Source: Sphingobium sp. KCTC 72723 (GTDB taxonomy: Bacteria > Pseudomonadota > Alphaproteobacteria > Sphingomonadales > Sphingomonadaceae). Taken from it: a DNA stretch of 64,000 bases. Of the stretch, positions 1-64,000 are shown piece after piece. The notes beneath the pieces are model-generated. The model did not search any database and had not been told where the DNA came from. It worked only from the letters and a program-made list of their open reading frames with translations. Each line of letters begins with the position of its first letter. The stretch's first letter is position 1. The stretch is taken from contig NZ_CP060388.1 of assembly GCF_014280435.1 (NCBI RefSeq), positions 1,550,001 to 1,614,000 of the forward strand. Reading direction: 5' to 3'. Both the position numbers and the translations under genes were made by a program.

Positions 1-7
1 GTCACAC

Positions 8-3004
8 ATGAACATCACGCAATCCGACCATATCGGTCACGCATCCAGCCGACGCGCGCGCCGGCTACTGGGAACGGCCTGCGCTGCAGCCCTGTGCGCA
101 GCGTCGGCAATCGCCACGGCGCAGACCGCCGCGTCCCTGCCCGACGAGCAGGCGACCGCGCCCGACAGTTCGAGCGACATCACAGTCACCGGATCGCGCA
201 TCGTCCGCGACGGATATGACGCGCCGACGCCCGTCAGCATCATCAGCACCAAGGAGTTGAAGGCGGAAGCGCCGGCCAACATCTCCGATTTCGTCAACAC
301 CCTGCCTGCGGTGCGCGGCAGCGGCACGGCGGCCTCTTCCAACGGTTCGCTCAGCAACGGCGCGGCGGGCATCAACAGCGTCAACCTGCGCAATCTGGGC
401 GCGAACCGCACGCTCGTGTTGTTCGACGGCCAACGCTCCGTCACATCCACCACGACCGGCCAGGTCGACGTGAACACATTCCCGCAGGCGTTGATCGAGC
501 GAGTCGAAGTAGTGACCGGCGGCGCATCGTCCGCTTATGGTTCGGACGCCGTTTCGGGCGTGGTCAACTTCATCCTCAACCGCGACTTCACCGGCCTCAA
601 GACCGAATATGAATATGGCGTCACCACCCGCGACGACGGCAAGAATTACAAGTTCAACGCGACCGGCGGGAAATCCTTTGCCGATGGCAAGGGGCATATC
701 CTGGTATCGGGTGAATATTTCGAGCAGGCGGGGATCCAGTCGATCGATCGCGACTGGAACGACAACGGTTATTTCTTGGCCAACAACCCGGCCTATAGCG
801 GCGCGCGCTGCACTGATGCGGCATCGCTCAATACGCCCTGCGTCCCCGAATATATCGTCGAGGCGGGCATCGGCACCGGCCAGTTCACACCCGGCGGCCT
901 CATCAGCACAGGCCCGCTGCGCGGCACCTATTTCGGGTCGATCAACCCGACCACTGGCAAAGCGTCGGTCAACCAGCTCAATTTCGGTGCGACCAGCGGG
1001 CAGTGGATGATCGGCGGCGACACCGACATCACCACCAAGGGACATCGCGGCAGCGCGACGCTGTTGCCGTCGGAAAAGCGGCATAGCGCCTTTGGTCGCC
1101 TGAGCTATGAATTTTCGCCGTTGATCGAAATATTCGGCCAGTTTTCCTACAGCCGCTATAACGGCCAGAGCTTCTATCAGCAGACCCCGACCGTTGGCGT
1201 CGCCATCCAGCGCGACAACGCCTTCTTGCCTGACAGCGTAAGAGCGGCGATGGTCGCCAACAACCTGACGTCGGTCCAGATCGGCACCAGCCACATCTTC
1301 CTGCCGCCGCAGGGCAGCGACAATACGCGGCAGGTGTTCCGTTATGTCGCGGGCGGACGCGGCGAATTTTCGGTCGCGTCGAGCGACTGGACCTGGGACG
1401 CCTATTATCAGCTTGGCAAGACCAAGACGAGCGAACTGCTGACGAACGCATGGAACATCGCGCGCATGGCAAGCGCCACCGATGCGGTCGTCGCGGCGGC
1501 GGGCAATAACGGCGGCTATGCCCCCGGAACGATCGTCTGCCGCATCAATGTGGATGCCAATGCGAACAATAATGATCGAAGCTGCGTCCCGCTCAACCGC
1601 ATCGGCACCAATGGCGCATCGGCGGCGGCGATCGACTATGTGCTGTACAACGGTCTCCAGCCGCTGCGTAAGCAAGACCTCAAGCAGGAAGTGGCGGCGA
1701 TCAATTTTTCGACCAACAATCTGCTCGACCTGTGGGCCGGGCCGATCTCGATCGCGTTCGGCGGCGAATATCGCAAGGAATCGGTGACCGGATCGGTCGA
1801 TAGCCTGTTCCAGCCGATCGTATCGAACGGGGTCACGACTGGCACCTGGATCTATGGCAATTATCTGCCCACGATCGGCCGATACAATGTGAAGGAAGCC
1901 TATCTCGAAACCATCGTCCCGATATTCCGGGGCATGGATTTCAACGGCGCGTTTCGCATGACCGATTATTCGACGTCGGGCAGCGTCAACACCTGGAAAG
2001 CGGGCCTGACCTGGCAGCCGATGGACGACATCAAGTTCCGTGGCACGGTGTCCCGCGACATTCGCGCGCCCAATCTGAGCGAATTGTTCGCACCCGGCAC
2101 CGGGCGTACCAACACGGTCAACGTCCCCAGTGGCGCGACGGTGCGCGCGGACCAGTTCAACGAATCCACCGTCGGCAACCCCACCCTGCAACCCGAAATC
2201 GCCAAGACCTATGGCGCGGGCGTCGTGTTGACGCCCACCTTCCTGCCGGGCTTCGCCATGTCGGTGGATTATTATAATATCAAGATCGACGGGTCGATCT
2301 CCTCCCTGGTGGCGCAGACGCTGGTGGATCAATGCTATCTGCAAAATATTGCGCTGGCCTGTACCGCCATATCGACCAGCGGCGGGCGGGGCGTCGTCAC
2401 CCCAGGGCTGGCCATCACCAGCATCGAAATCAAGCCGACCAACTTTGTGACCGAAAAAACCAGCGGCATCGACATCGAAGCCAGCTATCGCAGGCAGGTC
2501 GGTCCCGGCAACATGACGCTGCGCGCGCTAGTCAGCAAGGCGTTCGAACTGAAACTGGACAATGGCGTCACCGCAACGACGGACGCGGCCGGCCAGAACA
2601 CTGGCGGCCTGCCCGACTGGACCTATCGCTTCACCGCCGGATACGACATGGACGCAGGCTTTAGCATCCAGGGCGTTGCGCGCGGCGTGTCCAGCGGCGT
2701 GTACAACAATAATTATGTCGTCTGCGACACCGCCTGCCCGCTTTCGACCGCCGACAATCGCACGATCAACCTGAACAAGATCAAGGGCGCTTTCTACTTC
2801 GACCTTAACGCGAGCTATAATTTCGAAATGGGCGGATCGAAGACGCAATTGTTCCTGTCGGTCCGCAACATATTCGACAAGGATCCGGTGCTGGTCGGCA
2901 TCGGCCCGACGGGCAACAACACGCCCGCTTATCCGCAGACAAACCGCGCCCTCTACGACGTTTTGGGCCGCGTGTTCCGCATGGGCGTGCGCCTGTCCAT
3001 CTGA
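8..3004 (+). CDS. TonB-dependent outer-membrane receptor
   Basis: A 998-residue TonB-dependent receptor, which would import a large or scarce substrate across the outer membrane using TonB energy. The N terminus is basic (SSRRARR) followed by an Ala-rich hydrophobic stretch ending near ATAQ, a signal peptide. A short box (ITVTGSRI, about residue 58) precedes the plug, which contains the typical LRNLGANRTLVLFDG and GGASSAYGSDAVSGVVNF motifs. The long beta-barrel ends with a receptor-like C terminus (GRVFRMGVRLSI). It belongs to the large class common in sphingomonads, not to the siderophore class. It lies 76 bases upstream of two secreted amidohydrolases on the same strand, so I infer that its ligand is their amide or peptide-like substrate. 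The ATG at 8 is close to the window edge, so an upstream start cannot be excluded. Confidence 0.92.
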   Translation: MNITQSDHIGHASSRRARRLLGTACAAALCAASAIATAQTAASLPDEQATAPDSSSDITVTGSRIVRDGYDAPTPVSIISTKELKAEAPANISDFVNTLPAVRGSGTAASSNGSLSNGAAGINSVNLRNLGANRTLVLFDGQRSVTSTTTGQVDVNTFPQALIERVEVVTGGASSAYGSDAVSGVVNFILNRDFTGLKTEYEYGVTTRDDGKNYKFNATGGKSFADGKGHILVSGEYFEQAGIQSIDRDWNDNGYFLANNPAYSGARCTDAASLNTPCVPEYIVEAGIGTGQFTPGGLISTGPLRGTYFGSINPTTGKASVNQLNFGATSGQWMIGGDTDITTKGHRGSATLLPSEKRHSAFGRLSYEFSPLIEIFGQFSYSRYNGQSFYQQTPTVGVAIQRDNAFLPDSVRAAMVANNLTSVQIGTSHIFLPPQGSDNTRQVFRYVAGGRGEFSVASSDWTWDAYYQLGKTKTSELLTNAWNIARMASATDAVVAAAGNNGGYAPGTIVCRINVDANANNNDRSCVPLNRIGTNGASAAAIDYVLYNGLQPLRKQDLKQEVAAINFSTNNLLDLWAGPISIAFGGEYRKESVTGSVDSLFQPIVSNGVTTGTWIYGNYLPTIGRYNVKEAYLETIVPIFRGMDFNGAFRMTDYSTSGSVNTWKAGLTWQPMDDIKFRGTVSRDIRAPNLSELFAPGTGRTNTVNVPSGATVRADQFNESTVGNPTLQPEIAKTYGAGVVLTPTFLPGFAMSVDYYNIKIDGSISSLVAQTLVDQCYLQNIALACTAISTSGGRGVVTPGLAITSIEIKPTNFVTEKTSGIDIEASYRRQVGPGNMTLRALVSKAFELKLDNGVTATTDAAGQNTGGLPDWTYRFTAGYDMDAGFSIQGVARGVSSGVYNNNYVVCDTACPLSTADNRTINLNKIKGAFYFDLNASYNFEMGGSKTQLFLSVRNIFDKDPVLVGIGPTGNNTPAYPQTNRALYDVLGRVFRMGVRLSI

Positions 3005-3080
3005 CCTGCCTCTTGCGGTCGGCGGCCCGCGCCGTCGACCGTACCAAATACATAATCCGTCCGTTCGGGAGATATTCGTG

Positions 3081-4697
3081 ATGCTGAAATCCGCCGCCCC
3101 ATCGCTGCCCGGCAAGTCGATTGCTGCCCTGCTGGTTTCGACCATGCTCGTCACCGTCGCCCTGCCCGCCGCCGCCAAGGCACCCGCCGCGCTGAAGAAG
3201 GAAGTCGCGACCGCGATCGACGGGGAAGCCAAGCTGGTGCAGGAAATGGTCGATAGCGTCTTCAGCTTCGCCGAACCGGGCTTTCAGGAATTCAAGACAG
3301 CCGATTATCTGACCGCCATTCTGGAAAAAAATGGCTTCACCATTACCAAGGGCGTGGCGGGCATCCCGTCGGCCTGGACGGCAACCTGGGGCACAGGTGG
3401 TCCACTCGTCGCACTAGGCTCGGACGTGGACGGGTTGCTAGGCCTTTCCCAATATCCCGGATCGCCCACGCTCAAGCCGATGGTCGCAGGTGCGCCGGGC
3501 CATGGCGAAGGGCATAATTCGGGTATGCCGCTCATCGTGGCCGCCGCCATCGCGACCAAGAATGTGATGGAAAAGCGCGGGATCAAGGGTCGCCTGATGC
3601 TGTGGCCGGGCGTTGCGGAGGAATTGCTGGCGACCAAGGCCTTTTACGTCCGCGCAGGCCTGTTCAAGGATGTCGACGCCTCCATCTTCACGCATGTCGG
3701 TTCGGGCTTCAGCACCGGCTATGGCGAGATGGGCAATAACGGGATGGTGTCGGTCGAATATAATTTCCACGGCAAGACATCGCACGCCGCTGGCGCTCCC
3801 TGGGCCGGGCGGAGCGCCCTTGACGGCGTCGAACTGATGGACATCGCCTGGAACATGCGCCGCGAGCATCTGCCCATCACCCAGCGTTCGCATTATGTCA
3901 TCACCAATGGCGGGGGCCAGCCCAACATCGTGCCGGGCGAGGCCACCGTCTGGTATTATTTCCGCGAACAGACCTTCGATTCGATCCGCAAGCTCTACGA
4001 AACCGGCAGCGAGATCGCAGACGCGGCGGCCAAGGCGACCGGCACCACCGTCACCCGCCGCATCCTGGGCTATGCCGCGCCCAATTTCGGCAACAAGCCG
4101 TTGGCCGAGGCGGCCTATGCCAATATCCAGATGGTCGGGATGCCCAAATGGACCGCGCAGGACCAGGCCTTCGCCAAGGCGGCGCAGGAGGCCAACAAGT
4201 TGGAGATCAAGCCGCTGGAGGACAAGGTCAGCGCACTTTCCACACCCGAATCGCGCGGCAAATCGAACGGCGGCGGGTCCGATGACATTGGCGACATCAT
4301 GTGGACGGTGCCGACCATCACCATCCGTTTTCCGTCCAACATTCCGAGCATGATCGGCCATAATGTCACGTCGGCGATCGCGATGGCGACGCCCATCGCG
4401 CACAAGGGCGCGGTCGCGGGGGCCAAGGCAGTGGCCATGACCGTCCTCGACATCATGACAACGCCGACATTGGTGAGCGAAGCCAAGGCCTATTTCACCA
4501 ACGTCCAGACCAAGGACCAGAAATATGACCCGGTGCTGACGGCAGAAGACAAGCCGGCCATCCACCTGAACAAGGAAATCATGGACCGGATGCGGCCGGA
4601 GCTGGAGAAATATTATTATGATCCCGCCAAATATAGCAGCTATCTGGAACAGTTGGGCATCGCCTATCCCAATACGGATATTGGTGTCGCGAAATAA
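3081..4697 (+). CDS. secreted M20-family amidohydrolase (AbgB-like), copy 1
   Basis: A 538-residue zinc-type amidohydrolase/peptidase of the M20 family, closest in feel to AbgB (aminobenzoyl-glutamate hydrolase subunit B). It has an N-terminal signal peptide ending near PAAAKA, so it should act in the periplasm. Visible motifs: GSDVDGL, GHGEGHNSG, GVAEE (metal and catalytic region), and HAAGAPWAGRSALDG in the dimerisation domain. The Cys usual in the HxCGHN/D metal motif of AbgB-like proteins is replaced by Glu here (HGEGHN); this may change the metal site. GGGAGA-like Shine-Dalgarno bases at 3067-3072 (GGGAGA) favour ATG 3081 over the adjacent GTG at 3078. It is followed after 47 bases by a close paralogue. 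The substrate is not identifiable from sequence. Confidence 0.85.
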   Translation: MLKSAAPSLPGKSIAALLVSTMLVTVALPAAAKAPAALKKEVATAIDGEAKLVQEMVDSVFSFAEPGFQEFKTADYLTAILEKNGFTITKGVAGIPSAWTATWGTGGPLVALGSDVDGLLGLSQYPGSPTLKPMVAGAPGHGEGHNSGMPLIVAAAIATKNVMEKRGIKGRLMLWPGVAEELLATKAFYVRAGLFKDVDASIFTHVGSGFSTGYGEMGNNGMVSVEYNFHGKTSHAAGAPWAGRSALDGVELMDIAWNMRREHLPITQRSHYVITNGGGQPNIVPGEATVWYYFREQTFDSIRKLYETGSEIADAAAKATGTTVTRRILGYAAPNFGNKPLAEAAYANIQMVGMPKWTAQDQAFAKAAQEANKLEIKPLEDKVSALSTPESRGKSNGGGSDDIGDIMWTVPTITIRFPSNIPSMIGHNVTSAIAMATPIAHKGAVAGAKAVAMTVLDIMTTPTLVSEAKAYFTNVQTKDQKYDPVLTAEDKPAIHLNKEIMDRMRPELEKYYYDPAKYSSYLEQLGIAYPNTDIGVAK

Positions 4698-4744
4698 CCG
4701 CACCTGCATAAAGCCCTGCATCCATACTCATCTTCGGAGCGCCC

Positions 4745-6352
4745 ATGCCCGCCCCATCGCGTCATAATATCCTGTCCACGATCGGCCTGTTGCTGGCCGC
4801 CTCCAGCCTGTCGCTGAGCATCCCGGCCATGGCCAAGGCACCCGCCGCGCTCAAGACGGAAGTCGCGACCGCGATCGACGAAGAGGCCAAGCTGGTGCAG
4901 GAAATGGTAGATAGCGTCTTCAGCTTTGCCGAACCGGGCTTTCAGGAAGTAAGGACTTCGGCATATTTGACCGCCATCCTCGAACGGAACGGTTTCACCG
5001 TTACGCGCGGCGTCGCGGGCATCCCGACGGCGTGGACCGCGACCTGGGGCACGGGCGGCCCGCTGGTGGCACTGGGATCGGACATTGACGGGCTGCTTGG
5101 CCTGTCCCAGACGCCAGGATCGGCGGTCATCAAGCCGATGGTCGCGGGCGCACCGGGGCATGGCGAGGGGCATAATTCGGGTATGCCGCTCATCATCGCC
5201 GCCGCCATCGCCACCAAGAATGTGATGGAAAAGCATGGGATAAAGGGACGGCTGATGCTGTGGCCCGGCGTTGCGGAGGAATTGCTGGCGACCAAGGCCT
5301 TCTATGTGCGCGAAGGGCTGTTCAAGGATGTCGACGCCTCCATCTTCACCCATGTCAATGCAGGTTTCGGCACGGGTTGGGGCGATCTGGGCCTGACCGG
5401 CATGGTTTCTGTTCAATATGATTTCCACGGCAAGACTGCCCATGGTGCCGCGCCATGGAATGGCCGCAGCGCGCTCGATGGAGTCGAATGGATGAACGCC
5501 GCATGGAATTTCCGGCGCGAGCATCTGCCGCTAACCCAGCGGTCGCATTATGTAATCACCAACGGCGGGGGCCAGCCCAACATCGTGCCGGGCGAAGCGA
5601 GCGTGTGGTATTATTTCCGTGACAAGGATTTCGCTTCGGTCCGCAAGCTGTACGAAACCGGCAACGAGATTTCGGAGGCTGCGGCCAAGGCGACCGGCAC
5701 CACCGTCACCCGCCGCCTGCTGGGCTATGCCGCGCCCAATTTCGGGAACAAGCCAATGGCCGAAGCCGCCTATGCCAATATCGAAATGGTTGGGATGCCC
5801 CAGTGGAGCGAGGCGGATCAGGCCTTCGCAAAAGCGGTACAACAGGCCAACGGCTTCACGCTCAAGCCCCTGGACAGCAAGGTAACCCCCCTTTCGACCC
5901 CTGAAACACGCGGCGGCGCGAGCTTTGGCGGGTCCGACGATATCGGCGACATCATGTGGACCGTGCCCACCATCACCATTGGCTATCCATCCAACATTCC
6001 CAATACGATCGGACATCATGTGACCGCCGCGATGGCGATGGCGACCCCGATTGCGCATAAGGGCGCTGTCGCAGGCGCAAAAGCGGTAGCCATGACCGTC
6101 CTCGACCTCATGACCACGCCCACACTGATCAGCGCGGCCAAGGCCTATTTCACCAATGTGCAGACCAAGGACTTGAAATATGATCCTGTCGTCACTGCGC
6201 AGGACAAACCCGCCATCCATTTGAACAAGGAAGTGATGGAACAGTTGCGCCCGAAGATGGAGCAATATTATTACGACCCCGCAAAATATGGCAGCTATCT
6301 TGAGCAGTTGGGTATCGCCTATCCCGATACGAGAACCACTGGCGCGAAATAA
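4745..6352 (+). CDS. secreted M20-family amidohydrolase (AbgB-like), copy 2
   Basis: A 535-residue paralogue of the preceding gene; by eye most positions are identical, including the first 120 mature residues with only scattered substitutions. It keeps the same motifs (GSDIDGL, GHGEGHNSG, GVAEE, GGSDDIGDIMWTVP) and again has Glu instead of the usual metal-bridging Cys. The signal peptide differs (ends near PAMAKA) although the mature part starts identically with APAALK, consistent with tandem duplication and divergence of the exported leader. A GGAG sequence sits about 6 bases before ATG 4745. It is probably cotranscribed with copy 1 and the receptor. The two enzymes may differ in substrate preference or form a hetero-oligomer; neither can be decided here. 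Confidence 0.84.
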   Translation: MPAPSRHNILSTIGLLLAASSLSLSIPAMAKAPAALKTEVATAIDEEAKLVQEMVDSVFSFAEPGFQEVRTSAYLTAILERNGFTVTRGVAGIPTAWTATWGTGGPLVALGSDIDGLLGLSQTPGSAVIKPMVAGAPGHGEGHNSGMPLIIAAAIATKNVMEKHGIKGRLMLWPGVAEELLATKAFYVREGLFKDVDASIFTHVNAGFGTGWGDLGLTGMVSVQYDFHGKTAHGAAPWNGRSALDGVEWMNAAWNFRREHLPLTQRSHYVITNGGGQPNIVPGEASVWYYFRDKDFASVRKLYETGNEISEAAAKATGTTVTRRLLGYAAPNFGNKPMAEAAYANIEMVGMPQWSEADQAFAKAVQQANGFTLKPLDSKVTPLSTPETRGGASFGGSDDIGDIMWTVPTITIGYPSNIPNTIGHHVTAAMAMATPIAHKGAVAGAKAVAMTVLDLMTTPTLISAAKAYFTNVQTKDLKYDPVVTAQDKPAIHLNKEVMEQLRPKMEQYYYDPAKYGSYLEQLGIAYPDTRTTGAK

Positions 6353-6894
6353 CGAATCAGGTGCGCGAAGAAATTCGTTGCCGAGGATTCGCAGAGGAGG
6401 CAGGAACGCTATAACGATGCTGTTCGGTTTGTGGGGATTTAGGATGCCCAATTTACCGGAGATGTGATTCACATTCTGGATGGGCCGCCTTATCTATATT
6501 GCGCGACATTATCAAGCCGCGCGATGTCAATTCGACCCATATGGACCCGATGGACAGATGGCATTCATGGTGGCGTCAAAATCATGCATCGAGTAAATGT
6601 CGATGTAAAATCCTTATCTTGCGATGACTGCCGGGCGCCCGCAGGTCACTACCTTCGCTTCTCATAAGGTGTCGAGGCCCGGTGCCGATCCCGCCGCAAT
6701 TCCAACATTGCCCAGCCGATACCCAAGCCTGAACAGCGCGGCGATCTGTTTGCGTGTTTTGTCCTGTCGCGTCGCGGGATCGGGGTCGTTTGACCTGTAA
6801 AAGTTCATGCAGCAAAAGCAGGCATTTATGATAATGACTTGCAATATAGGACCATGGCGTTATGGGAGCAGTCCAATTTTATGGGGGTTCCGCC
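6353..6894. other. 542-base intergenic region before the siderophore receptor
   Basis: No convincing gene. Several short open frames exist on both strands, but none has a recognisable motif or good ribosome site. The base composition is lower in GC than the neighbours, especially 6420-6660. The last 70 bases hold the receptor promoter and a candidate Fur operator. It could contain remnants of a decayed gene, but I cannot show that. Confidence 0.5.
6829..6845. promoter_or_regulatory. candidate Fur-type operator
   Basis: The AT-rich stretch TGATAATGACTTGCAAT resembles half of the classical Fur box (GATAATGAT) and lies 50-66 bases upstream of the siderophore receptor start, where an iron-responsive operator would be expected. 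The match is partial; it is inferred from position and the downstream operon. Confidence 0.4.
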
Positions 6895-9006
6895 ATGTCT
6901 GCCATTCTCTCGCTCCTCGCCGCTGCGGCTGCTGCCGCCCCGGCGGATGCTGCCGCTGATCCTTCTGGTGCCGATGTCATCATCGTGACGGGGCAGCGCA
7001 CCGAAGGGCAGGACGGCTATGCTGTCAAAAAGCAGACCACCACGATGCGCGTTCCCCTGTCGCTGCGCGAAACGCCACAATCGGTCAGCACCGTCACGCG
7101 CGCGCAGATCGAGGATTTCAAGCTCAACGACATCAACGACCTGCTAAAGACGGTGCCGGGCGTGCAGGTGCAACCCAACGACACCGACCGAGTGTCCTAT
7201 TCGGCGCGCGGGTTCGACATTCAGACGTTCCAGATCGACGGCGTCGGCCTGCCCTTCGCATTCGGTATCCAGACCGGGTCGATCGACACGGGCGTTTACG
7301 ACCATATCGACGTGGTGAAGGGCGCGCCCGGCCTGCTTTCGTCCACCGGCAATCCGTCCGCCGTGGTCAACTTCATCCGCAAGCGCCCGACCACGACGTT
7401 CCAGGCTTCGGCCAACGCCCAATATGGATCGTTTAACGACCTGCGCATCGACGGCGACGTGTCGGTGCCGCTGACCAGCGACGGTTCGGTGCGTGCGCGC
7501 GCCGTGGGGGTGTTCGTCGACAAGGACAGCTATCTGGATCGCTATCACCTGCGCCGCTGGACCGGCTATGGCATTGTCGAGGCCGATATCGGTCCCGATA
7601 CGACGTTGACCGCGGGCTATGGCCATCAGGATCATCAGAGCCAGGGCGCGATGTGGGGCTCGCTGCCGCTCTATTACACCGATGGCACCCGCATCGACCT
7701 GCCCCGGTCGGCCAATACCGGCCCGGAATGGGCGGGATGGGGCGTGATCGACCGGCAGATTTTCGGCGATATCGTGCATCATTTCAACGAGGACTGGCAC
7801 GCCAAGCTGACGGTCGTGCGCCGCGCCATGAGCGAGCAGGACCAGCTATTCTATGTCTATGGCAATCCGGAGCGTGCTTCGTTGCCCAGCGGCATCAACG
7901 CGGCGACCTTCGCCGGGGTCTACAGCTATCCCGGTGCGTTCAAGGCGCAGACGCGCAACCTGACGCTGGACGGCTATGTCGCGGGCAAGGTGTCGCTGTT
8001 CGGTCGGCAGCATGATGTGATGATCGGTGCCAACCGCAGCGCGCAGGATTATCAGCAACTTTCGAGCTATGACAACAGCACGATCAACGTCGCCGTGCCG
8101 CTGCCCAATGTCTATGACGGCAGTTTTCCCCTGCCCAACTTCCCGACCACCTATGACCTCAGCCTCGACCAGCATAGCCGACGGGAATCCATTTATGGGA
8201 TGGTACGGCTGAATCTGGCCGACCCGTTCAAGCTGATGGTGGGGGCAAATTATACCCACGCCATGGCGGAGGGGTTTTCCTATGGCACGCCGACCAGTTT
8301 CGACCGCAACCGTTTCCTGCCGTTCGTCGGTGCGACGCTGGACCTGAACGAGACATTCAGTGCCTATGCCAGCTTTGCGACCATCTTCAACCCGCAGAGC
8401 GAAGTCGATATCAACAACCAGATATTGAAGCCGATCGAGGGCAGCAATCTGGAAGCGGGGCTGAAGGGCGAATGGTATGAAGGGCGGCTCCACGCCAGCA
8501 TCGCCCTGTTCCAGACGCGGCAGGACAATACGGCCCAGTCGGTCGGCTTCGTCAATGGCCGGACGATCTATCAGGGGTTCGACGCGAAGTCGGAAGGGAT
8601 CGAATTTGACTTCGGCGGCGAAATCCTGCCCGGCCTGCAAGCGACCGGCGGCTATACGCTGATGCGTATCCGCGACGAGGATGACCAGCCTGCCCGCACC
8701 TTCGTGCCGCGCCATCAGGGCAAGCTGAACGTCAGCTATAGCCCGCCCGCGCTGCCCGCGCTCAAGGTCGGCGCGTCGCTCCAGTATCAAAGCCAGATCT
8801 ACTTCAAGACCGCGACGATCAAGCTGGTGCAGGAAGATTATGCCGTAGTCGACCTGATGGCGAAATATAGCTTTACCGATAATCTGTCGGTCAGCGCGAA
8901 CCTGAAAAATGTCACCAACGTCAAATATCTGGGGGCGCTCAACTATGATCAGGCCTATTATGGTGCGCCGCGCACGGTGCTTGGCACGGTCAGCCTGAAA
9001 TATTGA
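6895..9006 (+). CDS. TonB-dependent siderophore receptor
   Basis: A 703-residue outer-membrane receptor of the ferric-siderophore class. The start chosen is ATG 6895, preceded by GGGGG with 7-base spacing and followed by a hydrophobic Ala-rich signal peptide; ATG 6862 in the same frame would add 11 residues in front of it. The plug carries the characteristic siderophore-receptor signature around residues 45-80 (SLRETPQSVSTVTRAQIED, then NDLLKTVPGVQV) and the barrel ends in an aromatic residue (VSLKY). The next gene starts 8 bases later. With the three following membrane genes this forms a classic receptor plus PepSY plus small-DUF iron uptake operon. The cognate siderophore (hydroxamate or other) cannot be read from sequence; no biosynthesis genes are nearby, so a xenosiderophore is plausible. 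Confidence 0.93.
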   Translation: MSAILSLLAAAAAAAPADAAADPSGADVIIVTGQRTEGQDGYAVKKQTTTMRVPLSLRETPQSVSTVTRAQIEDFKLNDINDLLKTVPGVQVQPNDTDRVSYSARGFDIQTFQIDGVGLPFAFGIQTGSIDTGVYDHIDVVKGAPGLLSSTGNPSAVVNFIRKRPTTTFQASANAQYGSFNDLRIDGDVSVPLTSDGSVRARAVGVFVDKDSYLDRYHLRRWTGYGIVEADIGPDTTLTAGYGHQDHQSQGAMWGSLPLYYTDGTRIDLPRSANTGPEWAGWGVIDRQIFGDIVHHFNEDWHAKLTVVRRAMSEQDQLFYVYGNPERASLPSGINAATFAGVYSYPGAFKAQTRNLTLDGYVAGKVSLFGRQHDVMIGANRSAQDYQQLSSYDNSTINVAVPLPNVYDGSFPLPNFPTTYDLSLDQHSRRESIYGMVRLNLADPFKLMVGANYTHAMAEGFSYGTPTSFDRNRFLPFVGATLDLNETFSAYASFATIFNPQSEVDINNQILKPIEGSNLEAGLKGEWYEGRLHASIALFQTRQDNTAQSVGFVNGRTIYQGFDAKSEGIEFDFGGEILPGLQATGGYTLMRIRDEDDQPARTFVPRHQGKLNVSYSPPALPALKVGASLQYQSQIYFKTATIKLVQEDYAVVDLMAKYSFTDNLSVSANLKNVTNVKYLGALNYDQAYYGAPRTVLGTVSLKY

Positions 9007-9014
9007 GAGAGACG

Positions 9015-9320
9015 ATGTCACCCAAGTCGCGCCGCTGGATCCGCATTGCGCTCGCCGGGCCGGGGGCCGTGATCGTTGCCCTGGTCGTCATGGCGGGCAT
9101 GGCGCTGTGGCTGCCGGGCGGCGCGGCGGGGATCGACAATCTGGTGTTGCCGCTGGTGCTGGTGCCGCTGGTCTGGGCCGGGCTGTTCTTTCACGCCTGC
9201 CTCGACCGGCGGCTCACACGGGTTGCGATCATCGCTGGCGGGCTGTTAGTGATCCATGGCGGGCTGGTCGCGCAGAAGTTCAGCGAAAATCAGCCCGTCG
9301 CAGCGGAGGCGCATCCATGA
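9015..9320 (+). CDS. small inner-membrane protein of the iron-uptake operon
   Basis: A 101-residue protein with three hydrophobic segments (about residues 10-34, 39-62 and 70-85) and few loops. ATG 9015 is preceded by GAGAGAGACG directly after the receptor stop. Its stop overlaps the start of the next gene by ATGA, implying translational coupling. By position it matches the small DUF3649-like proteins found in receptor/PepSY operons, but I cannot confirm the family from sequence alone. Probably an accessory of ferric-siderophore handling at the inner membrane. Confidence 0.8.
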   Translation: MSPKSRRWIRIALAGPGAVIVALVVMAGMALWLPGGAAGIDNLVLPLVLVPLVWAGLFFHACLDRRLTRVAIIAGGLLVIHGGLVAQKFSENQPVAAEAHP

Positions 9321-10900
9321 TCCACCTGCCCAAGGATGAAACCAAGGCGATGGTTGCCGTGCATGGCTGGTCGGGCATATTGCTCGGCCTGCTGCTCTAT
9401 GCCGTGGTGCTGACTGGCACGGCGGCGGTTTTCGCGGAAGAAATCGGCATCTGGTCGGCGGGCCACGTCGCATCGCAATCCGCGTTCGAGCGGCCGATGG
9501 CCGACACGATGCGGACGCTGGGCGCGCGGACGCCCGCAAAATATCACGAAGCGATCGACCTGTTCGAGGTCGGCGATCATGATCTGGGCGCGTTTTTCCA
9601 CCGGCATGAGATGGACGGGGGCGTGCCAGTCAGCCGGGGCATCTTCTATGTCGTCGGCAAGAACGGTCAGGTGATCCACAGCCAGGCGGGAACGGACGAA
9701 ACCGTGTTCGGCCCGCGCAACGACAATGCGCTGAGTGCCTTTCTGGTCGACACCCATGTGCGGCTGCATGTCCCCAACCCCTGGGGGCTGTTGCTGACTG
9801 GCGTCGTGGGTTTGTCCATGCTGGTCGCGGCGGTATCCGGCCTGCTGATCCATCGTCATTTGTTCAAGGACATCTTCACGCTGCGCCGCAGGGCGAAGCC
9901 CGTGCTGGTCAACCGCGACAAGCATAGCGTCGCCGGGACATGGAGCCTGCCCTTCGCCTTCATCCTGGCCTTTACCGGCAGCTTCTTCTCCTTCTTTGGC
10001 ACCATCGGCGTGCCGATCGTCGCGATGGCGGCCTTTGGCGGGAATGTCACGGCATTGAACGAAGCGGTGTTCGGCACCCCCGGCAAGCCCGACCCGCGCC
10101 CTGCCCCCATCGGCAATTTCGACCGTATCACCAGCGACGCCATCACGCGCGCCGGGGCAGTGCCGACCTTTGTCGCGGTCGAGAATTTCGGCCGCGCCGA
10201 TACCAGGGTGACGACCTATCACCCGCCCAAAAGCGGCGGCCTTGCGCCGATCTCGCTGCTGTATAATGGCGCGAGCGCGCAGTTCGATCAGGTCAAACCG
10301 CTGATCGGTCCCAAACCATCCGCCGGTGGCACGCTGGCGGCGATCATGTCGCCGCTGCACTTCGGCAATTTTGCCGGGATGCTGTCCAAGGCGATCTGGT
10401 TCGGACTGGGCTTTGCCATGTGTTATGTCACCTATACCGGCATCCGCCTGTGGCTGGTGCGGCGGGAGGATGGCGCGCGGTCGATGGGCTGGCTGGATCG
10501 GTCGCTCGTCATCGTCGGGCTTGGCCTGCCAGTCGCCCTGCTGGCATCGACCGCCACATTCCTTGTCGCCATGCCGCTGGGGAGCGCGATTTACTGGACG
10601 CCTGCCAGCTTCGTGATCGGCTGTGCGGCGCTGATCCTGGCCGGGTTCCTGTGGCCGACCAGCGCCGGGTTCGCGCGGGTTTTGCAACTGGCGATGGCGG
10701 TGATCATGATCGTCCTGCCGCCGCTTCGCCTGCTGACGGGCGGCCCCGGCTGGACAATAGCGATCGCGACGGGGCAGCCCGTGATCGTGGCGCTGGATCT
10801 GGCCTTCCTGCTGGTTGGCGGATGGTTGCTGTGGCGGACCATAGGCGCGCGGCGGACCGTCGCCGGCACCAGCCACCAAGCCCTTGCGGCGGCGGAATGA
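9317..10900 (+). CDS. PepSY-associated transmembrane protein
   Basis: A 527-residue inner-membrane protein of the PepSY-TM family. It opens with the family's usual first helix after a short cytoplasmic part (VHGWSGILLGLLLYAVVLTG), has a large periplasmic region, further helices near residues 150-180 and 210-235, and a C-terminal block of helices (about 360-500). Family members in siderophore operons are proposed to assist iron release or reduction in the periplasm. ATG 9317 overlaps the previous stop (ATGA) and its own stop overlaps the next start in the same way, so three genes are tightly coupled. The same reading frame is open upstream to 9107, but the overlap and helix position define the start. 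Confidence 0.88.
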   Translation: MIHLPKDETKAMVAVHGWSGILLGLLLYAVVLTGTAAVFAEEIGIWSAGHVASQSAFERPMADTMRTLGARTPAKYHEAIDLFEVGDHDLGAFFHRHEMDGGVPVSRGIFYVVGKNGQVIHSQAGTDETVFGPRNDNALSAFLVDTHVRLHVPNPWGLLLTGVVGLSMLVAAVSGLLIHRHLFKDIFTLRRRAKPVLVNRDKHSVAGTWSLPFAFILAFTGSFFSFFGTIGVPIVAMAAFGGNVTALNEAVFGTPGKPDPRPAPIGNFDRITSDAITRAGAVPTFVAVENFGRADTRVTTYHPPKSGGLAPISLLYNGASAQFDQVKPLIGPKPSAGGTLAAIMSPLHFGNFAGMLSKAIWFGLGFAMCYVTYTGIRLWLVRREDGARSMGWLDRSLVIVGLGLPVALLASTATFLVAMPLGSAIYWTPASFVIGCAALILAGFLWPTSAGFARVLQLAMAVIMIVLPPLRLLTGGPGWTIAIATGQPVIVALDLAFLLVGGWLLWRTIGARRTVAGTSHQALAAAE

Positions 10901-11169
10901 TGATGGTCCTGCTTTCCATTGCCTTTTCCACCGCGATTTTGGCCTTTTTGTGCCTGGGCGATCCCAAGCGGCGACGCAGCGTCAAATTGCCCGGAGCAGC
11001 GCAGGGCGTAGCGGTGCGCCGCCTGTCGGCGGTGGCCAGCCTGCTGCCCGGCATGGCCTATGCGATACGGGGGGATGGCGCCGCCATATTCCTGTGGCTG
11101 GGGGGATATGCCATGGCCGGATGGCTGGTCACGCTGGCCTTTTCAACGATGCGCAACAATGCCGGATAA
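10897..11169 (+). CDS. DUF3325-like small membrane protein
   Basis: A 90-residue protein with an N-terminal helix (residues 3-17), a basic KRRR loop, and two further hydrophobic segments (about 42-58 and 62-82). Starts with three consecutive Met codons; the first, at 10897, overlaps the previous stop codon. It is the last gene of the receptor operon and matches the size and position of the DUF3325 proteins that end such operons. Molecular function is unknown; a role in iron uptake is inferred from context. Confidence 0.8.
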   Translation: MMMVLLSIAFSTAILAFLCLGDPKRRRSVKLPGAAQGVAVRRLSAVASLLPGMAYAIRGDGAAIFLWLGGYAMAGWLVTLAFSTMRNNAG

Positions 11170-11303
11170 ACGGGCAGGATTAAGGCGATCGGCTCAGTAT
11201 ATTCGATGCTTTTGCGACAGCGAGATGGACAATGAGTCGCTGTTTTTTTGCGAGGCTGGATGAGCAGTCTGAATCATGATCGGGCAGATTGCTCATACCG
11301 ACC

Positions 11304-11336
11304 GGGCGGCAGCGTCCCTAACCGGCGCTGCCGCCC
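11304..11336. terminator. hairpin between convergent genes
   Basis: Perfect 11-base inverted repeat GGGCGGCAGCG / CGCTGCCGCCC with an 11-base loop, seven bases past the stop of the minus-strand GH27 gene and 134 bases past the plus-strand operon. There is no clear T run, so it may be a weak or factor-assisted bidirectional terminator. Confidence 0.5.
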
Positions 11337-11342
11337 CCATGT

Positions 11343-12707
11343 TCAGACCTTGCGCACCCGATATAAGGCTGCGCCATGCGGGGGCAGATGTGCCGCGACC
11401 CTGTCCGTCAGGCGCCCCAGGGGCGTGTCTTGCCACAGATCATGGCCATCGACCGGGCCAGCAATGCCAAGGGCGGGCAGGCCGATGCCGACATCGCGTG
11501 GCTTGTCGCCAGTGTTGAACAGCGCGACATAGCGGTCCCCGCTCCCTTCCGCCTGCGCCGACCAGATGCGCGCGCCATCCTCCACGAAATGGGGGCGATT
11601 GTCATGGCTGGCCTGATTGACGGCCAGCACCGCGCGATTGGTGAGCAGCGCCAGCGTTGCGGCGTCGAGATGGCGCAAATCCCCGCCCATGATGAGCGGC
11701 GACCGCGCGATCGCCCATAACGTCATCAGGCTGCGCTGTTCGTCGGAGGTGAAGCGCGTGTCGCGTTCGCCCAGCGCCAGCCGACCAAGCGGCAGCATGT
11801 CCGCGTCGGGCCAGGAACCGGGACCACGCCAGGGCGTCCAGTTTTCCAGCCGGGTAAATTGCGCCTCCAACATGGTCCAGTCATCCCAGAAATCGTCGGA
11901 GATACGCCACATCTGTGCAAAACGCCGCACATGGTCGCCCCGGATCACCGGGGTTTCGCCCGGCGACAGGCTGAGCATGATTGGCCGCCCGGTCGCGACG
12001 ATCGCCTTGTGCGCGGCCTCTATTTCCGGCGCGTGCGCGTCATAGGGGCGGCTCATGTCGTCCATCTTGACGAAATCGACGCCCCAATCGGCGTAGAGGC
12101 GAAAGAGGCCGTCATAATAGGCCTGCGCACCGGGTTTGCGCATATCGACGCCGAGCATGTCCGGGTTCCACGAACAGATGCTGTCCCGGTCGGCAATGTC
12201 GGCGGCACGATAGCGCGTGCCAAGGATCGGCAGATTCTGCTCCACCGCCGCGCGCGGGATACCGCGCATGACATGGATGCCAAATTGCAGGCCCAGCGCG
12301 TGGATATCGCGCGCAAGTGGGGCAAAGCCCCTGCCCCCGGCGCTGGATGGAAAGCGGTTGGGCGCGGGGATCATGCGGCCATAGCCATCCATCGCCGGTT
12401 TGGGCCGGGCATTATAGGTGTAACTTGATGCTTCGGGTTCATACCACTGGATGTCGACGGTGAAGATGCTGTAGCCAAAAGGCAGCAGCTTTTGCGCCAT
12501 GATGGCAGCGGTTTCGCGCGCCTGTGCTTCGGTGATGGTGGTGGCAAAGCTGTTCCAGCTGTTCCACCCCATCGGCGGACGCGGGGCCAGCAGCGCAGCG
12601 CCCTGCCCGGCTTCCGGTACGGACTGCGCCATGCCGGCCGCAGCAAATCCCGCCATGCCGCCTGCCAGAATCCCGCGACGGCTGGCTTTCCATGTCTTAT
12701 CTATCAT
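11343..12707 (-). CDS. secreted alpha-galactosidase-like glycoside hydrolase (GH27)
   Basis: A 454-residue enzyme of glycoside hydrolase family 27, which cleaves terminal alpha-galactosides or related sugars. The N terminus has a twin-arginine-like leader (SRRGILAGG) and Ala-rich segment, so it is probably exported folded. Family hallmarks: MGWNSWNSF at about residue 45, the nucleophile region VDFVKMDDMS, the acid/base region WRISDDFWDDW, and GPGSWPDADMLPLG. The C-terminal domain is the usual small beta-sandwich. It stands alone: the upstream gene on this strand is an amidotransferase with a 32-base gap and no sugar transporter is next to it. Exact specificity (galactose, N-acetylgalactosamine, arabinose) is not decidable. 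Confidence 0.88.
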   Translation of the reverse strand: MIDKTWKASRRGILAGGMAGFAAAGMAQSVPEAGQGAALLAPRPPMGWNSWNSFATTITEAQARETAAIMAQKLLPFGYSIFTVDIQWYEPEASSYTYNARPKPAMDGYGRMIPAPNRFPSSAGGRGFAPLARDIHALGLQFGIHVMRGIPRAAVEQNLPILGTRYRAADIADRDSICSWNPDMLGVDMRKPGAQAYYDGLFRLYADWGVDFVKMDDMSRPYDAHAPEIEAAHKAIVATGRPIMLSLSPGETPVIRGDHVRRFAQMWRISDDFWDDWTMLEAQFTRLENWTPWRGPGSWPDADMLPLGRLALGERDTRFTSDEQRSLMTLWAIARSPLIMGGDLRHLDAATLALLTNRAVLAVNQASHDNRPHFVEDGARIWSAQAEGSGDRYVALFNTGDKPRDVGIGLPALGIAGPVDGHDLWQDTPLGRLTDRVAAHLPPHGAALYRVRKV

Positions 12708-12739
12708 TTGTCGGAGTTAATAGGAGGCCGACGCGAAGA

Positions 12740-13441
12740 TCAAGATATAATGCCTGCAAGCCACTCGCCAATCATCGCTCGCCCGGCAGCAACTGCGCCC
12801 GGACCATGATCGTCATGATCGCGGCGCAGGGCGATGCCGCACTGGCCCGCCACGTCCAGGTCCGCCCAGAAATGAGTCAGCCAATCGTCAAAGCGGGGAT
12901 CCTGGCCCATTTCGGCATGGAATTGCAGCGCCAGCAGATTTGGGCCACGCCGGAACGCCTGATGCGCGTAGCGATCCGTCGATGCGAGCAGATCGACATT
13001 GTCGGGCAGGTCGAACGTGTCGCTGTGCCAGTGGAGCAGCGGCACGCCGTCGACATGACGCAGCGGCGATGCCGCGCCCGTGCCGGTCACCGTCACCGGC
13101 GCGAAACCCAGTTCCATATGCCCGCCGGGATAGACTCGCGCGCCCAGTGCCGCTGCGATCATCTGACTGCCCAGGCACACGCCCAGCGTTGGCCGGTCCC
13201 GCTCCAGCCGCTGCGCCAGCTTGGCGAGTTGCACGGGAATCCAGGGATGCACGTCCGTTTCATACACGCCCATCGGCCCGCCCATCATGATGAGCAGGTC
13301 GGGATCGCACAGGTCCACGCCCGCAAAATCAGGGCTGGCGACGTCGATACGGTCGATATGATAGCCCGCCGCCTCGATCGGCTGAAGATAACCGGCCGCG
13401 CCTTCGCGGGGGAGATGACGGACGATAAGCGCTCTTTTCAT
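12740..13441 (-). CDS. class I glutamine amidotransferase-like protein
   Basis: A 233-residue single-domain protein of the GATase1 fold (GuaA N-domain-like). The nucleophile Cys is in TLGVCLGSQM (about residue 88), and the His-Glu pair in ALQFHAEMG. These free-standing members usually act as glutamine amidotransferases or gamma-glutamyl hydrolases of unknown substrate. The start at 13441 (MKRALIVRH) matches the first beta strand of the fold; the frame stays open upstream to 13522 without a motif. The gene lies between the GH27 gene and a small membrane gene; no functional link is visible. Confidence 0.85.
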   Translation of the reverse strand: MKRALIVRHLPREGAAGYLQPIEAAGYHIDRIDVASPDFAGVDLCDPDLLIMMGGPMGVYETDVHPWIPVQLAKLAQRLERDRPTLGVCLGSQMIAAALGARVYPGGHMELGFAPVTVTGTGAASPLRHVDGVPLLHWHSDTFDLPDNVDLLASTDRYAHQAFRRGPNLLALQFHAEMGQDPRFDDWLTHFWADLDVAGQCGIALRRDHDDHGPGAVAAGRAMIGEWLAGIIS

Positions 13442-13528
13442 TGCCGGCCCATAGCTAGGCAGAGATTGGGACGAGCGCCAGCCCAGCCTTTCTTGGGGGC
13501 GGTCAAAATAGGCTATGGGCAAAATGGA

Positions 13529-13786
13529 CTATGAACGCGATGTCCGGCGGTGACGCGCGATGCGCCACAGCGCAGCCACGCCAATGCCGCTCCAGATGAT
13601 GTTCAGCACCATCGACGGGATCGCGCCATGCCACCAGGTATTGAGGACGAACAGCGCCGCGCCGAGCGCGTTCATCCCCTGAAATACAGCGGAATCGCCC
13701 GTCATCCGCCCGCTCGATACGCCCAGATATGCGCCCAGCACCAGCAGCGCGCCGGTCCAGCCGACGATTTCGACAAAGATGTTCAC
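13529..13786 (-). CDS. small membrane protein (CBU_0592-like)
   Basis: An 85-residue protein with three hydrophobic segments, similar in pattern to the CBU_0592-like membrane family (IVGWTGALLVLGAYLG, then ALGAALFVLNTWWHG, then VLNIIWSGIGVAAL). The start is the GTG at 13786, with GGGG about 7 bases upstream; the longer frame with ATG at 13837 would place the N terminus inside the acnA terminator hairpin, so I reject it. Function unknown. It is downstream of acnA but separated from it by that terminator. Confidence 0.72.
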   Translation of the reverse strand: MNIFVEIVGWTGALLVLGAYLGVSSGRMTGDSAVFQGMNALGAALFVLNTWWHGAIPSMVLNIIWSGIGVAALWRIARHRRTSRS

Positions 13787-13801
13787 TATAGTCCCCGACG
13801 G

Positions 13802-13834
13802 AAAAAGGGCGCTGCCCGGTCGGGAAGCGCCCTT
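13802..13834 (-). terminator. acnA rho-independent terminator
   Basis: Inverted repeat AAGGGCGCT / AGCGCCCTT with a loop that itself pairs (CCCG/CGGG), followed on the minus strand by TTTTT. It starts 26 bases past the acnA stop codon. Confidence 0.88.
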
Positions 13835-13860
13835 CATTCCTAGCGCAGCCTATGCTGCGA

Positions 13861-16530
13861 TCAAGCGGCCAGCTTGCGCAGCACATATTGGAGGATGCCA
13901 CCGTTCAGGAAATATTCCAGTTCGTTGATCGTGTCGATCCGGCAGAGCGCAGTGAAGGTGAAGGTCGAATCGTCGGCGCGGGTGACCAGCACCGTCACGT
14001 CCTGGCGGGGTTTGAGGTCCGCGACACCTGTAATGGTGAAACTTTCGTCGCCGGTCAGGCCCAGCGTGTCGCGCGTATCGCCATCCTTGAACTGGAGCGG
14101 CAGCACGCCCATGCCGACCAGATTGGAACGGTGAATACGCTCGAAACTTTCAACGATGACCGAGCGGACACCCAGCAGGTTGGTCCCCTTGGCCGCCCAG
14201 TCGCGCGATGAGCCGGTGCCATATTCCTTGCCGCCGATGACGACCAGCGGGGTGCCGTCGGCCTTATGCTTCATCGCTGCGTCATAGATCGGCAGGACTT
14301 CGCCCTGATAGCTGGTCATGCCGCCTTCGACGCCGTCCAGCATCAGATTTTTGATGCGGATATTGGCGAAAGTGCCACGCATCATGACTTCGTGATGGCC
14401 GCGCCGCGCGCCATAGCTGTTGTAGTCGGCCTGCGCGACCTGGTGTTCGCTCAGCCATTGGCCAGCGGGCGAGGACGCCTTGATCGAGCCTGCGGGCGAG
14501 ATGTGGTCGGTGGTGATCGAATCGCCGAAGATCGCCAGCGGCCTGGCTTCGATGATGTCGTTGACCGCCGCCGGGGTCATGCTCAACCCTTCGAAATAGG
14601 GCGGGTTGGCGACATAGGTGGAGCCTGCGCGCCAGCTATAGGTGTCGCTGCCGGTCACGTCGATCGCCTGCCAGTGCGCGTCGCCCTTATAGACATTGGC
14701 GTAGCGCGCCTGAAACATGGCGCGGTCCATGCAGCCAGCCATCGTGGTGGCGATTTCGTTGTTGGTCGGCCAGATGTCCTTGAGATAGACATCGTTGCCC
14801 GCCGTGCTGACGCCGATCGGGGTGGTGATGAAATCCTCGATCACCGTGCCTTTGAGCGCATAGGCGACGACCAGCGGCGGCGAAGCCAGGAAGTTGGCGC
14901 GCACGTCAGGTGACACGCGGCCTTCGAAGTTGCGGTTTCCGGAGATGACGGCAGCGGCGACAAGGCCGTTTTCATTGATAGCCGCGCTGATAGCAGGCGC
15001 GAGAGGGCCGGAGTTGCCGATGCAGGTCGTGCAGCCATAGCCTACCAGGTTGAAGCCGATGGCATCGAGATGCGTCTGAAGGTTGGCTTTTTCCAGATAG
15101 TCAGTGACGACCTGGCTACCCGGTGCGAGCGAAGTCTTGACCCAGGGTTTAGGCTTCAGGCCCAGTTCGTTCGCCTTTTTAGCGACCAGACCGGCAGCAA
15201 CCATGACGCCGGGGTTCGATGTGTTGGTGCAACTGGTGATCGCGGCGATCGTGACGTCGCCGTCGCCAATGTCGAAATCCTTGCCCTCTACCGGCACGCG
15301 CTGCTGCGCCTTTTTGTAGGTGTTGACGAGGTCGGCGTTGAACACGTCATCGACTTCCGGCAGCGCAACGCGGTCCTGCGGGCGCTTGGGTCCGGCAAGG
15401 CTGGGGACGACGGTGGCAAGGTCGAGTTCCAGCGTGTCGGTGAATACCGGATCAATAGCGGGGTCGATCCAGAAGCCCTGTTCCTTGGCATAGGCTTCGA
15501 CCAGCGCGAGGTTTTCCTCGCTGCGGCCGGTCAGGCGCATGTAGTCGATCGTCTTGTCATCGATACCGAAGAAGCCGCAGGTTGCGCCATATTCGGGTGC
15601 CATGTTGGCCAGCGTCGCGCGGTCGGCGAGCGACAATGAGGCAAGGCCGGGGCCGAAATATTCCACGAAGCGGCCGACTACGCCACGCGCGCGCAGCATC
15701 TGGGTCGCGGTGAGGACGAGGTCGGTGGCAGTGACGCCTTCTTTCAGTTCGCCGGTGAATTTGAAGCCGACGACTTCGGGGATCAGCATGGAAACCGGCT
15801 GGCCCAGCATCGCGGCTTCCGCTTCGATGCCGCCGACGCCCCAGCCCAGCACGCCCAGGCCGTTGACCATCGTGGTGTGGCTGTCGGTGCCGACGCAGGT
15901 ATCTGGATAGGCGACGGTCACGCCGTCCGGGCCTTCGCTCGACCAGACGGCCTGCGCGATATTTTCCAGATTGACCTGATGGCAGATGCCGGTGCCGGGC
16001 GGCACCGCGTAGAAATTGGCAAGGGACTTGCTGCCCCATTTCAGGAAATCATAGCGTTCCATATTGCGCTGATATTCGATTTCCACATTCTGTTCGAATG
16101 CCTTGGGCGTGCCGAATTCATCGACCATGACCGAGTGGTCGATGACGAGATGGACGGGAACCTGAGGGTTGATCTTGCTGGCGTCCGCGCCCAGCGCGTT
16201 CATCGCGTCACGCATGGCGGCCAGATCGACCACGCAAGGCACGCCGGTAAAGTCCTGCAACAGCACGCGGGCGGGGCGATACTGGATTTCGCGCTGCGCC
16301 TTGCCCCGGTCATTCTGCCAGTCGACGATCGCCTGAATATCGTCTGTGGTGACAGTGACGCCATCTTCGAAGCGGAGCAGGTTTTCCAGCAGCACTTTCA
16401 TCGAAAAAGGCAGGCGCGAAACGTCTCCAAGTTTCGCGGCGGCCTTCTTGAGCGAATAAAAGGCAATGTCCTTGCCGTCGACATGCAAAATGTCGCGCGT
16501 GCCAAGTGTGTCCTGTCCGATGGCGGTCAT
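13861..16530 (-). CDS. acnA: aconitate hydratase A
   Basis: An 889-residue aconitase of the AcnA/IRP type, interconverting citrate and isocitrate in the TCA cycle with a 4Fe-4S cluster. Cluster ligands are visible as ITSCTNTSNP (first Cys) and YGCTTCIGNSG (second and third Cys). Other hallmarks: DSHTTMVNGLG and the C-terminal swivel domain with ITTDHISPAG and GSSRDWAAKG. ATG 16530 (MTAIGQDTLG) has GAGGAG 11 bases upstream and matches the usual N terminus; the frame is open to 16581 but those residues are not family-like. A strong terminator follows. Remarkably the other aconitase, AcnB, lies only 0.6 kb upstream on the same strand. Confidence 0.97.
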   Translation of the reverse strand: MTAIGQDTLGTRDILHVDGKDIAFYSLKKAAAKLGDVSRLPFSMKVLLENLLRFEDGVTVTTDDIQAIVDWQNDRGKAQREIQYRPARVLLQDFTGVPCVVDLAAMRDAMNALGADASKINPQVPVHLVIDHSVMVDEFGTPKAFEQNVEIEYQRNMERYDFLKWGSKSLANFYAVPPGTGICHQVNLENIAQAVWSSEGPDGVTVAYPDTCVGTDSHTTMVNGLGVLGWGVGGIEAEAAMLGQPVSMLIPEVVGFKFTGELKEGVTATDLVLTATQMLRARGVVGRFVEYFGPGLASLSLADRATLANMAPEYGATCGFFGIDDKTIDYMRLTGRSEENLALVEAYAKEQGFWIDPAIDPVFTDTLELDLATVVPSLAGPKRPQDRVALPEVDDVFNADLVNTYKKAQQRVPVEGKDFDIGDGDVTIAAITSCTNTSNPGVMVAAGLVAKKANELGLKPKPWVKTSLAPGSQVVTDYLEKANLQTHLDAIGFNLVGYGCTTCIGNSGPLAPAISAAINENGLVAAAVISGNRNFEGRVSPDVRANFLASPPLVVAYALKGTVIEDFITTPIGVSTAGNDVYLKDIWPTNNEIATTMAGCMDRAMFQARYANVYKGDAHWQAIDVTGSDTYSWRAGSTYVANPPYFEGLSMTPAAVNDIIEARPLAIFGDSITTDHISPAGSIKASSPAGQWLSEHQVAQADYNSYGARRGHHEVMMRGTFANIRIKNLMLDGVEGGMTSYQGEVLPIYDAAMKHKADGTPLVVIGGKEYGTGSSRDWAAKGTNLLGVRSVIVESFERIHRSNLVGMGVLPLQFKDGDTRDTLGLTGDESFTITGVADLKPRQDVTVLVTRADDSTFTFTALCRIDTINELEYFLNGGILQYVLRKLAA

Positions 16531-16723
16531 AAGATGTGCGTCTCCTCGCATGGCCTCGGCCAGAGGATGGCGCGGTTCCACCAGAAGCTCGCAGAACGGT
16601 GATCAACAACCGATCGGCAAGGTGGCAGGGATGCGCCCCAACCCGTGGTCGAAGCAGGTATGTCCCGATGCTGCGGTGCCATAACATTTGAGAGGTTCAA
16701 GTCAAATGGCGACGCAGCCTGAA

Positions 16724-16739
16724 ATCCCTATGTAGGGAT
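16724..16739. promoter_or_regulatory. palindrome between divergent genes, candidate operator
   Basis: The perfect palindrome ATCCCTA-TG-TAGGGAT lies in the 256-base region between acnA (minus) and the zinc-ribbon gene (plus), 48 bases before the latter. Its symmetry and place suggest a binding site for a dimeric regulator; the regulator is unknown. Confidence 0.4.
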
Positions 16740-16786
16740 ATGTTTCGCGCATTCAAACGTTGCATGGGCAGAAAGGGGAGACAGCC

Positions 16787-16987
16787 ATGGAAGTAGGTTT
16801 TTCGCCCATTGGAACAGGGGTTTTTGCTATCAATCCGCAATATCGGGAAGGCCAGAAAATGCCCTGCCCTGATTGCGGTGGCAATCAGTGGATCGTCGGT
16901 CGGGTGGTGGCGGAGTGCGCGCGATGTGAAACGCTACTGCCGCTTGCTGCATCGCAGCATCGAGGGTGGATGGGCGGCTGGTCCTGA
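16787..16987 (+). CDS. small zinc-ribbon-like protein
   Basis: A 66-residue protein with two CxxC knuckles (CPDCGG at about residue 26 and CARC at about 44), as in a minimal zinc ribbon. ATG 16787 has a good Shine-Dalgarno (AGGGGAG, 5-base spacing), which supports translation; the frame's upstream ATG at 16760 does not. No wider family is recognised. It is the only plus-strand gene between the two aconitases. A metal-binding or nucleic-acid-binding role is possible but unproven. Confidence 0.7.
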   Translation: MEVGFSPIGTGVFAINPQYREGQKMPCPDCGGNQWIVGRVVAECARCETLLPLAASQHRGWMGGWS

Positions 16988-17052
16988 CGCGGCGTCAGGT
17001 TGATAGCCTGACAGATTTGCGATCGCTTGCCAGTCGGCAGAACGATCGAAAC

Positions 17053-17108
17053 AAAAAGGCAATGCCGCCGCCGCATTCCCCGCACAGGGAGAGTGCAGCG
17101 GCGGCATT
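17053..17108 (-). terminator. acnB rho-independent terminator
   Basis: Arms AATGCCGCCGC (17061-17071) and GCGGCGGCATT (17098-17108) enclose a 26-base loop; on the minus strand the stem is followed by GCC and TTTTT. It begins 19 bases past the acnB stop and also lies downstream of the convergent zinc-ribbon gene. Confidence 0.82.
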
Positions 17109-17126
17109 ATCATAGCGATCGCCGGA

Positions 17127-19892
17127 TCAGTGGGCCACTGGCGGCGCGAACTTGGTCAGGTCGATGCCCATGACCGCGTTCTTATATTCGTCCATGTTGG
17201 GCGTGCGGCCCAGGATAGTCGACAGCACCACGACCGGGGTCGAGGCGAGGAGCGATTCGCCCTTCTTCTCGGCGGTATCCTCCACGACACGACCCTGGAA
17301 CAGGCGGGTCGATGTGGCGAGGACAGTGTCGCCCTTGGCGGCCTTTTCCTGATTGCCCATGCACAGGTTGCAACCCGGACGCTCCAGATACAGCATATTT
17401 TCGTAGCTGGTACGCGCCGCATTCTTGGGCGCTACGTCGTCAAATTCGAACCCGGCATATTTCTTCAGCACATCCCAATCGCCTTCGGCTTTCAGCTCAT
17501 CGACGATATTATAGGTCGGCGGGGCGACGACCAGTGGCGCCTTGAACTCGACCTTGCCTTCGCTGGCTTCGATATTCTTGAGCATCTGGGCTAGGATCTT
17601 CATGTCGCCCTTATGCACCATGCACGATCCGATGAAGCCCAGATCGACCTTCTTGGTGCCGCCATAATAGGAGACAGGACGGATGGTGTCATGAGTGTAG
17701 CGCTTGGACACGTCGGCATTGTTGACGTCCGGGTCGGCGATCATCGGCTCGTCGATCAGATCGAGGTCGACCACGATTTCAGCGAAATATTTGGCGTTGG
17801 CCTCCGGCGTCAGTGCAGGCTTTTCGCCCGAACGGATTTGCGCGATGCGCTTGTCCGCCAGCGCGATCAGGCCGCGTAGCGTGCCGGCGGCATTTTCCAT
17901 GCCCTTGTCGATCATGATCTGGATGCGCGACTTGGCGATTTCCAGCGACTCGATCAGCGTTGCGTCTTCCGAAATGCAGATCGACGCCTTGGCCTTCATT
18001 TCGGCCGTCCAGTCCGTGAAGGTGAAGGCCTGATCGGCCAGCAGCGTGCCGATATGCACTTCGATGATACGGCCCTGGAACACATTTTCGCCGCCGGACT
18101 GGGCCAGCATCTGCGCCTGGGTCGCGTGGACGACGTCGCGGAAATCCATATAGGGCAACATCTTGCCCTTGAAGGTGACCTTGACCGACTGCGGGATCGG
18201 CATGGTCGCCTCGCCCGTGGCCAGCGCCAGCGCCACCGTGCCGGAGTCCGCGCCGAAAGCCACGCCCTTCGACATGCGGGTGTGGCTGTCGCCGCCGATG
18301 ATGATCGCCCAGTCGTCCACGGTGATGTCGTTCAGCACCTTGTGGATCACGTCCGTCATCGCATGATAGACGCCCCTGGGGTCGCGCGCGGTGATGAGGC
18401 CGAAATTGTTCATGAAGGACATGAGCTTCGGGATATTGGCCTGCGCCTTCTTGTCCCACACCGACGCGGTGTGGCAGCCCGACTGATAGGCGCCATCGAC
18501 CAGCGGCGAAATGACGGTGGCCGCCATGGCTTCGAGTTCCTGCGCGGTCATCAGGCCAGTGGTGTCCTGCGACCCCACGATGTTGACCGTGACGCGCACG
18601 TCCGACCCGGCGTGCAATATCTTGCCCGGCGCGACGCCCACGGCGTTGCGGTTGAAGATCTTTTCCACCGCCGTCAGGCCCTGGCCCTCGACCGTGATTT
18701 CCTTGTTCGGGGCGAACACCAGCGGCGCTTCGACGCCCAGCGTTTCGGCGGCGAAGGTCTGGAGCTTCTTGCCGAAGACGATGGCGTAGCTGCTGCCCGC
18801 CTTCATGAACTCCATCTTCTGCGGGGTGAAGGCGGCGGCGACATCGACCAGTTCGTTGCCAGCCTCGTCGGTCAGCTTCTTGTTCTTGACGTCGATCTTC
18901 AGAACCGTGCCGGTTTCGACCGAGAATTTCTCCTCCAGCACCGGATTGCCGTCATTGTTCAGGATCGGCTTGCCGTCCGGGCCAGTCATCTTGACCCAGT
19001 TTTTCAGGTTGATGCCGATGCCGCCGGTCACGTCCACGGTCGTCGCGAAGATCGGCGAAATGCCGTTGGTGCCGCCGACGACGGGGGCATAGTTGACGAA
19101 GGGGACATAGGGGCTGGACTGCTTGCCGGTCCACAGCGCCACATTGTTGACGCCCGACATGCGCGAAGAACCGACGCCCATCGTACCTTTTTCGGCGATC
19201 AGCATGACGCGCTTGTCGGGGTGCTGGGCTTTCAGCGCCACGATCTGCTGCTGCGCTTCCGGCGTCATCATGCACAGGCCATGCAGTTCGCGGTCGGAGC
19301 GCGAGTGCGCCTGATTGCCCGGCGAGAGCAGGTCGGTCGAAATGTCACCTTCACCCGCGATGAAGGTCACGACTTCGATCTCGTCCTCGACATCCGGCAG
19401 TTTGGTGAAAAACTCAGCCTTGGCGTAGCTTTCCAGCACGCCTGTCGCAACCGCGTTGCCCGCCGCATGGGCGTCACGCAGGCGGAACATGTCGGCGTCG
19501 TACAGGAAGAATTGAGTCTTGAGGACGTTGCCCGCCTGAGCCGCGAGTTTGGCGTCATCGCCCAGCGCAATGTCGAGCAGCACGGCGATGGAAGGGCCGC
19601 CCTTCATGTGGCTGAGCAGTTCGAAGGCGAAGGCGACCGTGATTTCCGGGACGATTACCTGTCCCTGGACGATCTGCTTGAGGAACGCTGCCTTGACCGC
19701 CGCTGCGCTCGTGGTGCCGGGCAGCGTGTTGTAGATAAAGAATTTCAGCGCGTCGGCGCGATTTGCGTTCCCCGCATCCTGGATCAGGGCGATGATGTCG
19801 CGGACCAGCGCTCCGTCGTCGATTGGCTTGGGCGCAAGTCCCTGAGTCTTTCGGCTGTCGATTTCGGACAGATAATCCAGGTAAATGCTCAT
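17127..19892 (-). CDS. acnB: aconitate hydratase B / 2-methylisocitrate dehydratase
   Basis: A 921-residue AcnB-type aconitase with the distinct domain order of this family: an N-terminal HEAT-like domain (about 1-160), the swivel domain (about 160-380) and then the three catalytic domains. Typical segments: GDSHTRMSKGVAFGADSG, FIGSCMVHKGDM and GCNLCMGNQE, the latter two carrying the 4Fe-4S Cys ligands. Full length compared with the usual 850-940 residues. GGGGAAAAG directly precedes the ATG at 19892. AcnB can also act in the 2-methylcitrate cycle. It is followed by its own terminator, so acnA downstream should have a separate promoter in 16531-16786. Confidence 0.97.
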   Translation of the reverse strand: MSIYLDYLSEIDSRKTQGLAPKPIDDGALVRDIIALIQDAGNANRADALKFFIYNTLPGTTSAAAVKAAFLKQIVQGQVIVPEITVAFAFELLSHMKGGPSIAVLLDIALGDDAKLAAQAGNVLKTQFFLYDADMFRLRDAHAAGNAVATGVLESYAKAEFFTKLPDVEDEIEVVTFIAGEGDISTDLLSPGNQAHSRSDRELHGLCMMTPEAQQQIVALKAQHPDKRVMLIAEKGTMGVGSSRMSGVNNVALWTGKQSSPYVPFVNYAPVVGGTNGISPIFATTVDVTGGIGINLKNWVKMTGPDGKPILNNDGNPVLEEKFSVETGTVLKIDVKNKKLTDEAGNELVDVAAAFTPQKMEFMKAGSSYAIVFGKKLQTFAAETLGVEAPLVFAPNKEITVEGQGLTAVEKIFNRNAVGVAPGKILHAGSDVRVTVNIVGSQDTTGLMTAQELEAMAATVISPLVDGAYQSGCHTASVWDKKAQANIPKLMSFMNNFGLITARDPRGVYHAMTDVIHKVLNDITVDDWAIIIGGDSHTRMSKGVAFGADSGTVALALATGEATMPIPQSVKVTFKGKMLPYMDFRDVVHATQAQMLAQSGGENVFQGRIIEVHIGTLLADQAFTFTDWTAEMKAKASICISEDATLIESLEIAKSRIQIMIDKGMENAAGTLRGLIALADKRIAQIRSGEKPALTPEANAKYFAEIVVDLDLIDEPMIADPDVNNADVSKRYTHDTIRPVSYYGGTKKVDLGFIGSCMVHKGDMKILAQMLKNIEASEGKVEFKAPLVVAPPTYNIVDELKAEGDWDVLKKYAGFEFDDVAPKNAARTSYENMLYLERPGCNLCMGNQEKAAKGDTVLATSTRLFQGRVVEDTAEKKGESLLASTPVVVLSTILGRTPNMDEYKNAVMGIDLTKFAPPVAH

Positions 19893-20143
19893 CTTTTCCC
19901 CAACGTCATAAAGTATACGGAGTCGACGCGCAGCGCCACTTGCCGATCTTTATGCCCGGTCTGGGAGCTGACGAGGCTCCGGTACGTCAACCGGGGCGGA
20001 TTGGCAAGTCGCGGCAGCGCAGCAAACTGCCTTTCGCAGGGCCGCTGATCGGCTTGAGATCGGGACTTTTCGCTAACCTGCTCGAAAAGATTGGACTTAA
20101 GTAGGACGCCCGGCCCCTGCCCTGCGCAATGCTGCGCGGGCGA

Positions 20144-21910
20144 TCAACGCGCTTTTTCCGTCGCGATCCAGCCGTCGATCTGGCTTTCCAGCACCGTCAG
20201 CGGCACGGCTCCCTGCGCCAGCACTATGTCGTGGAAGCGGCGCAGGTCGAATTTCGGTCCCAGCGCGGCTTCGGCCTTGTCGCGCAATTCGCGGATTTTG
20301 ATTTCGCCCAGCTTGTAGCCCAGCGCCTGCCCCGGCCAGCTGATATAGCGGTTCACCTCCGCATCGATATTGGCGGCGGACAGCGCGCTGTTTTCCGTCA
20401 TGAACGCAACCGCGCGCGCCTTGTCCCAGCCCTTGGCATGGATGCCGGTGTCCACGACCAGACGGCAGGCGCGCCACATTTCGTAGGACAGGCGTCCCAT
20501 CATCTTTTCGGGCGTGTCGTACAGGCCCATCTCCTCCCCCAGATATTCGGTGTAGAGCGCCCAGCCCTCCACATAGGCCGTAAAGCCCGCCAGATATTTG
20601 CGGAAGGGTGGCAGCGGCAATTCCTGTTGCAGGGCGATCTGGTTGTGGTGACCCGGCACGGCTTCATGCGCGGTCAATGCGGGCAGTTCCCAGAAGGGGC
20701 GCTGGTCGAGGCGCGATGTATTGACGAAATAGGTCCCTGCAATGCCGCTTTCGGGCGAACCGGGCATGTAATAGGCCGTGGTCGTCCCTTCCGCTTCGGC
20801 GGCGGGAATGGGTTTGAGGCCATAGGGCAGGCGCGGCAGCGTGCCGAAATAGCGCGGCAACAGACCGTCGATCGCCTTTGCCTGACGCGCGGCGACTTGC
20901 AGCAGTTCCTCCGGCGTTTTGGCATAATAGCGCGGATCAGTGCGCAGATGGTCAGTGAAGGCGGCGCGGGAGGGATAGCCAGCCTTGGTCGCGACTGCAT
21001 CCATGCGGGCGCGGATGCGCGTGACTTCGGACAGGCCGATGGCGTGGATCTGGTCCGGCGTCAGGTCCGTCGTGGTGTGCGCCCGCACCCGGCTGGCATA
21101 CCAGGCTGCGCCGCCCGGCAGAGTGGAGGCGCTATCGCTCTTGCGGCAATGGGGGAGATAGTCAGTGACGAACAGGTCGTGCCAGGCGCGATATTCAGGG
21201 GCGATGACGTCCTTGATCAGACTTTTGGCGCGCGCCTGCATCGTCACCCAGTCCGCGTCGCTGATGTCGCGGGGTTTGGCGCGGGTGAAGGGTTCGTAGA
21301 AGCGCGTCTCCTCCGGCTTGCCCGCGACGATGCCGCTGATGCTGGCGGCATATTTGCCCAGCACCGAACAGGGCTGAACATAGCCGCCCTTGATCGCCTG
21401 CCGCGTGATGGCAAGGGCATCGCTATTCTGCTTGGGGTAGAGCGACAGGCGAGTGAGATAGCTGTCATAGTCGGCGCGGTTGTAGAATGGCAGGCCGTCG
21501 GCCATTCCGGCAAAACCCTGATGCCAGCCATAATAGCTGGTAAACAGCATCAGCCGTTCGGCGGGATGGGTATCTCCGGCAATATCGTCCCGCAGCATCC
21601 ACAGCAGGACCGAACGGTTGACTCGATCGGCAGGGGTCAGGCTGGCGTCGGCAATGGCTTCCAGTCGGGCGACAAAGGCCTGCTCCGCCTTGATCTGCGC
21701 GGCGCGGGCGGGGAGCAACATGTCATAGATGCGGTCGTCATAGGTGCGCACGCCGCGTGCAGTCGCTTCGGTCGGGTGGACGGAGAGCCACCAGGCCCAA
21801 TGATCGTCCATGATGCTTTGCAGTTGATCGCGGGGCGTTGCCTGCTGCGCCATTGCGGGCGTGGCGGCGAGGAGGAGAGCGGCGGGGAGCAGGGACAATA
21901 TGGTGCGCAT
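20144..21910 (-). CDS. secreted DUF885 family protein, putative metallopeptidase
   Basis: A 588-residue protein with a clean signal peptide ending near PAMAQQ. The DUF885 hallmark HEAVPGHH occurs at about residue 412, a zinc-binding motif of the HExxPGH type, so a metallocarboxypeptidase-like activity in the periplasm is likely. The rest is helical with conserved-looking SPESGIAGTYFVNTS. The gene is monocistronic: 251 bases separate it from acnB and the next gene downstream in transcription is divergent or unrelated. Substrate unknown. Confidence 0.85.
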   Translation of the reverse strand: MRTILSLLPAALLLAATPAMAQQATPRDQLQSIMDDHWAWWLSVHPTEATARGVRTYDDRIYDMLLPARAAQIKAEQAFVARLEAIADASLTPADRVNRSVLLWMLRDDIAGDTHPAERLMLFTSYYGWHQGFAGMADGLPFYNRADYDSYLTRLSLYPKQNSDALAITRQAIKGGYVQPCSVLGKYAASISGIVAGKPEETRFYEPFTRAKPRDISDADWVTMQARAKSLIKDVIAPEYRAWHDLFVTDYLPHCRKSDSASTLPGGAAWYASRVRAHTTTDLTPDQIHAIGLSEVTRIRARMDAVATKAGYPSRAAFTDHLRTDPRYYAKTPEELLQVAARQAKAIDGLLPRYFGTLPRLPYGLKPIPAAEAEGTTTAYYMPGSPESGIAGTYFVNTSRLDQRPFWELPALTAHEAVPGHHNQIALQQELPLPPFRKYLAGFTAYVEGWALYTEYLGEEMGLYDTPEKMMGRLSYEMWRACRLVVDTGIHAKGWDKARAVAFMTENSALSAANIDAEVNRYISWPGQALGYKLGEIKIRELRDKAEAALGPKFDLRRFHDIVLAQGAVPLTVLESQIDGWIATEKAR

Positions 21911-21954
21911 GGGTGTAAGGCATTGCGCCTAAATGCCGGTTTGGCAAGAGCGTG

Positions 21955-22158
21955 TCAGACAGGTGCCACGCCGTCAGCTTCTACTATGCCATCGCCCGCA
22001 TGATAGCCGCGCACCCGGACCCGCTTTTCGACATGGTCCACCGGCACGCGCAGCAGCACGAGCCGGTAGACGCCGCCCAGATCACGCTGGAGCAGGAAGC
22101 CCGCATCGTCGCGTAGCAACCTGCCTGTTTCATCTACGCCAGCGCCAATTTCCGTCAT
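21955..22158 (-). CDS. small hypothetical protein (DUF5818-like)
   Basis: A 67-residue acidic/basic protein containing ETGRLLRDDAGFLLQRD and a C-terminal part with HVEKRVRVRGYHAGDG, resembling the short DUF5818-type proteins of sphingomonads. It starts 4 bases after the DUF1328 gene, so the two form an operon and it is likely co-induced by the stress promoter upstream. No signal peptide or helix is seen. Family label is from memory and not verified. Confidence 0.65.
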   Translation of the reverse strand: MTEIGAGVDETGRLLRDDAGFLLQRDLGGVYRLVLLRVPVDHVEKRVRVRGYHAGDGIVEADGVAPV

Positions 22159-22162
22159 TGGG

Positions 22163-22348
22163 TCAGTCTATGGCATCCTTGATGCCCTTGCCAGCCAATA
22201 GACCCAGCACGAGGAACAGGGCGAAGATGGCGATGGCGATGAAGAACAGGATCTTGGCGATGCCGACGAAGGTGCCGGCCGCGCCGCCAAAGCCCAGGAT
22301 CGCCAGAACGGCGGCGATGACGAGTGAGATGACTGCCAGTTTCAACAT
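22163..22348 (-). CDS. DUF1328 / UPF0391 small membrane protein
   Basis: A 61-residue protein, almost entirely two hydrophobic helices with a Gly-rich turn ([18 protein letters not shown]) and the family C-terminal helix ([18 protein letters not shown]). Full length for this family. DUF1328 genes are commonly part of stress regulons in alphaproteobacteria, and here an exact EcfG-type promoter lies 40 bases upstream. Molecular function unknown. Confidence 0.9.
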
Positions 22349-22388
22349 GATGGTCCGTTCCTACGATAGCGAAAGGTTACGGTAGCCC

Positions 22389-22413
22389 AACGGATGGAAC
22401 GGGATGCGGTTCC
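22389..22413 (-). promoter_or_regulatory. EcfG-type general stress promoter for DUF1328 gene
   Basis: On the minus strand GGAAC (22413-22409), 16-base spacer, CGTT (22392-22389): an exact match to the alphaproteobacterial EcfG consensus GGAAC-N16/17-CGTT. The -10 element is 40 bases before the DUF1328 start and the site sits just past the stop codon of the dehydrogenase gene. Confidence 0.82.
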
Positions 22414-22415
22414 GT

Positions 22416-23429
22416 TCAGACCCAGCCTTCCAGCACCTGATTGGGCGGGCGGTGGCCATCGACCCAGCTGCGGATATTGGCGATGACCCGCGCGCCGGTG
22501 GCATCGCGCCCTTCGAACGTGGCAGAACCCATATGCGGCAGCAGGACCACGTTGGCGAGCGCGAACAGGCGGGCATCGACCGCCGGTTCATGGGTATAGA
22601 CGTCCAGCCCGGCTCCTGCGATGCGCCCTTCGTCCAGCGCGGCGATCAGCGCGGCTTCGTCCGTGATTTCCGCGCGGGAAGTGTTGATGAGATAGGCGTG
22701 CGGCGGCATCAGCGCGATGCGGCGCGCGTCGATCAGGGCGCGGCTGTCGCCGTTGAGCGGGCAATGGATCGACACGATGTCGCAGGCGGCCAGCATGGCG
22801 TCGATGTCGCCATACCATTCCGCCTCCAGTTCCTGTTCGACTTCGAACGGCAGGCGGTGGCGGTTATGATAGGCGATCGACAGGCCGAAGGCGCGGGCGC
22901 GGCGGGCGACGGCGCGACCGATGCGGCCCATGCCGATAATGCCCAGCTTCTTGCCGCCGATGCGATGGCCGAGCATTCCCGAAGGACTCCAGCCGCGCCA
23001 TTGGCCAGACCGCACCAGCTTCTCCCCCTCCGCCAGGCGACGGGGGACCGACAGGATCAGCGCCATCGTCATGTCGGCGGTATCCTCCGTCAGGACGCCG
23101 GGGGTGTTGGTGACGATGATGCCCCGCGCGCGAGCGGCGGCCAGATCGATATGATCGACGCCGCTGCCGAAGCTGGCAATGAGTTGCAAGCGTTCGGGCG
23201 CGGCGGCGATAAGCGCGGCGTCGATCGGGTCGCTGATGCAGGGGACCAGCACGTCGCATTGCGCCATCGCACGGGTAAGGTCGGTGCGGGTCATCGCGCC
23301 GTCGCCGACATTGAAGCTGGCGTCGAACAGCTGCGCCATCCGCGCCTCTACCTGAGGGGGCAGGCGGCGCGTGACGACGACGCGCGGCTTGGCGGGGCGC
23401 TGTTGGGTCTTGCGCGGTTTCTGGGCCAT
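22416..23429 (-). CDS. D-2-hydroxyacid dehydrogenase (glyoxylate/hydroxypyruvate reductase type)
   Basis: A 337-residue NAD(P)-dependent D-2-hydroxyacid dehydrogenase. The Rossmann motif is GIIGMGRIGRAVARRAR; the catalytic triad is seen in FINTSRAE-like LINTSRAEITD (Arg), GAGLDVYTHEP (Glu) and VVLLPHMGSAT (His). Likely reduces glyoxylate, hydroxypyruvate or a similar 2-oxoacid in the cytosol. ATG 23429 (MAQKPRKT) is preceded by AGGAT; the frame's earlier ATG at 23459 lacks a ribosome site. The basic first 25 residues are slightly longer than in typical members. Confidence 0.9.
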   Translation of the reverse strand: MAQKPRKTQQRPAKPRVVVTRRLPPQVEARMAQLFDASFNVGDGAMTRTDLTRAMAQCDVLVPCISDPIDAALIAAAPERLQLIASFGSGVDHIDLAAARARGIIVTNTPGVLTEDTADMTMALILSVPRRLAEGEKLVRSGQWRGWSPSGMLGHRIGGKKLGIIGMGRIGRAVARRARAFGLSIAYHNRHRLPFEVEQELEAEWYGDIDAMLAACDIVSIHCPLNGDSRALIDARRIALMPPHAYLINTSRAEITDEAALIAALDEGRIAGAGLDVYTHEPAVDARLFALANVVLLPHMGSATFEGRDATGARVIANIRSWVDGHRPPNQVLEGWV

Positions 23430-23532
23430 GATCCTAGCCGCTATGCCCCGTCGCGGCATCGGTCAAGCGGATATGGCGGTGCGGGTCATTCAAAGGCTGT
23501 CGCGGAACGATCCAACGGGCTAAGGACAGGCG

Positions 23533-24024
23533 ATGGGATATTTGGGAAATGGCACGGGCATGAAGCGGATATTGCTGGGCGCGGGCATCGCGCTGGCCAC
23601 AGTCGGAACGGCGTTCGCTGCGCCGGGCAAGCCGGTGCCATATTGGGCATCGCTGTCGCAGGACGAGGCGCGGATGCGGGTGGGACCGAGCCTGGATTAC
23701 CCGTCCAACTGGGTCTATCGCCGCCGCGACCTGCCGGTGAAGGTAGTGCAGGTGCTGGGCCTGTGGCGCCGGATCGAGGATGCCGACGGCACGCAGGGAT
23801 GGATGCACGTCCGCCTGTTGAGCGACACGCCGACCGGGATCGTGCGGGCCGGTGTCGCCCCATTGCGCGAATCGCCGCGTGAGGGCGCGCGGGCGCTGTT
23901 CCGGGCGGAGCGCGGCGTCGTGGGGCGGCTGAGCGACTGTTCGGGCGGCTGGTGCAGCTTCGACGTGAAGGGCCAGCGCGGCTATGTGAAGGCCAGCGAT
24001 GTGTGGGGCGCGGTCGGAAACTAG
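23533..24024 (+). CDS. secreted SH3-like domain protein
   Basis: A 163-residue exported protein with a signal peptide (MKRILLGAGIALATVG...AFA) and two SH3b-like repeats: the first around residues 45-95 (RMRVGPSLDYPSNWVYRR, then WRRIEDADGTQGWMH), the second around 105-158 (APLRESPREGARALF, then GWCSFDVKGQRGYVKASD). Such proteins bind peptidoglycan or other cell-wall targets. Translation may start at ATG 23533 (AAGGA 6 bases upstream) or at 23560, nine codons later, just before the leader. Divergent from the dehydrogenase gene. Confidence 0.82.
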   Translation: MGYLGNGTGMKRILLGAGIALATVGTAFAAPGKPVPYWASLSQDEARMRVGPSLDYPSNWVYRRRDLPVKVVQVLGLWRRIEDADGTQGWMHVRLLSDTPTGIVRAGVAPLRESPREGARALFRAERGVVGRLSDCSGGWCSFDVKGQRGYVKASDVWGAVGN

Positions 24025-24311
24025 GTAGGGAGGGCTGGAAATGCGCTTTTTGGGCGAGGTTTCCGGGGTTTCGCGCGCTTGATTTTATTGTATTTCAATG
24101 GGTTAGTTTTGGAACTTTACTAAGTTCGGCCATATCGCCCCTGAAAGTTGCGTTTGAACGGCTGCACCGGCGCAATGGCGAGGGGTGCGTCGGGGGGCGT
24201 GCGTGGACGATGACAAGGAGCCGGAATCGCGAGGGTCGCGCGGTTGGTGGTGTGTAGGACAGGGGTGGTGCGGGGTGTCTGACTTGGGTGGGAAGCAGAC
24301 TTTTCGAACAC
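24025..24311. other. intergenic DNA without recognisable features
   Basis: Downstream of the SH3-like gene. Short open frames on both strands show no motif. Includes a lower-GC patch at about 24080-24125. The repeat block R1-R2 begins right after it. Confidence 0.5.
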
Positions 24312-24401
24312 CGTCATGCTGAACTTGTTTCAGCATCCATCAAGCCTCATGAAGCCCTGCCCAATCTGGAGAAATGGACTCTGAAACCAGTTCAGGGTGA
24401 C
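24312..24401. repeat. palindromic repeat R1, copy 1
   Basis: About 90 bases bounded by CGTCATGCTGAACTTGTTTC at the left and GTTCAGGGTGAC at the right. Contains two palindromes, ATGCTGAA...TTTCAGCAT (24316-24336) and CTGAAACCAGTTCAG (24381-24395). A near-identical architecture recurs at 49590-49678 and a collapsed form at 30061-30099. Confidence 0.85.
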
Positions 24402-24438
24402 AGAAAAGATTAGGTCTGATTTTGCTCGCTCTCAGTCA

Positions 24439-24594
24439 TCCTCCCCTTGCAGGGGAGGTGGCTGGCCGTAGGCCAGACGGAGGGGTGTCACCCTCTCGAT
24501 AGCTGGACACCCCTCCACCGGCTTCGCCGGTCCCCCTCCCCCCTTCGACTGCCCGCCTGCGGCAGGCGCTCAGGACAGGCTTGCAGGGGAGGAT
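24439..24594. repeat. palindromic repeat R2, long copy
   Basis: Starts with CCTCCCCTTGCAGGGGAGG and contains the nested inverted repeats CTGGCCGTAGGCCAG, GGAGGGGTGTC...GGACACCCCTCC and CCGGCTTCGCCGG, ending with TTGCAGGGGAGGA twelve bases before the stop codon of the minus-strand amidohydrolase (TAA at 24608-24606). Short R2 copies occur at 30127-30148 and 49707-49726. Confidence 0.85.
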
Positions 24595-24605
24595 TCAGGT
24601 CGTGC

Positions 24606-25958
24606 TTACCATTCATAGGCCTTGGGCAGCGCGCCTTCGCCCGGTGTGGCGTAGCGATCGCGGAGTTTGGTCTGGCGGTTGTCGAGGGGTTGGGCGATGC
24701 CGTCGATCCATACCGCGACCGGGGCGGATGTCATTTCCAGCGGGTCGCCGTCCCACATCACCACGTCCCCTGCCCTCCCGGCCTTGAGCGAACCGATGCT
24801 CTCGCCAAGGCCCATCGCTTCGGCGGGAGCGCTGCTGATGGTGCGGAGCGCCTGACCCCAGCTGAGGCCCGTTGCGCCCGGCACTTTGTTCAGCGCCACC
24901 ATATTGCCCGCCTGTTGAGTGGCGAGGCGCAGTTGCAGCCCCTCGTCACGGTCCATCAGCCCCATGGAGACGGCGACGCCTGCCTTCACCATGCGCCCGA
25001 CATTGCTTTGGGTGGCGGCGAGTTTTTCGAAGCTGGAGGGGAGATCGTCGAGGCCGCCCGCGATCACCGGCACTTTGGCGGCGGCGATCTGGGGCGCGAC
25101 CATCCAGCCTTCGGCGGCGCCGGCGATGATGACCTTAAGCGCGGGGAAATCCTGCCGCAGCGACAGGACGGTCAATATGTCGCGCGCGCTTTCGACATGG
25201 ACCATCAGCGGCATCGCGCCGGTGACGACGGGGACCAGCGCCTTTGCGTCGACACGGTTGAGCAGCGCATCCTTGGAGCGGCCGTCATAGCTGGCGGGGG
25301 CTTTGGCGAACTCCTGCGCTTCTTGCAGCATCGTCTTGAAGAGGAGGATGTTGGCGGCACGGCTGCCGCCCGCATCCTCCGCGCCCGCTTCGCCCATTTC
25401 GACATATTGGAAGGCGCGCGCCTTGGTGATCGGGTTCATGTCCGCGCCGAGATCGACCACCGCGCCCTGCCCGGCGAAAATGCCGGTGCCGGTCGAGGGA
25501 ACCACGACGGCGCGAGTGATGCCCGCCGTGCGGCTGATCGCGATCGGGTTGGCGAGCGGGTTGATGGCCGGGGCCACGTCGATCGCAGCGGAAAAGGGCG
25601 ATCGGGCGCTGGCGTCGTTGGTCTCCTTGACGCCGGGGACTTCGACCAGACCCACGCGCGAATAGCCGGAAACGAGGCCGGGCGTCACCCATTTGCCGCC
25701 CGCGTCGATGACCTTGGCACCGGGCGGGACGGCGATGCCAGCGCCCGCCGCCACGACCTTGCCCGCGCTGATGACGACTGTGCCGTTGCGCATGGGTTCG
25801 GAGCCGTCGCCGATGGCGAGCGTCGCGCCGGTGATGGCGAGGGATTGGGCGAGCGCGGGGGTGGCGAGAGCGAAGGTCAAAACGCTTAGCGCCATTCGAA
25901 CTGAACCCTTCGACAAGCTCAGGGCGAACGGGGGGAGAGGATGGTGCTTGTTGTTCAT
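24606..25958 (-). CDS. secreted amidohydrolase-family protein lacking metal ligands
   Basis: A 450-residue member of the amidohydrolase superfamily with an exported N terminus. Compared with its operon partner, the first-strand HxH is missing (VTPGLVSGYSRVG instead of VTPGVIDIHSHLG), the later His position reads AGAAEGW and the usual HSD reads GLMDRDE. It therefore looks like a non-catalytic paralogue. The ATG at 25958 overlaps the stop of the partner gene (ATGA), indicating translational coupling. Residues 9-18 (PPFALSLSKG) are encoded by a palindromic repeat inserted in front of the signal peptide (MALSVLTFALATPALAQ, from residue 22); translation could also restart at ATG 25895. It may be a structural or regulatory subunit of the partner enzyme. 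Confidence 0.82.
   Translation of the reverse strand: MNNKHHPLPPFALSLSKGSVRMALSVLTFALATPALAQSLAITGATLAIGDGSEPMRNGTVVISAGKVVAAGAGIAVPPGAKVIDAGGKWVTPGLVSGYSRVGLVEVPGVKETNDASARSPFSAAIDVAPAINPLANPIAISRTAGITRAVVVPSTGTGIFAGQGAVVDLGADMNPITKARAFQYVEMGEAGAEDAGGSRAANILLFKTMLQEAQEFAKAPASYDGRSKDALLNRVDAKALVPVVTGAMPLMVHVESARDILTVLSLRQDFPALKVIIAGAAEGWMVAPQIAAAKVPVIAGGLDDLPSSFEKLAATQSNVGRMVKAGVAVSMGLMDRDEGLQLRLATQQAGNMVALNKVPGATGLSWGQALRTISSAPAEAMGLGESIGSLKAGRAGDVVMWDGDPLEMTSAPVAVWIDGIAQPLDNRQTKLRDRYATPGEGALPKAYEW
25907..25933. repeat. palindromic repeat inside the coding start of the amidohydrolase
   Basis: The sequence CCCTTCGACAAGCTCAGGG with following CGAACGG is the well-known dispersed palindrome type that, when translated, gives FALSLSKG. 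It lies within the 5' end of the gene at 24606-25958, between the coupled ATG and the signal peptide. Confidence 0.75.
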
Positions 25959-27352
25959 TTTACGTCTCCCGCGCCGATCTGGCCGAGTTCAAAGTCGCTG
26001 ACCGGGCGGCGTTTGGGGTTGGCGCTGTCGTAGAGAAGCGCGCCGTCGATCCAGACTTTTTCGGGCCGCGTGTAGGTGCTGAACGGATTGCCGTTCCACA
26101 GCACCACGTCCGCCATTTTGCCGACTTTCAGGCTGCCGGTCTGGTCCGCGATGCCCATGGCGCGGGCGGGGTTGATGGCGAGCCAGGTCCAGGCGACCTC
26201 GTCGGCTATGTCTATCCCCATGCGGCGGCCCGCGCCCAGCGCTTTGGCCGCTTCCTGATTGAGCCGCTGGATGCCGTTTTCATCGTCGCTATGGACGATG
26301 GTGCAGGCACCGGCGCGGTGGACCAGCGGGACATTTTCCTTGATGCCGTCATAGGCTTCCATCTTGAAGCCATACCAGTCGCCCCACAGCGCCGAACAGA
26401 TGCCATTGTCGCGCAGCAGGTCGGCGATCTTATAGGCTTCGACCGCGTGGTGGAAGGTCGACACTTTATAGCCGAACTCCTTGCTCATATCGATGACATT
26501 GGCCATTTCGTCGGCGCGGTAGCAATGGTTGTGGACCATGATCTTGCCTTCCAGCACGTCGGCCAGCGTTTCCATGCCAAGGTCGCGGGTCTGGTCCTTT
26601 CCGGCGGCGCGCTTCTTTTGATATTCACGCGCCTTGATCCAGGTCTGGCGGTTGACCGCCATATTGCCCATGCGCGTGGACGGTTCGCGGCCCTTTGAGC
26701 CATAGACGCGCTTGGGGTTTTCGCCGCACGCCATTTTCAGCCCCTGCGGCGCGCCGGGGAATTTCATCCCCTGCATGGTGCGGGCGGGGACGTTTTTCAG
26801 CGTCACGCTGCGTCCGCCGAACAGGTTGGCCGAGCCGGGGAGGATCTGAAGGCTGGTCACGCCGCCATTGGCGATGGCGCGGCCGAAACCTGCGTCCTGC
26901 GGCCAGATGCTATGTTCGGCCCAGACATGGGCAGTGACGGGCGATGTCGCTTCATTGCCGTCGGACAGGGCGTCCACGCTGGGCGAGGGATAATCGCCCA
27001 GATGGCTGTGAATGTCGATGACGCCCGGCGTCACATATTTGCCGGTGCCGTCGAATAGCGCGATGTCGGCGGGGACCGGGGTGTCGGGACCGCCGATGGC
27101 CGTCACCTTGCCATCCGACAGGAAAATCACGCCATTGTCGATGCGGCCCCCTTCCCCGTCGAAGATGGTCGCGCCCCGGATCGCCGTGGCGACGCCGGGA
27201 TAGGCTTTGTAGGTCGAGGGGTAGGGATTTTCCGGTTCCGCCGAGCTGCCCTGCGTCGGGGCGGATGCTTCCTTGTCCTTCTTTGCGACCGCTGGCCCGG
27301 CGGCCCCGGCCAGCAGCGCGGCGATGAGCAGCGCGCTTCTTGTTTTCTTCAT
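25955..27352 (-). CDS. secreted metal-dependent amidohydrolase
   Basis: A 465-residue amidohydrolase-superfamily enzyme with a signal peptide (KKTRSALLIAALLAG, cleavage near AVAKK). All expected metal-site residues are visible: HxH in VIDIHSHLGDYP, then VHNHCYRADEM, VSTFHHAVEAY and IVHSDDENG. Relatives hydrolyse small cyclic amides or dipeptides (imidazolonepropionase-like, Xaa-Pro dipeptidase-like). Its ATG at 27352 overlaps the stop of the POT transporter and its own stop overlaps the next start, both as ATGA, so the three genes form one coupled operon. I infer periplasmic cleavage of a peptide-like compound whose products the transporter imports. Confidence 0.88.
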   Translation of the reverse strand: MKKTRSALLIAALLAGAAGPAVAKKDKEASAPTQGSSAEPENPYPSTYKAYPGVATAIRGATIFDGEGGRIDNGVIFLSDGKVTAIGGPDTPVPADIALFDGTGKYVTPGVIDIHSHLGDYPSPSVDALSDGNEATSPVTAHVWAEHSIWPQDAGFGRAIANGGVTSLQILPGSANLFGGRSVTLKNVPARTMQGMKFPGAPQGLKMACGENPKRVYGSKGREPSTRMGNMAVNRQTWIKAREYQKKRAAGKDQTRDLGMETLADVLEGKIMVHNHCYRADEMANVIDMSKEFGYKVSTFHHAVEAYKIADLLRDNGICSALWGDWYGFKMEAYDGIKENVPLVHRAGACTIVHSDDENGIQRLNQEAAKALGAGRRMGIDIADEVAWTWLAINPARAMGIADQTGSLKVGKMADVVLWNGNPFSTYTRPEKVWIDGALLYDSANPKRRPVSDFELGQIGAGDVK

Positions 27353-28884
27353 GGTTTTTCCTCCGACGCGATCAGATCGAGGTGCATCAGTCGCTTGATA
27401 TAAGGGGAGATGAGCAGCACTGCGCCGCCCACGATGATCGAGAACCAGCCGATGCGAGTGTAGACGTCCAGCACCTGGGCAACACCGCCTGCCTCCCCGC
27501 TGCCGGTCGCGCGGGCAATGAGGCCGGCGATGAAATTACCCGCCGCCATGGCCAGGAACCATGTCCCCATGACCAGGCCGACCATGTTCGACACCGACAG
27601 GCGGGTCATGGCGGACAGGCCCACGGGCGAGAAGCAGAGTTCGGCCATGGTGTGGAACAGGTAGATGAGGATGACGAACAGCAGCGGGGTGAGATCCTCC
27701 CCCGCCATCGCCGCGCCCTCCACCAGTATGAGGAAGCCCGCGCCGCACAGGATGAGGCCGATGCCGAATTTGGCGGGAGAGGATGGTTCGAGGCGGCGTT
27801 TGTCGAGGATTGTCCACAGCACCGCGAACAGCGGCGCGAGCAGGATGATGAAGACCGAATTGACTGACTGGAACATGGAGGCGGGAACATCCCAGCCCAA
27901 TATGTTGCGGTCGACATTGCGGTCGGTGAAGATGTTGAGCGAGGAGCCGGTCTGTTCGAACAATCCCCAGAATAAGGGATTGAGCGCGATCAGGAACAGG
28001 GCAGCGAACATACGGTCGCGATCGACCTTGCCCAGCGTGCGCAGGGTGCGCCAGACGATGTAGATCACCGTCAGCGCGGCGAAAATGAGCAGCGCATAGC
28101 CCAGCAATTCGGCATAGCGGATCACCAGCCAGATCGCGACGACGCCCAGGGCTGCGCCCAGATAAATGGTCCATTCCTGGCTGAGACCCGCGACGGCGGG
28201 CGCGCGCAATTGCTGCGGCGCGGGCGGTTCGCCCTTGCCCAGCAGCCAGGGGGTGAGCCACAGGAACATGACGAGGCCCAGCAACATGCCTACCCCCGCA
28301 GCGCCGAAACCCCAGCCCCAGCCCATGGTTTCACCCAGCAGGCCGCAGACCAGCGGACCCATCATGCCGCCGACATTGATGCCCATGTAGAAGATGGAGA
28401 AGGCCGGGTCGCGGCGCGCATCGTCGCGGGGGTAAAGTTCGCCCACCAGCACCGAGATATTGGCTTTGAGGAAGCCGGTGCCGACGATGATGCTGGCCAG
28501 CGCAAGGTAGAAGCCGTTGAGGTAGAAGCCGTCCTGCCCGCCCGGTCCTTCGGTCAGGGCGATCAGGAAATGGCCGATGGCGATGAACACGCCGCCCACC
28601 AGCACAGCCTTACGCGGTCCCAGGAAGCGGTCGGCCAGATAGCCGCCGATGACGGGCGTGATATAGACCAGCGAGGTATAGGCACCGTAGAGCAGATACG
28701 CCTTATCCTCCCCGAACAGGAAATGTTTGGTGAGGTAGAAAATCAGGATGGCGCGCATTCCGTAGTAGGAAAAACGCTCCCACATTTCCGCGAAGAATAG
28801 CAGGAACAGCCCGCGCGGATGGCCGAGCCAGGTCTTGCCTGCCCCCGCCGCACCGGAAATCGAGCCAGGAATTGAGGTCGTCAT
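27349..28884 (-). CDS. POT/PTR family peptide:proton symporter
   Basis: A 511-residue inner-membrane transporter of the proton-dependent oligopeptide family. Seen: the helix-1 motif FFAEMWERFSYYGMRAILI with the ExxERFxYY signature, YTSLVYITPVIGGYLADR, and the PTR2 signature FSIFYMGINVGGMMGPL; about 14 hydrophobic segments in all. It should import di- and tripeptides. The start is ATG 28884; the frame is open much further upstream but that part runs across the intergenic promoter region and has no membrane segments. First gene of the operon with two secreted amidohydrolases. Confidence 0.93.
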   Translation of the reverse strand: MTTSIPGSISGAAGAGKTWLGHPRGLFLLFFAEMWERFSYYGMRAILIFYLTKHFLFGEDKAYLLYGAYTSLVYITPVIGGYLADRFLGPRKAVLVGGVFIAIGHFLIALTEGPGGQDGFYLNGFYLALASIIVGTGFLKANISVLVGELYPRDDARRDPAFSIFYMGINVGGMMGPLVCGLLGETMGWGWGFGAAGVGMLLGLVMFLWLTPWLLGKGEPPAPQQLRAPAVAGLSQEWTIYLGAALGVVAIWLVIRYAELLGYALLIFAALTVIYIVWRTLRTLGKVDRDRMFAALFLIALNPLFWGLFEQTGSSLNIFTDRNVDRNILGWDVPASMFQSVNSVFIILLAPLFAVLWTILDKRRLEPSSPAKFGIGLILCGAGFLILVEGAAMAGEDLTPLLFVILIYLFHTMAELCFSPVGLSAMTRLSVSNMVGLVMGTWFLAMAAGNFIAGLIARATGSGEAGGVAQVLDVYTRIGWFSIIVGGAVLLISPYIKRLMHLDLIASEEKP

Positions 28885-29023
28885 TCGGCCCCCTTGTCTT
28901 ATTTTGTGGCCCGGCCTGCCGAATGGGGCCGGATGATGGGTTAAGAGTAAAGGGAATTTTCCAACTGTCAAAGAAGCAGGTGACCCTTGCGCGATCCGCG
29001 CGCGCGCGCCATCTGTCGCGGCG

Positions 29024-29602
29024 ATGTTCAATGACACTTCCTCCCCGCTCGCCCTGCTCCAGACCCGCCGTTCGGGTAAACCGCGCGACCTGATCGCCCC
29101 CGGTCCCGACGATGCGCAGTTGCGACAGATATTGGAGGTGGCATTACGCACGCCCGACCATGGCAAGCTGGCCCCATGGCGGTTCGTAGTGGTGCCACAG
29201 GACAGGCGGGCGGCGCTGGCCGAGCTGCTGGAGCGCGCCTATCGGGCGGAGAAGCCGGATGCGGGGCGGCTGGAGATCGAGGCGATGCACCAGTTCGCGC
29301 ATCAGGCGCCCACGCTGGTCGTGGCGATCGCCGCGCCGGTGGCGGGCAGCAAGATTCCCGTGTGGGAACAGGAGTTGTCGGTCGGCGCGGCGATCATGAA
29401 CCTGCTGCACGGCACCCACGCGCTGGGCTTTGCGGGCGGGTGGCTGACTGGCTGGCCAAGCTATAATGAGGATGTGCGCGCGGCCTTTGCGGGCGCAGGA
29501 GAGCGGATCGCGGGATTTGTGTTCATCGGCACGCCGGGCCGGGCGCAGGAGGAGCGCCCACGGCCAGATTATGACGCCATCGTATCGACCTGGGACAGAT
29601 AA
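29024..29602 (+). CDS. nitroreductase family protein (YdjA-like)
   Basis: A 192-residue FMN-dependent nitroreductase fold protein of the short YdjA subgroup. Recognisable parts are LLQTRRSGKPRDL near the N terminus (FMN phosphate binding), RTPDHGKLAPWRFVVV, and the GAAIMNLLHGTHALGFAGGW helix. Likely reduces nitro compounds or quinones with NAD(P)H; physiological substrate unknown. Divergent from the POT operon and followed after 73 bases by a GntR regulator on the same strand. Confidence 0.88.
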   Translation: MFNDTSSPLALLQTRRSGKPRDLIAPGPDDAQLRQILEVALRTPDHGKLAPWRFVVVPQDRRAALAELLERAYRAEKPDAGRLEIEAMHQFAHQAPTLVVAIAAPVAGSKIPVWEQELSVGAAIMNLLHGTHALGFAGGWLTGWPSYNEDVRAAFAGAGERIAGFVFIGTPGRAQEERPRPDYDAIVSTWDR

Positions 29603-29675
29603 TGTCGCGGGATACCCATTGCCGCGCAAGCTCCTGACTTGACCTGCATGGCTGTATTATGGCACTGATGCACTC

Positions 29676-30020
29676 ATGGCCGACGATTCCAGACCCGTCT
29701 ATCTCCGCCTGCGTGAGATTATTGCTGCCTCCATATTGGATGGGGATTTTTCCGATGGCGACCTGTTGCCATCGGTGCGGGCGTTCGCTGCGCAGCAGGG
29801 CGCAAACCCGCTGACGGTGGCCAAAGCCTATCAGAGTTTTCAGGATGACGGGCTGGTCGTGGTGAAGCGGGGCGTGGGCATGTTCGTCGCCGATGGCGCG
29901 ACCCGAAAACTGCGCGAGGCCGAGCGCGCGCGCTTCATGGAGCAGGTGTGGCCGCCGGTAGCGGCGCAGATTAGGCGGCTGGGGATACGGATCGACGATC
30001 TGGATGTGGCGAAGGTTTGA
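29676..30020 (+). CDS. GntR-family regulator, YtrA type
   Basis: A 114-residue transcription regulator: winged-helix GntR DNA-binding domain (residues 5-75, YLRLREIIAASILDG then LPSVRAFAAQQGANPLTVAKAYQ) with only a short helical tail, as in the YtrA subfamily. YtrA members usually regulate adjacent ABC transporters; none is present here, so its target is unclear. It may control itself or the nitroreductase upstream. Convergent with the prsT-like gene, with a repeat block between. Confidence 0.88.
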   Translation: MADDSRPVYLRLREIIAASILDGDFSDGDLLPSVRAFAAQQGANPLTVAKAYQSFQDDGLVVVKRGVGMFVADGATRKLREAERARFMEQVWPPVAAQIRRLGIRIDDLDVAKV

Positions 30021-30060
30021 CGTAGAGGAAAGATGTCGCCTTTGGTGATAGGCTCCCTCC

Positions 30061-30099
30061 TTCATCGTCATGCTGAAACGAGTTCAGCATGACGATGAA
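30061..30099. repeat. palindromic repeat R1, collapsed copy 2
   Basis: A perfect 17-base inverted repeat, TTCATCGTCATGCTGAA with its complement, around a 5-base loop. It corresponds to the left half of R1 facing its own complement, without the internal 50 bases. Confidence 0.85.
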
Positions 30100-30126
30100 G
30101 AGATAGTGAAAGGTCATATACGATTC

Positions 30127-30148
30127 CCCCTCTCCTTGCAGGGGAGGA
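30127..30148. repeat. palindromic repeat R2, short copy
   Basis: CCCCTCTCCTTGCAGGGGAGGA, ending two bases before the TAA stop codon (30153-30151) of the minus-strand gene. On the RNA of that gene it forms a small hairpin immediately after the stop. Confidence 0.8.
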
Positions 30149-30150
30149 AT

Positions 30151-32187
30151 TTAGAGCGCCGCCAATGCTTCTACCGCTTCCTCACGACCGGGGAAGTTGC
30201 TGGCGGCGGCGCGGGTGAGCGCCAGTTTGGCTTCGTCCTTGCGGCCGGTCGCTGCGTAAGCCTGCCCCAGATGCAGGGTGAGCGCGGGGTGACCGGGGGC
30301 CAGCGCGACGGCCTTTTCCAGCAGGTCGACCATCGCCGGTCCCTTGTCGCCGCTGCGTAGCAAGACCCAGCCATAGATGTCGGCAGTCATCGGATTGGCG
30401 GGCATCAGGCGATAGGCGTGGGCGGCAAAGGCGCGGGCCGCGTCCTTGTCGCCGGTTTCCAGCGATACACGGGCCATATCGGCCATCAGCATGGCGTCGC
30501 CATCGCCCATTTGCGCGCGGACGGCGCGCAGCAGGCGCAGCGCGGTGCGCCAATCCTGCGCCTGCATGGCAACGGCGGCGGCGAGACGCCGGGCTTCTGC
30601 ATCATTGGGATTTTGCGTCAGGAATAGTTGCACGACCTGCGCGGCACGGGCCGGGTTGCCTGCGCGGTTCCATGCGGCAACCAGACGTAATGCGGCGTCC
30701 CGGTCGAAGCGGATATTGGCGGCGGCTTCATAAGCGCGCGCCGCTTCGGCAGGACGGTTGGCGGCACCCAGCGTATCGCCCCAGATCAGCCATGCGTCGG
30801 GCGCACCGGCATTGGCGCGGGCGAGCAGGCGCGCGCGCGTGACGGCATCGTCGGTTCGCCCGGTGCTGAGCAGCGCGCGGATGTAAGGGATGTTGTCGCG
30901 GGCGGTCGCGGCGCTGGACGGGGGCGGTCCGGCGGCGATGGCGGCATCGCGCGGGCTGGCAAACGGATCGGCGGGCGCGCGCACCGGCCATGCGGCACGC
31001 GCCAGCATATCGTCGGCCAGCGGGCGGTTGCCCAGCGCTTCCTGCGCGCGTGCGGCCAGCGTCAGCACATAGGGATCGGCATCCCGCTGCGCGACGATCG
31101 GGGCGAGCATGGTCGCGGCGGAGGCGAAATCGCCGCCCAGAAAATAGGCGCGGGCCAGCAGGGTGCGGGCGGTGCGGTTGTCGGGTTGGGCCATGACCAG
31201 CGGAGCGAGCGCTTCGACCGCCAACACCGCATTGCCATCCTCCACATGCAGCACGCCGCGCAGCAGGCGGGTGGCGGGTTCATCGTCCAGCCGCCCACGG
31301 GTGCGGGCCAGCAGGGTGCGGGCAAGGTCGGCCTTGCCTGCGCGCGCGGCCATCACCGCCTGCATCACCCAGGCACGGGCATTGTCGGGATCGAGCGCCA
31401 GGATCCGCCGGGTCAGGCCGAGCATTGCGCCTGCCTGCCCCGCATCGGCCACCGTGGCGGCATATTGCACCATCGTCGGCACCGAATCGGGGCTGGCACC
31501 CAGCGCGCGGTCGAACCATGGCAGGGAAGCTGTCAGGCCATATTGGGCGCGGGTGAGTTCGGCGCGCAGAGTCAGCGCCTTTGCGTCGTCATTGGCCAGC
31601 GCGACGGCACGATCGGCGGCGGCAATCGCGCCTGCCTGATCGCCGGTGGCCAGCCGCAAACGACCCAGATCGACCCAGTTTTCCACGTCTTCGGGCGCTG
31701 CGGCAATCGCGCTTGCCAGCGTCTTTTGCGCCAGCGCCATGTCGCCCAGCGCGATGGCGGCGCGGGCGGTCACGCGGGCGGCGGCGATAGACTGCGTATC
31801 GGGAATGTCGGCAGCGCGGGCTTCCTTGAGCGCGGCAGTTGCATCGCCCTGAAGCAACAACGCCTGCGCCATGACGGCGCGCGTCTGTGCAGGCTGCGCG
31901 CCCAGCGTCCGGGCGCGTTCGACTTCGGCCTGCGCCCCTGCGCCATCGCCCAGTTCCGCCAGCGCGCGCGCCTGCGCCAGCCGCACGGTGGGGCTGCGCG
32001 GATCGCGCTTGATGGCGTTCATCAATTCGATGCGAGCGGTGCGCGCGTCGCCCTTGTCCAGCGCGGCCAGGCCACGCGCCAGAGCGGCGCTGCCATCGCG
32101 TTCATGCGCGCGCCATTGCCACAGGCCCGCGCCCGACAGCAGCAGCAGCGCAATGACGATGAGCAAAAACAGCCGCTTGCGGCTCAT
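30151..32187 (-). CDS. TPR-repeat protein of the XrtA/PEP-CTERM locus (PrsT-like)
   Basis: A 678-residue protein with an N-terminal membrane anchor (RLFLLIVIALLLLSGAG, residues 5-21) and then tetratricopeptide repeats along its whole length, recognisable by repeated A..L..LA...P segments. Its ATG overlaps the stop of prsR (ATGA). By position in a PrsK-PrsR-glycosyltransferase operon it matches PrsT, the TPR protein of exosortase-associated polysaccharide loci, but it is shorter than the roughly 900-residue versions I remember, so the name is left off. Expected to sit in the periplasm or at the membrane and organise polysaccharide assembly. R2 repeat sits against its stop codon. Confidence 0.8.
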   Translation of the reverse strand: MSRKRLFLLIVIALLLLSGAGLWQWRAHERDGSAALARGLAALDKGDARTARIELMNAIKRDPRSPTVRLAQARALAELGDGAGAQAEVERARTLGAQPAQTRAVMAQALLLQGDATAALKEARAADIPDTQSIAAARVTARAAIALGDMALAQKTLASAIAAAPEDVENWVDLGRLRLATGDQAGAIAAADRAVALANDDAKALTLRAELTRAQYGLTASLPWFDRALGASPDSVPTMVQYAATVADAGQAGAMLGLTRRILALDPDNARAWVMQAVMAARAGKADLARTLLARTRGRLDDEPATRLLRGVLHVEDGNAVLAVEALAPLVMAQPDNRTARTLLARAYFLGGDFASAATMLAPIVAQRDADPYVLTLAARAQEALGNRPLADDMLARAAWPVRAPADPFASPRDAAIAAGPPPSSAATARDNIPYIRALLSTGRTDDAVTRARLLARANAGAPDAWLIWGDTLGAANRPAEAARAYEAAANIRFDRDAALRLVAAWNRAGNPARAAQVVQLFLTQNPNDAEARRLAAAVAMQAQDWRTALRLLRAVRAQMGDGDAMLMADMARVSLETGDKDAARAFAAHAYRLMPANPMTADIYGWVLLRSGDKGPAMVDLLEKAVALAPGHPALTLHLGQAYAATGRKDEAKLALTRAAASNFPGREEAVEALAAL

Positions 32188-33569
32188 GCGCCCTGCCCCG
32201 GCATTTGGCCCTGCATCTGATATTGTTTGAGCAGGTCGTAGAGGGTCGGGCGGCTGATCCCCAAAATCTTGGCCGCGCCCGATATATTGCCGTCGGTGCG
32301 GGCAATGGCGCGGCGGATGGCGCGGCGATCTGCCATTTCGCGCGCGGCCTTCAGGTTGACGACATCGCTCCCGGCCCCCCGTTCATCGTCGAGGTCGAGG
32401 TCAGCCGCCGTCACCAGCTTGCCATCGGCCATGATGACCGCGCGCTTCATGCGGTTTTCCAGTTCGCGCACATTGCCCGGCCAGCCCCAGCCGTCGAGCG
32501 CGGCGAGCGCATCGGGGGCCAGCCCCTTGACCGTCGGGTTCATGTCCCGCGCAAAGCGGGTCAGGAAATGCCGTGCGAGCAGGGCAGGGTCGCCGGGGCG
32601 GTCCTTGAGCGCGGGGATGCGGATGATGATTTCGGCGAGGCGGTAATAGAGGTCTTCGCGAAACTGGCCCGCCGCGATCATCTCCTCCAGATTCTGGTGC
32701 GTGGCGCAGACTATGCGGGTGTCCACCGCGATCGGCTGACGACCGCCGACCCGTTCGATCACCCGTTCCTGCAAAAAGCGCAGCAGCTTGACTTGCAGGG
32801 TGAGCGGAATGTCGCCGACCTCATCCAGAAACAGCGTGCCACCCTGCGCCAGTTCGATCTTGCCCGGCGTCGTCCTGATCGCGCCAGTGAACGCGCCCTT
32901 TTCATGGCCGAACAGTTCGGATTCGAGCAGGGTTTCGGGAATGGCGGCGCAATTGATCGCGACAAAGCCCTTGTCCCGGCGCGGGCTGGCGTCATGCAGC
33001 CCCTGCGCCAGCAATTCCTTGCCCGTGCCGCTGGCGCCCAGCAGCAGGACGGAGACTTGCGCGCTGGCGACCCGTTCGATGGTGCGGGCGACCTTCATCA
33101 TTTCAGGCGCGGCGCTGATCAGGCGGCCCAGCACCCGGTTATCCTGTGGCGCAGCTTCGGCAAGGCGGGCATTTTCCCGTTCCAGCGCATGGACGTGGAA
33201 CGCGCGGCGGACGATCATGCCCAGCTCGTCGATGTCGACCGGCTTTTGATAAAAGTCGTACGCGCCGCCCGCAATGGCTTCGAGCGCGCTTTCGCGTGCG
33301 CCATGGCCGGACGCGACGATCACTTTGGTATCGGGCTTGATCCGCAATATGTCGGCCAGCGTGGCAAAGCCTTCGCTCGTGCCGTCAGGGTCCGGCGGCA
33401 GGCCAAGGTCGAGCGTGACGACATCGGGCGTTTCCGCGCGCAACATCTCGATCGCTTCGTCGCGGTCGCCCGCGATGAACAGCTGATAATCCTCATAGGC
33501 CCAGCGCAACTGGCGCTGAAGGCCCGGATCATCCTCCACGATCAGCAATTTGGGGCGGGTGTCGCTCAT
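32184..33569 (-). CDS. prsR: sigma-54-dependent response regulator (PrsR)
   Basis: A 461-residue NtrC-type regulator: receiver domain (about 5-130) with the phospho-acceptor in [14 protein letters not shown], an AAA+ domain with Walker [16 protein letters not shown], the sigma-54 contact loop [15 protein letters not shown] and Walker B-like [12 protein letters not shown], and a Fis-type helix-turn-helix at the C terminus ([20 protein letters not shown]). The proline-rich insert after the acceptor Asp (LPPDPDG) is typical of the PEP-CTERM-box regulators. Start overlaps the prsK stop by one base (TGATG). It should activate sigma-54 promoters of polysaccharide or exosortase-target genes. Confidence 0.92.
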
Positions 33570-35641
33570 CAGGCGGCTCTCTCCTGTGTCTCTGTCGCTG
33601 TTGCGTTCGGCAGGCGCAGCGTGAAGCGGCTCCCCGCCCCTGGCTTGCTGTCCACGTCGATGCGCCCGCCCATCGCCTGCGCCAGCGCGCGTGCTTCAAA
33701 TGCGCCGATGCCGAAGCCGCCCGCCTTGCTGGAGGAAAAGGGTTTGAACAGGTCACGGCGGATATATTCCGCGCTCATGCCCCGGCCATGGTCGATGATT
33801 TCCACGATGACGGCGGTGGCATCGGCAGAGAGGCGGAGTTCGACCGGGCTGTCGGGGGCGCTGGCGTCGATTGCGTTCTGAACCAGATGGGTGAGGATCT
33901 GTTCGATGCGGGCGGGGTCGGCCAGTGCGGGCGGCGCGTCGCCGCTGACCTGGACGGGATGCTGGCGCGCGCGCGTGCGGGCGACCTGATCGACCAGCGC
34001 GCGCAGGGGCAAGGGGCGCGGCTCTTCGGCCCGGCCCTTATTATGTTGGGACAGGCGGGCGAGCATGTCGTTCATCTTGCCCACCGATTCCTGAAGCGTC
34101 AGCACCATGTCGGCGCGGAAATCGGGGTTATCGGCATGGCGTTGCGCATTGCGGGCGAGCAGCGACAATTGGCTGACGAGATTTTTGACGTCATGGATGA
34201 TGAAGGCGAAGCGGCGGTTGAATTCGTCGAAGCGGCGCGCATCGTCCAGCGCCTGCTGCCCCTGCGCTTCGCTGATATGGGTGGCTGCCTGCCGCCCGGC
34301 GGCGCGCAGCATGTCGAAATCCTCCCAGTCCAGCCGCCGGTCCACGGGCGGGCGGGCAAGCAGGACGGCGCCGATCAGGCGGCCATAATGAAGGAGCGGG
34401 ACCAACGCCCAGGCACGCGGTTCGTGGCGCAGCCAGTCGGGCAGCGACACGGCCCCTTCCCCGGTGCGCGGGCGGGCAAGGTCGATGATCCAGCCGGTCT
34501 GTTCCAGCCGCGCGACCAGATCCGCCGGGCAGGTCGCGCCATCAGGCAGGTCGCTGGACCAGTTCCATTGGGTTTCGTGGGCAAGCGCGCCATCTTCGTC
34601 GCGCAGCATCAACAGGGCGGCGGGGGAATCGGTGATGTCGGCCATTGCCTTTGCCACCCGCTCGCCCAGTGGCGCGGCATCCTGTCCGGGGCGGCCGATG
34701 GTTTCGCCAAAACGCATCCATTCGGTGCGATAGTCATAGCGGTGCTGGAAGAAATGCTTGGCGACCTGCACTTTCCACAGCGCGCGCAGGCGGGGCGATG
34801 GCAGCAGGACGAGCGCGGTGACGGCGGTGAAGAATACTGCGCCGATTTCCACCACCCGCGCATAGGGTCCGGCGATCAGTTCGATCAGCAGGGCGGCGGC
34901 GGCCAGCACCACGCCATAGAGCGCCAGCGCGAACAGGGAGAGGGAGCGCAGCGTCACCGCGCGAGAGAGTTGCAGCCGCCCGGCCAGATCCTGCCGCAGG
35001 CCCACCGCGATCACGGGGGCAAGCAGCGCCATCAGCAGGCCGCGCAGCGCGTATAGTTCGCTCACCCGGCCTGGCGCGAACCAGCAGATGGCGTAGAGGT
35101 TGAGGTCGTAAGTCCACATCGCCGCCAGCGACCCCAGCAGCAACGCTACCCCGCCCCGTTCGCGCGATGGCCAGTTGGTGTAGAGATGATGGACCAGCAG
35201 CAGGCTGCCGATCGCCGTCATCATCCGCAGGATCAGCGATACCGTGACAAGCGTGCGGTGCAGGTCGCTGTCCGGCAACAATTGCCGCCAGACGATGTCG
35301 GTGAAGGTCTGAAGCAGGATCAGCCCGGCGACGGCGGCGTAGAGCGCGCTGACCGCTACGGTCGGCCCGGCACGACCCACCGGCCCGCGCCACAGCATAA
35401 CGAACAGGGTCAGTAGCCAGGCGGCATTGCGGATGCTTTCGCCGATGCCCGACAACGGCTTCGACACGCCGCCAAAGGACACATAGAGCGCCCAGCAGGA
35501 GGTCAGCAGCAGCGCGGCGGCGAGCAGGCGCGGTTCGGCGGTTTCATCCCGCCGACGCAGGATGAAGATGCCCAGCGCCGCGAACAGCACCGCCGCCAGG
35601 GCATGGCCCCAGTCGCCGACAAATTGCAGGAGAGCGCCCAT
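33569..35641 (-). CDS. prsK: XrtA/PEP-CTERM system histidine kinase (PrsK)
   Basis: A 690-residue membrane sensor kinase. Eight to nine hydrophobic segments fill residues 1-290, followed by a GAF-like region (about 320-460), the dimerisation helix with the phospho-His in FAFIIHDVKNLVSQLSLL (about 475), and an ATPase domain with HLVQNAIDASAPDSP (N box), EIIDHGRGMSAEYI and GGFGIGAFEARAL. The architecture and pairing with PrsR match the PrsK family. Signal sensed unknown. Lies 14 bases downstream of the glycosyltransferase stop. Confidence 0.92.
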   Translation of the reverse strand: MGALLQFVGDWGHALAAVLFAALGIFILRRRDETAEPRLLAAALLLTSCWALYVSFGGVSKPLSGIGESIRNAAWLLTLFVMLWRGPVGRAGPTVAVSALYAAVAGLILLQTFTDIVWRQLLPDSDLHRTLVTVSLILRMMTAIGSLLLVHHLYTNWPSRERGGVALLLGSLAAMWTYDLNLYAICWFAPGRVSELYALRGLLMALLAPVIAVGLRQDLAGRLQLSRAVTLRSLSLFALALYGVVLAAAALLIELIAGPYARVVEIGAVFFTAVTALVLLPSPRLRALWKVQVAKHFFQHRYDYRTEWMRFGETIGRPGQDAAPLGERVAKAMADITDSPAALLMLRDEDGALAHETQWNWSSDLPDGATCPADLVARLEQTGWIIDLARPRTGEGAVSLPDWLRHEPRAWALVPLLHYGRLIGAVLLARPPVDRRLDWEDFDMLRAAGRQAATHISEAQGQQALDDARRFDEFNRRFAFIIHDVKNLVSQLSLLARNAQRHADNPDFRADMVLTLQESVGKMNDMLARLSQHNKGRAEEPRPLPLRALVDQVARTRARQHPVQVSGDAPPALADPARIEQILTHLVQNAIDASAPDSPVELRLSADATAVIVEIIDHGRGMSAEYIRRDLFKPFSSSKAGGFGIGAFEARALAQAMGGRIDVDSKPGAGSRFTLRLPNATATETQERAA

Positions 35642-35655
35642 CGCTCAAACGCCCC

Positions 35656-37044
35656 TTAGCGCGCGCCATCGGGCCAGAGGATGACCCGCACCGTTTGAAT
35701 GAGGATCAGCAGGTCGAGGAACGGCGTATAATTTTTGGCGTAATAAAGGTCATATTCCAGCTTGTGCCGGCTATCCTCGATCGACGCGCCATAGGGATAG
35801 TTGATCTGCGCCCAGCCGGTGATGCCCGGTTTTACCATATGGCGTTCGGCATAATAGCGCAGATGCTGTTCCAGATCCTCGACAAACTGGCGGCGTTCGG
35901 GGCGTGGGCCGACGAAGCTCATTTCGCCTTTCAGCACGGTCCAGGTCTGGGGCAGCTCGTCGATCCGCAGCTTGCGCAGCCAATAGCCAAGACGGGTGAT
36001 GCGCGGATCGTCCTTTTCCGCCCATTGCGCCTGTCCGTTGACTTCCGCGTCCAGCCGCATGGTGCGCAGCTTCACGATCCAGAATTCCTGGCCGAACAGG
36101 CCGACGCGCTGCTGCCGGTAGAAGGCCGGTCCCTTGCTGTCCATTTTGACGAAAATAGCCGCGAGCAGAATGACCGGGCCAGTCAGCGCAAGCAGGATGG
36201 TGCTGGCGATGATGTCGAACAATCGCTTGGCGAAACTCGATATGCGGCGACCGGCGGAAAAGCCGTCGGAGAAGATCAGCCAGCTTGGGTTGACGCTGGC
36301 CAGGTCGACGCGGCCCGTTTCACGCTCCAGAAAAGTCGACAGGTCGTTGACATGCACGCCGGTCGTCTTGATGCGCAACAGGTCGGACATGGGGACGGCA
36401 TTGCGCCGTTCCTCCAGCGCCAGCACGACTTCGCTGGCGTTCAGGCGGACGACGAAATCGGACAGATTGTAGATGGCGTCGCGGTTCAGCGCTTCCGGCA
36501 CCACCTGCGGCCCGTCATTCATGGCAATGAAGCCGACGACGAGGAAGCCTGCACCCTTTTTCTGTTCCAGATCCTTGATCCGGTTGGCGCGATTGCCCGC
36601 GCCCAGCACGACAAGTCGCCGCTTGAACGCTTCGCCGCCCAGCATGGAACCGAGCAGCAAACGCACCATGACCAGCAAGCCCATGGCCAAACCCATGGCG
36701 TAGAGCGAATTGGAGCGCCAAAGCGTCATGCCCGGCAGCAGGAAATAGAGGACCGAGAGGAAAATCGCGCCCAGCGACACCGCGACCAGCAGCCGGGCAA
36801 AGGCAAACCGAATCGATTGAAGCGCCTCGGTGCCATAGACACCCACGGCGATCATCGCCGTCTGAATGGAAAAGGCGAAGCTGAGCAATGGACCCATGCG
36901 AGTCATCACATGGTCGATGTCCATGCCGATCTGATGCGCGCGCAGGATCCAGCCGCCCTCCGCCGCGCAGAGCAGCAGCACGAAATCGAGCAGCCCCAGC
37001 AGCAGCACGGCGTGCGGCACATAATGTTTGAACAGCCTGATCAT
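35656..37044 (-). CDS. polyprenyl-phosphate sugar transferase, XrtA-associated (TIGR03013 type)
   Basis: A 462-residue initiating glycosyltransferase that places the first sugar phosphate on undecaprenyl phosphate for exopolysaccharide assembly. Four N-terminal helices, a nucleotide-binding-like middle domain (VVLGAGNRANRI, about residue 145), a further helix (about 275-298), and the conserved catalytic C-terminal domain with FYRQQRVGLFGQEFWIVKLRTM, LRKLRIDELPQTW and KPGITGWAQINYPYG. First gene of the four-gene regulatory operon on this strand. The exosortase gene that usually accompanies such a set is not in the window. Confidence 0.93.
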   Translation of the reverse strand: MIRLFKHYVPHAVLLLGLLDFVLLLCAAEGGWILRAHQIGMDIDHVMTRMGPLLSFAFSIQTAMIAVGVYGTEALQSIRFAFARLLVAVSLGAIFLSVLYFLLPGMTLWRSNSLYAMGLAMGLLVMVRLLLGSMLGGEAFKRRLVVLGAGNRANRIKDLEQKKGAGFLVVGFIAMNDGPQVVPEALNRDAIYNLSDFVVRLNASEVVLALEERRNAVPMSDLLRIKTTGVHVNDLSTFLERETGRVDLASVNPSWLIFSDGFSAGRRISSFAKRLFDIIASTILLALTGPVILLAAIFVKMDSKGPAFYRQQRVGLFGQEFWIVKLRTMRLDAEVNGQAQWAEKDDPRITRLGYWLRKLRIDELPQTWTVLKGEMSFVGPRPERRQFVEDLEQHLRYYAERHMVKPGITGWAQINYPYGASIEDSRHKLEYDLYYAKNYTPFLDLLILIQTVRVILWPDGAR

Positions 37045-37270
37045 CGTCGCACTATTGGTCCCGCTGGCCCGCCCGGACGCCGGGGGGTTATGCCGGATGC
37101 TGCCTTACAGCATGTGTAAGGAAATCCGACAGTGCGATCACCTTGCCCGAAATTGGCAAAGAAATGCTGAACGTGACGCCGCGCGGTGACGGAGAACCGA
37201 TATTAGCGGGAACGCGCCATGCCGATGCCGCTATGGCAAAGTGACGGCGGCCTTCGATGACCAGCCGCCG

Positions 37271-37531
37271 TCAATTATCCTGACGCAGCGAGTCGGCAGC
37301 GTTCCTGGCCGCGTCGCCCGCGCGGCTGGCGGCGCGATCGACTGAATCGGCGGCCTGCGTGACTGCATCCGCCCGGCGATCGTCGCGGCTTTCGTTGGTG
37401 ACGTAAAAGAAGCCGATTGCCAGAACCAGCGCCAGCGCGACGAGCGTGAACACCAGCCCGCTGCCATGCGACCTTTCCGCCATAGGGGCGTGAACCGGCG
37501 GATCATCCTGCCGAAGGGGGTCATGGACCAT
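37271..37531 (-). CDS. small single-pass membrane protein under stress control
   Basis: An 86-residue protein with one membrane helix (about residues 24-43, GLVFTLVALALVLAIGFFYV) and a C-terminal tail rich in Ala, Asp and Arg (RAGDAARNAADSLRQ), predicted to be an amphipathic helix. ATG 37531 has an excellent AAGGAG ribosome site; the frame is open to 37594 but that part overlaps the promoter. An exact EcfG-type promoter lies 25 bases upstream, directly after ecfG. Function unknown; likely a general stress response effector of the envelope. Confidence 0.8.
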   Translation of the reverse strand: MVHDPLRQDDPPVHAPMAERSHGSGLVFTLVALALVLAIGFFYVTNESRDDRRADAVTQAADSVDRAASRAGDAARNAADSLRQDN

Positions 37532-37555
37532 GTGAAATCTCCTTGATCCTGTCCT

Positions 37556-37581
37556 AACGGACGGATGCAGGGGATCGTTCC
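37556..37581 (-). promoter_or_regulatory. EcfG-type general stress promoter
   Basis: On the minus strand GGAAC (37581-37577), 17-base spacer, CGTT (37559-37556). It is located between the ecfG stop codon and the 86-residue membrane-protein gene, with the -10 element 25 bases before that start. Confidence 0.85.
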
Positions 37582-37590
37582 GGTTGGCGC

Positions 37591-38244
37591 TCAATCTGGG
37601 CCGGGATCACGGTTGCGGCTGAGGCGGTCGACGTCCTGCATGATTTCATCCAGCACCGCCGTATCGCTCGTCGCCTGTAAGCGTCGGGAGGGCAAATCGC
37701 CGCTTTCGAGCAATTGTTCGAGTGCGGCGCGGCCACGCGCCACCCGGCTCTTGATCGTGCCGACGGCGACGCCGCAAATCTCGGCCGCTTCCTCATAAGC
37801 AAAGCCGCCCGCGCCGACCAGGATCAGCGCTTCGCGCTGCGGCTGGGGCAGTTGCAGCAGAGCGCGCTGCATGTCGCTGAGTTCGACATGCTTGTCCTGC
37901 CCGGCAGGCGCGGCCAGAATACGGTCTGCGGTCAGATCATCCCATTCGCCGCGAAAGCGCGAACGGCGCATCTGCGAGAGATAATGGTTGCGCAGGATGA
38001 TGAAAGTCCAGGCACGCATATTGGTGCCGGCCTGAAAACGCTGACGCGCGGCCCATGCCTTGAGCAGGGTTTCCTGCACGAGATCATCGGCCACATCGCG
38101 ATTGCCCGACAGCGAACGGCCAAATGCGCGCAGGTGCGGGATGACCGCAGCCAGTTCGCGCTTGAAGTCGCTGTCCGAAAGAGCCGCCCGATCTTCCACC
38201 GGGCTGATTTCGACAGCGCCAGTGTCAACGTCCATGTCATTCAT
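37591..38244 (-). CDS. ecfG: general stress sigma factor EcfG
   Basis: A 217-residue ECF sigma factor with sigma region 2 (about 30-100; NRDVADDLVQETLLKAW, then NMRAWTFIILRNHYLSQMRR) and region 4 (about 120-175; LPQPQREALILVGAGGFAYEEAAEICGVAVGTIKSR). The acidic N terminus and a C-terminal extension of about 35 residues after region 4 fit the EcfG group, which is held by NepR until PhyR-P releases it. Located in the phyR-nepR cluster, which supports the call. ATG 38244 has GGGGGAT upstream. It follows the 43-residue gene by 118 bases and is probably transcribed from that gene's EcfG promoter, giving autoregulation. Confidence 0.94.
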   Translation of the reverse strand: MNDMDVDTGAVEISPVEDRAALSDSDFKRELAAVIPHLRAFGRSLSGNRDVADDLVQETLLKAWAARQRFQAGTNMRAWTFIILRNHYLSQMRRSRFRGEWDDLTADRILAAPAGQDKHVELSDMQRALLQLPQPQREALILVGAGGFAYEEAAEICGVAVGTIKSRVARGRAALEQLLESGDLPSRRLQATSDTAVLDEIMQDVDRLSRNRDPGPD

Positions 38245-38362
38245 GGGAACATCCCCCGTGCTGGCTGCCGCCCTCGCCGTGCGAACCGACGTCGTCAAAG
38301 CCATATATGCGCCCATATCCCAGAATAGTCGTCGTCAAAGCAGATCGCCGCGCGCGAGCGCC

Positions 38363-38494
38363 TTATCGCCAGATCACCAGCAGCATAGCGACGACCGCCA
38401 GTGCGAGCGATATGGCCAGAACGTAGCGCACGATGTGCGGGGTTTCCCCGCCGCGCGCGTCGTCGGTCGCGATATGCTGTTCCTGGTCAACCAT
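38363..38494 (-). CDS. 43-residue membrane microprotein between phyR and ecfG
   Basis: A very small gene with ATG 38494, a GGGAG ribosome site and TAA at 38365-38363. The product has a polar, acidic N-terminal half (residues 1-19) and a single hydrophobic helix (about 24-42, VLAISLALAVVAMLLVIW) ending in Arg. An exact EcfG promoter is 29 bases upstream of the start codon. It sits immediately downstream of phyR and upstream of ecfG on the same strand. No family recognised. Confidence 0.72.
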   Translation of the reverse strand: MVDQEQHIATDDARGGETPHIVRYVLAISLALAVVAMLLVIWR

Positions 38495-38523
38495 GGCTCG
38501 TCTCCCGATCGTTACGCAGCATT

Positions 38524-38549
38524 AACGCCGCGACCCGACCGGGAGTTCC
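38524..38549 (-). promoter_or_regulatory. EcfG-type promoter for the microprotein and ecfG
   Basis: On the minus strand GGAAC (38549-38545), 17-base spacer, CGTT (38527-38524). It lies in the short gap after the phyR stop and points at the 43-residue gene and, behind it, ecfG, consistent with positive autoregulation of the sigma factor. Confidence 0.87.
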
Positions 38550-38572
38550 GCACGGTTGCGGGCCATGCGCGA

Positions 38573-39364
38573 TCAGACGGGCGCAGTCGCTTCGTCAAAG
38601 AACAGCGCCTGCGAAATGGCCGCCTTCACCGTCGACCGCTGAAACGGCTTGGTGATGAGGAAGGTGGGTTCGGGCCGTTCGCCGGTCAGCAGCCGTTCTG
38701 GGAAAGCGGTGATGAATATGACCGGGACCGAAAATTCGGCGAGAATATCCTTCACCGCGTCGATACCGCTGCTGTCGTCGGCAAGCTGAATGTCGGCCAG
38801 CACGAGGCCGGGCCGGTCGGCCAGCGCTTCGCGCACCGCGTCTTCGGCCGTTACCGCAATGGCCGTGACATCATGGCCAAGGTCGCGGACGATGGTTTCG
38901 ATGTCCATCGCGATGATCGGTTCATCCTCGATAATCAGCACCTTGGCGCGAGTCTGCGACTCGATTTCGGTCAGCGCTTCTTCCACCAGCGCTTCGACAT
39001 CGGCGGTGTCCATGTCGATCAGATAGGCGACATCATCGACCGTGAAGCCTTCCAGCGCCGTCAGCAACAGCGCCTGACGCGGCAGCGGGGTCAGGCGGGC
39101 AAGGCGCGCCTGCGCAATGGCTTCGCGGCTGCCGCCCGCCGTCACCGGAATATCTTCCAGATGGGCCGACGACCAGATGGCGTGAAAGGTGCGATAAAGG
39201 CCCAGGCGCGGATCAACCTCGGTCGGGAATTCTTCGGGCGCAGCGACGATCGCTTCCAGCGCGGCACGGACATAGGCGTCACCGTGCGACTGACTGCCGG
39301 TCAGGGCGCGGGCGTAGCGCCGCAGAAACGGAAGATGGGGGTGCAATTGCTGTCCAAGCGACAT
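38573..39364 (-). CDS. phyR: general stress response anti-anti-sigma regulator PhyR
   Basis: A 263-residue protein fusing an N-terminal sigma-like domain (about 5-130; HPHLPFLRRYARALTGS, LTPLPRQALLLTALEGF) to a C-terminal receiver domain (about 140-255). The receiver carries the acidic pocket IIEDEPIIAMD, the phospho-acceptor in LVLADIQLAD, and the FITAFPERLLTGE and ITKPFQ segments typical of the FAT-GUY response regulators. Phosphorylated PhyR binds NepR and frees EcfG. ATG 39364 (MSLGQQLHP) has GGGAGAAGA upstream; the open frame reaches 39598 but the extra residues do not belong to the family. Divergent from nepR. Confidence 0.96.
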   Translation of the reverse strand: MSLGQQLHPHLPFLRRYARALTGSQSHGDAYVRAALEAIVAAPEEFPTEVDPRLGLYRTFHAIWSSAHLEDIPVTAGGSREAIAQARLARLTPLPRQALLLTALEGFTVDDVAYLIDMDTADVEALVEEALTEIESQTRAKVLIIEDEPIIAMDIETIVRDLGHDVTAIAVTAEDAVREALADRPGLVLADIQLADDSSGIDAVKDILAEFSVPVIFITAFPERLLTGERPEPTFLITKPFQRSTVKAAISQALFFDEATAPV

Positions 39365-39686
39365 CGTCAGATCTTCTCCCTGCCCATAGGGGCGTAATGT
39401 TCCGAAACATCGGCGCCGATGACAAGGCATCGCGCACGGGAGGATGGAATGAAAGATGCTGTCATGGCAACCCCCGCCCCCCTTTTCACCGCCAAAACCC
39501 CGGCGCGTAAAAAATGCTTCGATCAGGGGAACCAACAAGGACGCGATTTGTTTCGCAGCTACATGGTTTTTTCGGCCATATGATGAATTTTGCGGCAATC
39601 ATGGCGGGCGACGAATTGACGTTCCGCAGGAAAACCGCAAAAACGAGCGCGCTGGCACATCGGTTATTGCTTCATAGGGGCTGATT
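39365..39686. other. 322-base divergent regulatory region phyR/nepR
   Basis: Should hold the promoters of phyR (minus) and nepR-phyP (plus). On the plus strand GGAAC at 39528-39532 with TGTTTC 16 bases later is a near-match to the EcfG consensus for nepR. For phyR I found GGAAC at 39403-39399 but no CGTT at the right distance. No gene seen. Confidence 0.5.
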
Positions 39687-39908
39687 TTGGTTTCTTCATC
39701 GACGGAACGATTGGCGGCCGAAGGGGGCAAGTCGCAAGATGCCCCTAATAAGGAAGATGGTGTGAAAACCGCTGCCGCCCCCCGCAAGCGTCGCCCCGCC
39801 GCCAAGGAAGAAGCGCATGTGTCGCAGGCTTTGCGCACAGTCTATCAGCGCGCGGTGGAGGAAGATATTCCCTCTGAAATGCTGGATTTGCTGAGCAGGC
39901 TTGACTGA
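39687..39908 (+). CDS. nepR: anti-sigma factor NepR
   Basis: A 73-residue protein ending in the NepR core: VSQALRTVYQRAVEEDIPSEMLDLLSRLD occupies the last 29 residues and holds both helices that grip EcfG or PhyR. The first 45 residues are charged and low-complexity, with a basic RKRRP patch. TTG 39687 has AGGGG 6 bases upstream; GTG 39762 (with AAGGAAG) would give a 48-residue core version, and both may be used. The position opposite phyR and upstream of phyP supports the call. Confidence 0.9.
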   Translation: MVSSSTERLAAEGGKSQDAPNKEDGVKTAAAPRKRRPAAKEEAHVSQALRTVYQRAVEEDIPSEMLDLLSRLD

Positions 39909-39915
39909 TACACCC

Positions 39916-41523
39916 ATGACCGGGGGCCATCATCCTCCGACAGGTTCCACCCGGACGCCCCGCCCCTTGCTTGATTCCGTCCACCGTTATTTCCGGTCCA
40001 CCGGCGTCAAGATGTTCCTCATACTGACGCTTGCGCTGCTGCCTTTGGGCCTGGTCGCGCTGGTCGCATCGCTTCAGGCGATCCGCACGGCGGACCTGGA
40101 AAAGGAAGCGTTGCTGCGCGTTGCAGTGACGCAAAGCGCGCGCAAATTGTCGGCGGACCTGCAATCGGACCGCACTGCCCTTGAACTGACGGTCAATACG
40201 CTGGCGCGGCCGCGCGGCGACGCCGGCATCTGCGCCCGGCTGGCCTTTTTCCTGACCGCGCATGATACCGGCGGCGGGCAATTCTACATCTACGACCGGC
40301 AGGGACGACGCCGCTGCGGTTCGGATGGCGCAGAACCTGCCGGGGTGTCGCCGCAGGCGCGCTTTGCCAACCGTCAGGCCGAACTTTTGCCGCAATCGGC
40401 GCATCTGCTGGTGCGGGTGCCGAGCCGGGACGGCAGCCTGGTCGCGCTGGTCTATTATGCGCGCGCCCATCTGGAAAATGTCGCTGATCCGGCGACTGCG
40501 CTGCAAAACCGACAACTCAGCCTGCGCCAAGGCGACCGGCACATGATGATCGGCCGTCCCAGCGCCGCGCCCCTGGCCGGGGAAAGCGCCAGCCTGTCCG
40601 CCCGGCTCGATCCGCCCGACATCGTGCTGACCATGACGGTGCGCGAACCGCCCGCCACGATCGCACGGATGCTGTCGCTGTTCCTGCCGCTGGTCATGTG
40701 GTTCGCCGCCGCCGCAATCGGATGGTTCGTGGTCAACCGGCTGCTGATCCGCCCGCTGGTCATGCTGCGCAGCGCCGTCGCCGCCTATCAACCGGGCGAA
40801 GTGATGCAGCCTTTGCAGCGAGTGCGGACGCCCGCGCAGGAAATCGTGGCGCTGGGCGAAACCTTCCGCGAAATCAGCGAGGATGTGGCGACACATGAAG
40901 CGGAAATGGCGCAGGGGCTGGAAACCCAGCGCAAGCTGACCCGCGAAGTGCATCACCGGGTGAAAAACAACCTTCAGATCATCGCCAGCCTCATCAACCT
41001 GCACGCGCGTTCGGCGCATGAGCCGGAAGCGATGGAAGCCTATGCGTCGATCCAGCGACGGGTCGATGCCTTGTCCGTGGTGCATCGCAACCATTTCGCC
41101 GAGCTGGAGGAAAATCGCGGTGTGGGCGTGCGCCCGCTGATCAGCGAATTGTCGGCCAGCCTGCGTGGCACCGCCCCCGCCAGCGCCCGCCGCTTCGCTA
41201 TCCAGATCGACAGCGACGACCTGCACATCAGTCAGGACGTGGCCGTGCCGATTTCCTTCCTGCTGACCGAACTGGTCGAATTGGCGATGATGCTGGACCC
41301 GCAGGGAACGATGCGGATTTCGGTAGCGACGCTGCCCGACCGCGCAGACCGCGCGCTGTTGACCGTGCGATCGGCGGGGCTGCGCGCGTCGGAGGCAATG
41401 ACGGCGCATCTGGCCGAACGCTATGGCCGGGTGCTGACCGGCCTGTCGCGGCAATTGCGATCGCCGCTGGAGCATGACGAGGAAGGCGGCGTTTACAGCA
41501 TCGCCATTACCGTGATTGCCTAA
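39916..41523 (+). CDS. phyP: PhyP-like HisKA_2 sensor protein with degenerate ATPase domain
   Basis: A 535-residue membrane protein: helix 1 (about 34-56), periplasmic sensor region, helix 2 (about 250-275), a HAMP linker, and a HisKA_2 domain with the phospho-His in REVHHRVKNNLQIIASL (about residue 350). The C-terminal ATPase domain lacks usual ATP-binding features: the N box reads LLTELVELAMMLDP with no Asn, and no DxGxG box is apparent. This fits PhyP of sphingomonads, described as a negative regulator acting on PhyR, probably a phosphatase. ATG 39916 is 7 bases past nepR, so they are likely cotranslated; an in-frame TTG at 39901 overlaps nepR. Confidence 0.87.
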   Translation: MTGGHHPPTGSTRTPRPLLDSVHRYFRSTGVKMFLILTLALLPLGLVALVASLQAIRTADLEKEALLRVAVTQSARKLSADLQSDRTALELTVNTLARPRGDAGICARLAFFLTAHDTGGGQFYIYDRQGRRRCGSDGAEPAGVSPQARFANRQAELLPQSAHLLVRVPSRDGSLVALVYYARAHLENVADPATALQNRQLSLRQGDRHMMIGRPSAAPLAGESASLSARLDPPDIVLTMTVREPPATIARMLSLFLPLVMWFAAAAIGWFVVNRLLIRPLVMLRSAVAAYQPGEVMQPLQRVRTPAQEIVALGETFREISEDVATHEAEMAQGLETQRKLTREVHHRVKNNLQIIASLINLHARSAHEPEAMEAYASIQRRVDALSVVHRNHFAELEENRGVGVRPLISELSASLRGTAPASARRFAIQIDSDDLHISQDVAVPISFLLTELVELAMMLDPQGTMRISVATLPDRADRALLTVRSAGLRASEAMTAHLAERYGRVLTGLSRQLRSPLEHDEEGGVYSIAITVIA

Positions 41524-41529
41524 ATCTGG

Positions 41530-42714
<1,185 letters not shown>

Positions 42715-42894
42715 TCAACCCGCCCTGCGCACGCCTTCGAACAACATCAGCGCGTCGATGTTGAACCCGTCGACCCGGCGATAGGGACCAACGAAGCGCA
42801 AACAGTCGGCCGACAGGCGCAGCGGCCATGGCGCGCCGGTCGCATCGGCAAGCGAAAGCGTAACAATCCTGGGGTCGGTTCGGCGCTCGGTCAT
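42715..42894 (-). CDS. small hypothetical protein upstream of tgt
   Basis: An open frame of 59 residues starting MTERRTDPRIV, with a composition like a folded small protein (SLADATGAPWPLRLSADC, then VGPYRRVDGFNIDALMLF). It ends about 30 bases before tgt. The ribosome site is weak, but codon use looks like the neighbours and no other frame here is better. No family recognised. Confidence 0.45.
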   Translation of the reverse strand: MTERRTDPRIVTLSLADATGAPWPLRLSADCLRFVGPYRRVDGFNIDALMLFEGVRRAG

Positions 42895-43130
42895 GCAATC
42901 TGGCTAATTAATAAAGGTTAACAAAGCCCTGCGCCGGGAATCTTACATTTGTAAAGGAGCCTTCTTGTTGCACTTGCGCAACAGCCCGCGCGCTTTGCGC
43001 CAATTTCCGGCGACTCGTTTGCAACAGTCAGGGACAAAAATAGTTAACGCCCTGTCCATCCCTTCCCGGTTGATTGCATCCTGCAAGCGAGCCTGATCTG
43101 TTCAGTCGGAATAGAAAAATGGGGTCGCAG

Positions 43131-44084
43131 ATGATTGATTCAGGACGGTTTAATCCTTCGCGAGACATCGCGGAGGCTGCTGGTGACGCGCATTGCGTTG
43201 CAGATATCGGGCAACCTGCCTTTTCCGATACGGAAAGAGCCGATCCGAACGCACCAGACCCATCGACGCTGTTCGATCTGGGCCAGATCGACGTAAGATG
43301 GGACGCGGAGCTTTCGACTTTGTGGGCGTTCATGACGCCGCACGAACGGCCCAATTCCAACCTTGGCCTGATTCGCGACACGATGGCGTGGCAGCGCGAA
43401 AGCCGCCGCGCGTTCGGCAACAAGGACGGCCTGCTGAAATTCATGGTGCTGGGGTCGCGCTTTCCCGGCGTGTTCAACCTGGGCGGCGACCTGGAAATGT
43501 TCGCCGAGTGCATCCAGAAGCGCGACCGCGCGACGTTGCTGAAATATGGCGTCGCCTGTTGCGAGATCGTAGATCGCATCTGGCACTGCAACGACATGAA
43601 CGTCATCAACATCGGCCTGGCACAGGGCGACGCGCTGGGCGGCGGGCTGGAAGCGCTGATGTGTTTCGACGTCATCATTGCCGAACGCCACGCCAAATTC
43701 GGCCTGCCGGAAGTGTTGTTCGGCCTGTTCCCCGGCATGGGCGCCTATTCCATCCTGTCGCGGCGCGTCGGCCCGGTCATGGCGCAGCAGATGATCGCCC
43801 AGGGACGTATCTACTCCGCCGACGAAATGTACGACATGGGCATCGTCGCCCAGGTAGTGGACACAGGCGAAGGTGAAGCGGCGACCGCCAAGTGGATCAG
43901 GGACCATAGCGCCCATCATGCCGGCTATGTCGGCATCAACCGTGCCGGACGGCGGGTCAATCCGATGACGCTGGCCGAATTGACCGACATCGTGGAAATC
44001 TGGACCGACACGGCGTTGACGCTGTCGGACCGCGACCTGCGGATGATGCGGCGCCTGGCGGCGGCGCAGACCCGCTTGCGCTGA
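43131..44084 (+). CDS. rpfF: RpfF-type DSF synthase (crotonase family)
   Basis: A 317-residue crotonase-fold enzyme closely resembling RpfF, which makes cis-2-unsaturated fatty acid signals (DSF family) from acyl-ACP. Key segments: PGVFNLGGDLEMFAECI, GLAQGDALGGGLEALM and KFGLPEVLFGLFPGMGAYS; the two Glu residues corresponding to the catalytic pair of Xanthomonas RpfF are both present (GGGLEAL and GLPEVL). The N terminus is about 25 residues longer than the roughly 290-residue RpfF. ATG 43131 has GGGG 6 bases upstream; ATG 43119 and a TTG at 43074 are alternatives. It is convergent with a GGDEF-EAL gene, 7 bases away, suggesting a DSF to c-di-GMP link. No RpfC/RpfG homologue lies nearby. Confidence 0.85.
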   Translation: MIDSGRFNPSRDIAEAAGDAHCVADIGQPAFSDTERADPNAPDPSTLFDLGQIDVRWDAELSTLWAFMTPHERPNSNLGLIRDTMAWQRESRRAFGNKDGLLKFMVLGSRFPGVFNLGGDLEMFAECIQKRDRATLLKYGVACCEIVDRIWHCNDMNVINIGLAQGDALGGGLEALMCFDVIIAERHAKFGLPEVLFGLFPGMGAYSILSRRVGPVMAQQMIAQGRIYSADEMYDMGIVAQVVDTGEGEAATAKWIRDHSAHHAGYVGINRAGRRVNPMTLAELTDIVEIWTDTALTLSDRDLRMMRRLAAAQTRLR

Positions 44085-44091
44085 TTGCACA

Positions 44092-46095
44092 TCAAGACAG
44101 ACGGCGGCGGGGGATGGGGTCGGGGCGCTCCGTCCCCTCCAGCGGTCCCGCCGCGATCAGTTCGGCGATCCGGTCGCTCGTGACCGGACGGCTGAACAAA
44201 TAGCCCTGAACATTGGTGAAGCCAGCTTCGCGCGCATGGTGAAGCTGGTCCGCCGTCTCTATGCCTTCGGCCACCGTACTCATGGACAGGTCGCGCGCCA
44301 GATTGCCGATCGCCCGCACGATCGCGCGATCTTCCGCATTGGCGCTGACTCCGGCCATGAAGCTCTGATCGACCTTGAGCGTGTCGAAACGGTAGGAGCG
44401 CAGGTAGGAGAGCGAGGAATAGCCGGTGCCAAAATCATCGAGGGCGAGGCGCAGGCCGATCCGCTGCAATTCGCGCAGGATCGTATTGGTCTGCCCGCTG
44501 TCGTCGAGAAAAATGGATTCGGTGACTTCCAGTTCCAGCCGACGCGCAGGCAGCCCGGTTTCGAGCAGCGCGGCAATGACATGGCTGGGCAGGTCCGACG
44601 ATTTGAGCGAGGCAGGCGACACGTTGATGGCGATCCGCACATCACCGGGCCAGGATGCCGCCGCGATACAGGCTTCGCGCAGCACCCACCCGGTCATTGC
44701 CTCGATCATGCCCATGCTTTCGGCGATCGGAATGAATTCGGCGGGCGAAATCGGTCCCAGAACCGGATGATCCCAGCGCAGCAGCGCTTCGCACGCTTCG
44801 ATATGGCCGCTTTCCAGATCGACGATCGGCTGGAACAGCAGCTTGAGTTCGTGGTTGTCGAGCGCCCGGCGCAAGCCCGTCTCAATCTCATGCACGCGGT
44901 TGAAGCGTTCCTTGAGCGACCAGTTGAAGCTGGCGGCGCGATTGCGCCCCTCCCGCTTGGCTTCGTACAGCGCCAGGTCGGCATGTTGCATCAATTCGTC
45001 CATGTCGCGCCCGTCCTGCGGCGCGACCGCGTAACCGATGGAGGCCGTGACCGAGAGCAAATTGTCGCCCAGGTCGAAGCCATGGCCGAAATAGGTAATG
45101 ATTTCCTGCGCGATGGCAGCCGCCGTCACCCGGCATGTGTCGGGGCAGATGACGACGAATTCATCGCCGCCGAAGCGAGCGATCCGGCCGCGTCCCTGCA
45201 CCACTTCGTTGAGCCGCTCGGCCACGCTGCGCAACAATTGGTCGCCGACCATATGGCCCAGCGAATCGTTGATTTCCTTGAACCGATCCACGTCCATCCA
45301 CAGAATGGCGACGGCATCGGCGCGCTTTTCGCTCTGTTCGAATATATCGCGCAACCGCATCTGCATCGCCATGCGGTTTTCAAGTCCGGTCAGGCTGTCG
45401 AAACGGGCCAGCCGTTCGAACTTTTCCGCCAGCAGCGACTTGTCGCGCTTGCCGATCAACGCCTGTACGACTATGCGGTGCGTGGTCGAGCTGATTTCGG
45501 CGAGGCCCAACACCATCATCACCATGGCCACCGACAGCACGCGATAGCCCGTCGATCCTTCCAGCCACAGCCCCGTCGCGGTCGGCAGCAGCGCCAGGCA
45601 CACCTGGCCGATGGCGATCTGGACCCGGCCCGCATTGCGGCCTGAAATGCCGCCCGCATAGCCGGTGGCCATCGACACGCTGAGCATATGGATCACCGAA
45701 TTGGGCGATCCGATCAGCGTGACGAAGCCCATCAACCCCAGCAACCCGGCATAGGCCCATGCGCCCAGTTCATAGGCCAGTTCCCAGTTGCGCGAAGCAA
45801 CGGCAGTGCCGCGCTTTAGCTGGCGGTGGAAAAAGACGGCGGAAATGACGCGCAGCGCCGCAACGATGCAGACGGCCAGCACGACGATATGGATAGCGGT
45901 GCCATCGCTCAGGCTGCTGATGACGATGCCAACGGCAGTGCCTGTGGCCGCGCCGATGGTGAGCGATGCGGGGGATGCGTAAAGGGATTCGACCAGGCTG
46001 CGACGCACGTCTGCATCCTCGACCGACCGCTGCGCCCTGCGCCTTTCCAGAAGGTTTCTTATCACGCGCAAATGGCGGGTCTCCGGTTCCCGCAC
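44092..46095 (-). CDS. membrane-bound GGDEF-EAL c-di-GMP enzyme
   Basis: A 667-residue protein with about five hydrophobic segments (residues 30-200), then a diguanylate cyclase domain (about 230-390) with intact RFGGDEFVVI, and a phosphodiesterase domain (about 405-655) with intact EALLRWDHP, DDFGTGYSSLSYLRSY, KVDQSFM and VAEGIET. Both catalytic activities therefore appear possible. No PAS or RpfR-type sensing domain is seen. The gene lies tail to tail with the DSF synthase. ATG 46095 is the longest start; others inside the first helix are possible. Confidence 0.92.
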   Translation of the reverse strand: MREPETRHLRVIRNLLERRRAQRSVEDADVRRSLVESLYASPASLTIGAATGTAVGIVISSLSDGTAIHIVVLAVCIVAALRVISAVFFHRQLKRGTAVASRNWELAYELGAWAYAGLLGLMGFVTLIGSPNSVIHMLSVSMATGYAGGISGRNAGRVQIAIGQVCLALLPTATGLWLEGSTGYRVLSVAMVMMVLGLAEISSTTHRIVVQALIGKRDKSLLAEKFERLARFDSLTGLENRMAMQMRLRDIFEQSEKRADAVAILWMDVDRFKEINDSLGHMVGDQLLRSVAERLNEVVQGRGRIARFGGDEFVVICPDTCRVTAAAIAQEIITYFGHGFDLGDNLLSVTASIGYAVAPQDGRDMDELMQHADLALYEAKREGRNRAASFNWSLKERFNRVHEIETGLRRALDNHELKLLFQPIVDLESGHIEACEALLRWDHPVLGPISPAEFIPIAESMGMIEAMTGWVLREACIAAASWPGDVRIAINVSPASLKSSDLPSHVIAALLETGLPARRLELEVTESIFLDDSGQTNTILRELQRIGLRLALDDFGTGYSSLSYLRSYRFDTLKVDQSFMAGVSANAEDRAIVRAIGNLARDLSMSTVAEGIETADQLHHAREAGFTNVQGYLFSRPVTSDRIAELIAAGPLEGTERPDPIPRRRLS

Positions 46096-46195
46096 AGGTC
46101 ATCGCATTTTGCGTTTATTTTTTGGTTAAGATTGCCGTGCCGTACCATGGCTATTGTATGTTTCAGTCATTTTCCTTGTAGGACAGCCCCAATAG

Positions 46196-46224
46196 AAAAA
46201 GGCCGGTGGATCGCTCCACCGGCC
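46196..46224 (-). terminator. groEL rho-independent terminator
   Basis: Stem GGCCGGTGGA / TCCACCGGCC with a 4-base loop (46201-46224), followed on the minus strand by TTTTT. It starts 28 bases after the groEL stop. Confidence 0.92.
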
Positions 46225-46251
46225 TCAATCTGTTGGCAGGACGTGGACTGA

Positions 46252-47904
<1,653 letters not shown>

Positions 47905-48023
47905 TTACCTTCTTGAAGAATTGCAAAATGTGCGAAGTTCACACCGTCGCAGGTGTCGGAAATTCGCGGGAAACGAGAAATTCGGTCGGGTTCGCAACTT
48001 TACGCCGCGACCCCGGAACCCAT

Positions 48024-48311
48024 TCAGGCGACGACGCCCAGAATGTCCGATTCCTTCATGATCAGCAGGTCTTCACCGTCGACCTTGACTTCGGTGCCGG
48101 ACCATTTGCCGAACAGGATACGGTCGCCAGCCTTGACATCGAGCGGCGTAACCTTGCCGTCTTCGGCCTTGCTGCCGGTGCCGACGGAGACGATTTCGCC
48201 TTCCTGCGGCTTTTCCTTGGCGGTGTCGGGGATGATGATCCCGCCTGCGGTCTTCGCTTCCGCTTCGATGCGGCGGACGAGAACACGGTCGTGCAACGGA
48301 CGAAATGCCAT
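48024..48311 (-). CDS. groS: co-chaperonin GroES
   Basis: A 95-residue GroES with the N-terminal [16 protein letters not shown] strand, the mobile loop region ([18 protein letters not shown]) and the C-terminal [18 protein letters not shown]. First gene of the groESL operon; the CIRCE operator is about 105 bases upstream. Confidence 0.98.
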
Positions 48312-48415
48312 GTTGATTGCCTTTCCCTTAAACTTTGGGATGGGTCGGACATAGGAGGGGCGGATGATCCGCCGTTACCCCTATGCCTGTCCTTCTCCCG
48401 ATGAACTGGCGCTTG

Positions 48416-48442
48416 TTAGCACTCCTTGATGAAGAGTGCCAG
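48416..48442 (-). promoter_or_regulatory. CIRCE operator of groESL
   Basis: TTAGCACTC-N9-GAGTGCCAG on the plus strand (canonical TTAGCACTC-N9-GAGTGCTAA), 16 of 18 arm bases matching. This is the HrcA binding site, so groESL should be repressed by HrcA and induced by heat. The rest of the 358-base region 48312-48669 holds the groESL promoter and the yghU leader; no other feature seen. Confidence 0.92.
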
Positions 48443-48669
48443 CCGCGTCTGCATATGGTTCGACCCGGCGCGGCGTCAAGACGATGGAGCATAAAAATTC
48501 CACCAGCGCGACTTTGTGGCGACGAGCCGACCGGCGGAGCGGGACGAGTTTTGATCGCCTGATGAAATTGGCACGGCAACGCTACAGATATGCTGCATTG
48601 AACGCGGCAGGCGGACTCCCTAACTCACGCGCACAGTCTTCCCACCCCGTATATAAGAGACCGCCCTGC

Positions 48670-49533
48670 ATGACCGACAGCTATACCCCGCCCCGCGTGT
48701 GGACATGGAACAAGGCCAATGGCGGCCAGTTCGCCAACATCAACCGGCCGATCGCGGGTGCGACCCATGACAAGGCGTTGCCGGTGGGTCAGCATCCGCT
48801 CCAGCTCTATTCGCTCGCCACGCCCAACGGGCAGAAGGTGACGATCCTTCTGGAAGAATTGCTGGCGGCGGGTCATGGCGGGGCGGAATATGACGCCTGG
48901 CTGATCAAGATCGGCGATGGCGACCAGTTTTCCAGCGGTTTCGTGGACGTGAATCCCAACAGCAAAATCCCCGCGCTGATGGACTACAGCGTGTCGCCGC
49001 CGCAGCGGGTGTTCGAATCGGGCGCGATTCTGCTCTATCTGGCGGAAAAATTCGGCGCGTTCCTGCCGACCGATCCGGCCAAGCGGACGGCGGCGCTTGG
49101 CTGGCTGTTCTGGCAGATGGGCAGCGCGCCTTTGCTGGGCGGCGGCTTTGGCCATTTCTACGCCTATGCGCCGGAAAAATACGAATATCCGATCGACCGT
49201 TACACGATGGAAGTGAAGCGGCAGTTGGACGTGCTGGACCGGCATCTGGCGGAAAACGCCTATATGGCGGGTGATGAGTATAGCATCGCCGATATGGCTA
49301 TCTGGCCCTGGTATGGCGGCGTGGTGCTGAACCGGGCCTATGGCGCGGCGGAGTTTCTGGACGCGGCAAGCTACAAGAATCTGGTCCGCTGGGCGCAACA
49401 GATCGACGCGCGCCCGGCGGTGCAGCGCGGGCGGATCGTCAACAAGGTGAACGGGCCGCTGGAGGAGCAATTGCACGAGCGGCATGATGCGGGCGATTTT
49501 GACACGAAAACGCAGGATAAGGTGGCGGTTTGA
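48670..49533 (+). CDS. yghU: YghU-type glutathione S-transferase / disulfide-bond oxidoreductase
   Basis: A 287-residue GST-fold protein of the YghU/Nu class, which reduces organic hydroperoxides and disulfides with two glutathione molecules. Typical N-terminal extension before the thioredoxin domain (PPRVWTWNKANGGQFANINRP), then LYSLATPNGQKVTILLEEL, VNPNSKIPALMDY and ESGAILLYLAEKFG, and a helical C-terminal domain (DEYSIADMAIWPWYGG). Start is ATG 48670; the frame is open to 48436 through the CIRCE region, which is not coding. Confidence 0.92.
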   Translation: MTDSYTPPRVWTWNKANGGQFANINRPIAGATHDKALPVGQHPLQLYSLATPNGQKVTILLEELLAAGHGGAEYDAWLIKIGDGDQFSSGFVDVNPNSKIPALMDYSVSPPQRVFESGAILLYLAEKFGAFLPTDPAKRTAALGWLFWQMGSAPLLGGGFGHFYAYAPEKYEYPIDRYTMEVKRQLDVLDRHLAENAYMAGDEYSIADMAIWPWYGGVVLNRAYGAAEFLDAASYKNLVRWAQQIDARPAVQRGRIVNKVNGPLEEQLHERHDAGDFDTKTQDKVAV

Positions 49534-49589
49534 ACCTTAATCCTTACATGTTTGGGGTTATCATATAGTAGTTTACACTCTCATCCATA

Positions 49590-49678
49590 CGTCATGCTGA
49601 ACTTGTTTCAGCATCCATCGTGCCCCACAAACAGCGGCTTATTGGGCGAAATGGACCCTGAAACAAGTTCAGGGTGAC
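49590..49678. repeat. palindromic repeat R1, copy 3
   Basis: About 89 bases with the same ends as the copy at 24312 (CGTCATGCTGAACTTGTTTC left, GTTCAGGGTGAC right) and the second palindrome CCTGAAACAAGTTCAGG; the internal 35 bases differ. Located between the convergent yghU and ligA genes. Confidence 0.87.
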
Positions 49679-49706
49679 GTTGGGGGGATGTTGGCCATAT
49701 ACGCGC

Positions 49707-49726
49707 CCTCTCCTTGCAGGGGAGGA
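49707..49726. repeat. palindromic repeat R2, short copy
   Basis: CCTCTCCTTGCAGGGGAGGA, one base from the TAA stop codon (49730-49728) of ligA on the minus strand. Confidence 0.8.
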
Positions 49727-49727
49727 T

Positions 49728-51854
<2,127 letters not shown>

Positions 51855-51908
51855 TTAACGGCTGTCGTGCTTTGGCGAAAGGCGGAGAGGAGATGTGCGC
51901 CGCCCTGG

Positions 51909-51928
51909 ACTCCCGCCTGCGCGGGAGT
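51909..51928. repeat. short palindrome R4 between ligA and the monooxygenase gene
   Basis: ACTCCCGC-CTGC-GCGGGAGT, a perfect 8-base inverted repeat. Same core (CCCGCCTGCGCGGG) recurs at 52384-52403 on the other side of the small gene. Confidence 0.8.
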
Positions 51929-51936
51929 ACATTATT

Positions 51937-52311
51937 TTATAGGCCCGCTACTGGCACCGTCTCAAACCTTTGGCCGAAACCGGCGATGATCGGGCGGGCC
52001 TTGGCGATGGCGGTTTGCACGGCGGGGAGTTTGAGCGAGGCGGCGTAGCTTTCGCGGCTGTCCCAGACTTCGGTGATCCACAATGCGTCGGGGTTCGCGG
52101 TGTCGAGCGCGATGATATAGGACAGGCAGCCGGGCATAGCGGCCGTGCCGTCGCGGAGATAGGCGAGCAAGGCGTCGCGCTGGTCGGGCTTGGCGATCAT
52201 CTGGCCGATCAGGCCGTAGCGGGGCGCGGCGGATTGTGCGGCGGCAGGGATGGCGCTGGCCGCGAGGGCGGCGGCGGTGAGGCCGATCATGTCTCTGCGG
52301 TTATGGGTCAT
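51937..52311 (-). CDS. exported ABM-domain protein (putative quinol monooxygenase)
   Basis: A 124-residue protein with a Tat-like leader (HNRRDMIGLTAAALAASAIP, residues 3-22) and one antibiotic-biosynthesis-monooxygenase domain (about 32-115; QRDALLAYLRDGTAAMPGCLSYI, then DALWITEVWDSRESYAASL). ABM domains form ferredoxin-like dimers and oxidise quinols or related aromatics without cofactors; export is less common. ATG 52311 has a strong GGAGGAAA site. The longer frame from 52371 begins with repeat-encoded residues (GLDSRLRGN) and is rejected. Flanked on both sides by R4 palindromes. Confidence 0.82.
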   Translation of the reverse strand: MTHNRRDMIGLTAAALAASAIPAAAQSAAPRYGLIGQMIAKPDQRDALLAYLRDGTAAMPGCLSYIIALDTANPDALWITEVWDSRESYAASLKLPAVQTAIAKARPIIAGFGQRFETVPVAGL

Positions 52312-52341
52312 GGGTGTTTCCTCCGCCGTTTCATTGTCCGT

Positions 52342-52403
52342 ATTCCCGCGTAGGCGGGAATCCAGTCCCACGCTGCGATCTGGGTTCCCGCCTGCGCGGG
52401 AAC
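52342..52403. repeat. pair of R4-type palindromes between recN and the monooxygenase gene
   Basis: Two perfect stems in tandem: ATTCCCGC-GTAG-GCGGGAAT (52342-52361) and GTTCCCGC-CTGC-GCGGGAAC (52384-52403). The second ends 8 bases from the recN stop codon. Confidence 0.85.
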
Positions 52404-52410
52404 ACCGACG

Positions 52411-54075
52411 CTAAACCCGCTCCAGCAGCCGTTCCGCCTGCGCGCGGGCTTCCGCCGTGATTTCCGCGCCGGACAGCATCCTTGCGATTTCCTCGCGTCG
52501 TTCGCCCGCATCGAGCGCATGGACGCCGGTGCGAGTCACCGTGCCGTCGCTCGATTTGGCGATCAGCATATGGTCCGCGCCGCGTGCCGCGACCTGCGGG
52601 CTGTGGGTGACGACGAGGATCTGGTTGCTGCGCGCGAGGCGCGCGAGCCGTTCGCCAATCGCATCGGCCACCGCGCCGCCCACGCCCCGGTCGATCTCGT
52701 CGAAGATCAGCGTGTCCGCCCCGCCCTGCTCCGCCAGCGCGACTTTGAGCGCCAGGATGAAGCGCGACAATTCGCCACCCGACGCGATCTTGGTCAGCGG
52801 GGCGAAGGGTGCGCCGGGGTTAGTCGAAATCTCAAACTCCACCCGGTCCATGCCCTGCCCGGTCCACTGGCCTTCATCGAGCGGCGCGACCACGGTGCGG
52901 AAGCGGGCCGCGTCCAGCTTGAGCGGGGCCAGTTCCGCCGCAACCGCTGCGTCCAGCTTGCCCGCCGCCATTTGCCGTTCGCCCGACAAGGCCTGCGCCG
53001 CCTTGCGATAGGCCGCTGCCTTGGCCGTCACTGCCGCCTCCAGCGCGGCGACATGCTCCTGCCCCCCCTCGATCGCGGCCAGCCGGGCGGCCATCTCGTC
53101 GCGCAGGGCGGCCAGATCGTCCGGCTGCACCTGATGCTTGCGGGCCAGGCCGCGCAGGTCGAACAGGCGGGTTTCGATGCTGTCGAGCCGGGCGGGGTCG
53201 AAACTCAGCGCCTCGGCGGCTTCCGCCAGCCGATCCTCCGCCTCGCCCGCTTCCACCACGGCGCGGTCGAGCGCTTCGAGAACGGCGGCGAGCAAGGGTT
53301 CCTCCCCCGCGATCCGGTCCAGCCGACGCGCGGCTTGCCGTAACTGGGCGAGGCCACCGTCCGACCCGGTCAGGCAATCGCCGATCGCGGTCAGATCGTC
53401 GGTCAGGCGCGCGCCCTTCTGCATCGTGGCGCGTTCGTCGGCCAGCGTCGCTTCCTCGCCCGCTTGCGGAGCAAAGCGGGTGAGTTCATCGACTGCGTGG
53501 GTCAGGTAATCGCGGTCGCGCGCGGCATTGTCCACGGTGCTGCGCGCCTCGGCCAGCGCGCTCGCGGCCTTGCGCCACGCGCCATGGGCAGCGGCGACTG
53601 CGCCGGAATCGCAGCGGCCATAAGCGTCGAGCAGCGCGCGATGGCCGCGTGCATTGAGCAGCCCGCGATCGTCATGCTGGCCGTGAATTTCCACCAGCGA
53701 TCCGCCGATGTCGCGCAACAGCGCCGCCGAACAGGGTTGGTCGTTGACGAAAGCGCGGCTGCCGCCATCCGCCTTCACCATGCGGCGGATGATGAGCGGT
53801 TCGCCCGGTTCCAGGTCGATGCCATTTTCGATCAATAGCGCGGCCGCACGATGGCCCGTGCCGGGCGGGTCGAAGGTCGCGATGACGCTGGCCTGCGCCT
53901 CCCCGTTGCGCACCAGCCCGCTATCGGCGCGCGCGCCCAGCGTCAGCCCCAGCGAATCGAGCAGGATCGACTTGCCCGCCCCGGTTTCGCCGGTCAACAC
54001 GGAAAGGCCTGCGCCGAACTCCAGGTCCAGCGCCTCGATCAGCACGACATTGCGGATGGAAAGGGCGGTCAGCAC
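52411..54075 (-). CDS. recN: DNA repair protein RecN
   Basis: A 554-residue SMC-like ATPase for double-strand break repair. Walker A in LTGETGAGKSILLDS (residue 30), long coiled-coil arms (about 160-370, Ala/Glu/Arg rich), signature IASGGELSRFILALK and Walker B DTLIFDEIDRGVGG, then VVTHSPQVAARG. Full length. Between bamD and ligA as in other alphaproteobacteria. Confidence 0.97.
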   Translation of the reverse strand: MLTALSIRNVVLIEALDLEFGAGLSVLTGETGAGKSILLDSLGLTLGARADSGLVRNGEAQASVIATFDPPGTGHRAAALLIENGIDLEPGEPLIIRRMVKADGGSRAFVNDQPCSAALLRDIGGSLVEIHGQHDDRGLLNARGHRALLDAYGRCDSGAVAAAHGAWRKAASALAEARSTVDNAARDRDYLTHAVDELTRFAPQAGEEATLADERATMQKGARLTDDLTAIGDCLTGSDGGLAQLRQAARRLDRIAGEEPLLAAVLEALDRAVVEAGEAEDRLAEAAEALSFDPARLDSIETRLFDLRGLARKHQVQPDDLAALRDEMAARLAAIEGGQEHVAALEAAVTAKAAAYRKAAQALSGERQMAAGKLDAAVAAELAPLKLDAARFRTVVAPLDEGQWTGQGMDRVEFEISTNPGAPFAPLTKIASGGELSRFILALKVALAEQGGADTLIFDEIDRGVGGAVADAIGERLARLARSNQILVVTHSPQVAARGADHMLIAKSSDGTVTRTGVHALDAGERREEIARMLSGAEITAEARAQAERLLERV

Positions 54076-54088
54076 ATCAAAAAACTCT

Positions 54089-54198
54089 CCCCTCCCGCAG
54101 GCGGGAGGGGTTGGGGGTGGGTGCGCCGCACAGGGGACAGGACGGAAGCTCGCTGCGCTTGCTGCCCACCCCTAGCCCCTCCCACCTGCGGGAGGGGG
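54089..54198. repeat. long compound palindrome between recN and bamD
   Basis: Starts with CCCCTCCCGC-AG-GCGGGAGGGG (54089-54110) and ends with CCTCCCACCTGCGGGAGGGGG; in between, GGGGTTGGGGGTGGG on the left faces CCCACCCCTAGCCCC on the right. It lies directly before the bamD stop codon on the minus strand (stop 54211-54209), again beside a stop codon. Confidence 0.82.
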
Positions 54199-54208
54199 CC
54201 AAGATGGC

Positions 54209-54994
54209 TTACGCCTTTGGCCCATGTTCCCGCATCAGCTTGTAGGAGCGTTCATACCATTCGCTGCCGGGATAGTTGGCGCCCAGCACGGCGGCGGCCT
54301 TTTGCGCTTCGGCCGGGATGCCGAGCGAGAGATAGGATTCGACCAGACGTTCCAGCGCTTCGGGCGCGTGGGTGGTGGTCTGATATTTACCGACGACGGT
54401 GCGGAAACGCAGCGTGGCAGCGAGCCATTGGCCGCGCCGCTGGTAGAAACGGCCAACTTCCATTTCCTTGCCAGCCAGATGGTCGTTGACCAGATCGACC
54501 TTCAACCGCGCATCGGCGGCGTAACGGCTGTCGGGATAGCGGCGGATCAGTTCGCCCAGCGCATCCAGCCCCTGCTGCGTGATTTTCTGGTCGCGGGTAA
54601 CGTCCGCAATCTGTTCATAATAGCAGAGCGCGATCAGATAATAGGCATAGGGCGCGTCTTTGTTGCCGGTGTGGATCGACAGGAAACGCTGCGACGCGGA
54701 AACGGATTCGGCATAATCGCTGTTCATATAATAGCTGAATGCCGACATCAGCTGCGCCCGGCGCGCCCAGGGCGAATAGGGATGCTGACGCTCCACCTCG
54801 TCAAACAGCGCGGCGGCGAGCTTATACTGGCCGCGATCGAGCCGTTCCTTGCCGCTATTATACAGGGTCGATACGTCGCGGGCGACATATTGCGTATCCG
54901 CCTTGTTCTTGGATGTCGAACACCCGGCGAGCAGGGCGGCAAGCAGGACCGGGGCGGTGGCCGCGCCGATGCGCGTCAGTTTTTTCGTCAGCAT
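54209..54994 (-). CDS. bamD: outer membrane assembly lipoprotein BamD
   Basis: A 261-residue lipoprotein: signal peptide with lipobox LLAGCS (Cys about residue 23), then five TPR-like units (for example LYNSGKERLDRGQYKLAAALFDEVERQHPYSPW at about 40-75, described by position). Essential partner of BamA in inserting beta-barrel proteins, including the TonB receptors seen here. ATG 54994 places the leader correctly; the frame extends to 55030. Confidence 0.95.
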   Translation of the reverse strand: MLTKKLTRIGAATAPVLLAALLAGCSTSKNKADTQYVARDVSTLYNSGKERLDRGQYKLAAALFDEVERQHPYSPWARRAQLMSAFSYYMNSDYAESVSASQRFLSIHTGNKDAPYAYYLIALCYYEQIADVTRDQKITQQGLDALGELIRRYPDSRYAADARLKVDLVNDHLAGKEMEVGRFYQRRGQWLAATLRFRTVVGKYQTTTHAPEALERLVESYLSLGIPAEAQKAAAVLGANYPGSEWYERSYKLMREHGPKA

Positions 54995-55049
54995 GGGGCG
55001 GGTCATAGCCGAGGGACACGCCGCCGCCAAGCGACAGATTGGGTCATGG

Positions 55050-56069
55050 TCAACAGGCCGTCCGTGGCGGCAGGTCGAGCCGGGCCACAGCGCCGCTCGC
55101 CACGCCCGGCGTCAGCGCAAAACGCCCGCCCAACTGGGCCGCAAGCGCATGGGCAATGCGCAACCCCATGGAATCGCCCGCGCCGACCTGAAAACCCGGT
55201 GGCAGCCCCTGGCCATTGTCAGCAATGCGCAGCGACAGCGCGCCGCCCTGATGTTCCAGCACCACGTCCACCTGGCCAGCGCGATCGGGAAAGCCATGTT
55301 CGATGGCGTTGCTGACCGATTCCGCCACGATCAGCGCCAGTGGCACGATGATTTCCGGTTCGATCACCAGTCCTTCGGGAGCCGTGGTGGTGACGGTCAC
55401 GTCGTCCCGCCCGCTGGCTTCCACCACATCGGCGGTCAGGCGCGGCAGGAAGGCGGCAATGTCCTGCCCCTGCCCCGACGGGTCGTAGAGCGCGCGGCTG
55501 ATCCGGCCGACCAGCGCCACCCGACCCGACGCATCGTCCAGCGCCTTGCGCGCGTCGTCATGATCGACATGGCGCCGCTGAAACGCCAGCATCGCGGCCA
55601 CGACCTGAAGATTGTTGGACACGCGATGCTGCAATTCATGGAACAGCAGTTCGCGATTTTCCGCCAGCGCGCGGCTGCGCTCCCGCTCCACCGCCAGGTT
55701 GAAATTGGCACGCTGCATGAAGTGGATGAGCAGGATGTCGATGGTGACGACGCCAGTGTAGAACAGCATCGCCACCGCAACCGCCGGGTTGAAGCCGAAA
55801 CTGTAGAACGGCGGAATAAACACATACCAGGACAGCGACCCGCACAGGACCGCCGCGAATATCCCCGGACGGACCCCGAACAGGAAGGATGCCAGGATAA
55901 CCGCCGGAAAGAAGGTGACGAACGGGTAGCCGGTCGGCAGCAAGGGTTCAGCAGCGTAGCGCAGCATCATTGCCGCCGCGCAAAACAATAGCGTCAGGGC
56001 ATAGGCATAGACCGGCCGATCGAGGACGAGTGGCAGCCGTTCGACGAAGCGCGCGTTGGTCCGCTGCAT
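55050..56069 (-). CDS. HisKA_2-type sensor histidine kinase with DUF4118 membrane domain
   Basis: A 339-residue kinase. Residues 10-115 hold four hydrophobic segments of the KdpD-like DUF4118 type (FPAVILASFLFGVRPGIFAAV). The phosphorylation helix has HELQHRVSNNLQVVAAML (His about residue 168), and the ATPase domain is complete: VAESVSNAIEHGFPD (N box), IADNGQGLPPGF and SMGLRIAHALAAQLGG. HisKA_2/HWE kinases are the class that feeds PhyR in alphaproteobacteria, so this orphan kinase (no response regulator next to it) is a candidate stress-response input. ATG 56069 has GGGGAA upstream. Confidence 0.88.
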   Translation of the reverse strand: MQRTNARFVERLPLVLDRPVYAYALTLLFCAAAMMLRYAAEPLLPTGYPFVTFFPAVILASFLFGVRPGIFAAVLCGSLSWYVFIPPFYSFGFNPAVAVAMLFYTGVVTIDILLIHFMQRANFNLAVERERSRALAENRELLFHELQHRVSNNLQVVAAMLAFQRRHVDHDDARKALDDASGRVALVGRISRALYDPSGQGQDIAAFLPRLTADVVEASGRDDVTVTTTAPEGLVIEPEIIVPLALIVAESVSNAIEHGFPDRAGQVDVVLEHQGGALSLRIADNGQGLPPGFQVGAGDSMGLRIAHALAAQLGGRFALTPGVASGAVARLDLPPRTAC

Positions 56070-56154
56070 GATGTTCCCCAAATGTGCTTCGTTACAGTAG
56101 CAGAACCTTACCCGCCCGCCTTGATACAAATCAGTCCCAACCATTTTTTCCATG

Positions 56155-56184
56155 AAAAAGGGCGCCCGGTATCACCGGGCGCCC
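56155..56184 (-). terminator. pnp rho-independent terminator
   Basis: Stem GGGCGCCCGGT / ACCGGGCGCCC with a 3-base loop (56160-56184), followed on the minus strand by TTTTTC. Begins 31 bases past the pnp stop. Confidence 0.92.
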
Positions 56185-56214
56185 CATTTTCCGTTCGATC
56201 CATCGCTGGAAAGA

Positions 56215-58557
56215 TCAGTCCTGCGTCAGGAAGTCAGGCAGGCCGCCGGTCGGGCCGTCATCATTGCCGCCTTCGCTGCGTTCACGACGGGGACCACGAT
56301 CGCCGCTGCCGCCATCGCGACGCGGGCCGCGACCACGGTCGCCACCGCCGCCGCCTTCACGACGCGGGCCACGGCCTTCGCCGCCGCCACCGTCACGGCG
56401 CGGACCACGATCGCTGCGCGGTTCGCGTGCTTCGCGGGCAGGACGGGTGTCCTCCAGCTCTGCGCCGGTTTCCTGATCAACAACGCGCATCGACAGGCGC
56501 ACCTTGCCGCGCGGATCGATTTCCAGAACCTTGACCTTCACGTCCTGGCCTTCCGATACGACATCGGTGGGCTTTTCGACGCGCTCATTCTTCATTTCGG
56601 AGACGTGGACGAGGCCGTCCTTGCCACCCATGAAGTTCACGAAAGCGCCGAAATCGACGATGTTGACGACCTTGCCGTCATAGATCTTGCCGACTTCCGC
56701 TTCCTGGGTGATGCCCAGGATCCACTTGCGGGCCGCTTCGATCTGCGCCGGGTCGGACGAGCTGATCTTGATCAGGCCTTCGTCGTCAATGTCGACCTTC
56801 GCGCCGGTTTCGGCGACGATTTCGCGGATGACCTTGCCACCGGTTCCGATGACTTCGCGGATCTTCGACTTGTCGATCTGCAAGGTTTCGATGCGCGGGG
56901 CGTGAGCCGACAGTTCGGTGCGGGTCGAGGACAGCGACTTGGCCATTTCGCCAAGGATGTGCGCGCGGCCTTCCTTCGCTTGCGTCAGCGCCGCTTCAAA
57001 GATTTCGCGCGTGATGCCCGCAATCTTGATGTCCATCTGCATCGTGGTGATGCCCAGTTCGGTGCCTGCGACCTTGAAGTCCATGTCGCCCAGATGATCT
57101 TCGTCACCCAATATGTCCGACAGGACGGCAAAGTCCTTGCCTTCCAAAATCAGGCCCATGGCGATGCCGGACACGGGGCGCTTCAACGGCACACCGGCGT
57201 CCATCATCGAAAGCGAACCGCCGCAGACGGTCGCCATCGAGGAGGAACCGTTGGACTCGGTGATGTCCGAAAGAACGCGGATCGTGTAGGGGAATTCGTC
57301 CTTGCTGGGCAGCACGGGGTGCAGCGCACGCCATGCCAGCTTGCCATGACCCACTTCACGACGACCCGGCGCGCCGAAGCGACCGACTTCACCGACCGAA
57401 TAGGGCGGGAAGTTATAGTGCAGCATGAAGTTTTCATAATGCAGGCCGGTCAGGCCGTCGATCATCTGCTCGGCGTCCTTGGTGCCCAGCGTGGTGGTGC
57501 AGATCGACTGCGTTTCACCGCGCGTGAACAGGGCCGAACCATGGGTGCGGGGCAGGAAGCCGACCATCGCTTCGATCGGGCGGATCTGCGTGGTGGTGCG
57601 ACCGTCGATGCGCTTGCCGTCCTTGAGGATGGCACCGCGCACGATTTCCGCTTCCAGCTTCTTGGTCAGCTTGATGCCGGCCATCACGGTCTGGGCGTCC
57701 AGGCCGTCCGCAATGAACTTCGCCTTCGCCTTGGCGCGGGCTTCGTTCAGCGCGTTGGAACGGGCCGACTTGTCGGTCAGCTTGTAGGCGGCAGCGATGT
57801 CCTTGCCGATCAGCTTCTTGAGCTTCGCCTTCAGGTCGCCCAGATCATCGCTCTTGGCCATGTCCCAGGGATCCTTGGCGGCTTTTTCCGCCAGCGCGAT
57901 GATCGCATCGACAATCTTCTTGCTCGCGTCATGCGCGAACAGGACGGCGCCCAGCATGATTTCTTCCGACAGCTCCTTGGCTTCGGATTCGACCATCATC
58001 ACCGCGTCGTAAGTGGCGGCAACGACCAGGTCGAGTTCGCCGGTCTTCACTTCGTCCAGCGACGGGTTGAGCTGATATTCGCCATCCTTGTAACCGACGC
58101 GCGCAGCGCCGATCGGACCCATGAACGGCACGCCCGACAGGGTCAGCGCGGCCGATGCGGCGATCATCGCCACCATGTCCGGCTCGCTTTCGCCATCGAA
58201 CGACAGCACCTGAGCGATGACGTTGATTTCGTTGTAGAAACCTTCGGGGAACAGCGGGCGGAGCGGACGGTCGATCAGGCGGGAAACCAGCGTTTCCTTT
58301 TCGGTCGCGCCGCGTTCACGCTTGAAGAAGCCACCGGGGATGCGACCGGCAGCGGAATATTTTTCCTGATAGTGAACGGTCAGCGGGAAGAAATCCTGGC
58401 CTTCCTTCACGCTCTTGGCAGCGGTCACGGCGCACAGCACCACGGTTTCGCCATAGGTTGCCAGCACGGCGGCGTCAGCCTGACGCGCGATACGGCCGGT
58501 TTCGAGGGTCAGCGTCTTGCCGGCCAGCTCGATAGATACTTTCTTGACGTCGAACAT
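56215..58557 (-). CDS. pnp: polyribonucleotide nucleotidyltransferase (PNPase)
   Basis: A 780-residue 3'-5' exoribonuclease: two RNase PH domains (about 10-225 and 310-540; [20 protein letters not shown] and [17 protein letters not shown] in the active one), a KH domain (about 555-615, [15 protein letters not shown]) and an S1 domain (about 620-690). The C-terminal 75 residues are unusually rich in Arg and Gly with repeated RGPRR-type units, then end [10 protein letters not shown]; such tails add RNA or RNase E binding. Downstream of rpsO as in most bacteria, with its own terminator. Confidence 0.97.
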
Positions 58558-58735
58558 AGTTTTTTCCTTCGCCCGCGTCGGCCCTATTGCCGGGCGGGGC
58601 CTTTGGAGGGTCGCTTGGACCCATGATTGGAGAGCGTTTCACTCTCCTCCGTCGCGGGTGCGACGGTGTGGGGAAGTGTCCCCCGGATCATGAACGCCGT
58701 GCCGGATTGCCCGACGCCATGTTTCAGAATCAGAA

Positions 58736-58755
58736 ACGGCCCCGATTGGGGCCGT
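58736..58755 (-). terminator. hairpin after rpsO
   Basis: Perfect stem ACGGCCCC / GGGGCCGT with a 4-base loop, 15 bases past the rpsO stop, followed on the minus strand by TTTCT. Either a terminator or, as in other rpsO-pnp pairs, a processing hairpin. Confidence 0.65.
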
Positions 58756-58769
58756 CCCTTTTAGCAGGC

Positions 58770-59039
58770 TTACTTGCGCAGGCCCAGCTTACCGATCAGG
58801 TCGACGTAGCGCGCCTGATCCTTCTTCTTGAGATAGTCCAGCAGCGAACGACGCTTGTTGACCATCATCAGCAGACCACGGCGGCTATGATTGTCCTTGT
58901 GGTGACCCTTGAAATGCTCGGTCAGGTTGACAATCCGCTCGGTCAGGATCGAAACCTGAACTTCCGGCGAACCCGTGTCACCCTCAGCGCGGGCATATTC
59001 CTTGATCAGCGCTTCCTTGCGCTCGGCAGTAATCGTCAT
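58770..59039 (-). CDS. rpsO: 30S ribosomal protein S15
   Basis: An 89-residue S15, of normal length, with the family segments [36 protein letters not shown] and [16 protein letters not shown]. Binds 16S rRNA early in small-subunit assembly. Its ATG follows the truB stop with no intervening base (TAGATG), so translation is likely coupled. Confidence 0.98.
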
Positions 59040-60077
59040 CTAATCGTCTTCCCTCGACATCAGGTTGAAACCGCGCACCACGACGATTTGATCGTCATCC
59101 GACCGGACCAGAGCGACGGGAATATCTTCCAGCATCGCCAGGTACAGGCCAGTGGTGGCAGCGACCCCGGTCAGCACCTTCCCCTGGCGGAGAGCGGCAG
59201 CCTGATCGGGGGAGACGGGGAGAGCCGGGATGTCGTCCAGCCCCGCCGTCAGCGGCAGCATAAGCCCACCGATGTCGCCGCCCTTAGCAGCCTGGTCCAA
59301 TTTGTCCAGCGTAATTGCGGTTCCCAGCGTGAACGGCCCCGCCTTCACTCGCCGCAACATGGTGACATGGCCGACCGTGCCGAGCGCCAGCGCTATGTCA
59401 CGCGCAAGGCTGCGGATATAGGTGCCTTTGGAGACATGGGCAGTCAGGGTGATGAACGAAATCCTCTCCCCTTGGGGGAGAGGATAGCAAGGCTCGGCAG
59501 CGTGCTGCCTAGCCGCGCTTGGAGAGGGGGGCGACGCGCCCTCCCCCTCTCCAAGCTGCGCTAACCCGCCTTGCGGGCAAGCTGCGCTATCCTCTCCCCC
59601 ATGGGGCGAGGAGATATGCAGCCCATGCACCGTCACCGACCGCAGCTTCATCTCGACCTCCTCCCCCTTACGGGCGAGGTCGTAGGCGCGCTGGCCGTCG
59701 ATCAGGATCGCGCTATAGGCGGGCGGTGCCTGTTCGATTCCGCCAGTGAAGCGTGGGAGGATAGCCTCGACATCCGCCAGCGTAGGGCGATGATCGCTTT
59801 CCGCAATCACCGCGCCTTCCAGATCGAGCGTGTCAGTCTGCGCCCCGAAGGCAATGGTGAAATCGTAAATCTTGTCGCTGTCGAGCATCCGCCCGGCCAG
59901 CTTGGTCGCTTCGCCAATCGCGATCGGCAGCACGCCGGTCGCCAGCGGATCGAGCGTGCCGCCATGGCCGACCTTCCACTTGCCCGCGCCACTTTGCCTC
60001 AGCGCGCGCTTGACCGCGCTGACTGCCTGGGTCGAGCCAAGGCCGTGCGGTTTGTCGAGAATGATCCAGCCATGCAT
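59040..60077 (-). CDS. truB: tRNA pseudouridine-55 synthase TruB with repeat-encoded insertion
   Basis: A 345-residue TruB. Catalytic Asp in GHGGTLDPLATGVLPIA (about residue 46), then DFTIAFGAQTDTLD and the C-terminal SKGTYIRSLARDIALALG. Between VHGLHI (about residue 153) and ISFITLTAHVSKGTY (about 206) there are roughly 50 extra residues rich in Gly, Pro, Ser and Glu (for example GLAQLGEGEGASPPSPSA) where TruB normally has a loop of only a few residues. The extra part is encoded exactly by the palindromic element at 59461-59615, which keeps the frame open. The insert falls in a surface loop, so the enzyme may still be active. Position between rbfA and rpsO is conventional. Confidence 0.95.
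   Translation of the reverse strand: MHGWIILDKPHGLGSTQAVSAVKRALRQSGAGKWKVGHGGTLDPLATGVLPIAIGEATKLAGRMLDSDKIYDFTIAFGAQTDTLDLEGAVIAESDHRPTLADVEAILPRFTGGIEQAPPAYSAILIDGQRAYDLARKGEEVEMKLRSVTVHGLHISSPHGGEDSAACPQGGLAQLGEGEGASPPSPSAARQHAAEPCYPLPQGERISFITLTAHVSKGTYIRSLARDIALALGTVGHVTMLRRVKAGPFTLGTAITLDKLDQAAKGGDIGGLMLPLTAGLDDIPALPVSPDQAAALRQGKVLTGVAATTGLYLAMLEDIPVALVRSDDDQIVVVRGFNLMSREDD
59461..59615. repeat. multi-palindrome element inside truB
   Basis: Five stems in 155 bases: ATCCTCTCCC...GAGAGGAT (59461-59485), GGCTCGGCAG...AGCC (59491-59514), a perfect 14-base stem GCTTGGAGAGGGGG with its complement (59517-59556), CCCGC-CTT-GCGGG (59565-59577), and ATCCTCTCCCC...GAGGAGAT (59589-59615). The two outer stems resemble each other and mark the ends. 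The style resembles R2 and the recN-bamD element elsewhere in the window. Confidence 0.9.
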
Positions 60078-60088
60078 GGCGGCGGGCC

Positions 60089-60649
60089 TTATCGTTGCGC
60101 CGCCTGCCTGTCACGCCATTCGTCGGCCAGGATCGAATAGACTGCCGTGTCGCGCACATGGCCGGTCCAGGTGATGCGCTGCTTCCGCAGCACGCCCTCG
60201 CGCACCGCACCCAGCTTCTCCACCGCCCGTTGCGAACGAATATTGCGCATGTCGACGCGAAATTCGATGCGGGTAAAGCCGCAGTCGATCGCCCGTTCGA
60301 TCAACAGCGGCTTGATTGCGCCGTTCAGCCCGGTCCCCCGCGCCGATGGCGTCATATAGGTGCCGCCCAGTTCCAGCCCATTGTCGGCCGCATGAATGTG
60401 CAGATAGCCCGACATGCCCACCGGCACGCCATCGGCCAGAATAAGGAAGGGGCAGCGATCCGCATTGGCCATGGTGACATCGAACGCTGCGTCGAAATCC
60501 GCCCCGGCAAAACGCACGGGATAAATCTCCCACACCGGGTCGTCGGGCGGACAGATGCCGCGCAACGCTTCGCGGTGCCGTTCGCCCAGTTGCTCCAGCA
60601 GAAGGCCCGGCGCAATGATCGGTGCCAGCAATCGGGAGATCCGGCTCAC
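60089..60649 (-). CDS. GNAT-family N-acetyltransferase
   Basis: A 186-residue acetyltransferase of the RimJ/RimL-like group: [26 protein letters not shown] (acetyl-CoA site, about residues 100-125) and [18 protein letters not shown] near the C terminus. The start is GTG 60649, which overlaps the tdk stop (GTGA) and matches the first family residues; no ATG fits in the overlap. Substrate unknown, possibly an amino acid, antibiotic or protein N terminus. Confidence 0.85.
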
Positions 60650-61224
60650 TGGCCCATCTGCTGCGCAAAATGGCGGCGGCACAATGCGACATAGCGGTCA
60701 TTGCCGCCGATTTCGGTCTGCGCGCCGTGGCGGATCGCCTGCCCCTGCCCGTCCACGCGCAGGTTCATCGTCGCCTTGCGCCCGCAATCGCACACGGTCT
60801 TGATCTCGCTCAGCGTATCGGCCAGCCCCAGCAGATGGGCGCTGCCTTCGAACAGTTCGCCCTGAAAATCGGTGCGCAGGCCATAGCATAGCACTGGCAC
60901 GTCCAGCCGATCGCACACCCCTGCCAATTGCCACACCTGATCCCGGCTCAGAAACTGCGCCTCGTCCACCAGCACGCAGGACAACGGCGTCGCCTCATGC
61001 TGCGCCGCGATGGCCACGAACATGTCGATCGCCGGATCGAACAGATGCGCCTGCGCCTCCAGCCCGATGCGCGACACCACCCGCCCCTGCCCGTAACGGT
61101 CATCCACCGCTGCGGTCCACAGCATCGTCGCCATGCCGCGTTCGCGATAGTTGAAACTCGATTGCAGCAGCGTGGTCGATTTGCCCGCATTCATCGAGCT
61201 ATAGTAGAAATAGAGTTTGGCCAT
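60646..61224 (-). CDS. tdk: thymidine kinase
   Basis: A 192-residue type II thymidine kinase: P-loop in [15 protein letters not shown] (residue 7-20), catalytic [12 protein letters not shown] (about residue 88), lid and zinc-site Cys in [12 protein letters not shown] and CRRHF. Makes dTMP from salvaged thymidine. Overlaps the acetyltransferase gene and lies 8 bases downstream of the hydrolase gene, all on one strand. Confidence 0.95.
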
Positions 61225-61232
61225 GGCGCGCT

Positions 61233-62138
61233 TTACCGAATGGTCGGCGCAACGCCAGACAGGAAGCGCACCAGCGCGTCGGCCAGCGCGATCCTTTTGT
61301 CCGAAAAACTGTGATCGGTGGGCCAGACCATCAGCCGCGCACCCGGATTGCCGCCCTGCGCATCGGCCGCAACCTTGCGCGCCTCCGCGCCCAGTCCCTT
61401 TTCCGCACCCACGATGGTCAGCGGGCGGCGGCCAAAAGTGGACAGCCGCCGTCCCAGATCGAACTTGTCGCCATTGCCGGTGATTTCGGCGGTCAGCCCG
61501 TCATAGGTCGCGCCGTTCAGCGGAGGCAGGTCGCTCTCCACTTCCGCCTTCCACGCTGCCTTGCCCTGATCGGTCGCCAGTGCGGCGACGGTTTGCGCCG
61601 GATCCCACGGGTCGATCAGGAACAGACCCGCCACGCGCGGTTCGGCCGCCGCGACATCGGCCGCCATGAAACCGCCCATACTATGCCCGGCCACGACGAT
61701 CGCACTGGTGTCGATGCGAAATTTCGCCACGGATGCGGGCTGTTGCAGAAATTGCAGCGCGGTCCACGCATCCTGCGACGCATGGGTAAAGGAAAAGACG
61801 CCAGGACTGCCCCATGATCCGCGATAATGGAGCGTCAGCACATTCCACCCCGCGCGCCGCGCCGCCTGCGCTAGGTCCAGATTCTGTTCGTTGCCGGGAA
61901 AGCCGTGGAGCAGCAACAGCGTGGGATGCAGCCCCGCACCTGCGGCGGTATACATCACTACGTTCATCGCGCCGTCTTCCGCAGGCAGAGCGAACGCGCT
62001 CATGTTTGCGGGATAGGCCGCGTCTGGTGCGGGATCGCTGATGACGGCGGGATGGATGGCGGGTTCACGGGCGCTCGCAGGCCCGGCCAGTAGCAAGGTC
62101 AGTGCAGCTATCCCAACTCCGCGTCCGATCCGATACAT
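61233..62138 (-). CDS. secreted alpha/beta hydrolase
   Basis: A 301-residue alpha/beta-fold hydrolase with a signal peptide ([16 protein letters not shown]). The nucleophile elbow is [14 protein letters not shown] (Ser about residue 154), oxyanion region [13 protein letters not shown], acid likely in FLIDPWDP or NGDKFD, and the His in WPTDHSFSD near the C terminus. Similar to dienelactone-hydrolase or prolyl-oligopeptidase-like esterases; substrate unknown. Lies between rbfA and tdk, breaking the usual rbfA-truB neighbourhood. Confidence 0.87.
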
Positions 62139-62212
62139 TGACTGCCCCCGATTACTGCCAAATGAAACGTTACCGGCCAGGCGTCACCGTCGCGAACCAA
62201 GCGGCGCCTGGC

Positions 62213-62614
62213 TCAATCCTCGCCCGCATCGTCCTTCGCCAGATCCTGCGCTATGCGGGGGTCACGCAGCAGCTTGTCGATATGGCTGCCCTCGTCGAAA
62301 CTGTCGTCGGCCAGAAACTTGATCTTGGCCGCATATTTCAGGCGGGTGCGGGCAGCGACCTCGCGCTGGAAATAGGCGGTGTTGGTGCGCAACGCTTTCA
62401 GCACTGCTTCCTCATCCTTGCCCAGCAAGGGTTTGATGAAGCAGACGGCATGACGCAGGTCGGACGACATGCGCACTTCGGTGACGCTCACGACATGTTT
62501 GGCCAGCACATCGTCATGCACATCGCCGCGCTGCAATATCTCGGACAGGATATGGCGCACCTGTTCCCCGACGCGAAGCGCGCGAACGGACGAACTATCA
62601 TTCTGACTGGACAT
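62213..62614 (-). CDS. rbfA: 30S ribosome-binding factor RbfA
   Basis: A 133-residue RbfA with the KH-like fold: [43 protein letters not shown] and [35 protein letters not shown] (given as about residues 79-115). Needed for 16S 5'-end maturation and cold adaptation. Just 47 bases downstream of infB. Confidence 0.95.
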
Positions 62615-62661
62615 ATATCAACCTCATGGCCCCGGCCGAAACCGGGGCCATGTCTTTCCTA

Positions 62662-64000
62662 TCACAGCGTGCGGATGCGTTCTTCGACTTCGAACAATTC
62701 GAGCGTATCGCCCGCCTTGATGTCGTTGGTATCCTGCAGGACCGCGCCACATTCCATACCCGCGCGGACTTCGGACACATCGTCCTTGAACCGGCGCAGC
62801 GAGTGGATGACGGTTTTCGACACGATGACGTCGGACCGGGTAAGGCGCGCATTGAGCCCCTTGCGGATGACGCCTTCCAGAACCAGCAGACCGGCTGCCT
62901 TGTCCTTCTTGCCTGCCGGAAACACCTGAAGCACTTCGGCACGACCCACGATCGTTTCGATGCGTTCGGGGGCCAGCTGACCCGCCATTTCGCCACGCAC
63001 TTCTTCCAGCAGGTCGTAGATCACGTCATAATAACGCAGCGAGATTTTCTCGCGCACGGCCAGCGGACGCGCCTTGGCATTGGGACGCACGTTGAAGCCG
63101 ATCAGCGGCGCACGGCTAGCAGAAGCCAGCGTGACATCGCTTTCGGTGATCGCGCCGACGCCGGAGCTGAGGATACGCACCTTGATCTCGTCGGTCGAAA
63201 TGCGGTTCAATGCACTGACGATCGCTTCGACCGAACCCTGCACGTCGCCACGGATGACGACCGGATATTCGATCACCTTCGTGCTGAGCGCCGAGAACAT
63301 ATTTTCAAAGTTGGTCGGCACCGAAGCCGTCCGCTTGCGCGTGATCTGTTCCTGACGATAAGCGGCGACCTCACGAGCGCGCGCCTCATTTTCGACGACC
63401 GTCATCTGGTCGCCCGCCATCGGCACGCCCGACAGGCCCAGCACTTCGACCGGAGTCGAAGGACCGGCGGACTTCACCTGCTGACCCTTGTCATTGACCA
63501 GCGCGCGCACCTTGCCGCTTTCCGCGCCGATGACGAACGTGTCACCGACCTTGAGCGTACCCTTGCGCACCAGCACGGTGGCGACCGCGCCACGGCCCTT
63601 GTCCAGCTGCGCCTCGATCACATTGCCTTCGGCTGCGCGATCGGGGTTGGCGGTCAGTTCCATGACTTCAGCCTGCAACAGGATCTTTTCGATCAGTTCG
63701 TCCAGACCCGTCTTTTTCAGCGCGGAAACCTGAACATCCTGCACGTCGCCGCCCATATCCTCGACCACGATTTCATGTTCGAGCAGGCGTTCACGCACCT
63801 TTTGCGGGTTGGCATCAGGCTTGTCGCACTTGTTGATCGCCACGATCATCGGCACGCCAGCGGCCTTGGTATGGTTGATCGCTTCGATCGTCTGCGGCAT
63901 CAGGCCATCGTCGGCAGCCACCACCAGAATGACGATGTCGGTCACGTTCGCACCGCGTGCGCGCATTTCCGAGAAGGCTTCATGGCCCGGCGTATCAAGG
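62662..64000 (-). CDS. infB: translation initiation factor IF-2, 3' part
   Basis: The last about 446 codons of infB; the gene continues beyond the window on its 5' side. Sequence at the edge reads [16 protein letters not shown], the G3 motif of the GTPase, so the G1 motif and the N-terminal domain are missing here. Present are G4 [12 protein letters not shown]5 SALKKTG, the beta-barrel domain II (KVGDTFVIG), domain III and the fMet-tRNA-binding domain IV ending [12 protein letters not shown]. Upstream of rbfA, as in the nusA-infB-rbfA block. Confidence 0.98.

Follow-up and report, generated by a model that had tools for sequence, protein, structure and literature searches.

How does a palindromic repeat come to lie within the reading frame of a tRNA-modifying enzyme, and why does one loop of this enzyme bear such repeats in one relative after another? 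The question is raised by truB of Sphingobium sp. KCTC 72723, where a block of inverted repeats is spanned by the gene. In the following, the window means the whole stretch of DNA that was analysed (64,000 nucleotides). The features concerned are these:

59040-60077, minus strand: truB, encoding tRNA pseudouridine(55) synthase (345 aa), the host gene, identified by family profile matches and a structure model
58770-59039, minus strand: a gene of 89 aa that we take to be rpsO, with its start codon directly following the truB stop codon
59461-59615, minus strand: element A, a composite palindrome of 155 nt in the truB frame, recognised by its repeats, folds, other copies and covariation
59461-59485, no strand: outer hairpin nearer the truB 3' end, with perfect 11-nt arms and a 3-nt loop
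59491-59514, no strand: inner hairpin, present in the DNA fold and with many compensatory changes in the alignment of copies
59517-59556, no strand: central long hairpin, seen as an inverted repeat, in the DNA fold and in the alignment of copies
59558-59585, no strand: third inner hairpin, present in the DNA fold
59589-59612, no strand: second outer hairpin, an imperfect copy of the first, an arm of which can also pair with the first

The first-pass annotation had described the block as five inverted repeats bounded by two similar outer stems, a description borne out by the repeat search and by the RNA and DNA folds. The arms at 59461-59471 and 59475-59485 are perfectly complementary, and 59589-59612 is an 83% identical copy of 59461-59484. 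The outer 40-nt arms (59462-59501 and 59573-59612) are 80% complementary to each other; in the DNA fold, an outer stem pairing 59462-59488 with 59586-59612 encloses three inner hairpins. Element A can thus be drawn as five hairpins or, alternatively, as a cloverleaf of one long outer stem and three inner hairpins. The structure of 59461-59615 exceeds chance, with z scores of -8.82 for the truB-sense RNA and -8.30 for the DNA, and in both cases none of 200 dinucleotide shuffles was equally stable. Matches of the block to Rfam microRNAs (MIR1858 and others) were all far below the gathering scores and were set aside as chance matches to hairpins. Over 59451-59622, the truB frame is open, as had been claimed, and every one of the other five frames contains a stop. 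Element A adds about 51 residues to TruB, located by position at about residues 156-206, the proposal having been 50 or so extra residues at 155-205.

The product of truB matched TIGR00431 with 215.8 bits (cut-off 151.45) as well as the Pfam families TruB_N and TruB_C_2. An AlphaFold model, built from an input of 56 TruB sequences, showed an intact TruB fold with a mean pLDDT of 86.3, and its first-ranked match among solved structures was E. coli TruB (1k8w), which has five residues between the two aligned parts at the equivalent place. Residues 161-182 and 184-198 of the model, lying between strands 146-157 and 208-215, had pLDDT below 50 and presumably form a flexible loop, as which the insert would be translated. 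Judging from sequence, the insert sits in the turn between two TruB strands, with the frame kept and the remaining enzyme conserved. This loop may represent a permissive safe harbour, where inserts would be harmless. Among seven truB genes bearing A (21 pairs), divergence of the insert (0.79-0.93) was similar to that of the rest of the gene (0.78-0.94). Since both diverge at similar rates, the A insert is not clearly free of constraint; the similarity argues neither for nor against a role of the loop. As for the surroundings, plasmid records gave one match to the window, at 58013-58506, within an ORF that is presumably pnp, and the nearest named relative by TruB, among the best 80 of 579 confirmed loci, was S. 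psychrophilum AR-3-1 (89%).

The block had been proposed to be an inserted copy of a dispersed palindromic element, and the search with 59461-59615 supported this. Besides the truB copy, the window genome contains another at C1:609768-609931 that is near full-length (73% identical), as well as three clear partial copies. With the limit set at E<=1e-3, a match to A was present in 44 of the 61 Sphingobium genomes; at most 13 candidates were scored per genome, and the truB copy itself is among the matches in some genomes. The two outcomes named as speaking against an insertion, namely a long loop with unrelated DNA in all close relatives and absence of the element from the rest of the genome, were not found. 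Fourteen near full-length copies (5 in truB, 9 elsewhere) have one common architecture, and their alignment contains compensatory changes on both sides at 14 of 38 consensus pairs. These comparisons show the block in the window to be a copy of the dispersed palindromic element A, the stems of which are conserved among copies. We examined 33 A loci, 11 of them being truB by place and 22 lying elsewhere. No convincing gene frame across A was found among the 21 non-truB loci judged, the 22nd (L287) not being judgeable. One of them, L285, was considered as a second coding home of A and rejected; its sole spanning frame scored 0.05 and 0.0 and is antisense-like in our judgement.

Related strains carry unrelated repeats of such kind in the same TruB loop, which therefore looks to be a recurrent landing site for small palindromic repeats across Sphingomonadaceae. 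Labels were assigned from protein motifs written by hand, with some then corrected manually; by these labels, the palindromic repeats that occupy the loop in different species fall into ten groups, or about seven kinds at coarsest. Groups C and E have the ends CGTCAT...TGACG in common, in the manner of CGTC-tagged REPs, which group H resembles by peptide and BLAST, as it does C and E; groups D and F are mutually alike, and A, B, G, I and J are separate. No end sequences common to A, B, D/F and C/E were found.

The fairest sample is represented by 61 Sphingobium genomes (the window genome and 60 others). Their truB loci contained A in 13 cases, F and G in five each, B and E in four each, C and D in two each and another insert in one, while two were unlabelled (L045 and L062) and 23 had no recognised insert; relatives with a short loop, which had been looked for, thus do occur. 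The lack of a recognised insert in 23 of 61 truB genes speaks against a required role. Only eight of the 80 named loci (the best 80 of 579 confirmed) were without insert; among 88 loci of a family draw, 34 had none, 11 were of P type and three were unlabelled. Both the best 80 and the top matches L176-L203 favour long loops, and the 60 loci L204-L263 were hand-picked, mostly one per genus, with L224 and L226 being again Sphingobium. The insert had been held to be unusual for a sphingomonad, a view which was not supported: unrelated repeats fill the same loop in many species, and the available text of PMC3733652 records truB-borne REPs in 'E. lithoralis' and 'S. alaskensis'.

The folds gave a measure independent of labels. 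Loop length was counted between the end of an R-x-[VI]-x-[VI] motif and the KGTY motif. Distinct loops 40 or more residues long numbered 113, and 90 of them reached z<=-3, compared with none of the 113 truB segments of matching length that directly follow them; for shorter loops, the numbers were 10 of 77 and 0 of 77. A distinct long loop with a GRPDPYDP-like motif and no strong hairpin was present at L200, L202, L204-L206, L209, L214, L216, L219, L220 and L222, and at L191, L195, L210, L215 and L225 a repeat-like stretch was located upstream within a loop bearing such a motif. A phylum draw supplied 117 genomes from outside the family, of which 116 matched TruB. In each of these 116, the match ran unbroken across the loop, which by hand reading was never expanded by more than six residues.

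Several loci deserve separate mention. In L062 (genome G005), truB contains a B insert, and the halves of the gene around it are in different frames; this might be an assembly error, since the assembly has 200 contigs and 7% contamination. L213 (G214) bears an I-like insert, with an altered SKGTYIR motif and no recognisable preceding strand. These two cases represent either limits to the tolerance of inserts or assembly errors. In L045 (G020), the end of a contig falls inside the A insert of truB, and L122, from a metagenome-assembled genome, contains a gap and a repeated piece of conserved flank in the truB loop; repeats in this loop may disturb assemblies.

Groups other than A were dispersed as well. 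Copies outside truB were detected in 12 of 12 genomes searched for B, 8 of 9 for C, at least 9 of 10 for E, 5 of 6 for F and 4 of 6 for G, the genomes having mostly been chosen because their truB bears the repeat. The matches of G in G004 and G283 comprised the truB copy only; among the matches listed, no place outside truB was present for C in G003 and F in G053, and no match was listed for E in G247. Groups D, I and J were represented in the DNA flanking truB in other species. In the 80 named loci (the best 80 of 579 confirmed), the DNA up to 2.5 kb from truB in both directions contained 58 repeat places, none of which lay in a coding-like frame (85 places were noted, of which 27 in truB just before the loop were judged to be probable artefacts of the L122 loop and dropped). 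The frames of B, E and F copies were checked at 59 loci, four of which, at contig ends, were left out. Among the 55 rows assessed, 11 were truB, two were E-type repeats in frame elsewhere, and one, L346, passed the coding score; some rows, including two of the 11 for truB, represent a place already counted on the opposite strand. The E-type repeats in frame (CGTC...GACG) reside in murD (L315, genome G021) and valS (L318, G113), both genes being assigned by Pfam. L346 passed with 0.08 and 0.07 but was rejected as a coding home, because its frame is antisense-like in our judgement.

In the window itself, two C-type palindromic repeats are present at 24312-24401 and 49590-49679 (CGTCATGCTGAACTTGTTTCAG...), neither of which is spanned by a long frame, and the window genome gave 53 match rows for the C-type repeat family. 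Paired CTCCCCTTCAGGGGAG-like palindromes occur on C1 of the same genome (G000), for example at 857616-857708 and 4195547-4195639; at one mismatch or less, 37 forward sites were counted, compared to 17 for the reversed control.

How often the occupant changes was estimated from trees built with the loop removed. A tree of 207 TruB proteins of the family, made by a quick method with weaker branch support, required at least 90 label changes (mean of shuffled labels 121.9), and a DNA tree of 75 truB genes, nearly all from Sphingobium, required 36 (shuffled mean 42.4). Well-supported branches of the latter force at least six changes for B and F each, five for G and A each, four for E, three for C and two for D; gain and loss are not distinguished in any of these counts, to which gene exchange between species could contribute. 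A was clustered on the 75-gene tree (0 of 500 shuffles were as low), and both A and B were clustered on the 207-protein tree, so that part of their spread reflects descent and not new insertion.

Close pairs of genes, compared at the level of their sequences, indicate recent turnover of the occupant. The non-loop parts of L036, containing B, and L063, without insert, show 98.3% identity (834 nt); for L033 (B) and L099 (A), identity is 94.8% over 840 nt. Between L036 and L063, the original loop tip of about 35 nt is gone, B is present in its stead, and a few bases just behind also differ. This replacement deviates from a simple insertion, in which an empty site and an element would be seen, and transposition proper is not demonstrated by it; no target-site duplication was visible by eye in close pairs with tip replacement. 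As the tip was replaced and not cleanly added, several routes come into consideration, namely transposition with later trimming, template switching and recombination. Shortening was observed too: along L099, L046 and L056, presumably in this order, A is shortened by 75 and then by 54 nt, both times in frame and at repeated G-rich motifs.

We consider it quite probable that what is observed here is tolerance, palindromes repeatedly entering, persisting, eroding and being replaced in one loop of TruB; of the explanations weighed, this one is best supported. Small palindromes would arrive by whichever route moves each family. Most of those landing inside genes would be lost, while those which keep the frame in this TruB turn would survive, later to erode by in-frame deletion and to be replaced by another. 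The frequent occupation of truB would then most likely follow from the tolerance of a turn in a stable fold, combined with palindrome-rich genomes, and older palindromes might perhaps help by attracting new ones or recombining with them.

Taken further, such help would turn the surface loop into a dedicated or self-renewing dock across the family, in which palindromes attract or swap one another and repeat DNA constantly turns over a segment of the protein, possibly because a hairpin or a flexible loop is useful; this we regard as unlikely. Another proposal, which likewise appears improbable to us, is that the site is recognised as DNA by a transposase, a RAYT or the recombination machinery, steering different families there. 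In its favour are the occupation of a single loop in a single gene by many groups with forced changes, the tip replaced between the near-identical flanks of L036 and L063, and the lack of coding-like frames at the 58 other repeat places around truB. However, the starts of inserts scatter by about 0-6 codons past the end of the H-x-L strand (most loops, by eye), A, B, D/F and C/E have no end sequences in common, PF01797 is without match in the window genome, and a murD and a valS likewise contain in-frame E-type repeats.

Alternatively, selection might act on the RNA: strong hairpins towards the 3' end of the truB mRNA, supplied by any palindrome, would be kept to tune translation or decay of downstream rpsO/pnp. 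The adjoining truB stop and rpsO start would suit this explanation, as would the supply of hairpins at one place by different repeat groups. Yet many species lack an insert (a recognised one is missing from 23 of 61 Sphingobium loci, and the genomes of the phylum draw outside the family show no loop expansion), and some inserts have little hairpin, L038, L117 and L215 encoding a repeat-like peptide with z of only -0.56, -1.52 and -1.75, respectively; selection of an RNA hairpin is therefore rather improbable. Finally, that no insertion took place and an ordinary low-complexity loop became GC-rich and hairpin-prone by slippage or composition is very improbable, despite the high G+C content and the long loops without strong hairpins (P type) in some genera, given that copies of like architecture occur elsewhere and bear compensatory changes, and given the adjacent truB control (0 of 113 at z<=-3).

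One loop of a housekeeping enzyme here supplies numerous natural replicates of repeats being inserted, replaced and eroded. Near-identical pairs, of which one gene has the insert and the other lacks it, would allow testing how repeat DNA enters proteins, and the same system could serve for testing whether hairpins in the message affect the next gene and how much of a foreign loop the enzyme tolerates.

As a host of repeats, truB is not new, because four other bacteria are already in print: the available text of Di Nocera, De Gregorio and Rocco 2013 (PMC3733652) names S. maltophilia, 'E. lithoralis' and S. alaskensis as having REPs within truB and recalls RPE-1 in truB of R. conorii. There, the consequence of repeats in truB is called unclear, and flexible linkers or loops are named as places where insertions may be neutral. 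In-gene REPs of one functional category are reported in this text at different sites, except for recB of two Xanthomonas, and its available part describes no common loop in truB for CGTC-tagged REPs. The TruB loop bears on the recurrence of truB as a REP host, which the same part of PMC3733652 calls unclear. CGTC-tagged REPs themselves are characterized there as palindromic, common in alphaproteobacteria and sometimes located inside genes, with a CGTC (or TGTC/CCTC) end tag, a stem of 8-9 bp, a loop of 4-5 nt and a length of 20-40 bp. Groups C and E, beginning with CGTCAT and ending with TGACG, are like them; A differs from this description (PMC3733652, available text) in its 11-nt outer arms, 3-nt loop and 155 nt. 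The CGTC tag is absent from A, the window copy of which has ATCCTCTCCCC at one end and GGGGCGAGGA at the other. Absent as well, when the ends are read directly, is the GTAG end tag of RAYT-moved REPs, CTAG motifs being internal only. A RAYT as the mover of A was considered and rejected; the Y1 tyrosine transposase family PF01797 had no match in the window genome (G000) and was found in 10 of 21 genomes searched.

Bacterial MITEs and REPINs are short, multi-copy elements with terminal inverted repeats and no gene of their own. Element A is like a MITE in its terminal inverted repeats, its multiple copies, which among those examined lie mostly between genes, and its lack of an own gene; it is unlike one in its multi-hairpin cloverleaf. 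In close pairs, no target-site duplication was visible by eye. In the literature searched, which included few subscription papers, we found neither an element like A nor a single TruB loop used by many unrelated families across Sphingomonadaceae. Rickettsia is the main known source of protein-coding palindromes, and its palindromic elements are similar in size to element A. A resembles these elements in being a palindrome in frame inside an ORF, as indicated by the open frame and the TruB families matched. The case of Sphingomonadaceae is unlike that of Rickettsia in that one loop of one gene accommodates many unrelated groups across the family.
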